The notes under the pieces: generated by a model
What the model was told of the DNA's origin: nothing
Database searches by the model: none
Seen by the model: only the letters and a program-made list of their open reading frames with translations
In this document: positions 1-64,000 of the stretch, one piece after another
How positions within the stretch are numbered: position 1 is the first letter of the stretch
Layout of the letters: the number at the start of each line of letters is the position of its first letter
Program-made: the position numbers and the translations under genes
Assembly (NCBI RefSeq): GCF_003073045.1
Contig: NC_037596.1
Location: 6,901,416-6,965,415 of the forward strand
DNA from: Pomacea canaliculata
Taxonomy: Eukaryota > Mollusca > Gastropoda > Architaenioglossa > Ampullariidae
Reading direction: 5' to 3'
DNA length: 64,000 nt

Positions 1-2004
1 AAGGGAACTTTCGCCGGCGAGCTGAGTGTTTGGCGGAAGACTGGACTCACCATCCACAAACAGATTTATAACGCTGCAAAGCCAAGCGTTGCAAAATGTG
101 TCAACAAGGCCAAAACATCATATCTTCAGGCCCAAATAAATAATTGCAACTCCTCCAGAACACTTTTTGACATCTGCAGTCGAATGACTGGAACTAGCAA
201 GGCGATGCCGCTACCCACTGACTGTCCTGCTTCACAGCTGCCACAAGTGTTTTGTGACTATTTTGCTGACAATATTTCGGACATTTGATCATCGTTGGAT
301 GCGATATCGTTGCCTGACAGCATCTCCTGTGATATTCTTCTGGGATGCTCTCGGATAAAATTTCGACCAGCCTCTAATGCTGATATAAAGGCGATTATTC
401 TAAAGGCGATTATTCTAAAAAGCCAAACCAACAATTTTCCAGTTACACCCAATACGAACAAGCCTTCTTCTTGAGTGCTTAGATATTTTATTTCCTTGCA
501 CAACCATTGTAAATGTCTGCTTGTCTTCAGGTGTTTTCCTATCTTTGTTTAAAAATGTCCTTGTGAAGCAACTTCTTAAGAAATCCACTCTTGATGTCAA
601 TGTGTTGAACAATTATCGCCCAGTTTCCAACTTGTCTTTTTTTTTCAATGATCATAGAGAAAGTCGTTTAGACACAGCCTACTTACAAGAGCACAAGCTC
701 ATTCCCCAATGCTCAGCCAGCATATGGACCTTTTCACAGTACTGAAACTGCTGGGGACGACACACAAGACATAGAAACCACACTAGTCCCACATGTATCC
801 TTTGTGACAACAGATTACAGACATTTTTAGGTGGACCTATACTCATAGACGACTCTCAAGTTACAGCTGTCTTTCAATCTGTGGACTATGATTAACAAGT
901 TACAGCTGTTTGTCCGTCTATTATGATAGACAAATTACAGCTGTCTTTTAGTCTGTTTACTATGATAAACAAGTGACAGCTGTCTGTCAGTCTGTCTTAT
1001 GAATTACGCAAGATGAGCGCCATCCGTCGCATTCTGTCTACGTGCTACCAGCATCTTGTCTGTGTGTTTGTTTTATCCAGACTTGATTACTGCAACTCCT
1101 TGCTTGCTGGCTGCTCTGTATACCTTCTTCACAAACTCCAGAAAGTACAGAACTCTGCTGCACGTCTTGCGCCAGGAAACGGGACCACTCCACACCTCTC
1201 CTTCGTTGTCTACACTGGCTTCCCATCCGTTCTGACATCCAGTACAAACTGTCCGTGTTGTGTTTTAATATCTTTTCTGGCACCTGCCCTGATTATTTCT
1301 CTGAACTGCTCTTCCCTTACATCCCAGCTAGACAACTCCTCTCCTCGTCTGATGATCGTCTCCTTACTCTTCCTGTCACTAAAGCAACAACATAAAATTA
1401 TAGTCACAGGATGTTTAGTTATTGTGCTGCTGCACTTGAACTTTCTCCCTGTACATATCCGCCACCTACCCACTATTGAATCCTTTACACGTGCACTGAA
1501 AACGCACCTCTCCTGTAAACATTACTTCTAACAACCTTTCCCGTCTCCTTTTTCACACCCTTCCTTTGCAATATCATGTCACCCTCAGTTCTTGTTCTTG
1601 TTATTTAGTTCCCATTTGTGTTTCTGTATTTGATTTTATTCTTCGTTCGTAAGGTTGTTCATTCTTCTATAGCTCATTAGTTATCTGTTTGTTTTCCTGT
1701 CCCTCGTATGCTGTCCATGTTTCGTTCTTGTTCTTAAGCGCTAAGAGCATGCTCCTTAGGAGTGTGTGTCATGCTGTGATGAATATAATTTATGTATGTT
1801 TTTTGCTTGGTTTATATATATAATTGTTACTTGCCCATAATTTATTTTCCTCATTCCAATATTTCTCAATGTTGACATCTTTTAACGCTGCACCTTGCAC
1901 AGTACTTTATATCTTATTTCTATTTTTAACTTTTATTTTTGTTACTAGAGCATCTTCTCATGTTCCAATTGCCCACTGGGACAAATAAAGTTGGTCATTG
2001 TCAT
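1..2004 (+). mobile_element. Decayed LINE (CR1/L2-like non-LTR retrotransposon)
   Basis: Fragments of a reverse-transcriptase ORF lie in the expected order. Residues just upstream of the RT domain are at 1-420 (an in-frame TGA at 286-288 interrupts otherwise continuous coding). The segment with the motif NNYRPVSNLS is at 521-645, followed by LQEHKLIPQC at 687-716. The C-terminal region at 1013-1530 contains SRLDYCNSLLAG and LQKVQNSAARL, both typical of CR1/L2/Jockey-type elements. The central RT core (catalytic YxDD region) is missing and replaced by a short tandem repeat. A 3' tail with GGGACAAATAAAGTT near 1980 resembles the usual end of such elements. The copy is truncated at the window edge, internally deleted and frameshifted, so it cannot be active. 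The clade is inferred from motifs only. Confidence 0.8.
857..1003 (+). repeat. Minisatellite, about 4 copies of a 36-39 bp unit
   Basis: Four successive degenerate copies begin with CAAGTTACAGCTGTC or a close variant, continue with a TCTGT..ACTATGAT stretch, and sit inside the deleted core of the LINE. The copies differ by several substitutions, so the repeat is not recent. Confidence 0.75.
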
Positions 2005-5000
2005 ACATGCAATTTCTCTCATTTCTTTCACACACTGAATAATTGTTTCCAGGTAATACATTCACACCTAATTATATGTCTCATTCACTCTTTTCCGGTA
2101 TTAAATCGTCTTAATCGTATCATGTCACTGGATGTCCCTAAAGTGTCCCTAATTTTATTTGGTCTTAGATGTTAGTTAATATACCTTTTGTAAAGTCACT
2201 ACAATTATTTATACACATTTTGAATCTTGCGTCTGTAACCCTCAGAGAGTGAGTTATCACAGGCTCCACGTTGATCATGCCATTGGATATTGTGGATTAA
2301 GAACACGTAGCTGACCTTTAAACTACTCACAAACACAGTCCAATTATTGTATTAACTCGTTCTATCTCTCACCGTTTATATATCTTGTTCAGTCAGTTCT
2401 GTTAAAGTATTCTTGTTGACTATTTTTTTTAACCAACTCATCGTCGTTACTTCTCATTTTCACTGTCTTCTAATGTACTTCAAATTCATCGTTGCCCTTT
2501 TTTCTGTCCATTTATGAACTACATATAACGAGCTTTGGTGTATACTATGATGTATTGCTCATGTTAATGTGCCATTCTGCGCTAAAGAAACTACTCATTC
2601 TTGTATTTTGTTTGTTGTTGTTGTTGTTGTTATTGTTGATTGGAGAGCGATGGAAAAGTTCAATAATGACAGATTTAGTCGGACCCACGATCCCGACACA
2701 TCACTGACATGTAGTCTGCAGGTCCTTCCACAAGTCCTGACTACATAGTGTCTTGTCCAGATGATATGACCGTGACTTTCAGACCTCAAGTAATGATGGG
2801 TGCATGTTAATACGAGCGCACTCGTGTTTATATTTGGCTCATGAAGTGGGAAAGTGTTCCTGACAACCAGTTCACTTGCATTCTAATCCCGCGCAGCGCT
2901 GACTGTCAATAAAAACAATCGAGTGGTTAGCCCAATCCACAGGAAGTTTTCAAGAGGCACTTGAGTTCATCGGTCAGTGTTGTCAATCTTATTCCTTCTG
3001 TCTTCTCTGCCAGTGACTAATTCCAGCCTTCCGTTCTATCTGTGTACTCTAATCAATTCCATTGTTTTGTTTGAACTAATTTTTGTAGCACAAACCACTT
3101 TTCGCGCATCAAAGATGCTACTGTTCTTGTCATTGTAATTTTAAATTAACGCTAGTCAGCTGAAAGAGGTTTCTTCCACGTTGACTGTCAGCTTTCGTGG
3201 TGAAAATGAACTAAGTTATGAACGGAAATATGCCAACAAAGAGCAGTTGGTCGTCTGTACATACACACTGTATTAACGTCCTGATGTCTTCTAAAAATTC
3301 AAACATCTGTTTCCGCTACCGGAGATTAATAGTCGTAGTGGGAAGTTGTGTTTGAGAGATGGAGAAAGGGTGGAAGAAGGAGGTGACAGCGACAGGATGC
3401 AATTGAGAGAGTTATCTTTACTAATAGTACTATAATTTTGTACACTCTCATTTTGTTCAGCTGATAAGTAGAGACTTAAAATATTTATCTATATGCAGCG
3501 GACTACATTCAAGACTCTACACTTCACCTGTTCTCTCTCTCTCTCTGCCTTTTATTTCTTTTGACTAATGCGTCCTGCCGATATCTCTTTGTTGATTATG
3601 TTTTAGCGAACTCTTTGTGTTTACTCTGTTATCGCTGTGTCTTCACTGTATTTTCGAGTTTATCCTGATTGTTGTTCTGTTCTTTCTTTTGCTTCATAGT
3701 AAAATAGCTTTCGCTGCTTTTAATTCAGCGCTTAGTGCAGTCTGTAGTATTATAGCGATACTGAACTGCATAAATTACATATTTATTATTATTAGCAGTA
3801 GTATACTGTAAGTGTTTAGTGGTTAGTGGTAAACTGGTGCATAATATATATTTGAGCCTAAAGCTCTAAACAGAACGTTTTTTCTATTTCTTTTCTTAAA
3901 ATACCAGGGACTCGAAAAGAAGCGAAAATGTATTCACAATGAGGATAAACTGCATGGCGCCTCCTAAACCTTCCAACTTCCTCCCTCCCATGTAATATAA
4001 TGTATAACTGGTATAATGGGTATAATGGAAATGTGTTTAAACGCAAGTTAATCTGTCATGGATGTTCATGATTTATCCCTTATAATTTTCTCTAGAGTTT
4101 CCGATGAACTATATCTCAATCATGTAAGGAGACAAAGTCTAAGCATTTTAAATACTTGTGCCATAGAAAGAGAATGAGCAATTTCATCCTGTTTTAAATA
4201 TAACATATACACATTATAAGCATATGAAAAACAAATTTATTTAAAATAAATTAACCTGTTTATATCGGTTTTACATAAAAGTTTTCTATACTATATATTC
4301 AGCTTATATATTTACGTGTGATTTATACAATTAATGATTTAGGTAATAAATATCATGGCAGTTTATTAAGTTGTTTTATATAATATAAATATATGGTAAT
4401 ATTTATATCCTTTTCATACTTTAATTGTTACCGTCAGTGCTGTTGTCTCCTTTATAATTCCATCAAAAAAGTAAATTTCAAGGAATGTAACTCTGAAAAA
4501 CTGTTATGATTGCAGTAGTTCCTTCCCTTGAATAGGAGAGTTGTAAAGCAGACGATTATCAAAATATCTGTTAATCTAGCTACTGGTCACAAGTAAACCC
4601 TCAAAACCTATTAAAGTTTCAGAACGTCTGGAATATGAAAAAGAACCTTTAATTAGTTAAGTAATATAAATTTTTTATTAAAGTTGGCTTCTTCCGTATA
4701 TAAGGGTTGAGCTGGAAATTTTTGAGTTGCTTGACTTGGGTAGTAACCAGACCGGAAAATAAGATAAATTTAGCAACGACGCTTGTTGTAAAGAGTTCAA
4801 GCCTGGAGCCTCTCAAAGTCTGTCCATGCCTTGTTGTCATGTGTCTCATACCCAAGTGTCATAGAAACTGCCCTGTAAGTAGAATGTATACTTTACATAT
4901 TAATATTAAATAGTTATCCTTATCAGTCACAAAGACCTGACGGGTCATACCTGCGAACCACTCGCTCTGTCCACCACTAGGCCAGAAAATTCAAGAGGAG

Positions 5001-5851
5001 ACAAACTTTACACACAGTCTACACCTTTCCAAAAAGCAAAGAGACCCATTAAAAAAAGGCAATAGATATGAAACATTTATTTAGAACAGGAAATGAGAAA
5101 GCCTTCGTTTAATGACGTCGTTACCTCCCCTGAAGAGTTCTTCACTGTAGCTGTGGGGCTTACCTCCCTTGCACCGTCTGCACAGTAGATTTTGAGTGAG
5201 CAGGGGAATAATTTCTGGCTAAACAAGTCACGCTGATGTCCTACACAGAGAGCCCCTTGACACTATTCAGTTGTATACTGTTGTCTAAAATTAATATCAA
5301 GTAGTTATTACCACATATCCTAAACTTTTATAACGCTTGTGTATTACCTTTAGTCTGGTCTGTAAACATAAAAGCTTTAATTTCCACCGCGGGAATTTGC
5401 AAAATATCTATATATCACAAAGTCGAAAAAATAAACAGAACGCAAAACAAGATTTGTATTTAATGACAGCACTGCTGTGGAACAGACGCAGTTCTTTGCA
5501 ATGAAAAAATCTACTGTACTTACCTGCCGACCCATACCATGTGGAGTGATGGCACCACCACAAATGGTAATCCCATGTCTGCACTGTGTGTAAAATTTCT
5601 GTTCCAAAGAATAAATATATGCACATTGGTTTTATTTTTTGATATAATATACATATTAGTTAAAGAAATAATAGTTATAAATTGGGGAAAAGACGATGTT
5701 ACTTAAAGTAGCTCAGTTTTCACATTCAACTATTACACACTCAACGTTACAATTTTAAATATATTTTACACGCTTAAATGTTGGCATGAGCAGAGATGGG
5801 ATGCACATGTGTGAATACAAGATTCTCACTTCTTTTAAACTAATGTTTGCC

Positions 5852-5947
<96 letters not shown>

Positions 5948-6589
5948 GAGATTCTCTAGAATACTGTTTCGCTTTGATTGCTTGTTTATTAACATATCAT
6001 GAGATCGATAATTGCGATGTCAAAATAGAAAGGGTAAAAACAATTATCCAAAACTCGTCTTTGTGAAGGCGTCCACACATGTTGACATGAACCCGTGCCA
6101 GTCTTCCTGTAATTCAGAGGAGAAATATATTGTAACTGCTACTGAAAGTGCATACAAACCAGCAAAATTTTTTTCTACGAAATACAACATTGTGTTGCAG
6201 CAACTGCTTCTATTCCATATATTTCTATAGCTGAATTCACGCGCCCTGCACAGTGTCTACCTCTACCATCACCTTAACTACAAATATCTTACAAATTCTA
6301 TAGTAAGGAGCATGCTAACTCTTCCCCTTTTTTTTTTATTAACATGCTAATCAAAAGAAATGAAATAGCAATGCTGGTAAACATGGAGCTAATAATAAAA
6401 TAGACACGTGACAGGAAATCCATCCATTATTAAATCCACTCTTCAAAGCATTCCCAGTTTCTCTTTATTTTTCTGTGACACTTATTGCCAACGTTGTCTC
6501 AGTCTGTGTGCATGTGTTTACACAGCAGGATGGAAGCGACAAGCACACAGCTGCTTACATGCACACATCCCCTCACTCATCCTAAACTG
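2005..6589. other. Gene-free stretch
   Basis: AT-rich sequence with only short open frames of low complexity. I see no conserved motif, exon with matching splice phases, or RNA gene. Contents are a short TC run near 3530-3546, the large CTGT microsatellite and poly-T/A tracts. Any downstream exon of gene A would have to lie here or just above, but none is recognisable. Confidence 0.5.
5850..5947 (+). repeat. (CTGT)n microsatellite, about 24 copies
   Basis: An almost perfect run of the tetranucleotide CTGT covers close to 100 bp without interruption. This purity suggests a young, length-variable locus. Confidence 0.97.
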
Positions 6590-6790
6590 CCTCTCGACAT
6601 ACCCTCAAGACATAGCACTTACCTTTGACCTGACCTGGCTTGTGTCACGTGACGTAGCCTTGCTTGCTTACAAGCACGTGCTCTCAGCAAGAGTTGATAA
6701 CGGACTTAAGTGTATCCTGCATCATGTTGGCCTTTCGTAAACTCCCCATCCTGCTCTTTTGGTAATACCGAACTTTGAACGAACGACTCG
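6590..6790. repeat. Array module D, copy 1 (with GTCACGTGAC palindrome)
   Basis: This block is homologous to 12465-12690 and 20990-21220. It contains the perfect E-box palindrome GTCACGTGAC at about 6645, a shared GACCTGACCTGGC stretch and a shared stretch around ATGTTGGCCTTTCGT. It lies downstream of gene A. It may be an old promoter or a 3' flank copied with the array. Confidence 0.75.
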
Positions 6791-7494
6791 AGCCTCAGTA
6801 ATACCGTTACTTGTAACGACGGATATTTTAAAACATGTTTGTAGATATTATATTATGTCTGTCTAGCGTTGTCTTTGCATTTATTTCTCAGTTTTTATCC
6901 ATTTGTCCTGATGAGCGTCTTGTCTCATTTTATATTAATTTGTTTGTGCTTGTTTGTTTGCTTCCTCTTAAGTTTGTCTTTTTATAATGGTTGACTGCGT
7001 TTTAAACTGTGCATTATATTTAATTATCGCTTAATGAAATGTATGCTTAGGTGTTTATAATAATAATCTGTCATTTTACTCGTCTAGATGTTTGTGATTG
7101 TGTTGATTAAGCTTGGATTTATACATGACTGTGCATGCTTGTTTCTGCGGGTTTTTTTTTTTCTTTTGTGTGTGTGTGTGTGACAGAGAGAGAAAGAAAG
7201 TCTGTTAGTGCTGGTATGTTTTTCAATACAGACAACATTTAGTTGGTTTAGGCTTCCTTTTATAGCTATATCTGCTTCCATTATAATTCCAGACCCTTCA
7301 GAGAGCCTTTTCAAATTATATTTTGATTGTATATTATTTCTCCATGACTAAAAAGTCCTGAAGTCAGACACGAGGATTGAACTTTGTGTTTTCGTGTCTC
7401 ACTTGGTAAACTTTTTTTGGTATCATTTAAATTATATCCCATTATCTAAGTCACGTTCTCTAGATTGAATATACTTAATTAAATGAACATGCAC

Positions 7495-10400
7495 TCAAGC
7501 ATTCATTTGCTCACCAATCCGCACTGTCAAGATTCCTTCACCAACTTCGTTGACCACCACAAGTCTGTAGAAGCCTGATTCCATCTCAGAGGAATTTGCA
7601 GAGGATACTAGAGAGCAGTTAAACCGGTCAAAGTCGTCGGGATAGGAATTACAGTCCAAAGATATTATTGAGAGTTGGCTGTCTGGGTGAGGTATGTTGG
7701 TGGTTGGACTGGTTCCCAGGTACATCAAGGTGGCATTGTGAGGCTTGGGAAACGCGATCACATCAAACTGCATGTTTGTCATCGCGATGACATCGTCAGA
7801 CAAGGAACGGGGCTTACCTGCCAGGTGATAAGTGGTGATAGTAAAGTAATAGTGTGTTTGAGAGTCAATATATCATAAAGTAACTTTCTCAGTTTCTAAT
7901 AAATTAGGCTTAATGTAAGTTACCATAAAAAACTATTTAGAGCTTAAGGTTTTTAGAAATTCATTACTATATCTCTTAAAAACCAAACTTACAACAAATG
8001 AGAAAAAAAGAAACAACTGCGAAAGAGATTCATAATTAATAAAGTTAACTCACGCCCAACACTAGCCATGTAGGTATCTCCTCTAAGTTCCTCTGCCCCC
8101 CACACAAGCTGACATCTCAGCCACGTCTTCCCATGATCACTCATCGTCAAGGTGCGGTTGTAACGGAGCTCAGATGAGTTTTCATCACCCAGCTCTGTGG
8201 TGGCCGATGATGTCATGTTTGCTCCATACCCGACCATCCATCTCAAAGAACCTTGTGGTTGACCCAGACTAGTTGTCCTACACACACAGCTGACTTCTGT
8301 GTTTTCTAACACGTGACCACCAGGATGACATGAGACATTTGGCGAGGCTGGTCGTTCTGCGAATAAATGGAAACAGAATCTAGTTCATAGTTCAAAGATA
8401 CTGTCATATAGAAGCAATGCTGTTCTTTTATTGAAATTTGCATATCTTTGCAAAATGTTTTAATATTTACAAAGTATTAACTCTAGAATGGTGCAGATAC
8501 TGAATTTTATGTTAATTTTGTAGTTTTATGAATACAATTGCACCACATAGAACAAAGCGAGAACTAAAGGGGACAAATATATCATAATGGTAAATACAAA
8601 ATCAGACAACTTGTGAATATCTCATCAAAGTAAACAACCTTATACACTTACTAACTGTCAGACTTTGTCTGTCCCCAGTATTTACCACCGTCTGCTTGCT
8701 TCTCCCTGGGGAGGTGACAACATAGTAGTCATATTTTCCTTCAATAGCCGGAAGTTGTGTATAAAACAAACAGTTTCCAGACACTTTGAACTCATTGTTT
8801 GCTATTAGCTGGCTGGTGACACTAGTCGTCATGGCGATGGTCTGTAGCGGTATGAACACTGACTAAAAACCAAATAAAAAAGACAACAAAAAAGACGAAA
8901 GAAAGTGACATCGTCAACAAAAGGAAAGGAGATATCACAATATTGCGATTTAATTTGTTTATTACATTTACTAGAACCTAGAGAAAGATAACATGTAAGT
9001 ACTACACCATCTGTTAAATCTTTTTGTTTAAAAGATAAAACACAACGCATGCTAATTTACAATAACGAGTTCTTTACTACAACAACACATAGATATTACT
9101 CTGTGTGTGTGGTCTAATTTTCATCAGGAAATTTCAGCATAAAGAAAAAAAAATTCAATTGTTTTAGTTTATTGTGTGAAAAACTTTCTTCCACTCTACT
9201 TCAATACCTTACAGCTTAAAAGGTCTATGAAACATAAATTAGCTGTATTTTATACCAGGACCATCGCGTGATTATTTGGGATATCTTCATTTAAATACAG
9301 TATTTAATGTCGTTTAACATTTACATTGTGTTTTCTACTGAGATGACAGGTGTAAATTCTCCGAGAGGAGTAGGCGCTGCTGATGTTGCAGGATACCGTG
9401 ACATTCCAAGATGTCGCCATGGCCGTGCATACAGTGCCTTGTGCAGCATCTGTTGTTAACAAAACAGTTTACAACATTTGCTAACATTAAAACTGCTGCC
9501 ATCATGCAAGAAAAAGAATTTGTATCTGTAGGTCCAAGCGTTTGTGGGACAAATGCACATCATTGTGTAAAAGCTCCCTACAGCCTGCAGCCTTCTATAT
9601 ACTGAATACATCTAGCTCCTGAAAAACCTACTGGGACACAGAAAAATGAGTTTTTCTTTTTCCCACAAGAAAGTGCTTCTGCACTTTATAGCAGTAATGC
9701 AAATGATGTCTTGATAAGAACGGAAACAAGAGTAAGATGAGGAAACTAGAGGTTAAATCACACGGACCAATAGGTTATCTTTCCCGAACTATCAGTTTCT
9801 TGTGATCGTGAATGTTAAACCAGTTCAAAGAATAGTCTGTCACCTATGATTAGGGTTCAACATGTTCAATCATTAATTTCATCAATTCAGTCTGAACATT
9901 GTTTACTCACCAACATAGCTCAGTCCGCAGGTCGCCGTTTCTCTCCCAGTTTTGCACAACAGACTTCCGTTCACAATTGAGACATCATCGTGTATCTTTC
10001 TGTTGTTCACAGCATTAATTTCTAGCTCGTATTTAGATTTTGCAACAAATGTTTTGTCGAAGTCGTTATAAGTTTGCAAGTTGTTTTCCCACACGGCAAG
10101 CCGTTGGTGAGCTCCGCTCTTGCCGGTGACTAGTGTCCACTCCACGTACCCTGTGTTTGAGGTACACCTGAACGAGCGTGTCTCTCCGGGCTTTATTTCT
10201 ATCATATTTCCTTCACCGCAAGATTTGATTTGCACACCTGTTACTGACGACAGAAAACAAGTATGAGCTTATCTTCTTTGATTTCTTGATGATGACTGCA
10301 CTTCATATTATTTTTCTATCAGGTTAAAATATTTTCAGTTTAACTCAGCGTCGGATAGATAGAAACGTGTACAGAGACAGGAGAGAGTAGCTGGCTAAAC

Positions 10401-10558
10401 ATTGTTTCTTTTTTGTTTCTGTTCACCATGATAACAGATATTTTGACCAGATTTGTGTCAGTTATGTATAAAGAGGTATGAAAATGCATTGTTGTCTTAC
10501 CTCCTATTATTTGCCATCTAGTAAGAAGAAGAAGAAACAAGATGCTTCTTGCCACCAT
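7495..10558 (-). CDS. Gene A: secreted multi-Ig-domain protein, six exons
   Basis: The exons (minus strand) are 10558-10501, 10237-9911, 9449-9325, 8862-8652, 8356-8054 and 7817-7495. Intron phases are 1,1,0,1,1 and all have GT-AG borders. Together they give 448 codons with no stop. Exon 1 is a signal peptide (MVARSILFLLLLTRWQIIG). Exon 2 (residues 20-128) is an Ig domain with core FRC, EW and LLC plus an extra N/C-terminal cysteine pair. Exons 3-4 (129-240) and exon 5 (241-341, SCVC..LRW..WLRC) are further Ig-like units. Exon 6 (342-448) is Ig-like (SLDC, FNC, GFYRLVV). Many N-x-S/T sites (NVT, NIS, NGS, NMT, NRT, NAT) indicate an extracellular glycoprotein. No transmembrane or fibrinogen domain is visible. 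A GTGAGC donor at 7514 could splice to an unseen exon; otherwise the protein ends GEQMNA. It resembles the Ig part of gastropod FREP-type proteins, but family and function are unproven. Confidence 0.8.
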
Positions 10559-10893
10559 TCTCAAAATTTGTGCTGAGACAACTCAGTAATCAGAACTTAA
10601 CGAGTGTCGCCATGGCATTAAGCAAAACCGGAAGATATTTGAGTGGATCCGGACTGATTCCCGCGCAGAGTTCAAGAGTTTGGGTGTGGTTTAAATATCA
10701 GATGTCAATCTTGTGGCAGACGACTGCAATAACGAGACAGTTTATTTTATATCTAAAGTTTACGACGGACACTCATTGAAACATCGATACCAAAGTTCAA
10801 ACAAATTTTAGGATATATTTTTCTAGTGGTTTTCAATGTTTTATCTTGCTATGATGGAAGTCGGGATTGCCCAACACCGGGTCCGCTGGCTAG

Positions 10894-10942
10894 GTGCTGT
10901 TGCGGTCCTAACCTCCCCAAAGGAGCAACAAGGAATAAATTA
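10894..10942. repeat. Short dispersed repeat, copy 1
   Basis: The sequence ends in GCAACAAGGAATAAATTAA and shares its whole length, with substitutions, with 42533-42570. It looks like the 3' end of a SINE- or LINE-like interspersed repeat. No internal promoter boxes are recognisable. Confidence 0.45.
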
Positions 10943-11054
10943 ATAAAATAATGATGGAAATCGCATTAAGTTTATGGAAGACTGATAGCTTTTAGAGATG
11001 GGTCTAATCTCATGATCCTTAAGCCTTCCATCATCGTGCTAGCTCCATCCTCTC

Positions 11055-11330
11055 ATCTTAAGGAGGCAATGCCTAGAGTGAATTTGCTGTCGAAGATTCT
11101 AGAGCTCATTTTCTGGGGAATACAAAGTTTGCAGGAAGCGGCAGGAAATGCGAATTACTGGACTGGCATCGGTTTCACAAGTACTAAGTGTCAACCACTT
11201 GAGTAGAAGTAAGTACAGGAAAATTGTCTCGAAAATGAAATACGTTGTTCAGGTTTGACGACCCTTTATAAACCAAGGGGGACTACGATACTGTGTATGA
11301 AGTGTCCTCTGTTTGTAGGATATTGAGTTT
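11055..11330. repeat. Array module U, copy 1
   Basis: Noncoding block found three times. Shared landmarks are TCTAGAGCTCATTT, ATTACTGGACTG, CTTGAGTAGAAG and AACCAAGGGGGACT. In the array it lies upstream of a gene A-type first exon (here about 0.5-0.8 kb upstream), so it may carry regulatory sequence. Confidence 0.75.
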
Positions 11331-11411
11331 TAGCTTTTTTTATTTCCTTATTTATATGTATTTTAATCAGCGTTGAGAGAAACTGAATCGTGTTAGTTCT
11401 CCCATGCTGTA

Positions 11412-12200
11412 GTCTAAAGAAAAAAAATTCATATAGCGTTCGTCAGGTGGTCTGTGCTGTACACGTGTAATCACTGAGGTAGCTTGTAATCATGATCACA
11501 AGTTTTGTAGTTTTGTTTCTAAAATTTTGTAGATAAAACTCACATTAAAGGAATATTATTCTACTATGCACTGAATATAACTGAAAGGTAAATGACTGGT
11601 CATTAACGGTACTGTACCACTGATGATTACCTCCCTTTGATTGCACCATCTGCACCACAGCCAGGACTTTATAATAAAAGAGAATAAAAACTTGTAACAA
11701 AGTGATTGCAAAAAACAGCAAAGTTTTTTCTTTTTATGAATTGCAAAATTATATGTTGTCAAAAAGGATTAAAATAAATGTTTTTGACAGATTTTATAAA
11801 CAACAATTCTATAACATAGATTTCTGACATAATGATCTAATAAATTTATTGTTTTCAATTATTGTAGGACATATTCATCTTCATGATTTTGTTTTGCACT
11901 GAAAAGATAAATGGTGTCAAAATATATGTTTTTCGTTCTTTGTAAACTTTTGTGTCAGGTTAAAATACTGTTAAGCCTAAACTATGTCCCTAAAACCAGC
12001 AAAAAAAAATACTTTTTACACTTTCACTCGGCTTCTTAGTCATCCATTTCCTTAGCAACTGATAGTTTGGCACTTTACTAAAAATACTGAATATTGGAAA
12101 ATGTTCCGCTATAGACTGACTTTTTTTTATAAGAAAAGAGGGATCATGCGACTCCATAACAGTTTTGCAAAAGGTGTAGTTCTCTCCTCGAAACTTCTAT
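11412..12200. repeat. Array module X, copy 1, with deleted exon 5
   Basis: Homologous over about 0.75 kb to 19139-19905. In the other copy this block is the 3' end of gene C, running into the Ig exon 5. Here the homology stops at about 12190, just inside the exon, and jumps to sequence beyond it. The Ig exon has therefore been removed by a deletion of about 200 bp. An AATAAA in minus-strand sense lies near 11840 and near 19570 in the other copy, which suits a 3' UTR. Confidence 0.7.
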
Positions 12201-12464
12201 AAATTTGTATACTACATCTCTCACTCACACCCACACACACACACATATACAGTTCACTGATCGGTTTATAACAGCTAATGTAATAGAACCTAATTTTCTG
12301 CATCACTCATGATTTCTTTCCTTCTTCGAGCTCTGTCATGTATATCTGCATATTTAAGGAAATAAATCAAAGTATATAAACATGTAAACAAAAGATAAAG
12401 TTATGTCATGTCATATGAAGTCACAGATGAATATACTGCTTTCACAAATCCACTATCCCAACCC

Positions 12465-12690
12465 AAACTCTCTCGCGCATGCTCCCACATCAAGTGTCAC
12501 CCGGACCTGACCTGGCTGCTGTCACGTGACATAAACCCGCTCCCTTACAAGCCTCTGCATTGAGAAGAGGTGATAACGCCCTCAAGTGTTTCCTGAACCA
12601 TGCTGGCCTTTCGTGAATCCTCCATCCTGTACTTCCGTTACTACCGAAATTTGAACGAACAACTCGAGCCTCAGTAATGCTTTCATTAGT
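12465..12690. repeat. Array module D, copy 2
   Basis: Homologous to 6590-6790 and 20990-21220. It contains CTCGCGCATGCTCCC (NRF1-like core), GACCTGACCTGGC and the palindrome GTCACGTGAC at about 12519-12528. Confidence 0.75.
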
Positions 12691-13128
12691 TTAATACATT
12701 CACTAATGGATTTTGAATTTTTTTTTTTTGAATTTTATTTTTTTTTCATCTTTGCTCTCTTTCGTCTCCTTCTAAATATTATGTCTTTGTTGTTCATAAA
12801 TTCCTTCCTCGGATCTTTCCCAGCTTGTCCCTTTGCTCATCTTGTCTTTTCATTTTGTGTTAATTTGTTGGTGCATGTTTGTTTTTGTTTGGTAACTTTT
12901 TAATTTGCCTTTTGATAATTGTTGATTATGTTTGATAATCTTCGTTATACGTAATTATTGCTTTACTGAACAATATATGTTAAAGTCTTTATAATAATGA
13001 TTCATGTCATTTTAGGCGTGTATGTGTTTGTAATTGTGTTGTGCTTATACTCGCTATTGTGTGAGTTCATATGGTATATATGAGCGAGGTTCTTAAGATG
13101 AAAGATACCTAATCATAAGAACATGAAC

Positions 13129-13410
13129 TCAAGCATCCATTAGCTCACCAGTCCGCACTGTCAAGATGTCTTCGCCACCTTTGTTGACTGCCACAAGTCT
13201 GTAGAAGCCTGATTTCATTTCAGAATAATTGGCAGAGGGTACTAGAGTGCAGATAAACCGGTAAAGGTCGTTGGGATAGGAATTACAATCCAAAGATATT
13301 ATTAAGAGTTTCTGTCTGGGTGAATTATGTTGGTGGTTGGACTGGTTCATCGCTACCAAGATTGGGAAAGGGGATGACATTGTCATACAAGGAACTCTAC
13401 AATGAAGGGA
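13129..13410 (-). pseudogene. Relic of Ig exon 6
   Basis: Clearly homologous to exon 6 of gene A (ISLDCNSYPNDLYRF, SGFYRLVAVN, ILTVRTGELMDA). The 5' half is deleted in two places and out of frame, and the acceptor is altered. The GTGAGC-type end and the GE-x-MD/NA terminus are retained. No matching exons 2-5 lie in the same unit, so this is a dead fragment left by duplication and deletion. Gene B cannot use it in frame as it stands. Confidence 0.75.
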
Positions 13411-13734
13411 CAAACTCACTGTGCTTATAAAAATTATTTAGATTAAAGTACCTCAGTCTACAAGACCAGTTGTCGTTTGCACTGAAACCACCACAACAAT
13501 TTACAGGACAAACAGTATTATTAAAAAGAAATTAATTATAAAATGTGACGTGTTGAGCATTTCATACGTTGTTGAGACTCCTGTCCAGTTCTGACACACA
13601 TGCTTTGATAAACAAACAGTCGACTGCATTTTTTCATATTATTTTTTTATTAGGATATAATATTCCCGTTGTTTTAGTTCAAAATATTGTGATTTACTTT
13701 GTGTGCGTTGATCATACTAATGTCAACACACAAG

Positions 13735-14060
13735 GAGGCTGAACGCCTGCTGTGCATAGAATGAAACTAGTGCCGAGGGCTCTAGAGTTCATTTCCTAGA
13801 AATTTAATTCAAAGTTTGCAAGAAACTTCAGGAAGTGTGAATTACTGGACTGACTCACTGTGGCAAAGGGTAAGTGTAGGCCTCTTGAGTAGAAGCATGT
13901 TCAGGAAAGTTGTCTCGAAAAGAAAATACATTGTTCGGGATTGACAACCTTTCATAAACCAAGGGGGACTGCGATACTGAGTATGAAGTGTTCTCTGTTT
14001 CTGCCATGAAAAGCTCGTGACTGAATGAGTGGCTTGTGGTCTGTGCACAGCGAGCACGCA
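13735..14060. repeat. Array module U, copy 2
   Basis: Second copy of the U block. It is closer to copy 3 (22740-23060) than to copy 1, since both share AGCATGTTCAGGAAAGTTG and the CATGAAAAGCTCGTGACTGA extension. Confidence 0.75.
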
Positions 14061-14574
14061 TGCGTTCTCACATCCCCCTTACACACACACACACGCACAC
14101 ACACAAGCGTGCTTGCTCATGAAAGATGCTAAATTACAGACTGGAGTCATTCTACTCACTCTGTAAATGTTTCCAATTGCTTACAGCAGCTTCATATTTT
14201 TATTTCGTTATGTTGATGTGTTTTAATTACAATATCCAAAAACATTCAATAGTGATATCTTGTACTATGAACACGGGTAAGCACGGGTATCTTAAAGATG
14301 AGTATTATTGTTTAGAACTTGATTTCAAAGAATTAAATTTTATTGTCACCTTTGTTACTGTTTTTACATCTTAATTAAGATGCAAACATTTTAATTCATT
14401 CTGTGTGGGATCCATGACTAACAATCAGTTTATCTTATTTGTTTTGACTTTTGTCATTTACTCTACACACAACAAAGTCTTTAGTCAGCATTACTGTGTT
14501 CTTCCTGTTATGATGGCCATTTGAAGAGTCAGGTGGCTCCATGGTGTGATTGTAGAGAAAGATTTGTACTGGTT

Positions 14575-15465
14575 TGTCAGCGAGGTTTTATTCCAGTAGA
14601 GGGCACGTGTTTGGCGGTGTGCTCGGTAAGCTGAGACAACAAAAAATGTTTAATAGTCGATGAACATTGAGTGTTAAAGTCAAATTTCAAAAGCCACCCG
14701 CTCCCATACAGTGTATATATTTGTATGAGTGAGTGTGAGAGGGAGATGAAGTTTTTATATCCTCCGTTCTTCCATACAGTGCACACAATACTAATACAAT
14801 ACACCCACGAAGACTTCGAAGCAAATCCAAACATAAAGGCACACAATACTTCTTTTTATATTAATATTAGAGAGAGAGAGAGAGAGAGAAAAAAAATGAT
14901 AAAGAGATTTCTTACATTATTTTTTGCAGGACTGCAGCAATACCAAAGCAGCCAGAAGCCAAACAGTGGGCACATTGTAGATGGCAGCTTGACTGCCAAC
15001 AGTTGTGGTTATACCAACTGCAATATTTGTTTTATTTTCAATACTTTATGAAAATTAATTTTAAAGAAGACAAACATTTGCGTTGGACAAGAAATGAGAA
15101 CAATCGACAAACTGCGATAAAACAATGACTTAATTTATATATATACTTATATTATCTATGTACTTAGCATGTATGTACACAGTGTAGAGATATATTATAT
15201 ATATAAACAAAACGCCTCAAATTTACATCTTAAAAATGCAAGATTTCAGTACTGGAAGGGGAAACTTTCGTCCCAAATATAGAGAAGGTATTGAAAAGTT
15301 AGTCACGCGTTTTCAGAGGGTCATCATCAAGAGGTCAGCGCTTCATAATAATTATTACAAAGAGACGAAGTAACTATTGTGTATAGGGAATAAACGAAAG
15401 AGAAAAGGTAGCCGTTATCTATCGTGTGCAAGTCAATCTTGTCCCAGCAAGAAGAAAGTACTTAC
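14575..15465. repeat. Array module Y, copy 1
   Basis: Homologous to 23995-24875, immediately 3' of the exon 4 type in both places. It starts with a GTTTTATTCCAG / GTTTGATTCCAG motif resembling a tRNA B box, which hints at a tRNA-derived SINE fragment, although no A box is clear. It holds GA and TA microsatellite runs and no convincing exon. Confidence 0.6.
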
Positions 15466-17618
15466 AATGTTCTATCCATCTTTCACCATCAGGAAGATTT
15501 GCCTGTGCCTCTAGCCCACCTGGTGAGATTTTAACACTGTAAGAGTAGTTGCCCGCATTTACTGGGAGATCCGTTGTGATGTTACATCTACCGGACACTT
15601 TTAGTCCTCCCCCATCATTCAAAGTCGCCATGTTGACCGTGTTTAACCGTTCTACCTCAGACTGAAACAAAGAAATTCAGGGAAAGGAGAGCTGCCTTTA
15701 AACAAATTCTGACAGGGACTGCGGAATAAACTATTAAAAAAATAGGAGAAATCACGACTCTAATACATATTGCTCCTGATCTCACAAGAGATTTCTATAC
15801 CTACACATGCTCTTGTCTTCTACTCCTTTCTCAAAGTCACACAGGGTAGATTACAGTACATTTCCAGTTTGAAACAATCAATCGTTGTCTAAATATTGTT
15901 TGTTGAAGCCTATCAAGAAGGAAGACTAAAACTGAATAAGTTATAAATATTGTTGTTGTCGTTTCTGTTGCAGCTGGGGTTAAATTAATTCACATTCGGT
16001 GTGCTCTTAAGGGCAGAGGTACCAAGGTATATTGAAAAAAACATTCCATTAAGCGGTATCTAGCTTTACCAAATCACAGAATAACCAAAAGCCAAAGATT
16101 TTTAAGATCAAACAAGATATTCAAAAATCTTTAATTTGACAGACAGTGACTTACATGATAATATCTGTTGATATACAAGATAAATTCAAAATTAATAATA
16201 AAAAGTAATTTGTTGAATGAAATAGTTTTGCACTGTCTAGAAAGAAACAGGTGAGAAAGAATTTTTTTCCTACGTTTTGTTCTTCTCGCCGTAAAGCTTG
16301 ACACGTGTAAATTCCGCGAGAAGAGTAGATGTTGTTGATGGTACAGTACAACTTATCACCGTTAGCATCCGCCGTAGCTTGGCACGAGATGTCGTTTGGC
16401 TTCGGCTTATCTAAAACAACAAACATCTAATTTTGCTCCAGAATAGACACACGAAAGTGTCAGATTAATAAGATTATCTCAGAAGATTCTTTTGCAACAT
16501 TCTGCTAATTTTACATTGAAATTCTTTCTGACGCTCACTCTCTCTCATTCACTTTTTCTCTGTGCTTGACATTTCTATCTTTTCCTGTCTATCTGTCTTT
16601 ATGTCTGCACATTTATAAAGGTCTTTTTGTGTGTAAATCTTGCACTTTATATATTTGCAAAATTTCTTCACTTTATATGCTGCATTACTGCTTCTCTGAT
16701 GATAACCATATACATTTACTCCCTTTTAAACGCATTAAACTCAACTTATTATATTTGTTCCTGGAATTCAGAGCTGAAAACCCACTAAAATAAGTTGTAT
16801 CAAACAGCAATGTATAATTAAGTAAATGCACACATGCATACACGACAGTATGTAAGTGTTTTACTCGTTGTTTTGTCCGTCAGTCCACAGGAAACGTATA
16901 AAAGTAAACATGCCCGAAGAAGAAGGCCATCTACTTACAAACATAGTTAAGTCCACAGTTTGAAGAACTCGGTGGTGACTGACTGAGATCTTGGCACACT
17001 ACAGTACCGTTGACCAGGGTGATGTTCCTGGTGTTGCTGGTGTTGATTGTCAGAGATATTTTCCCCGGGTCGCTGTTTACATCAAAAGGGAGGTTTTTTT
17101 GCACATACTGACCATTTTCAAACTTCGCTGACAGATACGAAGAGCCCCCCAAAGAAAGTCTCCATTCCATGGATTGAGTCTGTGGTGAACAGCTTAAGGT
17201 AAGGCTCTCCTCGGCAGGTACCTCCACGAAGCTGTCTGTGCATGGTGTAATCTGCACACCTATTGTTCTTGAAGTTTTCAACAACAACAAATCCTCAACA
17301 AACATCAAGCAGTAAATGTGTATGCCGTCACGCGGACGTAACCATGAACATACTTTCATGTGTGTTTGTTGATGTGAGTGAGAGAAAGAGAGAGACAGAG
17401 AGACAGAGAGAGAGAGTGTGTTAATGTTTTTACAGTCAGCCTGATTGCATTTTGCTCGTCCTTAATTTTTACTGACATATTTTTTCTGTCTTCTTGTGGC
17501 TGTAATATGACTATCATACATGAATCCTTCACATAAATGCTGTTAATGACTTACCTTCTACGGTTTGTAATTCAAGAAAAAGAAGAGAAACACACAATCT
17601 CCACATAGTTATTGTCAT
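15466..17618 (-). CDS. Gene B: secreted Ig-domain protein, 3' end missing
   Basis: The exons (minus strand) are 17618-17555, 17259-16939, 16410-16274 and 15661-15466, with phases 1,1,0 and an open phase-1 donor (GTAAGTAC) at the end. Exon 1 is a signal peptide (MTITMWRLCVSLLFLELQTV). Exon 2 is an Ig domain with TPC, LSC, MEW, VVC and SNC, i.e. the core pair plus an outer disulfide. Exons 3-4 carry DISC, LYC, YTC, GRC and NYSYSV. All splice sites and frames are clean. The exon expected next is deleted at about 12190 and the following one is a broken relic at 13129-13410, so the 3' end is lost or uses an exon I cannot see. Read-through of the last donor would add about 17 residues before a stop. 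It is most similar to gene C. Confidence 0.7.
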
Positions 17619-17670
17619 CCCTTAAAGCTTCAGGACTTCAATTGTAATCAGCAAACTTGATGTTGTGCGC

Positions 17671-17680
17671 TAATATAAGG
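17671..17680 (-). promoter_or_regulatory. TATA-like box of gene B
   Basis: On the minus strand this reads CCTTATATTA, about 55-60 bp before the ATG. The same box is at the same place in gene C. The position fits a core promoter with a very short 5' UTR. Confidence 0.5.
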
Positions 17681-17739
17681 CCAGGCAACACAATTGAATT
17701 CGTAGAGACTAGCGATCCCTAGTTGCGAGTGTTGGACTT

Positions 17740-19138
17740 GACCCACGTTGTTTCTGCGTGGAGCAGGAAGAGAATATGGAGAGAGAGAGAGAGACGTACA
17801 AACGAATAAAGGATATGTGTAAGCAGTAAACGGAAAACAGTTTCATTACATTTTCGTTGAGACAACACCAGAAATGCTCGTCACAAGTAGCTCCATCTAG
17901 TATTCTATTCTCATTATCTCTCAGATTCTCTTGATAAACTTCTTCAACATTACACACGTTAAAACTTTTGCTGAATTCTGAAAAAAATAGAGATATATCG
18001 ACTGCACTTCATATTCCTTGAGAGAAACTGAATCGTGAGATCTTGTGGTATGAACACAGGTTAGTTTGGTATCTTCCTGTCGAGTGGGACTCTTCAGAAA
18101 GTCGAAAAATACTTTATCTTTATTTTCTTAAAAAGAAAGGTGAAAGAAAACACGGTTACAGACTTTACCCTTTATATCGCATGATGAGCTTGTAGGTGCG
18201 TGTGTGATATACATAGACATCGAGAGAGCGAGAGAGAGAGAGAGCATACATGAGCGGAGATGAATAACCAACATATAGGTTACAATAGATAACTGCGAAG
18301 CTCCTGGCCCAGTATACAGATCCCACATGTAGGGAAAGAACAATGAGTCTAAGACAAGATATGAACAAAGACAATCAGACCTCATTGTATTGCTTACAGG
18401 TGCCGGCTGTTGTGCTCTTTGATATCCCAAAGACATACAAGGAAGACAGAGAGAAGGAGAGAGAAAAAAGAAAGGAATCCACATGATTTATAGAGTGTAT
18501 GCATATAATTCATTAAAGTTTTCTATTTTTTTCGTTTAAAAATACATATAGACACAGAAAAAAACATTTATTGCTCGTGCGTCTTTTTAAATTTAATTTA
18601 TTTAGGTATGATGTATTCATGAAAAATATACAAAGCGTGACTTCACTCAAAAATAAGCAGGAATAACTACATTACATTCGTGCCCAAAAGAGTAAAATAG
18701 GTTCCGTGTGCCAGTTCCATAAAATAAATTAATAAAAATTAGGAATAAAATAAAGATGAAAGATATCTACTAGGCTAAATATACCAAATGCGCACAAGAC
18801 AAAATCGAACAAAACACACACACACACACAAACACAGAAATAAAGTTTTGCCTGTGTTGACCGCACTGTCACAACTGAAACTCAAATTTACCTCATGATA
18901 CTGTGAATGCAGCAGATAGGTAATCATTATGGTGCTGGAACTTTTCAGAAAGCTTTATTTTTATATTTTTATTAGCTGTACAGCTCCTTGATTGATTTAT
19001 TGTTATTTGTAACTTGAGGGCCTTGAAACAATCTTTTGCAATTTAAACCATTTTTTTAAAACTTTTATTCATGTCAACGAAGTTCTACTACTTTTCAATA
19101 ATTACATGTAGGACAGGAAGTTCTCCAATGATGTATAC
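17740..19138. other. Spacer between gene B and module X copy 2
   Basis: There is no gene. Part of 18000-18480 is homologous to 23290-23690. GA-rich microsatellites lie near 17783-17795 and 18226-18243, and a CA run near 18818-18830. I see no exon with matching phases. Confidence 0.5.
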
Positions 19139-19905
19139 AAATAAAAAAAATTCATATAGCTTGTGTCAGGTGGTCTGTGCTGTACACGTGTAATCACCAA
19201 GGTAGCTTGTAATCATGATCACAACTTTCGTAGTCCTGTTTCTAATATTTTGTAGATAAAACTCACATTAAAGGAATATTATTCTACCATGCACTGAATA
19301 TAACTGAAAGGTAAATGACCGTTCATTAGCGGTACTGTACCACTGATGATTACCTCCCTTGGATTGCACCACCTGCAAGCAGTCAGGACTTTATAATAAA
19401 GGAGGATAAGATAAAAACTTGTAACAATGTAATTGGAAAAATCAGCAAAGTGTCTTCTTATTATGAATTGCGAAATTGTATGCTGTCAAAAGCATGAAAA
19501 TAAATGTTTTTGACAGATTTTATAAACAACAAAGCTATAATATAGATTTCTGACATAATGATGTCATAAATTTATTGTTTTGTATTATTGTATGACATAT
19601 TAATCTTCATGATTTGGTTTAGCACTGAAAAGTTAAATTGTATACAACATCTTCTTTGTAAACTTTTGTGTCAGGTACAATACTGTCAAGCCTTAACTAT
19701 GTCCCTAAAACCAGCAAAAAAATATTTTTCACACTTTCACTCTGCTTCTTAGTCATCCATTACCTTAGCAACTGGCAGTTTGGCACTTTTACTAAAAATA
19801 CTGAATATTGGAATATGTTCCGCTATAAACTGACCTTTTTGATAAGGAAAGAGGGACCATGTGGCTCCATAACAGTTTTGCAAGTTTTTGTAGTTCTCTC
19901 CTCGA
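19139..19905. repeat. Array module X, copy 2
   Basis: Homologous to 11412-12190. Its upper end overlaps the last exon of gene C. In minus-strand sense it supplies the stop codon at 19749-19751 and a following AATAAA near 19570, so it is probably the 3' UTR of gene C. Confidence 0.7.
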
Positions 19906-22900
19906 ACCTTCTGTCCGCCCCACGTGATCTCACATCTAAACCAAGTTGTTCCATGACCTGCCAGGGTCAGGGTGTGACTGTAGTATAAAGTAGCAGATAT
20001 GTCATCTCGCCAATCTTCCATATCTAGCTTCGGTGCTTTTGTGACTGTACTTTCCAGGAACCCTAATCAGGTACCTCGGAGGTTGCCCCCGACTCGTAGT
20101 GCTGCAGCTACAAGTGATGTTAGTGTAGGGACATGGGTAGTATCTACCTTTGTATACTACATCTCTCACTCACACCTACACACACACACACATTTCAGTG
20201 CTCGGTTTATAACAGCTAATGTAATATAAACTCATTTTCTGCATCACTCATTTCTTTCCTTCTTCGAGCTCTTTAATGTATATCCACATATTTAATGAAA
20301 TAAATCAAAGAATATAAACACATGTAAACAAAATATAAAATTATGTCATGTGATATGAAGTATCAGATGAGTATACATTTACTCATATTCTTTTATCTAT
20401 ATATATATCATGTTTTATATATATATACTCTCACACACATTTTATTCATTCGTCTAGGTCACCGTCCTCAGTAATAACTTTAGAAATCGAGCTTATTTAT
20501 TTACTAAATCTAATAATGAATGGAATTGATCAGCATTAGAAATGTAAGTACTGTCAGGTGATAAATTATTTTTTACGCAGGTCATCAAACCTTTTACAAT
20601 TAAATATATAATAAATTCATTCCCATTAATCCTTAGTGTTACAGAGTCTACATTTCTATGGATCTTAGTTTAGCTAAATTATTCACTGGAAAGTAATTAT
20701 TTAGTGTTGTACATTTTATTAAAGGGAGATAGTCCCGAGATGCTTGCGGATAAAGAGGGCAACCGCTAACTTTGAAGCCTGATGATAGAAACTATTCAAT
20801 AATATGTTGTCTTGTGTCTCATAACTGAGCACCATGGTAGTCTAACCTGCAAATAGATTGGATGCTACACACACACACAAAGCAAACAACTGGGAATTTT
20901 TTTCACTTTTTGCTGAAATTCTCGGTATATTTTTGTCCATGTGGGAAAGAAAGAAAAGACACGTGAAAAGCTGCTTTTACAAATCGACTCACCCAACCCA
21001 AACTGTCTCGCGCATGCTCCCACATCAAGTAGCTCGTGGGCCTGACCTGGCTGCTGTCACGTGACATGACCCCGCTACCTTACAAGCCTCTGCATTCAGA
21101 AGAGGTGATAACAGCCTCAAGTGTTTCTCCACCATGCTGGCCTTTCGTGATCTCTCCATCCTGCGCTTCCGTTGCTGCCGAACTTTGAACGAATGACTCG
21201 AGCTTCAGTAACACTTTCATACATTCAGTTATTGATATCGACATTTGTTTACATCTTTTCTCTCCTTCGTCTCCTTCTAAAAATATTAAGTCTATCTCTG
21301 CGTTGTTTATAAATTCATTCCTCGGATCTTTTGCCATCTTGTCCCGTTGATCATCTTGTCTTTTCATTTGTGTTAATTTTTTTGGTGACTTTTAAATTTA
21401 AATAATGGTTGATTATGTTTTTAATAATCTGCATTATACTTAATTGTTATAATTAGTAAAAATATATGCAAACGCCTTATGATAATGATCTATGTAATTT
21501 TTTGCGTGTATATGTTTGTGATTGTGATATGCTTATACTCGCTATTGTGTGGAATAATATGGTGTATATGAGTTTAAACTTTGATTTATACATGAGCGAT
21601 ATGCTTGTTTCGATGGTTGTGTAGTACTAAACAAAGTGTTAGTGATAGACTTATATCTTACGCAAAATTTTTTAACACTGTGTCTTCGAGCATTTGACAT
21701 TAAAGGTCTGCAAGAGCATAACACATTTTTCTTGATCATGACAAAATAGAATTTACCATAACAATGCGCATGCTCTTGGATTTTCTTAGTAGAAATGCAT
21801 GTGTGTGTGTGTGTGCTGATATATACGTCCAAGAAGTCAAAATTCAGTGGTTTTTCTACTTTCTTTTATATCTATTATTACTTCCAAGGTAAGTCTGTAA
21901 ATAGTTTTTAAACTACATTTTAATTTTTTATTATTTTTTCCCTGAGCGAAAAGTCCAAACGTCAGACACAAGAAACTGTTTCGTGTAACCATTTGTAAAA
22001 AAAAATGTCTACAAGACCAGTCGTCCTTTACACGGAAATGACCACAAACTCACAGGACAAACAATAGTATTGTAAAGAAATTAATTGTAAAATAAAACGT
22101 GTTAAGCATTGCATACGTTGTTGAGACTCCTGTCCAATACTGAGACATTCTTTGGTAAACAAACAGTCGACTGCACTTTTCTTTATTCTATTTTTCTGTC
22201 ACGATAAAATATTTTCATTTAAGATGATGGAAGGGTAAATAGACAAATATATGAAGACTGAAAGAAAATTCCAAAGAGTGACTTTTAGTTTCAGTTCACC
22301 TTTATTACAAAATAGTTTTGCCTGCTTGGTGTCAGTTATGCATAACGAGGTATGACAGTGTGTTTCTGACTTACCTCCTATCATCTGCATCCAGTAAGAT
22401 GAAGAACTTAATGAGTGCAGCCATGACATTAAACAAAGCTAGAAGACTTTTGATTGGATCAGAACTGACAGATGCTTTTGAGCGTTGTTTAAATATTCGG
22501 TTTGATCTTTTAGAAGACAGCCGCTGGACATTATTTTATATCTCAGTTTTTAAAAGTACTAGAAAAAAAGAGTTAAGAAATCCAAAAGACCTACCTAAAA
22601 TTATGTTTTTTGGGGTTTTTGTTTCTGCTTGTTTATTTCTGTTTTTTTTTTTTCAGTTTGCTTAGACTTCTCTCTCTCTCTGCCTTATCCCCGCTGTTTT
22701 AGTTCAAAATATTGGGTTTTATTTTGTGGGCGTTGTTCATCCTAATATCAACCCGCGAGGAGGCTGAACATCTGATGTGCACAGGATAAATCTGCGGCCG
22801 AGGTCTCTAGAGCTCGTTTCCTAGGAATTCAAACTTTGGAGAAAACGCCGGGAAGTGTGAATTACTGGACGGACTCAATGTCGCGAGGGCTAAGTGTAGG

Positions 22901-25900
22901 CCTCTTGAGTAGAAGCATGTTCAGGAAAGTTGTCTCGAAAAGGAAACACAATGTTCCGGATTGACAACCTTTCATAAACCAAGGAGACTGCGATACTGAG
23001 TATGAAGTGTCCTCTGTTTCTGCCATGAAAAGCTCGTGACTGAATGGCTTGTGGTCTGCACGGCAAGCACGCACGCGCTCGCACATCCCTCCTTACACAC
23101 ACAAACGCACGCACGCGCGCTCGCATATCCATCCTCACACACTCACAAGCGCGCGCTCAAGCGTGCTCACTCACGAAAGATGCTAAATTACAGACTGGAG
23201 TCATTCTACCAACTCCGTAAATTTCTCCTTGCAGCAGCTTCAGATTTTTATTTCCACTGATGTGTTTTAATTACAATTTCAAAACATGCAATAGTGATAT
23301 CTTGTACTATGAACACGGTTAAGCAAGTATCTTACAGTCAAGTAGGACTTTACAGAAAGTCAAAGGCTACTTTACCTTTATATTATAAAAGAGAAAGTTC
23401 AAAGGTTACAGACTCAACCGTTTGTATCGCATTGCTAACGTGCGTGTCTGCATGCGTGTGTGTGTGTGTGTGTGTTTCAGAGATAAAAAGACGTACAGCA
23501 AGATAGAGAGAAAATATGGATGAGAGGAGTGGGAATAGCCAACATCTAGACTGTATAACGAAGTGAACCAATCCCTGTAAACAAGTCTCACATGTAAGGA
23601 AAGAACAGCGAGCCTAAGACGAGATTTGAACAAGGACAAACACACTTCATTGCATTGCTACAGAACTAAAAAATCCACATGATTTATAGTGTCTATGCAC
23701 ACAGTTCATTCGTGTTTTTTATCTGTTACTTTACAAAAAAATAAGAAAAAAGTACAATGTTTGTCGCTAGTAACTGTACATTTTATAATTCTAGGTATGA
23801 CATGTTGCACAAGAAACATTAATTAATGATTAACCTATTAAACAGATTTTTCTTCAAGTGTGCAGGAATTGGTAAAGATATGCAAAAGGGAATGAAATCG
23901 TGCCGTAAACATTAAACAGACGTCGTCCCATAAAAGAAATATTTGCCCATGTATTAGTATAAAAAAAACTAAAAAAATATTTTCAGCGATTTCATTCCTT
24001 TCATCGAGGTTTGATTCCAGTACAGGACACTTGTTTGGCGGTGTGCTAGGAAAGCTGAGACAACAACAAAAAAAATTTAATAGTCGATGAACATTGAGTG
24101 TTAAAGTCAAATTTCAAAAGCCATACTCTCCCATACAATGTATATATTCGTTCGAGTGTTTTTTTTTTTAAATTTGAATGAGTGTGAGAGGGAGATGAAG
24201 TTTCTATATCCTCCTCTCTTACAGTACAAACAATACTAATACAATACACACACGCACACTTCGAAGGTTATCCAAACATAAAGGCACACACATACTTCTT
24301 GTTATATTTATATTAGAGAGAGAAATGAGAAAGAGATTTCTTACATTATTATTTTTTCCGTGACTACAACAACACGAAAGCAGCAACAAGCCAAACAGTG
24401 AGCACATTGTAGATGGCAGCTTGACTGGCAACAGCTGTGCCTGTACCAACTGCATCATTCGTGTTATTTTAAATACTTTGTGAAAATTAATTGTATAAAT
24501 GACAAACATTTGATACGAAAGTTGGATACGAAATGAGAACAATCGACAAACTTAGCGATAAAACAATCACGATTATTACATATATACTTATATTATCTAT
24601 GGACTTAGCATATATATATAAACAAAAATCCTTTAATTTACTTTTTTAAAAATACTGCAAGAGTTGGAAGTAAACTTTTGTTACAAATATAGAGAAGGTT
24701 TTGAAAAGTTAGTCACGCGTTTTAAGAGGGTCATCATCAAGAGGTCAGCGTTTCATAATAATTATTACAAAGAGAGGAAGTCACAATTGTGTCTAGCGAA
24801 TAAACGAAAGAGAAAAGGTAACCGTTATATATCGTGTGCAAGTCAATCTTGTCCAAGCAAGGAGAAGGTACTTACCATGTTCTATCCATTTTCCACCATC
24901 AGGAAGCTTTGCCTCTTTCTTTGACCCCCCTGGCGAGATTTTAACCGAGTAAGAGTAGTTGCCTGCCTTTTCAGGGAGTTCCGTTGTGATGATACATTTA
25001 CCGGTCATTGTTCGTCCTCCCTCATCATTCGTAGTCGTCATGTTGACCGTATTTAACTCTTCCTGAGACTGAAACAAGGAAATCCAGGGAAAGGAGAGCT
25101 GCCTTTATTAAACAAATTCTGACAGGGACTGCGGAATAAACTATTACAAAAATTAGGAGAAATCACGACCCTTATACATATTGCTCCTGATCTCACAAGG
25201 GATTTCTATACCTACACATGCTCTTGTCTTCTACTCATCTCTCAGAGTTGGTGTCCAGTCACTTAATCCCCAGACACTTCATCCCCTAGACTTTTAATCC
25301 CCAGACATTTCATCCCCAGACATTTCATCCCCGACACTTCATCCCCGACACTCAAGAACAATTTTCATATCATATTGTTGAAGAACATTAAATTTACTAA
25401 CTTATATGAACTTTAACTAATGTTGTAGATGTTCAAATGACGTTGAAGTTAATAGCATGATTTGAATTTGAATTTCAATTAAATTTTTCGCTGACTTCAT
25501 AATTTTTATAGTTAAGGATTTAGTTTAGGGATTAAGTGTCTGGGGATGAAGTGTCTGGGGATTAAAAGTCTAGGGGATGAAGTGTCGGGGATGAAGTGTC
25601 GGGGATGAAGTGACTGGGAACCCTCAGAGTTACACAGGGTAGGTTACAGTATATTTCGAGTTTGAAACACTGCAATCGTTGTCTAAATATTGTTTCTTAA
25701 AGCCTATCAAGAAGAAAGAGTAAAACTGAACAAGTTGTTGTAAATATTGTTGTCGTTTTTGTTGCAGCTGGGGTTATATTCACAAAGGCAGAGGTACCAA
25801 GAAATATTGAAAATAACATCACCTTAAGCAGTATCTAGCTTTACCAAATCACAGAATAGCCAAAAAACTAGAGATTTTTAAGATCAAACAAGATAGTTAA

Positions 25901-28900
25901 AACTCTTTAAGTTGACAGACAGTGATTTACATTTTACAAGATAATATCTGTTGATATACAAGATAAATTCAAAATTAATATTTAAAAAAAAATATTTGTT
26001 AAGTGAAATAGTTTTGCACTGTCTAGAAAGAAGCAGGTGAGGAATAATTTTTTTTCATACGTTTTGTCCTAGTTTTTCCCGGAAAGCTTGACACGTGTAA
26101 ACTCCACGAGAAGAGTAGATTTTGATGGTACAGTACAACTTAACATTGGTCTTACATTCGTCCCAAGCTGTGCACGAGATGTCGCTTTCCTTTGGTCTAT
26201 CTAAAACAACACACATCATTGTGTTCATCCCTAAGCTAATGTTGCTCCAGCATAGACACAAGAAAGTGTTAGGTTAATAAGAATATTTGAAAATATTATT
26301 TTTTCAACATTCTGCTAATTTTACATCGGAATTCTCTCTGACTCTCGCTCTCTCTCATTCACTTTTTCTCTGTGCTTGACATCTCTATCTCTTCCTGTCT
26401 GTCTGTCTGCATTTCTGCACATTTACAAAGGTCTTTTTGTGTAAGGCTTGCACACTAGACATTTGCTTAATTTCTTCACTTCATATCTTCCATTACTGCT
26501 TATCTGATGATAACCATATACATTGACTTACTTTTAAACGTATTAAACTCAAGTTATTATATTTGTTCTTGAAGTTCACAGCTCAAAACCCACGACAGTA
26601 AACTGTATCAAAGAGGTTTGTTTACTCCGAAACTTTTACAGACAAATCTCTTGATTGGTTAATATTTGAATCGTTCCTTAAAGAAGTTGAATATACAGAC
26701 TCCGGGCTTTCTGGCAAGGTATAACACGATGGGGTTATGGCAGGGAAACAGTTTCAAAAGATCGTTTGAATTTCGTCTGAAATCGGTACGGATCGCACTA
26801 GGGTACCTCGATTAAAACGTATTTAAAGTCGATTTCTAACTTTCTAAAATTAACATAGCAGTGTATTTTGCTGATATTTTAATATCCAAGAAACCAATTT
26901 TTTTTTAAATGTCATAATTGTGTCTAGCGAATAAACGAAACAGAAAAGATAACCGTTATATATCGTGTGCAAGTCAATCTTGTCCAAGAAAGAAGAAAGT
27001 ACTTACAATGTTCTATCCATTTTTCACCACCAAGAAGATTTGCCAGTACCTCTAGCCCCCCTGGCAAGATTTTAACCGAGTAAGAGTAGTTGCCTGCATT
27101 TTCAGGGAGTTCCGTTCTGATATTACATTCACCGGACACTTTTAGTCCTCCCTCATCATTCAAACTCGCCATGTTGACCGTGTTTAACCGTTCTACCTCA
27201 GACTGAAACAAAGAAATTCAGGGAAAGGAGAGCTGCCTTTAAACAAATTCTGACAGGGACCACGGAATAAACTACTAAAAAAATAGGAGAAATCACGACT
27301 GTAATACATATTGCTCCTGATCTCACTAGGGATTTCTATACCTACACTGATCTTGTCTTCTACTCCTCTATCAAAGTCACACAGGGGAGATTACAGTACA
27401 TTTTGAGTTTGAAACAATCAATCGTTTTCTAAATATTGTTTCTTAAAGCCTATCAAGAGAAAGACTAAAACAAACCAAGTTGTTGTAAATATTGTTGTCG
27501 TTTTTGTTGCAGCTGGGGTTATATTCACAAAGGCAGAGGTACCAAGACATTGAAAATAACATCACCTTAAGCAGTATCTAGCTTTACCAAATCACAGAAT
27601 AACCAAAAAACTAAAGATTTTTAAGATCAAACAAGATAGTCAAAACTCTTTAAGTTGACAGACAGTGATTTACATTTTACAAGATAATATCTGTTGATAT
27701 ACAAGATAAATTCAAAATTAATATAAGAAAAGTTAGTTTGTTAAATGAAATAGTTTTGCGCTGTCTAGAAAGGAACAAGTGAGGAATAATTTTTTTCATA
27801 CGTGTGTTTCTTCATTTCGCCGGAGAGCTTGACACGTGTAAACTCCACGAGAAGAGTAGATGTTGGTGATGGTACAAGACAACCTATCAGCGTCCATATC
27901 GGCCCTAGCTGTGCACGAGACGTCGGTTGGCTTTGGTCTATCTAAAACAACACACATCATTGTGTTCATCCATGACCTAATGTTGCTCCAGCATAGACAC
28001 ACGAAAGTGTGAGGTCAATAAGAATATTTCAGCAGATTTGTTTTTCAACATTCTGCTAATTTTACATTGGAATTCTCTCTGACTCTCACTCTCTCATTCA
28101 CTTTTTCTCTGTGCTTGACATCCCTATCTCTTCCTGTCTGTCCGTCTGCATGTCTGCACATTTATAAAGGTCTTTTTGTGTGTAAGTCTTGCACACTAGA
28201 CATTTGCACAATTTCTTCACTTCATATCTTCCATTACTGCTTATCTAATGATAACCATATACATTGAATTTCTTTTAGACGTATTAAACTCAAATTATTA
28301 TTTCTGTTCCTGGAGTTCACTGCTTAAAACCCATGACAGTAAACTGTACAAACAGCAATGTATAATTTGTAAATTGTATCTGGCAATGAGTAGTTTCAGT
28401 GTTTATTTTAAGGTGTGTATGGTCTAAAGTGTAGTGTTAGTGGGTGACAGCTAGTAATTAGCTCGCCAATGTGTACCTGGATGTGTATGTTAGTCAGTCC
28501 TTGTAGTTACTAATGCCTTTATTTCACAGGGTTACATCTAATCTTTTAGTCGTGATTAAAATCCAATCGTTAAGAAAAAGGTACATTCAAGAGAAGCAGT
28601 TCAGAAATAACCCATTTATTTGCTTACTTAAAAATCTTCTTGAGTGCGAAATTTTTATTCTATTCCCTGTTAAACCTCTGTGTACTTTACAGAGCATGGT
28701 GATGCGTGTAGACGTGTTTCTTGATAACAAAAAATGCGCAGGGGTAATAGATATACACCCAAACTTAGAGAAATAGTGTTTTGCACAAAATTGTACCGAG
28801 TACTTAGAACAAAACTACATCGAAGTATATGAACACATGCATACACGACAGTGTGTAAGTGTTTTACTCGTTGTTTTGTCCGTCAGTCCACAGGAAACAT

Positions 28901-29625
28901 ATAAAAGAAAACATGCCCGAAGAAGAAGGCCATCTACTTACAAACATAGTTAAGTCCACAGTTTGAAGAACTCGGTGGTGACTGAGTGAGATCTTGGCAC
29001 ACTACAGTACCGTTGACCAAGGTGATGTTCCTGATGTTGCTGGTGTTGACTGTCAGAGATATTTTCCCCGGGTCGCTGCTTACATTAAAAGGGAGGTTTT
29101 CTTGTACATACTGACCATTTTCAAACTTCGCTGACAGATACGAAGAGCCCCCCAAAGAAAGTCTCCATTCCATAGATTGAGTCTGTGGTGTACAGTTTAA
29201 GGTAAGGCTCCCATCGGCAGGTACCTCCACGAAGCTGTCTGTGCATGGTGTAATCTGCACACCTATTGTTCCTACAGTCTTCAACAACAACAAATCCTCA
29301 ACAAACATCAAGCAGTAAATGTGTATGCCGTCACGAGGACGTAACCATGAGCATACTTTCATATGTGTTTGTTGATGTGAGTGAGAGAAAGAGAGAGACA
29401 GAGAGACAGAGAGACAGAGAGAGAGTGTTAATGTTTTTACTGTCAGCCTGATTGCATTTTAATAGTCATTAATTTTTACTGACATATTTTTTCTGTCTTC
29501 TTGTGGCTGTAATATGACTATCATACATGAATCCTTCACATACATGCTGTTAATGACTTACCTTCTACGGTTTGTAATTCAAGAAAAAGAAGAGAAACAC
29601 ACAATCTCCACATAGTTATTGTCAT
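19749..29625 (-). CDS. Gene C: secreted Ig-domain protein with duplicated exon cassette, shifted last exon
   Basis: The exons (minus strand) are 29625-29562 (signal peptide), 29262-28942 (Ig1), 27941-27802 and 27202-27007 (cassette 1), 26200-26061 and 25068-24876 (cassette 2), and 20147-19749 (Ig exon 5). Phases are 1,1,0,1,0,1, each compatible with the next. Ig1 has TPC, LNC, MEW, VVC and SNC. The cassettes carry DVSC/DISC, YTC and NYSYSV. The last exon has YTNITCSC and TTWFRCEITWGG, but its two halves are in different frames, with the change near 20050-20070. In the upstream frame the protein stops at 20004-20002 (399 aa); the total exon length is one base off a multiple of three. Either the 3' end is newly broken, or the short form is real, or there is a one-base sequence error. 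The 4.7-kb last intron contains relics of another unit. Confidence 0.7.
20990..21220. repeat. Array module D, copy 3
   Basis: Third copy of the D block, inside the last intron of gene C. It keeps CTCGCGCATGCTCCC and the GTCACGTGAC palindrome at about 21056-21065. A 95-codon minus-strand open frame runs through it, but the other copies do not keep it open. Confidence 0.75.
22378..22430 (-). pseudogene. Relic signal-peptide exon of a gene A-type copy
   Basis: Homologous to exon 1 of gene A and its 3' flank (10340-10558), including the GGAGGTAAG donor. It has a net loss of about 5 bp, so the original hydrophobic reading frame no longer joins the donor in the right phase. Exons 2-6 that should follow are absent (they would fall between 22200 and 21900). 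It is a deletion relic embedded in the last intron of gene C. Confidence 0.65.
22740..23060. repeat. Array module U, copy 3
   Basis: Third copy of the U block, lying upstream of the relic first exon in the same orientation as in gene A. Confidence 0.75.
23455..23475 (+). repeat. (TG)n microsatellite
   Basis: A short perfect TG run just after a CATGCG motif. Confidence 0.9.
23995..24875. repeat. Array module Y, copy 2
   Basis: Second copy of the Y block (compare 14575-15465), following the exon 4 copy of gene C. It contains GAGGTTTGATTCCAG, a better match to a tRNA B box than copy 1. Confidence 0.6.
24775..26610. repeat. Exon 3-4 cassette block, copy 2 of gene C
   Basis: The block spans exon 4', its introns and exon 3'. 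It is homologous to 26905-28370 and, in gene B, to 15360-16840. Apart from the MITE, the order of landmarks is the same in all three copies. Confidence 0.85.
25250..25622. mobile_element. Nonautonomous foldback DNA transposon (MITE), 373 bp
   Basis: The element is bounded by the 9-bp direct repeat CTCAGAGTT (25241-25249 and 25623-25631). Its ends form an inverted repeat of roughly 100 bp built from repeated ATCCCC-AGACACTTC units (left) and GAAGTGTC-GGGGAT units (right), around an AT-rich centre. The paralogous introns at about 15835 and 27370 lack it and show the unbroken target, which proves insertion after the cassette duplication. Long inverted repeats and a 9-bp target duplication fit Mutator-like foldback elements. 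No transposase is encoded. Confidence 0.9.
26610..26905. other. Unique spacer at the cassette duplication junction
   Basis: About 300 bp separate the two cassette blocks of gene C and match nothing else in the window. There is no open frame or motif of note. It could be filler from the duplication or an unrecognised insertion. Confidence 0.5.
26905..28370. repeat. Exon 3-4 cassette block, copy 1 of gene C
   Basis: Carries exon 4 (27202-27007) and exon 3 (27941-27802) of gene C in the same arrangement as the neighbouring copy and as gene B. Confidence 0.85.
28370..28800. other. Insertion of about 430 bp in gene C intron 2
   Basis: Gene B runs directly from AATGTATAATT to CACATGCATACACGACAG here, whereas gene C has about 430 bp of unrelated sequence between these landmarks. 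No clear inverted repeat, poly(A) or target duplication could be fixed, so the origin is unknown. Confidence 0.5.
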
Positions 29626-29682
29626 CCCTTAACGCAAGGCTTCAGGACTTCAATTGTAATCAGCAAACTTGATGTTGTGCGC

Positions 29683-29692
29683 TAATATAAGG
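29683..29692 (-). promoter_or_regulatory. TATA-like box of gene C
   Basis: CCTTATATTA on the minus strand, about 60 bp before the ATG, identical to the box of gene B. The whole stretch from the box to the ATG is nearly the same in both genes. Confidence 0.5.
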
Positions 29693-29759
29693 CCAGGCCA
29701 CACAATTGAAGCTCATAGTGACTAGCGACCCCTAGTTGCGAGTGTTGACTTTTGACCCT

Positions 29760-31860
29760 CGTTGATGGGTTTCTGTCGCGCACAAATTGGGAAGTTACAA
29801 AAAAAAAAAACTTCTGGGGTGACATAGCTTTCTAAACTTGTTTACTAAACAGGTTTGATCGAGTGGTGTCTGGTAAAAAACGTTCTTTTTGTGAAATCAC
29901 TAGACCCTTAGTACTCGGGATCATTTATTGGTCCTCCTTAGTTTATGTCATTAGACAGCATCTCAAATCCAGGATACTCTTTAAGCTTTGTAATCGTTTC
30001 CCATTACTTTTATTTCCTAGGCAACAAGAAATCAGTGGGTACAAAACTAAACTGAAATAATATAAAAAATAACGCAAACCATTTTTTTGTAAAAGGCACA
30101 AGACAGACGATAGTCTCCTAAAGTAAGCTTAATAATTTTTATTAAAATCAAATATTCACTTTTATAGGCACAATGGATTTAATAGTTTTATAGTTCTTTG
30201 ATTAGCCCGTTAGTGTGAGCAAAATATGCCAACTATTAATCTAGAAAGAAAATACTTAAGAACTAGTTTTTTCACAAGCCTTCTGTAATTTTTTTTTCAT
30301 AAATTGGTCACATATATTCACTCCAGGTTAGCGGACTGCGGCAGGGAGACGATCTGCTCTGAATACAATGTCACTAGACGGCTTGCATCCCTTTTGAATC
30401 TTTCCGACCTAAAACAATGATGCATTCAAGTAATAACAAAACCTGTAAGAGAAGTCACGTGACCACTTGTTGGGTTTCCTGTTGCAAACACATCGCTTAA
30501 GTGTCCAGCGGACCACTAGTGGTCTCATGTATGGAGTTTCGCAATGAAATAAAGACCGGAACGCAAAATAAATTTTCCCAGTTGAAGCGACATAATTTAG
30601 TTCCATCTTTAATTTACACAGTACGACTAAACTCATAGCCAAACCCTGAATATATCCATAAGGCTAACCCTAACTCTAACCCCAATCAATAACCCTAACC
30701 ATAAACATTTTCCCAGCAATACTTTATTTACCATGACGGAAACTATTTTATCAAAAGACAAAAATCACAAGAGAAGCAAGGAAACATAACTGCAATGTAA
30801 CCAAACCGATGACACGTTTGTCAGGAAATTCCTGTTGTCCTGGGTTACAGCCGCTAGACATCATTCAGATAACAAGTGTATATATAAATAGTTGTACAAA
30901 CCGAGCTGAAAAATGTATATCGACCGTATATCGGTCGTTGACCCTAGCCCGCCTGCAAGCCGCAAGAAATAGAATTTGCCCACATCTTTGCTTGCAGTGA
31001 GAAAGACAACATCCTCTTTGTGCATCACGAAGTACAAAAGTGTTGCAATATATCTCATACCCTTTTGAACCCACCTAAGGGAACTAGTTTCTTCCTCCAC
31101 ACATGTGTGAGAACATTCTCGTCAAGATTGTCTGACAACCTGTCCGACATCTGTCCTCACTTATCACTTCTGGTCGATTCACCAGCTGGTCTAAAAGAAT
31201 ATAAATGTCAGGAAGAATGGAGACAAAACTTTATCATGGGAGACTAATTTCGGTGTCACAGTTTGCTCACACCTCAGACAGCCAACAAAGACCGATCAGG
31301 CCGAGTGGAAAGCAGAAACACGACAGGACGGTGTAAAGTAAAGCCAGGTAAGTCAGTATAGACTGAGAACATCCCCACACTACCACAGAGCTTCAACAAC
31401 TACCGACTAGCTTCTTTCTAACTGTTATTTAACTCTGTGAATAAAATTAGTTGCAGCTGAAATATGCTGAAGAAAATTTTGAAATTTTCTTTCCGCTCGT
31501 TAATTTGCCCCCTAAATTGAGGGATTTTTATCACGAAATTTATTTTCCTTCTTCCACTGGTTAAGAAATAAAAATAACATTTCTTTCGCCAGTAGTCTGA
31601 AAATGTATTAAACCTTCAAATACCTCCTTGAAAATCCAATTAATCAATAATCAATCAGTTAGGTAATTTTAAATTTCAGGCATACTTGGATATAGAGGAA
31701 GAATTAAGCGACCAAATACAAAGAAATTTTGTCCCATCTTCTTCCCTTCTCATAGTCACACACACTCTCTCTCACACACACACACTCTCTCTCACACACA
31801 GACAGAAACAAAGTGAGAAAATATGACAAACATAAGTGAAAAAAGCACTTATGATATGTG
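29760..31860. other. Gene-free spacer
   Basis: AT-rich with no supported exon. A degenerate telomere-like stretch (AACCCTAACTCTAACCCC and similar) lies at about 30665-30705. CA/CT microsatellites lie at 31757-31800. Confidence 0.5.
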
Positions 31861-31864
31861 TAAA

Positions 31865-32281
31865 TAACCTGATTTTTTCTAGTGATCTTGAGATTGCCGC
31901 TGCTGCCAGCTCTGTGTAAAGCATTTCTAGAAAGGTTTTAATCAAAATGTATTTTGAAAAGACTTGGACATCATCAACCGTTCCTTTTTTCACTCTTTCG
32001 TATCATGAAACTCTGCTACAGGAAGTCATTAAATAATTTATTTATAGAACTGACTTATTATCCAGTTGCTAGCTGCTTATCTATCATTATCTATCATCTG
32101 CAGTTGTTTTTTGTACAATTTTAACCCCTTATTTTTCTTTTTTGTTGTGTAGTAAATTATTAAAGACCACTCTTCAGTAGCTTTTAAGAGCTTGTTCTTT
32201 TGTTTCTTTTTCCCAGTTGGAAATTAATGCTGAATTTCGTCTTTGTTTGCTTCTTAGCTTTCTTTAGTTTTTTTTTTTTGT

Positions 32282-32312
<31 letters not shown>

Positions 32313-33322
32313 GACACCTACGTGAAACCATGCTTAGTTAAAACCTACACCTTGGTGAATCTTGTCATGTTACTATAAATTGTATTGATGCTGTTTGTAA
32401 TGTAGTAGCTCGTGCACTTCCCTTGATGCTGCTTACTTTACATTTTTTTAAAATTCATAGTTAATAATATGGACCAATCAAAACTTGCGCAAATAAAAAA
32501 AATATTTCTTAATGAATAATTTTTTCACATCAAACTGAATCGAGGAATCAAAACTAATCAAACCGTCGTCTTTTCTTGCAGCCTATATTAAAAACCCAAA
32601 AAGTTTCTTGTTTTTTGTTTTTGTTTTTGTTTTTTTTGTTGTTTTTTTTTTTTTTTTTTTTTAGAAGGACGTAGAAAAAGAGACAACAGAAATAAACTCT
32701 TTGTCTGCACACCGTTAAATTTTATCTTTAAACTCCCACTGAATATTATTGTTGAAGTTAGGACCAGATTAAACTTTCATTAATTTTGAGAGCAAACTGG
32801 TGTGTACAAAATATAATTCATCAGTGCCAACAAGAACCTACAAATACAACGCAGCATAAAACTCACATGTAAACACAGAAACATAATCCACGATCAGACG
32901 ACTAAACATCATAAACACAAAAAAACAGGAATTTTATTGTTCTGCAAGAATTGCACGCCTTAATTAAAATTATTTTGTAGCTTCAAACCATAATGGTACC
33001 TATTTTCAGGAGAGCTCTTTCTTGATGACTTCTCAGATGAAGTAATATCTTGTATCTTGTAAGATGTCAAGTCCTGTGTTCTTGTTTCATCTGACTTTCT
33101 TTTGAAGCCCTGTTGAGCCCCCGCAAGTTGACAGTTGATAAAGACCTGGACAGTGTTTATGGTAATGCTTAGTTTAAATGCAGACAGACTGAACTTTTGC
33201 CATCCCTCATTCCATACTGATGAGACAACAACCGGAATGTTTTTAGAATCCTGACGTGGATGTCGGCCGCTGCACAGACATCGGAGGCTAGAAAGTTCTC
33301 GTGTCTTTGTGTGTAGATGCAT
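31865..33322 (-). pseudogene. Possible LamG-like (concanavalin-like) gene fragment
   Basis: Two minus-strand segments read like pieces of a LamG_3/TSPN-type domain in N-to-C order. The segment 33240-33060 contains WNEGWQKFSLS followed by TVQVFINCQL, compare the family pattern GxWHxxxxS..TVxLYVDCxL. The segment 31980-31865 contains GTVDDVQVFSKY and EMLY, compare GxIDDVRIYNxxL..LY. I could not find consistent splice sites or the N-terminal half. The second segment has a stop just upstream. This is either a gene relic or chance similarity. Confidence 0.3.
32268..32662 (+). repeat. Two poly-T tracts
   Basis: Nearly pure T runs lie at 32268-32312 and 32605-32662, with unique sequence between. They could be tails of minus-strand retroposed copies, but no element body is recognised. 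Confidence 0.7.
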
Positions 33323-33349
33323 GTGTCTACATCTGTGAACATGAAGTTC

Positions 33350-36300
33350 ACCCTATTTTACCATGATAAGGTTGTTCATCTCAACTACTGACTCGAATAC
33401 TTGTCTACATGACAATAAAATCCCAGCTACAAGTGTTCCTGGAATATTGTAAGTTATGAAATGCTGGGTACCTGGTAGTTCTAGTTATTTGCTTTCTAAA
33501 TTATTACAATTATCAATGTAGGTTTTAGATAGCAGCCACCAACTGATCAATGCTTTTCTCCTTTAAGCGACATTAGTAAAGACGACGAAATTGATAATTG
33601 ATGATGAAGATTAAGAAAAAGACTAATACGATGAAAATTTTAATGACTTAGATGCCGGTTAAGATATACAGGTGCAGATTTGTTTTTATCAAACTTATTA
33701 CCAAATGCAAGCCTCTGCATTCCGTGTAAAGGTTACATGGAAAACTGGAACACGAGATAACAAAGAGGTCTGTATTTTAAAAGTGAAACTTGGAGACATT
33801 TTCCGTTGTTCGCATCTTGTCGTGTTTCTGTTATTAATCCTATTACCATTACATGATAATAGACATGAATAACATCTGACATTCTAATAAAATGGTCTGA
33901 AAGACATGCAAATATATTTCCGTCCTTTGTAGACGTCTGATTCCATAGACCCTGAGTTAATAAAAGACCCACAGTGTGTTGCTGTCTCTTACAAAGACTA
34001 ACTTATCACAACTTTGTCAAGAAGGTGGAGTACGGTGTACAGAGAACCACATGTACCTACAAGAAAGAATCCTTGTATAGTGATGCAAGTTCTGCAGAAA
34101 AATATTTTCTGAACATTTATTTGAAACTTTTTTGCATAGTTATAATCATAGTTATCAGTCTGGCTGTAAAGTAGTGTGCTTTCGCCTCTTTATTTTTTTT
34201 TTCCTTTGTGTTGCATGCCTCCCATGACTGTTTTTTCTGTCTTTAAATCTATTGAATCCCTTGTCTGCAAAACACAAAATAAAAGCATGGTGAAGTTATC
34301 AGGTATTTAGTGAATTAAAGTTTGTTTTTCACTGATAAGAGACCCCATTTCACAAATGCATTTTTTATCTTTAAGTACATCAGCAGTATAATATGTTATA
34401 GTATAATTGTAAAAAATAATCAAATTTTCATAGAAATTTCCCCGTAAAAATGCGCGCTGGAAAACTTAGAAACAAACTGACAACAAAGCACGACACCATG
34501 CTAAAAATTCCTAAACTAAGGACATACATGAACTGTGGAGTGAGCGGAACAATACTTTTGATTTTGCAGGATATTACTTAAAGTAACAGGATTGAGGGCT
34601 GTATTTCAAGGTGTATTGAATAAACCAATATTACAAGAAGAAACACTCGAAGGGCATTACAAAACAGTGGAGTCCAAGAAGGAAAAGGATGTCTTCCGAA
34701 ATCGTTCCATCTGATGCGTGACCTAGAAAGGAGGGCAACACAGATCAAAGAGACCGACTCAGGTACACAGGGGTAAGTAGTTCAGACAGGTTTGCTTGAG
34801 CAACACTCTGAAGACAAGGGTAACAGTCTAACGGTCGATTTCTCACTGTGATGTATGAAAACTGAAACAGCTATTGAAAATATTTTAGTCTTCTAATTAA
34901 CACAAATTAGTGGAGATGTATTATAAATCTTCAAATGTCGATGCTTTCGAAAATTACGATGTTAGACGAATCTTTACCTGGTATTTAGCCCCTAAACATG
35001 GCAGAAAAAGTAATTTAAATACATAAAGAAAAGAAAGGAATAAAAGAGTAAAAATATAACAAAAAAGTCTCTATTTCATGTGGGTTTTTTTTTCAAAATA
35101 TTTTAAAGTTCTTCTGTCTACAGGCGAAACTTTAAAAAAATCGGTCACATTTCTCAGCTAAAAATTCCACGAAGAGTTAGTAGTCATAAATTAAATTTCA
35201 CAGCTGCTCTGCGTAGACATTTAGAAATCTTTACATGTTCGTAAGGCATTCACTTGGAATTTTGTTGAATTTTGTTTAAAGCACAAGCATAAAACGCAGT
35301 AATTTTTCTGTGAATCAATGTCTTGGCATGTCTGGGCTCCTTACCCATAACTAGAGATGCTATAGGCCCCACGTGTTTATGGGCATAACTATAATATTTT
35401 GGCATAATATCGCCAGACCATTTTACAACCAGTTGAAAGCATTAATAATGCACGTAGCTAAACTATAAATGTCATAACGGTTTTGTTATCCTTCTGCAAC
35501 TAATGTCCTGCCTGGGCGAATCGCCTTGACCCCAGACTCTGTCTCCGAGGGCTTCACATTCTTCACACTTTCATTCGTCCAGTCATGCGTCACATAAAGT
35601 TAAATCTCTTTTTATTACTGACAGCAACAGGAAGAGCAACAACAACAAAAATCTGTAATTCTAAAACAATTGATATACATTGAAACAGTCTTTAAAAATA
35701 TTAAAATAATACTCTCTATCTACATACATATGAATTCGTTGTGTAATCACATTTACTTTGTATCTAATAAGAGTCATGCTACATATCCTAACTCCAACAT
35801 ATTTAAAATTACTCGATCAAACTCTGAATAAGATACGAACTCAAAGCAAGAATTATTTAAATGTCATAAATGTTAAATATTGTTAATATTATTAGAGTTA
35901 ATGACATGAAAAGCAATAAAAGATAAAACAGTTAATAATGTGCTGACACCATTAATGTACTAAAATATAACAATCAAATTGTTCTGGCTTTTGTCTTTGT
36001 TTTTAATTTTGCTTTAACTGTTCTCTTTTTTCATTTTTGTTCTATAAGGCGACGCGTAATTGTCAAGTTTAAGAAAAAAAAAAATCCGAAATTCCGTTTT
36101 TCTTTCACATACACAAGGGTCGCCATGAAACTGGAAGTTTTTCATTTATACAAGCATTAATTCAGAGGTTTTTTTAATTCCGTATTCCACACTTTTTTAA
36201 TGATACATTTCGTGTGATTTATTACACCTTTAAAACAATGCTCAGAAAAATTAAGAACATTATGTATTGCTACATTTAACGGTCTAACGGTCATCACAAA

Positions 36301-36500
36301 GTAGAAGCCTAATGTCAAAAAAATAAAGGTTGGTTGACACAGAATTGTTGAACATATACCGTACGAAAATTATCGAGGTTACTCCAGAAACGAATAAAAG
36401 GAAATATTAAAGTGAAGTAGTTTGCCTTAAAGCAGCATGCCCGTTAATTCTAAAATTAAAATAAAGTTTGTCACCTGCATTGGAGAGAAATCCGTTACTA
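33350..36500. other. Gene-free spacer upstream of gene D
   Basis: AT-rich sequence without recognisable exons, repeats longer than microsatellites, or RNA genes. GTAAG-type donor motifs occur (for example near 34770) but without supporting coding sequence. Confidence 0.5.
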
Positions 36501-36708
36501 ACATCTAACTCAGAAGGAGACACCTAACTGCGCAGGTACTAGCCGTGGGAGGGAGAGAGAGATTTGCAACGTCAAGAGGATGAAGGAAGAAGGTAGAGAA
36601 GCGCGTGACAGCAATGTCAACCGAGAAAGAAGACTCGAGAGGCTGACGAGGGTGTTCACAGGGACGACGACGGGACGAAAAGTCAACAGCCTGTGTCGGG
36701 GCGCCGTC

Positions 36709-36717
36709 CATAAAAAG
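36709..36717 (+). promoter_or_regulatory. TATA-like / CArG-like box of gene D
   Basis: The motif CATAAAAAG lies in a GC-rich context, about 97 bp before the chosen ATG. CCATAAAAAGG is one base from a serum-response CArG box. The surrounding 36590-36800 is richer in CpG than its flanks, as expected of a promoter. Confidence 0.4.
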
Positions 36718-36813
36718 GAATATTTACACTCCCGAGGAGTTCAAGATCGGAAACATCTGAAGGCGGGGGGACCAGCCTGTTCCCGTGCAGACGGACGAAG
36801 GGGGTGCAACGAC

Positions 36814-39800
36814 ATGTCGTCGGCGTGGTTGTGCAGTTTCTGGCTTCTTCCACTCATTATACTTAATTCACGTCTGTCAGGTAAGAAACGGTTGTATCAT
36901 TACAAGCTTTTTCTGGATTATTATTACTATGCATAATTTAGTTTTTCCTTTGATATTTCTTGGAGGCTGTTGAACAGATTACAAACCTTATTAGAATAAT
37001 TTTTAATAATTTATGCAAATATGTTATGAAGTTAATTGTTATGCAAAAGTGTGTTTGTAGTGTCGAGAAGAGAATGAATACCTGGAAGCTTGGCACAGGG
37101 CGTGTGTGCTTTTTAAGCTAAATAAAAATTATCAGATGTTGATGGACAGCACTGATTTTCTGAAAAAGAAAATATTTAAAAAGGCAAACATGAAAAGAAA
37201 ATAAATGGAAAAGCTGAAAAGGTTTAAAATAAATGATCATGTGAATGAAAAGTGCGATGAAAAAATGGACATCAGAACACAAAAAAATTGAATGTAAAAG
37301 TAAACAAAAATGGACATGAAATATAAGAGTTAATAAAAAGAGAAAAATAAAAGATGAAAAAAGAAAAGAAAGAAAGGATAAAAAGTAAAAATATAAAAAA
37401 GAAGTAAAGGTAGGTAGATACATAAGCAGTCTTGCTGTCTTAAAAGGTTTTTATACTACAACTTTTTGGATATTGTCCATACTTCTTGTAATAAACAGTA
37501 AGGGGTGTCACACTCATTGCACATTGCATAGCGGATAAAATATACTCGGGAACTTCGTTTCCTGTTTAATGAATGAAGGGACGGCCATTTATACTCTTCG
37601 ACTACCTGTGTCCTAGTAATTATCAGCAGGAAAGGTAAGTCATGCACCCTACAAGGGATATGGCCAATTTTGTAGCCCTGGTCCTTAATTTATGACTGCT
37701 TCACTTAAAGCTAGACATGATGTATTGGCAATGTTGTCCATAGGAATGTTATTACCATGGGAATCCCATGGGAAACGTCCCATGGAATGGGATGGGATGG
37801 GATGGAATAGAAAAATATGTCCCATGGACAACCCTATGTATTGGACCATCAGGTCGAGCTGTTGTTTACAGATGTATGAATGTGGAAGTCGAAGTCCATT
37901 AGTGTTCCTGGCTGCTGCTTCAGGTAACTGGATGATGTGAGCTTTGTCCAGCTACTCATCATCTTCATTGCCAGAAAATCACGAATGTCAAATTTGAAAT
38001 ATTTCCATTTTTGTTTATATGAACCTACTTGATTTTTCTCTAACAAGCTCCCAGTTTTAAAGCATAGAAAGTATTATCTTTCTGTTGTCAAGAGTATCAC
38101 GTGCTAACAATAATTGTAAAGACACAATATTCTCTCCACGTCAGTAAATATCAGATCCTGTTGTTGTTGTTATGTTATGTTGTTACTATGTTATTCTCAG
38201 TCCGACGTATTCTGTATGTCCTGTCAAACTCGGCGCCACAACTGTTGACAAAACCAAAACTGCCACAAAACCGCCAAAGAAATATTCTCTCATAAAACAT
38301 TAATTTATTAGACTTGCTAATCCAGCGGCTTGTCTGTTACTAAAAGGTATGAACGAATTGTTTTAATTTCCCATCTGTTTTCCTTGTTTCCCTTTGAATA
38401 TAAAGTGACATTTATAACCCTTTCATTATTTAATAATTTAATTTAAATATGTTTGTCTTATTTCGTTGGAACGAAGTAGTCTTCTAGTTTGTGTGAAGGT
38501 GTCTTTAATCGCTGCCAGTTTATATGTCTTTTTTGTAATTCTTGTTAAATATTTTATAAACGGAGATGAAGACCTTGTCATTGTCATTCACTTGTGTTTT
38601 CCACGGAGAAATGCTAAAATGTTTTTGAGGGATCATGATGTGCAGACGTGTTGACAGCGTTGCACCTGTTGACTACATCCTAATGGGTGTCTTTTAAATA
38701 TATGTAGATTTTTTATTTAACTTTACATCAAGAAATAACTTTTCAAATAACACAACACCAGCTCCTAGACATTCTCTCACTCACGCACGCACGCACGCAC
38801 GCACCGAGAAGATTAAACCTGCAGAGAAGCAAGGACCTGGACACAAGAAAGTAACCTTCATGATGTTTATAACCGTCCGAGATCTCCCCTATTTTGTTCT
38901 AACGATTTCTAACTATTTTTTTACTAACCCTAACCCCGGGGTAGTGAGAGTATGAGCAGTGTTTGCCGGTCAGTCAGTCGCCCCTTGACCTCCACTTGTC
39001 GCTGGGAGGATCACATGGATAGACACGGCAGCTGACATGGCCGCTACTTTTGTCTACTGTGGGCGATGGTCAGCAGGTCCTGTACAGGACGACCAGTCCA
39101 GTCTTTGACAGTCGTAAGTCAGTTCTTCCTTTGGCCACCATGGCGTCGACTACTCTCTAATGTGTCTTGAAGGATAGTCTTCGACAAGGTGTCAATAACA
39201 ATTCTTTTCGGGTTTAATCATCATCATCACCATCATCATCATCCACACCACCACACAACACACCACCTCCACGAGTACTACATTTTGTTTAGTAACGTGT
39301 GCAAAACAATACAGGTGCTGTTAAAGATAATTTTGCTCGTAAAAGATTAACCCAAACACCTGAACTTTGCTCACTTTGATGTTTTTACACACCTTTTAGC
39401 GTCAAAGCGCAACCTTTAGTTATCTCCCATTTCAATCTTCCTAACTCTTTGTGGCGTGAACGCTGGAGTAAATTACCGGAGAGACACGGTTATTACCCTT
39501 GTCGCGGCCTCTTACCTGTAGAACCAGAAACAGACGCCCCAGGTGATGATAAATATGTTCCTTTGTGCGTAAAAACTCCCGGGGCATGAAAGAACTAATG
39601 AGACACAGTTTTGTAATCTTTTGGTTATGATTAGTGCAAGAAGCCATTTTGTCAGATCTTGATAAATACTTTTTGTCACGTCTGTTCTGATTACAAAGAC
39701 ATTAATCTATATATTTATATTTATATATAATCATGCCACTCACGGTGCAAAGCAATCAAATGAGCATTCCTTCTGATTCATTTTGAGAATGGTATTATGT

Positions 39801-42800
39801 AGTATGTTCTTTGCTGTTTTTTTATTTTTTCGGAAAAGAGTTCGATATGTTTTTTAGTTATTGGGACGTTTTTAGCAGACGTATATACTTTAGATATTTG
39901 TTTATTTACGATAGGGTTTAAAAATGGATTATAGTAATCTTTCGACAAAAAGGTGTTCTAATGTTAATACATTATGAAAACTATTGACATTTTTCTTCAC
40001 TATTTGCTTCTTTCTTCCCTCACATTTAACTCTCCCAACTGTATACTGCCCAGTTGGACTACAACATCTTTTGATGATGAATTCCTGGGACGGTGATTTG
40101 TCTCCATCTGTCACACGCAAAACGCTTTTTGTGCCTTGATATTATTTAATTTCTGACACATGTAAGTAGTCCTCTCTCTGAGTTTGTAGATAATAGCAGC
40201 TAAAGAAGCTATTTGATGACTATAATCACAGTAGCCAAACAGTTGATTTTCAGTATTTCAAGCAAATTTTATGTAAGATATAGAGAATTATTAAGGATGA
40301 ATATGTTAAAGAACAAAAAGAAACATTTTATTTTGTCTGCTTAGGGGGTAAAGGCAACCACATTGCCCACACAAAGTTATTCATTCTGACCAAATGATAT
40401 TCTTCGGCAAATAACTGATTACAAGAAACATTATTTCCACCTAAAGACATAATGACCTTCTTTAGTTTTCATCAATGGGCATTGCTTCAGCCTGTTCTCA
40501 CAAACATAGCCAAATGCTTTCATGTTTTGGTCTTCAAGTGTCAGAAGCATGTCATATGATGTAAATAAATTGTCAAAATACACCTCATCTTAGAGGTGTT
40601 TGTAGGCAGCTCAGAAAAGGTGTGACAACAATGACCTAGGCCATACCCTTGATTCTGACCTTTGTGCACCTTGTTGTTTGCCTACAATATACACGGTCCC
40701 GCTTGCGGCCATTGTTTCCATTTGGAGACATCAAAGGATTAGAAACATTTACATATCTAATAACTTTACTGCACAACAATAAATTACAAAGTTCCTAAAC
40801 ATTCCTACTTAATTTATCAGCAGGTTTAAAGAATGTATTACTAATGTAAGGCTAAATTGGAAGACTTATCGAAAGGAGGCTCATCTTATAAATTAACAGA
40901 TAATTTGAGAAAATGTTACTAAATAAAATTAAGATATTAGTCGCTATTTATGAGCCCTGAACGATAGTAGAGTGTAGCTCAAAAGAGTAGTTGTCTAGAA
41001 CATGATAGACAAAAGAAAAAAAGGATGGACGGAAAGAGTAAGTGATGACAGGGTGGACAGCTAGAATGCGAATCAACAATTAGATAAAGTAAGGTCCTTA
41101 CAGATAAACTGATTGACCTGCCGATAGCTGCGGTCATGAAACACGGCACCAATTATTAGTTTTTATCTAAGAAGAGCTTACATTCTTTGATGGAACCATT
41201 ATCGCATTTTTGCATTAATAAACTTAGCTATAGGCTACCGATCATTTTTCGAAGATTCCGGATCACTCGTGAAAATATGTTTGCTAACCTCTGCCACTCT
41301 TTTTGGACTGGTTTATTAAAAAGAATGAAAGAGGACAGGACAGGAATGGGACATGGAGCACATGACACAAGAGACACTCGCCATGTTTGTCGTCTGTCAT
41401 CTACTGTTGTATTTAGGACAAAGAAATTCTGATGGCGTAAGTGCCTGTGCTCCCCCTACCTTTCCCCTACCATGTATATTGTAAGAAATAACATAATAGA
41501 TATAATTAACGAAGGTTGTTAGAATTTCTTACAGAAAAAAATCGACATCGGCATACGTGATAATGTTTAGTAGTTAAAAGGTTACAGAGATTCCACAGAA
41601 CAGAAAAATTAACAGTCCAGAAACAGAAACCAAACAGCAAAAGAAAAGATTAAAAAATAAAAATTAATCCATTTTCCATTATTAGACTTTTAAATTCTAT
41701 TACTCATATGCTGCTGAACAAGCATAACTGAAATCTCGCATTCATGAAATGTTACCTGTCCTGTCTCTTTTAAATGTGACACAACGCTTAATAATCCTCT
41801 CATTAAAGATATACGAGACCAGATGTTGTCCCTGACAGTTCCTTTTTCAGGGACTTTCATTTTGTTCTTGTTTGTCTTTTTGTGTCACCACGCTCTCGCG
41901 AGCATGAGTCTGTGTGTTCGTGTGTGTGTGGAGGGGGCTCTTCCTCGCCATCAGTATCTTTAATTTGTTTAAGGTTTAATCAACATTTTATGAAAGCGGT
42001 TCTTTCATATTTTTCGAGGTGTGGGAGGGTTGTGGCGGTGTGGATAATGCTTACCATTGTGTCAGTAGCTAACACTGAGGTAGCTTGAACGTGAACTTGA
42101 ACTTTGAACCTTACAAAAGTCGGTGGCTCTTGCGTGAGAGTGCAATGTGGTCATGCGTTCGTCCGTAAGCTCTACCCACAGGGTCTGGACTTGGAGAAGG
42201 TTGACTTCCGGTCCATATTTATGATCCTCGGATGCGTGAACAAGTCAGATAATATTGGGGAATATTGGTTGATAATAGTGGGGAACATTGGACTTCTGGT
42301 GACCTTTTAGTTTGGTATTTTTGTTACCTTTAGTTCTTGTATGTATCGATAGAGCATGTTGAGAATAGCGAAAGCTAGACGGTTTGACATAATTATTACT
42401 ATTGGTTGGCATGAAAACGATTCAAACCTAATTAGCTCAATTCTGTTTCAGAAGAAGTAGATCATTAGAAACATCGATGAAATAAAGTATTTTTTTAAGA
42501 ATATTAAGCAATCGTAGTGTTTGTGTTTTGGCGGACTATGCTCCTCGAGAAGTAACAAGGAATAAATTAAAGGCCAGCGAGGTTTTTTGCACACAAAGGC
42601 GATTATTTGCCATGATAAAAGCCGTTTTTGATGACCTGGAGGTCAGAGGCTGCGACTGGTGTCTCCCTTCGACTATTTAATTCGCCGTTGCCGCGAGTGA
42701 AGACAGTTGATAAAGAGGCTACAGCACGGACACTGGGGGTGGGACGGGCTGGCGGTGGGAGGGCGGCATTATAGACACGAAGATGAATGTAGACGGATTT

Positions 42801-45800
42801 AGAAATATCGTAGATGAAGATGAGTTTATATAATAAAAACGACTTTTATCTCTCTCGTGTACATCATACTACTTGTAAAATATTCCAATTTGTATTTTTT
42901 TCTTTCTCTTTTACGCACGCACGTGCTCAAACACACACACACACACGCATATTTTCTTCATCTTCGTGATTATGATGGTCGTCCTGATCCTCCTACTCCT
43001 GCACCTGCTCCTCCTCCCCTCATCGTCAAGTAAAGTTGTGATAGCTGGGTTCTTAGTCTGAGGACGGACGCCTCATGATGGTTCGTAAAGTCTTAATGTG
43101 ATCATGATTCCCGTACACGAAAGCTAGAAACCTGAGTCTTCATCGTACACGATCAACTAATTTTGGACAAGGGCGGATGGAGACAAAGGTAAACAATGGA
43201 ACCAAAACAGGACAGAGGTGTGTGTGTGTGTGTGCGTGCGTGGATATTTGTGTTTATGTGTGTGTGTGTTACGAATGTTATTTGAGAAGGTAAACACCAA
43301 GATCAAGGCAGCCGGCTGCCAGAGAGTGACAACAAATGTCACCTTATCACGGCTAAGACCATGTTTTGTCTATGCTCTCAACAGGAAATACACCCAGATT
43401 AAAGACAATAACAAAGTCGTAATATTATTTTGAAAAATATGTAATAAATTAAACAATATAAACTGACAGACATTTCTCTGTCCTTACCCTTCGACCGCTG
43501 AAACCCTTTATCTTGGTTGACGTCCATTCTTTTAAGAAACAGTGTTTTTAGCAGCTCAAGATATATTATTATAAATATTATTAAGATGTTGTTGTGGATA
43601 ACACATGAAAACAAACTCTAAACATAGCAGCAAGGGGAGACCCTTCAGGCATCCAGTCACCTGCATTGGTCTGAGCTCAAGGATTTATGGCGCCTCACTC
43701 GCATGTGTGTGTGTTTGATTGTGTGTGTACTGAAGATTTCTGTTTGCTTTCACTTTCTTCTTAACTATTGCATTATTGCTTTCACCTCGACTACTTGTTG
43801 AATGATGATGGAGATCCAAGGCCACGCCTTGTACAAAAATGGACAAAAATCTCTCAAGATAAAACAGTTAAACATACGTTTGCGAGTCTCTTCAACTATT
43901 TGCACTGCTTTATTAAAAACAAACAAACAAAACAGCAAAAAAAGTTACTTTTACATTTTTTTTTTATCAAACTTCACTTAGTCACTCCACATTTGTGTAC
44001 AGGTTGGCTTCTTAATGTCCATCACTCAGTAATTAATCGCATCCCTGCTTTAACCCTGTTTATTAGTTACTCGTCGTTTTCGAATATTCCAGATGAGTCC
44101 AAACATCTAAAGACAGTCAAAAGTAGGTTTGCAAGTCTCTGCAAGTGTGTGCACTAGTTTTTTTTAGAAAGGCACAACAGAGAACATCACAGGACACGGG
44201 GCATAGGAAGCAGGGCATAAAACTCAGAAGACGCGCCAAGTTTGTCATCTGTCATCTATCTAGGCCAGACATAGTCAGATGGTGTCATTGTCCTCAAGGC
44301 CTCCACAATCCCCTGTTGCCTGTGTGCACCTTGAAGACATGCTGGTATGCACTCGTTTTTATTGGGAGGGACATGCGTGAAGCGCCATAAATCCTTGCGC
44401 TCACAGCAACGAGGCAGGTGACTGCATGCGTGAAGGTCTCCCCTTGCTGCCATGTTCAGAATTTGTCTTCATGTGTCATCAGCAACAGCTGCGTAATAAT
44501 ATTTATAATAATGTATCTGCAGTTGCTATAAACATTCTTTCTTAAAATAACGGATGTATAACCAAGATAAAGGGTTTCAGAGGTCAAAGGGTAAGGATAA
44601 ATTAAGCTATCATGATTTAGGAGGGATATGTATATCTGAGGGACAGACAACAATAAACTGCTAACGTTTTCCCATGATTACTTTCACGTGAACTTATGTA
44701 CTCTCAAAGCATGCGTGAAGTATGTTCAACAGAAAGAAGACAAGAGAAAATTGACCTGCAAGTGCAAGTGCAGTCAAAAACCAAAGAAAAAAGGAAGATT
44801 ACAAATGAGAAGCATCAATCCATCTTTGCTTTAACATGCTTTTCATTTATCCTGGTCACATGCTTCTGAACAAGTATAAAAGACATGTTATATTCATAAA
44901 ACTATCAACATATTTCCTCTCCGTTTTAAGTATGACACAACGTTTTCATAATATTTCATAATATAAAAATTTACGACATGCAGTTTCTGACAGTTTGTCT
45001 CTGACATATTTTAAGTGCGTTTTTTTCTGTGTATGAGTGTGTATAAGAAAAATCAACAAAGAATGTTCCGTTATTAGGCAAAAGAAACAAAAGATCTTTT
45101 GTTTTAATGCATTCCTTGCTTAAGTCATCGAAATTGCATCAGTCTGCTTATCTGTACGTTTGTGGCTTTTTCTTGCCGTGGAACCCTGTTTGTGTGTTTG
45201 TGCTGAAGTATATTTTTAATAATATCTATACCTTGTCAGTCAATAAATTTCCATTTTCTTTATTTGACTTAGATTGCATAATTTATCTGATAATACTTTC
45301 TCCTCATCGTTGCCGTCCTCCTTTTTCTCCTCCTCCTCATTGTCGTCGTTATCATACACACCACAGTAACTGCAACACGATGCTCAGTGAAAGATTACAA
45401 TGTCATCGGTTCGTCTTGAACTCTGTCTGAAAGTATTTTGTGAGTTTCGTCGAAGCACCTGCAGTCGGCACGCTTTGATCTTTGACACACCTGTCAGCAT
45501 TCACGTAGAGCCTCGAGGAGTTGCTCCCCCAGACATACCGCTGTGTCATCGACCCTCGTCGCTCGCGCGTCCGTCGAGTACATCATCAAAGAGAAAGGCC
45601 ATTAGTAACTTGTCACGACCTCTTACCCCTAGGGTAGAAATAAAAAAAAAAAACACCGCCCACAGTAAATGACAAATAGGTGCTGTTCTGCACAAAGGTA
45701 ATCTTTTAGCTTTCAATGGCTTGAAATATTACTTTTTTTAATAATTGAATAAAATATTCATAAAGGAAGATTTTATGTCAATATAAATACTTTTTCTGTT

Positions 45801-46619
45801 CCCAATATACCACTCGATAAAATGTTTAAAATTTCTGTGACCGTGTCTGGAAAGTGGAAAGTTTGAACTACCTCCCTCTCCCCCCCCCCCCAAACAAATA
45901 CAAAGAAGATTTGTAAATACTTTTTACATCGAAATTTGAGACTAGCGGCAGTCGAGAGAAGAAGAGGCACGATTGTAACTGTCTTTCCCAACCTCACGAT
46001 TCTGCACGACTTTTTTTTTAACCCATCTTCACCAGTATCGTTCTCATTTGAGGATTCGTTGCCATATCAGTCACGGAATGCGAGTAGACGACCAGCCTGT
46101 CCTCCCGCCCGGAGGACCGTGCGGTGTTTAAACTTCACAGCACGCGTACCTGTCGTATAGGTGGCCCCTGAGATTAGTCACAGTCATCTGCGAGGAACAT
46201 TTCATGTCCAAGTGTACACAAAAGGGCACAGAATCAAGGGCACATTTGTTTGCCCGTCAGCTTGCGCACCCAGCGGCCATATTAATGTCCCGGATGCGAT
46301 TCGCAGGTGGGTGACGCAACGTGGCCGCCTGAGGCGCCATTGGTTCCGCGTAACGCCGCGAGGGTTACATGTGGTTACAGCTGAAACACGCGTGACGCAC
46401 TGAGCATGCGCGATGACAGACGTTGAAGACGGATGGATAGGAACCGAGTGACAGGAAACAAAACAGACTAAGAACACGGCAGGAGACAGAAATCCGACTT
46501 GCAGACAGGTACAAGACGCAACGGACGGTCAAAAAGGCGGACCAAGACGGAAGTACAAAGCTAATAATAACACACAGTACAAAAAGACCTTTTATCAGAA
46601 ATAAGTAGTTCCCCCCCCC

Positions 46620-46652
<33 letters not shown>

Positions 46653-49301
46653 AGACGTGAAAACTAATAAAATCATATATATGACTAAATATATTTTCAC
46701 ATAGAGTCTATTGTCGACAACAAAAGTAGAAACAGTAATAATACAATAATAAAAGTAATAAATTATGTTATTCCAATAAAATGTGTTTATGCAAAGCAAC
46801 ACAATGTTATTTCTTCTATGGTTGTATATTATAGTTTACCATATCAAGAAATTGCTGTTGATCTTGTTATCAGTTTGTATGCTAAAAGTAAGATGTTTAT
46901 TATTGATGTGGTTAAGTAATGTTCTTGAAGGTACGAGAGAAAGAGAGAGGGGGGAATGACTGTTTTTATTACTGAATTTTTAACATGGCATGTAGAGGTA
47001 ATACGATTTTTAGACACGTTTAACTGACACATCCAATACTCTCATTAATACTTTCTTTTTATTTTTCCATCAGTATTTTTGTACATCGCATTCAAACTAT
47101 TCTCTACATTTTGGTGTTATTTTTATCCTTACAGATGAACTTACCCTTTAGACTTAACACATCTTGTGAAAAAGGGTATTTTTTTTACTATTGACATAGA
47201 TATGCCGTTTGATTGCTTTCTAGTTAACGTGGACGCCCAAACTTCAGGGGCCAAAATCAGCACTGGTGCCTCGAGTGCCAGCGGGCAGTCTGCTGTCATC
47301 CAAACAGTCAGCGGGTACCAGCCCCAGATCCCCACGTTGATGTACCAGGTTCCATTTCCAGGCCCCTTGATGCAGCAAAATCCAGCTTCCGGGGTACAAC
47401 AAGCATCCCCGGTGGTACAACAGACACTCCCTCTGGGCGGACCCATGTGGATACAGCAGCCTCAGCAGGCCTTTAATAACCAGCCTGCGCAGGTGGTGTA
47501 CTCCAACCAGCTACCGCCCTTCCCTCTGCAGCCCACCCAGGTACTCCAGCAGATTCAACATCCAAATGCTCAGGTAGTTTACGTGCTTCCCCATCCCTCG
47601 CAACCTGTCAACCAGCCTTATTTCTCTCCCCAGGTGTTGGCCAGCTGCCAGGTCCATCCCAAATCGTGAACCTCGCCCCTCCGTTGCAACCAGGCAACCA
47701 GACGTCTCAGGTGTTCACGTGCTATCCCAGAATCCCTCGCTCCCTATGGGGGTGTACAGCGCACCAAGCCCGATGCAAGCCGGCGGTTATCCTTCTTACT
47801 ATTCCGTGGTCTACTTGTCCCCTTCGCTCCCAGCGCAGCCACCCGAGCAAGATAGTAAAGGGACGGAACCACGGGAAACATCCGGAAATAACTCCTCAGC
47901 AGGAAGCGGGACAGCGTCACCTAGATCCTCTCAAGGTTACAGCAGCCCGCAAGCTAAAATGACTATTACTCCATTTCCGGAGCCCCCAGCACCTGCTGCT
48001 TTAGTTTCACCGCAAGCTCAGGTTCAGAATCTAAATCAAGTTCAGAGCCCAGGTAAGGGACCACCTCAAGACCAAAGCCGAGGTCAGGCAACAGCCGAAA
48101 TTCGAACTCCAGCGCCGACGCCACAACCACCACCAACATCAGCGGTGACCTCAGCGCCCCCTGAAAAAAAGCCGGTAATGGGTCAAGTCGGCAGCAACTC
48201 GACCAACTCCGCCAAGACGAAGACCAGCAGCACGCTGCAGCATGGGCTCCACCTTACCACGGCAGCTGCACAGCGCGTCGCAGACCCTGGCTCGGCAGCT
48301 GGGGGTGACTCAGTACTACGAGGCTCACGGCTGTCTCGACCCGGGACTGTACCTGCCGCAGGACAGTCAGGGTATGACCTGCGCAATGCCGCAGGCTTAC
48401 ACCATGTGCCGGGTGGTGGGACAGCTTCATCGGGCCACCCGCGGTCATGGACTGATGGGTGTCGGCTCCCCTCTGGTCAGCCGGGGGCTGCTGGAGACCT
48501 GCCTGTCTCAAAGCTCCTTCCGCCGCCAGCTCATGACTGTGATGGGGAACGACCATTTCGGCATCGACCCCTTTATGATGTCCAGCATGATGGGCACGCT
48601 GGACGGGGACATCATGATGCGGGCAATGGCCCTGATGAACATGATGAACGGCGGGGGCTCTGGGATCGTTGCTGCACCTTTGATCAGCCCTAGTTCTGGA
48701 ATCAACGGGGGCGGTAGGGAGAAGGCGACCCCAGCACCCTCCTCGGCCGCCGGAGGTGGGGTGGACGACCCTAGCGGGATGTGTAGCCTGGTGTTGCACA
48801 TGCTGCTGATGCGGACAGACGTTGGCATGGTGCTCCCACCCGATGGCATAGAGTCGATGTTTGACATGCGACGGACAGCGGTACCCTACCAATGCCAGGA
48901 CCTGCGCGCAGGACTCATTCACTTCTCAATGTGCTGCCCTAACCAGAGTAAGCTTCCATCCATCCTCATCATAGTTACGATGGTGTTTGTACTCTGAGTA
49001 TGAGAATCAGAAAACAAAATAATCCCTTAAGCATAGTGATGTCTTCATGTCTCCAGAACACACATATGCACACATGCACACACGCATAAATTCACTTAAC
49101 CAGAGGGAAGGAACGCTTGAACTGAACCATATAATTTAGTTACGATTGTTTTTATACTTTGAGTAAAATAAATTTAATCATAATTATTTCCTAATGAGTT
49201 TAGTGTTTACACTACGCAATGGCATCTAACTCTTCCTTTCTTTGTGTTTCGCAGTGAATTCACCCTCCATGATGGACCTACTTACCACCTTATTCACCTA
49301 G
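36814..49301 (+). CDS. Gene D: secreted Pro/Gln-rich protein with eight-cysteine C-terminal domain
   Basis: Exon 1 (36814-36880) is a signal peptide (MSSAWLCSFWLLPLIILNS, phase-1 donor GTAAGAAA). An in-frame ATG at 36580 exists, but the signal sequence favours 36814. After a 10.3-kb intron, coding starts at 47224. The large coding block changes frame. The simplest reading is exons 47224-47633, 47731-48052 and 48195 (or 48228/48231)-48947 with two short GT-AG introns, then 49255-49301 ending in MMDLLTTLFT; total 532 aa. Residues 23-266 are Pro/Gln-rich with repeated QVVY-type motifs. The C-terminal domain has GVTQYYEAHGCLD, MTC, TMC, ETC, a Met/Gly-rich insert, then GMC, PYQC and MCCP (eight cysteines). 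Gene E is a paralogue. I do not recognise the family; a role as an extracellular matrix, mucus or gland protein is only a guess. Confidence 0.65.
38955..39195 (-). mobile_element. LINE 3'-terminal fragment (end of reverse-transcriptase ORF)
   Basis: The minus-strand translation contains GGQRKN, VKDWTGRPVQDLLTIAHSR and nearby W/R residues. These match the RQRKxW..xVxxWTG...LLxxAxxRxxW ending of many animal LINE polyproteins. Three in-frame stops are present, and only the last 80 or so codons remain. Such 5'-truncated LINE ends are common intron residents. Confidence 0.75.
40325..40740 (-). mobile_element. piggyBac-type transposase fragment
   Basis: The minus strand from 40583 reads VYFDNLFTSYDMLLTL, then MKAFGYVCENRLKQCPL, down to a stop at 40431. 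This is the conserved piggyBac block (xFFDNFFTSxxLLxxLxxxGIxATGTIRENRxxxCPL) and includes the catalytic Asp in FDN. Further homology continues out of frame on both sides (GTVYIVGKQQGAQ upstream, an ASNxF-type stretch downstream). Frameshifts and stops show a dead copy. TTAA-flanked terminal repeats were not found. Confidence 0.85.
41260..41900. repeat. Old intronic duplication, copy 1
   Basis: Diverged homology to 44080-45050. Shared landmarks are GTTTGCWARYCTCTGC, GACRCKCGCCAWGTTTGTC followed by CTGTCATCTA, ATGCTKCTGAACAAG and TGACACAACG. The order is conserved and spacing varies. No coding function is apparent. Confidence 0.6.
42533..42570. repeat. Short dispersed repeat, copy 2
   Basis: Second copy of the element at 10894-10942, ending in GTAACAAGGAATAAATTAA. 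Confidence 0.45.
44080..45050. repeat. Old intronic duplication, copy 2
   Basis: Counterpart of 41260-41900, longer because of insertions between the shared landmarks. Confidence 0.6.
46080..46560. promoter_or_regulatory. CpG-rich island near the main exon of gene D
   Basis: A CpG-dense stretch in an otherwise AT-rich intron, about 0.7 kb before exon 2. It contains GCCATTGG (inverted CCAAT), GAGCATGCGC (NRF1-like core) and several CG-rich words. It could be an alternative promoter or an enhancer. No first exon was found. Confidence 0.35.
46611..46651 (+). repeat. Poly-C/poly-A tract
   Basis: Ten C followed by about thirty A. This is a slippage-prone tract and possibly the tail of a retroposed sequence. 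Confidence 0.9.
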
Positions 49302-52300
49302 TCTCCAACAACAGTGACAGGACAGCAACAATAACAGCAATATGATGTGTGAATCGAAAGAGAAGACTCTAAGAAAGGAATTATACCCAAAGACACTGTA
49401 GCAAACAATGCAAGTAGATATTAGACATGAGATAAACAAGTGATATTGAGGCTAGCTTGGACTGGGATTGCTCTGATGCTAACAGTTTAGCATTTCTTCA
49501 CCGGTGTTCTGCAGCAAGCAGTCAAGTTGAACATGTGCACCTAGGAAACAATGCATCAGGAGAATTTCAATGCATGTACTGCACTATTTATTTTTATTAT
49601 GCGATTATCTGATAATCGTTCAGTCCGAGAACGTTGCCATGGAAACAAATATCAGCAACTCCGCCAACTGTAGCAAAACCTTGCTGAGATAGACTGTCAT
49701 GCAGTTTCAGACTGCCAAATACATTTTAAAAAACTCAAATGAAAACATTTAGCATGGGCTAAGAATTTCTTTCCAGTCTCTCTAACATAAAGAGAACGCC
49801 AGTGTTGACACTGAGCGCAAGTCATTACAAGACTGGTTTGTCAATTTTTTTAATGGTGATTTCAGTTTGGTTTTGTGTCTTTCAGAATGTCAGTATGTTA
49901 GCCTGCATGTCTGCCTGTATTTCTGTCTGAATTTTCATGAATTTATCTGTCTTATTCCTTTCTGTGTGTCAGGGTTGTGTGGATGTGAGTGACTGTGAAT
50001 GTACAAAACTGTGGAAATGCATTACTTGTATATAGTTTTGTTCTATAGACTATACTGAGTGCATGCCTACACGAAAGCTTTGTTTAAATGCATTTTGTAC
50101 TATACACTATACGGTATGGATGTTATTATACTATAATTGCATAATTTCATATACTCTGATACCCGAGAATGTGATATTTTGTTTACATTTAATTCAAAAG
50201 GGAGATAAACATTATTTTGCTGGTAAATCAGAGATGACAAATTTCTCAATTAAAACTTATCCGAGAGCACACAAAGATACTGCAGGATTAAGCAGATAAT
50301 CCCAAACACCTATGTCATACAAAAGACCTCACACAAAGCAACAAACAATAATCTGCACATCTAGCAGTACTTATTCTCTAATTAAACATCTTTCACATGA
50401 TTTATCAGCTCAGTGTATAAATAATAACATCAAGTATAATGGGCATTTAACAGTATTTTGACCAGCATTTAATCATCGCTTTGCACCTACCTCATTGTTC
50501 CATTACCAAACACTTAACAGACTGTCATAGTGGATAAAAGGAAGAAACTGCTGTTTAGTTTCAGATCCTTTTCAGGGTTCTGTCCCTTAGAAAGAAGACA
50601 GTAAGTCATGATTTAGCTCTGAATATACAACTGTAAACTTATCATGGTGTGGCCTAGTGTCATATGCTGTGTGGGTTGCCAACTCTTATATAAATTTACA
50701 TGCTAATCTAAAAAAAAAATACAGCATCAAAATAGGTCTAGTTAAAACTGCAATTGTTTTAAAATAATAGGTTTGTTTGGGTTGGTGACTGCATCATGTC
50801 ATGGCACTATTTGATTAGACAATATCAACACCACAATATTCAAATTACCATATTTTACATTAATTGATTCCTTAAATCTACAGAATATCTTTATTATTTT
50901 AGTGTAGTAAAACAATTACCAGGCACCAGGAACTTCTTTTTACAAACGTTTAGAAACATAAGAAAATGTTTCTGCTTGTAGTGGAGAAAACTGTTTAGCC
51001 ATATGCAGTTGTAAACAATAGTGTGAAATATATGTTCAATGTCACAGGCTTTTTCTCTTTTGCTATCTTCTTATTGGAGATGTAACTTTAATGTCTCTCA
51101 AAGCAGTCTATGGTGGTTTTCATATATCAAAGAGAAAATAAAAATCTGGTGAGATGCAATGTCATTATCAAACTCAGTTTTATTTTTTTCACTAATTTCA
51201 ATTAACTAGCAATGTGGGTGAATAAAAGCAGCTCGGCAAAGAAGAAAGAAAAGAAATATGAAGGAATGGAAGAAGGAAGAAAATAATTCGACAAAACCAT
51301 GTAATAAAGTGTAAGACTTTAAAGTAACAAACATTTAAACAAGCAATAAAATGGTCTGTAACCTCTTAAGTAATTTTTAAAAAGTCACTCTGATTATGCT
51401 TGCATGAAAAATATTTTCCCTTCTTGGTCAGAAGGAACAATTGCAGAATACAGAGCTAAAGGCTATTTTTTAATTATGTGATATTCAACGAGGCTGACAC
51501 CTCATCGACTTTTTCCCCGCAATGTGGAGATCGCTGTTACTTCATGTGTGGAATATTTTTAATTCTTTCCTAATTGCATGACTTTGGAATACAAAGTTAG
51601 CAGAGTTCAAAGCTTAGTGTGGAAAACCAGAATTTGCAAAAAATAAATAAATAATGATTTACATTGTGAATAGAAAATAAATAGCCACAAAAGGATAAGC
51701 CGGTGAATTATTTGACTTCGTGAGTGAGTTTCAATTGTGAAAGGTGTTAAATAATGTATATGTGGTAAATAGTGGATGTGTGTAATGTCATGGATGTACA
51801 AAAGTGTCAATTTTTGTATCCATATTTTTTTGTCTTATACCTCATACTCTGTGTCTGTGTGGTTGTCATCCTTTTTATTCGTTGTCAAAATATTCCATTT
51901 TTTCCCATATTAATGTCAAGCTGATTCATGCGACAGCAAATTTTTATCACTACATCATCCTTTTTCTGTTGATTATTAATTCTTCTGAAGCCATCATTTC
52001 CATCCGGTTTTCCATTTCCACTTCCTGTGTATTCATCTCTGTCCAAATCCTTCTTATCTGTCTTATTATAATAGTTTGTTTTGTTTTCTTTTTTCTTTGT
52101 GTCTAAGTATTTTTAACAACAATTTATAAACAAACCGTCAAACACGGCAGCTGACCAGTCAAACCATAACCCTATCCCAGTAGACAAAATCAATTATTAT
52201 AAATATAGAAAACAAATCTTACAGGTTAATGATTGTAAGCTCATTTAGCTTTATATATAGCATGCTGTGTATAAGTCTATTTTTCTGTATACCACTTCTG

Positions 52301-52911
52301 GTTCCCATGATGGATAGTTTCCCTGTCTGAGATGACTTTCAATCTCGACCCTTCCTCTTTACAGTCAAAAGTGGTTTTATACACCAAAATTTCCTCCAAT
52401 TGATATACACATAATACTTGATGTCTTCATACTTAGAGAAAAACTCAGTGTGTAAATATGTTTATGAAAACAACGTTGACTACAGAGGACATGGGGAGGT
52501 TCAATCATTCTGTAACTGAAAGCAAAGGAATGGCTACGGATTTATCAGGGAAGATGTATTCTGCCTTTGCTGCCTCTTTTCTATGGAATCCTTTGTGACA
52601 TTTAAAGAATGTTAAACACGCTAATGTTTCAGTACATCTGCATAAATTATAAAGTACTTTGGGTAATAAAGGACGCATAGTGAGGAGTTTTCTAGAATGT
52701 ACTTGAGAAAAACAAGAGACCGGGAAAAGTGTTGACTCCACCTCCCTGATATGCTAAACACACAGACACGTGACACAATTCAGTCAGAATGCACACTAGA
52801 GTGACACGAAAAGAGGAAGTTGCCTCCCACTTCTGTTGTTGCCAGAGGCTGAACAGGTCACAAGACTACCTCTCCATCCAACATTGTAAGTGTGGATCCT
52901 GCAGCATCAGT
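49302..52911. other. 3' flank of gene D and spacer before gene E
   Basis: It presumably begins with the 3' UTR of gene D. No AATAAA lies close to the stop; candidates occur much further on (about 51138 and 51345). No other gene, repeat or RNA is recognised. GACACGTGACAC at about 52765 is an E-box before gene E. Confidence 0.5.
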
Positions 52912-53898
52912 ATGGGACTTCTGGTCATTCGTGCAGTCTTCTGGACTGTGACTCTTCTTCCTGGACTGGCCTTGCAACAGACTGGTAAGATACTTGTCTA
53001 AGTGTATTATTGGCACTAATACTTTTATGATTTACCAGAAAACAAATTTTATTTCAAGATTGTGTGCTTTAAAAAAAATAATGTTAAGTTTTCGCCGTTG
53101 TGAATTATATACCGAGCAAACATATGTAATCACTGGTTGAACATGAAATTATGAAGCTTAGAAAGTTAATGTGACACAAAGTATAATATATGGATGGTAT
53201 GAGACTGATGCTTTGTCAAAAATACATTTTTCAGAAATAGTTGCTAGACCTGTAAGCAAGAAGCAAGAGGATTATATAATCATCATGAAGCAGGTTTTAT
53301 TTCATTCTGACAACAAAAAGATTTAAGTGAAAATAAATGTCAGCTCCAAAGTACGAAAAAGTGTCAAAATATTTTACTGGAGAACGCCAGGGAGAAAAGG
53401 GAAGGGAAAAAAAACCCACATTCCACAAGGCGTGAAAAAAAATCGGTAAAAACACACACAGAAGGAGAGGAAGAGGGAGAAACAGGAAGATAAGTAGAGA
53501 AACTAAAAATGATTATGGATGTACGAATGTAAACAAAATGTATGAATGCATTCACTTAAAAAAAATGAAATGGAAAGACCAGGGTGTAAGTCGGTAAAAA
53601 AAAGTTCCTTAACCCTAACATTTGAGGATACTGGAGCACACGGATGAGGTGAACGGTCGTTTATTCATCTGCTAAAAATACCTCACTTACTGACAGTTCC
53701 CATGTAGGGATGCATGAAGGAATGCACCGAGTGCAATAATGTATGCATGGGTTTTTCTCGGATGACATGCGTTTCTCAGCCAGGCGGTCAACCAACCAGC
53801 CAACAAGTTACAAGTTCATAACGGCCATAAAGTCAACCACTAATTAATGTAACACTTTTATCAGTTTCTTATGCTTATTAAAACACACATACTCATCC

Positions 53899-53929
<31 letters not shown>
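53899..53929 (+). repeat. (TCA)n microsatellite
   Basis: About ten TCA units in the intron just before exon 2 of gene E. Confidence 0.9.
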
Positions 53930-56059
53930 TGTTTGCTACAATATTTGGATTATTTATTTTATTTTTTTGCAATCAAAAGCCGTTCCTGGGTCAGTATCTA
54001 CTATTCCCAAAGATGTCCCAAAGATGTCATCCATCCCGAAGAATTCATTGCCAGGTGCCACCCAGGAGGCAATGTCTGTAGCTGATGGAGTACCACCCCG
54101 GGTGCGGAAAGGTCAGGTAGCAGTCTTTCTCTCTCTCTCACCCACGCACTTAGTGAAGCTCAGCAAGTTGATGAGAATTTTAACAACACATTTTTTCTCT
54201 CGTATAAATAAATCATTGCATCTTTAAGAAAGTGTTTATATTTTTCTTGAACATTTTCTAGTTTATCTGATTTTTCTTCTTATCAAGCTCTGAAAATTTA
54301 TTTTGCAGTGTGGTCAACCAGTTTAATCCCTCACCGATCCGCCAGCCAGTTTCTCCTCCGTTGGCAAACCCTACCTGGTGGCTACTGTCCCCCATCAGGT
54401 TCCTAACCAAAATTCTCTTCCAAATCAGGCTCTGCTCCTAAGTTCATTACAATCTGCTTCCAACATAAGCCATCCGCCTTACCAGTATAGTCCTCCTTTT
54501 ATAATCACGATCATTCAGCCCTCCAAGGGAATAAGTGCTTCACCGCAAGATCCACAAGCGGCCATCGCCTCTCCTCAAACCATCCCGACAACAGTGGCGC
54601 CACCGCAGCTTCCTCAAGGGACTAACCCGCAACCCTACACTTTGCAAGTTATGTACCAACCTATCCCCCTACCCCAGGTGGTCTACCAAGCTCCACAGTA
54701 CAATCCAGCGAGTCTATTTGCTCCACCAGTAGTGTACTACCTACCACCTCCTTCCATGGTAGTGGAGCCTACAGTCTTAAGTCCAGCAAATAGAAATCAA
54801 GGCCTGGCTGGACACAGGAATACAGTTTCTACTTCAGGATCCTCCACTCTGCCAAAGAGCCCGGCGGAAGCTCAGCACCTCAAACAAGCAGTTTTGCCTC
54901 AAAAATCAGAAACAGTTCCTCGAGAGCACCTGCATCCACAAGGACGTCAGATAGAAGTACCCCTGCACCTGCCTCTAAAGGGCGAGGTAACCAAGGCAAC
55001 AGTGCCACCTCGTTTCGGAATGTCTTCTTGTCGCAGTTGCTGCAACCTGCTGCACAGCAGATGGCGCGTGCCTCGGGTGTCGCGCAATACTACGAAGCCC
55101 ACGGCTGCCTTGACCCCCCGGCAGTTCATGCCCTAGCGTTGACGAGAGGCTGCACCTCAAGTCATGCGCAGCGGGCGTGTGAGGCCATAGGTCATGTTGG
55201 TGCAGAGGGTATGGTTCATAGTCCTGCCCTGTCTCACCTGATGAGTGTCATGTTCCCACCTGTCACGAGCGCGCGTCTGGAAGCATGCTTGTCGATGACC
55301 ACGATCCGCCAAGTGACGACGCAGGCAATGAAGAGCGGTAGGATGGGTTTAGCCCGCTGTCGACGATGATAAGGACGCTGGCTGAAAGGATGAGAGCGAG
55401 GACGCGCGCGGTGCCCAGCGGTAACAACAGCACGCACAACGCTGGTGGGGGTCACAGGTCAAGCCCGAGGTCAAGATGACGTGTGTGAGCACGTGGTGTC
55501 CATGCTGGCCATGAGGGCGGGGTGACGCCGACATCCCTGGAGGGGATCATGGAGGCGGTTCGTGACCTCAGGAGACACACGATGCCGTATAAGTGTCAGG
55601 AAGGAAAGGTTGGCGCCATGCCTTTCAGAATGTGTTGTCCAGGACATGGTGAGTTTTGTCAGACCTACAGAGCCTGTTAATTTATCAGGATTAAGGGGAG
55701 ATCCTTTCGGTAATTTTCTCTGATAAAAGTTAAATAGACTGGATGTCGTGCTATCTTATTCATAAGAAACGAACATCTTTTTTTTAAACGATGTTTAAAA
55801 AAGTCTTTACTTGTTTACTGATTTATTAACAGTGATATATGGCGCATGTTTGTAAAAACAAAATGTTTTTGTAATAATAACAATTTTATGACATAATTAA
55901 TACGCTTTCAGAGTTTTTAGATACAGACATAATTTACTCATGATGAGAGCGAGCTGGATAGCGAAGGAAGGGAGAGTACTGCTGATACATGTTGCAATTT
56001 ATTCTTTAGGGTTGTTGCCCTTTTCCGAATAAGCTTTGAAATGCGATTTCAACTTTGTT

Positions 56060-56060
56060 T

Positions 56061-56142
<82 letters not shown>
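56060..56142 (+). repeat. (TTG)n microsatellite
   Basis: About 27 uninterrupted TTG units in the last intron of gene E. Confidence 0.95.
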
Positions 56143-58593
56143 GCGTTGTTTCTCCCTTCTACTCTCTCGCCAATAATCTTTTTTTTTTAAAAATACATAC
56201 CTTGACAACAAAAAAAAAATAATAATAACTGATAAAAGCAAAATAAAAATAATTATTCAGAGCAAAGACATGCTACACATTTTCGAATGGAGACAGATAA
56301 ATAGTAAAAATATAGGGTGGGGAATGGCTGATGGCGGATAAAAGGACTGGGTGAGAAAAGGAGTGCAGTTAACTTGAAAAAAAAAATCTGCTGTTTAAAT
56401 CACTTGCTTTTGCCTTCTGATTGTCTGAGAAGATTTTCTTCAATTTCGGGTTGGTGGGAAGGTAGTGAGATAAGGGCTGAGAGTAGCACAGTAGTTCACA
56501 CTCGCTCATTACAAATGTTTTATGTTCATATCTGGTATCGGGGTACACGTACTTCTCTTTGGATAGAACACCTTTTCAAAGGGCTTTTCGTTGTGTGCTT
56601 TCTTCAGTTACTGTACGGTCCCTTCTCCCTTCCCTAACCAAGAGTGGGAAATCACTAAAAGGTGTAAGCAACATTTATCTATTGTGTTACAGTTGATTCA
56701 CCAACTCTGATGGACCTCGCTTTTTCGACCCCTGCCTAGCGTCCCACAGTGTGGTGACAAGCGAAGAAACATTATGAACGATGGGGGAAAAGTTTATCCT
56801 TTCGGTATGTGGGTTTATCTGTTGCTGGATCGACAGACTAAAAACAAGACAAATGTGTGCACATGTACAAAAAAATACCAACAAACCTGGATTTTGACAA
56901 AGGCACATCGTGTAGTGTTCCTCTCTACCGATCTCGAAAGTGAAGTAGAAGTAAATGGTAAGCAAGATGTAGACATTAGACACAAGCAGGACAGAAGTGT
57001 TTGTGTCATGTCGTTATCCTCAATCTTCGTGAAACTAACTCTGCTCCTACACCTCCATCAGTCTGTCATTTATTCAGTCTTATTAACCGCCATATTAAAA
57101 ATAATCTTTCATACTGATCTCTTCAAAATTTCATTTCTTTTATACAATTGTACTTTCAATTTTTATGTATTCTAAGATTTATAGTTTCTCAGACACACTT
57201 CTTAAAATAATAACTTCCTTTTTTCTAACTTTATTCATAATCGTATGATTGTTATTCACACTTTGGAAAACGGAACATATGAAAACGAAGTAGATTTTTT
57301 TCTTCACGATAATATTTAAGATTATTAATAATAGTGCGACTAAATAAATAAACTACATATTTACAGGTGAATAAAATATTATTTTAGAGGACAGTCATGT
57401 AAGTTCATGATTTGTCGCAGTGATATTCAGCGTGTTTACTCAAATATGTTTTCTTATTAGTTTCTTTCTAACCTAAGCTATTATGGTCCTAAATAAACTG
57501 TCTTGGATTATGTTTCTTTATCTCTTTCTCTACCTTTGTCTCTCTATTCCACATCCCACATACCCACACACACACTCACACACACGCACATGAACACGCG
57601 GAGAAAAGAAACAAAGAACTTAAAAAAGAAAATAATAAAAAAAAGGAATAAAGAAAGACTTTTTGGAAAAAATCTGCAAAGCTTTGTTTTGTAAAAATCT
57701 GTCTGATCATTTAAAATTGATGTTCTGTTTTCACGCCGTTCTTAGAATGTCAACAAATTGTCAGCTGCCAAAGTTTTATCTGTTCTTTCGAAATCTGTTT
57801 TCATGACAGAAAAAAACCTTAGCCAGACAAGGTGACATGTTTTCTGTACTCGTCTAAGAACGACCTTCTCAGATAAAACCCACATGCCGATTCGTTTAAA
57901 GTGCTTAAGTAGAATAATATATATATAAAACCCACTGACAACTAGTAACGGTAAGTCGTCCCCACGGTCGGGTCGGCTTGGTCTGAGTCTGGTGGATATC
58001 AGTTAAGTTAATGATAATTACAAACCTCGTATATAAATATTATTACAGTATTTTCCTTTTGTTTTATAATTTTTAACTGTCATTTATATTTTGGAAAGAA
58101 AAAATCACTATCTAAAGCCTCCAAAAGCTAGCACGCGCACACACAGTAAAAAGAAAGAGTAAACAGGTCATTCAATCTCTTCGACCATGCCTGGGACTAC
58201 GCTGCAAACTTCCGTTTTTGTCAAGAAATGTTCTCGGCAAAAGACTGATAGCTATTTCAATCAAGGTTCGATCATTTCCGATTTCCCTTTTCCTCAACGA
58301 CCCGGCAACAGAGCAAACAACGCCGAGGCAAGGACTTAGGATTCCTCAGAGAAAGACAGGGTCACAAGTTGAAGTTGTGTTTGTACTTCTCTGTACAAGG
58401 GTGTGACAAGTGTTCTAACTCAGTGTCAGACGAGTTTCTTGTTATTTTATCCACTATTGCTTCAGCTTCATTATCATTTTAATGATCTGTAAAGTTGTTT
58501 TACGATGAAGTCAGATAATGTCCGTCTCATGTCAGACTGTTACACACAAACGCGAACTCGCACAAACGCTGCACTCATTTAGAAGAATGTTTG

Positions 58594-58624
58594 CTCCTCC
58601 TCCTCCTCCTCCTCCTCCTCCTCC

Positions 58625-58692
<68 letters not shown>
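58594..58692 (+). repeat. Compound (CTC)n(ATC)n microsatellite
   Basis: Eleven CTC units followed by about 22 ATC units, pure throughout. Confidence 0.95.
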
Positions 58693-58794
58693 GCTGTTTC
58701 CAGACAAAGCCAGAGTTACTTTGCGTTACAAAAACCGGTTTACAAAAAAAAAAAAAAAAAAAAATCACTTTTGAAGGAAGAACGATGAGTTCTA

Positions 58795-58925
58795 GTGAGG
58801 CAACCCTCAGGTCAATCTAATGCTTACATCCTCAGTCAAGTAACAGCATACAACGACAGGCAAACACAGAAACATCAGCATTGATGCAAACATATCTAGA
58901 AACTGTCGCATCCCCCTTGCGCTCA
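58795..58925. repeat. Dispersed repeat, copy 1
   Basis: Diverged match to 62515-62640, with shared landmarks CTCAGGTCAA, CATACAAYGACRG, CAGAAACAT and GCAAACAT. Both copies follow an A-rich plus ATC-rich tract, which suggests an old interspersed element. Confidence 0.45.
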
Positions 58926-59935
58926 CACGATGTAACAGAGAATCAAACCTGTCACCAAACCAAAGGGCCTAACTGTCAGCTACAGTCATCCTAGCCTCGT
59001 GATCACCCTTTGTTGTGGGAAAGAACATCGAGCACATCACCCACTGTCCCGGACCTTGACTTCTCTCCGTCCCTTCTAAGTGAGCACAGTGTGACTAATT
59101 AATTAAGGAATAAGTCCAAACTTCCCATCCTTCTCCACTTGACTCCAACTCTTTGACACTCACAATCCCTGTTTAGCATTTATATACGTAATTTATTTTA
59201 CTGGAACGGTGGTTACTAAAAGAATATTTTTTTGTTTTTGCATTGTGATGCTCAACTATCACTTCAAAAAAATGTCAACAAGAGTGCGACAAAAAAATAG
59301 TTTAACTCTTTTATTTAATCAAACAAAAGAGGAAAAAAATATTGCTAGCATCCGGGTGAGCGCTATTAGGTTACTGCTTTGATTGACACGTTCCTAGTCG
59401 CTGGCAAACACACTTACACAGGACAATAGTGTAAACAATCAGTAAACAACCCTACAGTATTTCACACTAAAACGTCGCTTTAACCTTCCGGGGTTGCTAA
59501 GTCTCAACAACAATCTGACATCTGATTCATTCCACTTCCACACATTTCCGATCTCTTTCAATTCAATTATCAGACAACAGTGAATCAAGGCGGAAGAAAG
59601 GAGCGAGGGATGCCTCAGAGCGCAGGACGAGACCACACGTTCAGCACGCGCGTGCGTTCTTTGCAGGTGACTTTACAGATTTATTAATCTAAGACAAGGC
59701 TTTTAACTTTATCTTGTTTATATATATATTTTTTTTACATAGAAATGATATAATAATTTCTGAATATCTTTTATAAACTTCAATAATCAATGTCTCATAA
59801 ATGAACTCATTGACACAGCACGCGTGCGAGCTGCAGTTCTAATACTTAAAGGAATGACTATTGTCTTGTTAACAATACAAAGTTAACAATTTTCCTATTT
59901 CAGACAATTTTCAGGCTATTGTTGTAAGGAGAATA

Positions 59936-62900
59936 ATGGGCTTCGTGGGTGAACTGATGCCACTAATTCTGGCTCTTTGTTTGACAGGTACGTTGGTGAT
60001 CGGACTTTCTCTCGCACCCTGATCATTGGTTGCTTTTCTTTTCTCCTAACTGCTTAAAGACCTTTTTAGCTGTGTTTGAAAATCATGGTTTTAATTATCT
60101 TGTGTTTTTTTTTTTTTAGTTATGTTATGGTCAGGATTAGCTTAGGGCTTATGTCTAATGTTGTCAAGATAATAAGCAGCGAGACTAAGAGGGAAAAAAA
60201 GTCTCTCCTGCATCCGGAATTGAACACAGATGATATTTGGAGTGTGTACTATGGTGCTTCCGCTATTTGAGGTACTTGTTTGCCATTCTTGTAACAATTA
60301 TTCAGCATTAGAATATGTTTCAGACGTTGGTTATGTATGATCATAGTTTCAGGAACCAACGCTCAATGTCAGAAGGAACAGGAGGCCTTCATGGGATGTC
60401 TTTATGACCATATAGGGTCATTTGTACCCCTGATGGAGGTCTCTTTCTGTGACAGAAATCTCATAACAGAAGATCTTTGCCAGTGAGTTCTTCAACTATT
60501 AATGCATTCTTTGCAAAGACAAAGTATAATACATTGCTAGAAGACCGTTTTACTGCTTAAAATAAGTTATCTACTTTCTGTAACTGTTTTTAGAGAAATG
60601 GCCTATGTACCAACCTGTCATAATACAGTGAATGATCTTATTATTTGCTAATATGCTGCTGTTGTTAGCAGTAGAAATTGCTCTATAGAGTAAATATATT
60701 TTATTTAGTCTACAACTTTTGTTCACAAGGGTTCTTCTCTGCCTGATAACACTGTAGTTTTAGTAAATCTCTTCAAGCACATCTCGATACATTTTAAATA
60801 CAACAACAGCAAATAAAAGTATTAATGTCGCTACAGGACATTTTCCACTATCGTGCGATGTGTCAATAATGTCAAGACCTCAGCCACGTGCAGGCGTGAT
60901 GCTGTCACTCAAATCACGGAATCAAATGAGTATGAGTTCACTTTTGTAATGTTATAATAAGTTTGTGAACTAACATTTGTAAAGACATAAAATTACTTTT
61001 TAAAGAGTTTTCTTAACATATATGTGAGTGTGTGGGGCTCATATCCTTCATATATGTTTACAATGTACATAAATATAGAAAACAAAATCCATGTGCATCT
61101 CAAAGCAAACCGCAAAACAACTCATTAGTAATTTAGTCATGATTTTGCAACAATCGCTTGTAGAAGGATAATTAAATGGAGGAAAACTCGAGATGATGTA
61201 TAATCTAGATAACTCTGGTCTGTGTGTGAAGTAGCTTCCCTTAATTCGACAAAAAGAGCGAGTTATTGCAGTCCTTGCTATTGGAAACTTCTAGCACATT
61301 GAGACAGCAAAAGTTTTAGGATCTCTGGAAACCTATCAACAAAAGTTTAAACTTTTATTATTTTAAGATCTTTCTTATAAAAGTAATATTTTCTTTTAAA
61401 TGCAGAAAATAATCTCTTAAATATTTGTGTATTTGTATTTCGCTCAAGATTTACAATTCTCACTTTGTCAGATTTTGCTTGTAAGTTGAACGACTTGCAG
61501 GAGAAGTGTACAAAGGCTCCTGCCCTCGACACAGGTAAGCTGAAGTTAAAATTTGTTTGAATTAAACGCGTTATTTGTTTTTTTGATTTAAATATCTTAA
61601 AATTGGCCCTGAAATTGACAGAAATGTAAATGTCTGCCGTGTACTGCTTGCGTCCTAATACATCCAAAATGCTTACACTGATTTGAGAAAGGTTTATTAT
61701 TTTTGCAGAAAATTTAGCGTATTGCACAATGTCTTTAATTGTATTTTTAAGAGTAATCAACATATATAAGACAATGAAATTCTTTTTCCTCGTGGCTTAG
61801 GGGAGGTTATCCAGACTACCATATCTTCATCAAAAAGTAAGAGTGATCCTTCAAATGGTTTACAACAATACCTACAGATGTTTACTGGTTAATGCACCTC
61901 CCCACAAGGCTCTCCTCTAACCCTTCCTTGATCTTGTTCATGGTCTGTGAAATGCAATCCAATATAAATATTGCATATTAATACAAAAAGCCCCCATAAA
62001 AAATATATATATATTTTTTCATGTAAGTTAATAAAGTAACAGTATTGTAAATGTTTACATGAAGATTTCATTAACAATTAAAAGTCCTCTTTTATTCTCA
62101 ATTTTATTTACAGCTGTCGAGTAAAGACCACTGAATCATCATCTACCGGTAAAAAAATTGACTAAATAATATAACGGAGATTAGTTTTATTAATAATAAG
62201 GATAAAATAAAAAAATATAGTGTAAAATATCATGAAATAATACCTGACCTATACATCCGTATTTTTATATATTAGGTAAAATTTAATACTGTTATTTCAA
62301 CGAATATTACCTCAATACCGTTTCTCAAGAAAAAAAATTATCTTTCTTTCAGCAGACACAGTTCAGACTCTGGAATCAACATCTGTTGGTGAGGAAGAAA
62401 GTTCATTTAAAGGTATGACCGTGATTTCTTGTAAAAAAAAAAAAAAAACCATCATCCTCATCATCATGATGTTAAAACTTTTACAGAAAAGAATTAGCCT
62501 CTCGTTAAGCATACTCAGGTCAACTTAAATACTTAAAACCTAAGTGTAGTGTCGACATACAATGACGGAGAGACTAACACTCAGAAACATTAACATGGAT
62601 ATGCAAACATTTCTATATTTCTGTACTTCTCCTTTCCCTGTATCCCATGCTCGCTCACGTATATTTGTTCACCTGTATACATTAACTGTTGATTGACCCT
62701 GTCAGCAACATATATTTCAGTCCCACATGCAAAAGTAGCTAGTCATGCACTAACATGCACATTCCTTTTCAAAAATGCTGGACATGCCAGTTCAAATATT
62801 ACGACAACATAAATGACAAAGGTCACGGTGATGCAATGTCCCTGTTGGCTGTGATGTCCATGCAGGGGTCCATGCAGGGTAGAAAACAACACCGGTTAGA

Positions 62901-63352
62901 ATAACAGACACTACACTCACTGACATCATAGCAGTCATGTAGCATATCAATCATAAAACAACAAGAAGACAAACTGTAAGGACAAAAGCACGAGTGAAAG
63001 AACAGGAATGGTCTGCTGGTCGGCCCGATGACCGGCCGATACGCCATGGCGCAAAGTCGTCTTAGTCTCTTTGTTGTCATTGAAAATTGAATATCTTCCC
63101 CAAAACAACAGATACCGATCAAAGAACGAATGACGATGACGATTTAATGAAATACAAATAAGCAAATCTGTTGGGTCATCACACAGTGTAAAATTGCTTA
63201 CAAAACTCATGTCTGCTCAATATATATATACTTTAATGTTAACGGAACTTACAACGGTTATTTTTCTTATTGGGACAGGAAGCTCTGAGGTTCCTCAAGT
63301 CTCGATGGTTCTGTTAATGATTCCCATGATGATGTTGACCTTAGTACTGTAA
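59936..63352 (+). CDS. Gene F: small eight-cysteine protein, probably GPI-anchored
   Basis: The exons are 59936-59987 (signal peptide MGFVGELMPLILALCLT), 60353-60482, 60837-60929, 61472-61534, 61801-61836, 62122-62148, 62353-62412 and 63279-63352. All have GT-AG borders. Exons 2-4 carry eight cysteines (AQC, MGC, SFC, DLC, VRC, ATC, FAC, EKC) spaced 8-16 residues apart. Exons 5-7 encode a Ser/Thr-rich stalk (TTISSSK, TTESSST). The last exon ends in VSMVLLMIPMMMLTLVL, a hydrophobic C-terminus with no cytoplasmic tail, typical of a GPI-attachment signal. AATAAA follows at 63412. The phases fit except at exon 3 to 4 (phase 2 against phase 1), so one boundary is wrong or an exon is missing. Exon 6 uses the acceptor CTGTCGAG. 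The family is unknown to me; the cysteine spacing partly resembles genes D/E. Confidence 0.65.
62515..62640. repeat. Dispersed repeat, copy 2
   Basis: Counterpart of 58795-58925, inside the last intron of gene F, preceded by a poly-A run and CATCATCCTCATCATC. Confidence 0.45.
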
Positions 63353-63411
63353 ATTGTCTATTTGAATACATGTCTTAAATTCTCTTCTGCGGACTGAAAA
63401 ACACTTTGTAA

Positions 63412-63417
63412 AATAAA
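63412..63417 (+). terminator. Polyadenylation signal of gene F
   Basis: AATAAA 60 bp after the stop codon, a usual distance for a short animal 3' UTR. Confidence 0.65.
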
Positions 63418-64000
63418 TTCTTTTTTGTGTACAATAATAGCTTCATTGCTTTATACGTGGATAACATTCTTGTAGTGATTTGTATATATATATATATCCT
63501 ATATGGACTATTTTATTTTTGCTAGCTATGAACACTTTACTGTACATAAACTGATATTTCTTGATATATATATATATGTATTAATAAACTACCAAAGCGG
63601 AGTGAAATATTGAAATAAAAGAGTAAAAAGAAAACAAAATCTGAAGAGAAAACACCTAAAAGCTCATGTCTGTGTGGAACTATTAAAACTGAAACAGCTA
63701 TATACAGACACACAAGCTGAAGTCATATTCATCAAGCACATTGACAGAATATTCACCGTCAGAACGTTTTGCACGCATAAACCTCATTGACCTTTGCCCT
63801 CCGAGGAGTTAAACAAAGACTAAACTAATCTCCCATTAACGATACAAAATGTCAAAGTTTTGTCAGAGGTTTAGAAGCCTTTGACGATTTGTTTCGGTTA
63901 ATATTCAAGGAGAAGTGGCAAGTGGTGTTACAGATGTTTCGAACAAAATTCCAGGTGTTTCAGGGAGTGTACATGTTAACACTGCTGAGCTCAGCTGCAT
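63418..64000. other. Downstream flank of gene F
   Basis: AT-rich with TA runs near 63482-63497 and 63565-63577. No gene is recognised up to the window edge. Confidence 0.5.

Follow-up and report, generated by a model that had tools for sequence, protein, structure and literature searches.

Lineage-restricted secreted proteins build shells, egg coverings and mucus, and are poorly covered by family databases. The stretch of DNA analysed here, 64 kb in length and referred to as the window, carries an adjoining duplicated pair of genes on the + strand, D and E, that bring such proteins to mind. Are the two genes true paralogues? Does the domain that they share belong to a known family? Are both copies intact? 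What might the products do, and which known systems do they resemble?

With respect to the first two questions, D and E are a real paralogous pair and they share a conserved domain that has no match among the curated families searched, partly as described in the original prediction. Should expressed proteins prove to contain the domain, an uncurated extracellular domain would be added to the lineage-restricted secreted proteins.

Organization of the two genes

The signal exon of D is followed by a 10.3-kb intron and then by a GC-rich block that covers positions 47224-48947. The features of D are:

36814..36880, + strand: exon 1, with the start codon and the signal-like peptide MSSAWLCSFWLLPLIILNSRLS; ends in phase 1 at CAG/GTAAGA; hydrophobic peak 2.72
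47224..47633, + strand: Pro/Gln-rich region, part 1 (frame 0); two VVY motifs
47634..47730, + strand: frame-change zone 1; GT...AG, 97 nt, 60% GC; a very short intron or indel-bearing coding sequence
47731..48174, + strand: Pro/Gln/Ser-rich region, part 2 (frame 1); one VVY motif
48175..48265, + strand: frame-change zone 2; GT...AG, 91 nt, 60% GC; intron or indel
48266..48947, + strand: eight-cysteine domain, one intact frame of 227 complete codons; Met-rich C4-C5 insert; ends in phase 1
49255..49301, + strand: last exon (SPSMMDL) and stop codon; entered in phase 1

The reading frame of D is 0 until about 47633, 1 by 47731 and 2 by 48266. A crude count of matches over nine donor positions gives 8 for the signal intron and 6 for the terminal intron. 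Gene E has a GC-rich block at 54346-55648 and the following features:

52912..52984, + strand: exon 1, with the signal-like peptide MGLLVIRAVFWTVTLLPGLALQQT; ends in phase 1 at a GTAAGA donor; hydrophobic peak 2.24
53980..54111, + strand: probable small Pro/Ser/Val-rich exon; weak borders; partly resembles the start of the next exon
54346..54986, + strand: Pro/Gln-rich region (frame 0); two VVY motifs; both borders (5' and 3') uncertain
54987..55036, + strand: frame-change zone before the domain; GT...AG, 50 nt, 52% GC; intron or indel
55037..55337, + strand: domain, C1-C4 (frame 2)
55338..55457, + strand: interrupted zone, frame 2 broken by stop codons; 62% GC; frame 1 weakly like the D insert
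55458..55516, + strand: C5 segment, QDDVCEHVVSMLAMR (frame 2)
55517..55648, + strand: C6-C8 segment (frame 1); its opening frame change is difficult to explain by an intron
56693..56739, + strand: last exon (SPTLMDL) and stop codon; entered in phase 1

The frame here is 0 until about 54986 and 2 by 55037, with stop codons in frame 2 from 55367. Frame 2 resumes at 55460-55516, to be followed by frame 1 from about 55519. The donor count is 7 for the signal intron and 8 for the terminal intron.

The outer parts of the two genes bear out what had been predicted. Both have a signal exon that ends in phase 1 at a GTAAGA donor, and both close with a tiny exon entered in phase 1, MNSPSMMDLLTTLFT and VDSPTLMDLAFSTPA, each followed by the stop codon. 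The similarity of this 14-residue pair gives p 0.0028 over 5000 shuffles. Frame interruptions are found in both genes and are a feature that the original prediction lacked.

The eight-cysteine domain

Searching the 64-kb window with the D domain (tblastn) recovers gene E in two parts, C1-C4 with an E-value of 1.5e-11 and C6-C8 with an E-value of 7e-6. The paralogy of D and E is real. No third copy of the domain was found in the window, because the sole remaining row has an E-value of 3.5.

The motifs expected of the domain are present as GVTQYYEAHGCLD / GVAQYYEAHGCLD and PYQCQDLRAGLIHFSMCCP / PYKCQEGKVGAMPFRMCCP, with one correction. The position two residues before MCCP, given previously as F or H, is occupied by phenylalanine in both genes (FSMCCP and FRMCCP). 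All eight cysteines can be aligned, as had been stated, but the set in E is not carried by one uninterrupted frame; C1-C5 share a frame in which stop codons separate C4 from C5, and C6-C8 lie in another. The cysteine spacing in D is 15-8-30-93-36-12-0. In E the spacing is 14-8-35 for C1-C4 and 12-0 for C6-C8, with C5 on a separate segment. Methionine is abundant in the C4-C5 insert of D, with up to 11 Met per 40 residues. A 19-residue segment of E that includes C5 resembles the second half of the D domain with p 0.0034 (5000 shuffles), and a longer stretch in the same frame around C5 gives p 0.023 in a shuffle test.

The domain together with 14 codons of the last exon provides 148 aligned codons for comparison of D with E. 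Gapped columns, the C4-C5 insert, codons split by introns and the segment linking the C5 helix to IESMFD/MEAVRD were omitted. Identical residues are encoded by 62 of the 148 codons, and differences at codon positions 1, 2 and 3 number 66, 50 and 88, respectively. The values of pN and pS are 0.38 and 0.70, a ratio of 0.55 with a bootstrap range of 0.43-0.68 that reaches 1 in none of 1000 replicates. The protein has therefore been conserved after duplication. Jukes-Cantor correction gives dN 0.54 and dS 2.04, and a ratio of about 0.26 which is rough since synonymous sites are saturated. The data support a common family of secreted cysteine-domain proteins under purifying selection; at present that family rests on two paralogues at a single locus.

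The Pro/Gln-rich regions

The Pro/Gln-rich part of D, assembled with short introns removed, is 284 residues long with 18.0% Pro, 14.8% Gln and three VVY motifs. The main Pro/Gln-rich exon of E contributes 213 residues, 17.4% Pro, 10.8% Gln and two VVY motifs. Neither contains cysteine. Composition and VVY motifs thus uphold the low-complexity region that was said to be common to both genes, but alignment of the two adds little. The score of 108 is matched by 9.2% of 500 shuffles (mean 92, p 0.092), which is not beyond what composition provides, and so common ancestry of this part rests on position only.

Homology upstream of the domain was sought in nine pairs of frames. The lowest p value, 0.018, pairs frame 0 of D with frame 2 of E and is taken as chance, because nine pairs were tried; the frame concerned is not the open frame of D in that region.

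Database, structure and literature searches

No Pfam-A family was matched at an E-value of 1 or less by the D domain, the C1-C4 part of E or three Pro/Gln-rich stretches. Relaxing the threshold to 10 produced Vasohibin only, for the 44-residue C6-C8 fragment of E (E-value 0.25, 11 bits against a cut-off of 24). NCBIfam returned nothing for the D domain and the C6-C8 fragment of E, and for the C1-C4 part of E a NirA family below its cut-off (E-value 0.12, 10.5 bits against 523). In the PDB the best sequence match to the D domain, a tetracycline 7-halogenase with an E-value of 1.2, is not credible. An alignment profile, in which MAFFT placed the E rows poorly, gave a best E-value of 2.1. Judged by these sequence comparisons the domain appears to match no curated family within Pfam, NCBIfam and PDB; the earlier view that no named family has this combination stands for these libraries alone.

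A structure prediction had been suggested as a check. AlphaFold, run on the single sequence of the D domain, gave a model composed only of helices with pLDDT 36 and pTM 0.20, which is unusable. A search for related loci gave no match in a collection of viral contigs, and in a collection of genome contigs 5 and 17 pattern matches, which tblastn did not confirm in any instance; the sequences in both collections are viral or prokaryotic, so these negatives say little. Literature searches with the motif strings found no papers, and no paper on a protein with this architecture was recognised among the matches listed. Nothing from Rfam, at the gathering threshold, or from ARAGORN was found in the window.

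Are both genes intact?

Neither gene is a single open frame between its outer splice sites. There are three frames in D and several changes of frame in E. A scan of codon usage by frame was uninformative, as it often favoured another frame inside the known domain frame of D.

A possible though tentative explanation is that indels introduced on assembly of GC-rich sequence cause the frame changes, and that the animal itself has two intact genes. GC content around the changes is exon-like, at 52-62%, and an alignment tolerant of frameshifts follows the D domain through the interrupted zone of E, with changes at 55351, 55469 and 55519. With these allowed for, the score climbs from 143 to 208, penalties included, compared with 27, 36 and 36 for three shuffled controls. 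Taken alone, however, the resemblance of zone 55338-55457 to the D insert is not significant (p 0.175). The Ig-like coding stretches elsewhere in the window look mostly clean, though of lower GC content. Sixteen tblastn rows represent these stretches, of which six are the queries themselves and the other ten are each in a single frame, with stop codons in two of the ten, near the row ends. A uniform indel error rate is therefore not an obvious cause, and the Ig-like rows argue weakly against a high indel rate.

It is doubtful that the frame changes are very short introns, of about 47-120 nt. Phase-matching GT-AG pairs do occur at four zones (47634-47730, 48175-48265, 54987-55036 and 55338-55457), and the candidate acceptors ahead of the domain differ in position by no more than one codon between D and E. 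The donor counts, 6, 6, 6 and 5 of 9, overlap with those of the outer introns (8, 6, 7, 7 and 8) and are not clearly worse. The presence of such pairs nevertheless says little because they are frequent in base-shuffled sequence. Stop-free phase-matching pairs number 11, 19, 16 and 24 in the four zones, and for the two zones with controls, 70 and 58 of 100 shuffles contain one or more pairs. In addition the zones have 52-62% GC, as against 34-38% in five longer introns. The change near 55519 is awkward to accommodate. Two trial ranges supply 12 GT-AG pairs, six with a donor after C4 that excise the C5 segment wholly or partly, and six of 47-74 nt that begin inside that segment. Although pairs of 50 and 47 nt keep C5, every pair removes residues that align with D, namely DDVCEHVVSMLAMR in part or in full, or in addition the beginning of the MEAVRD segment.

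That one or both copies are decaying pseudogenes, with working members of the family elsewhere, is somewhat unlikely. Frame changes in both D and E are consistent with decay, as is the change near 55519, flanked on both sides by residues that align to neighbouring residues of D. Set against this, the domain and terminal exon of D are intact and the comparison of D with E indicates purifying selection. Such changes also occur elsewhere in the window, as in an Ig-like match near 20 kb of which the two pieces differ in frame and are separated by 73 nt. Since its domain frame is intact, D is the likelier working copy. Gene E may be intact with assembly errors, interrupted by very short introns, or decaying.

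A proposed role

We infer, with a probability of about 0.42, that D and E are a tandem-duplicated, lineage-restricted pair of secreted matrix proteins. The signal-like first exons would direct both proteins to secretion. The Pro/Gln-rich part is probably disordered and may serve as a flexible, self-associating spacer, and the eight cysteines would form disulphides in a C-terminal domain that is probably helical. Such a domain could fold in the secretory pathway then join or orient the chains, so that the joined chains might build an extracellular matrix or secretion, be that shell matrix, egg covering or mucus.

It is unlikely that the products are soluble secreted factors, immune or reproductive, and not matrix building blocks. 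D and E adjoin a tandem array of Ig-like exons on the opposite strand, and cysteine-stabilised secreted domains are common in immune and reproductive roles. However the neighbourhood alone says little, and structural secretions are the more typical setting for a spacer of 200-280 residues rich in Pro and Gln. A structural secretion appears the most economical reading, and agrees with the account of mollusc secretomes in a review (PMC4897951).

Comparison with known systems

Excerpts from studies of mollusc shells describe Q/P-rich shell proteins in abalone (PMC6003135), and Met-rich along with Q/P-rich shell proteins in abalone, limpet and pearl oyster (PMC6003135, PMC4094399, PMC7591529). The biased Pro, Gln and Met composition described in these excerpts, several of the proteins with predicted disorder, is as in D and E. 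Secretion combined with a biased low-complexity region, as in shell matrix proteins, is indicated here by the signal-like exons, assigned by eye and hydropathy, and by the P/Q composition. The Met-rich insert in the D domain recalls the Met-rich shell proteins described there, and the resemblance of D and E to shell proteins as a whole does not go beyond composition. The excerpted descriptions of shell matrix proteins do not include an eight-cysteine C-terminal domain, whereas one is present in D and E.

Vertebrate P/Q-rich SCPP enamel proteins (ameloblastin and its kin) are also secreted and rich in Pro and Gln, and the comparison is one of how the proteins might work. SCPP introns are virtually all in phase 0 according to one source (PMC6732285), whereas the signal and terminal introns of D and E are in phase 1; these genes in addition encode the cysteine domain. 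By that rule, membership of the SCPP group is ruled out by the phase-1 introns in both genes.

In cereal prolamins of the gliadin and glutenin type, a Pro/Gln-rich part leads into a C-terminal domain that is rich in cysteine and includes an adjacent pair. In the prolamin order of eight cysteines the CC pair is central (C3C4) and there is a CXC motif, whilst the sole CC pair in D is C7C8 and there is no CXC. The D spacing of 15-8-30-93-36-12-0, set against the prolamin order as generally given, and the lack of a Pfam match rule out membership of this family.

In spidroins a disordered spacer is joined to a small terminal domain, helical in fold, which may control assembly. D and E differ from them in composition and in the possession of eight cysteines, and no Pfam match links them. 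The model of the D domain is all helices, but at a pLDDT of 36 it is unusable for comparison with the terminal fold of spidroins. Finally, we regard as improbable the broadest reading, in which C-x15-C-x8-C-x30-C-x(n)-C-x36-C-x12-CC, opened by GVxQYYEAHGCLD, would define a new family of animal extracellular domains. Such domains would cap disordered Pro/Gln-rich chains and govern how they assemble, and would represent a third solution, arrived at independently of those of enamel proteins and plant prolamins.

Ig-like exon array

One feature is a tandem array of exons:
7443-29635, - strand: Ig-like exons, with V-set and C2-set Pfam matches that are weak and below the cut-off
The repeat copies are spaced at about 12.0 kb, 9.4-9.8 kb and 1.74 kb, and in one pair of exons (17251-16934 and 29254-28937, - strand) the protein identity is 90.6%. 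At 19890-20124 on the - strand, two pieces of a single Ig-like match lie in different frames with 73 nt between them, a break that may represent either an intron or a frame change.

Repeats in gene E

Two near-pure trinucleotide arrays are associated with gene E, which appears to encode a secreted protein with an eight-cysteine domain:
53893-53929: TCA array, 12 copies, a short distance upstream of the small exon
56055-56142: TTG array, 29 copies, within the last intron
A repeat-like stretch of 19 residues is common to the small exon (53994-54050) and the start of the next (54378-54434), with 42% identity and an E-value of 0.87 in a search within the window.

Retrotransposon-like frames

One further feature is suggested by a sequence motif:
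977-1528, + strand: overlapping frames, reverse transcriptase-like
The frames resemble the final part of a reverse transcriptase from a non-LTR retrotransposon. A Pfam search of a single piece, 1087-1392, gave no matches.
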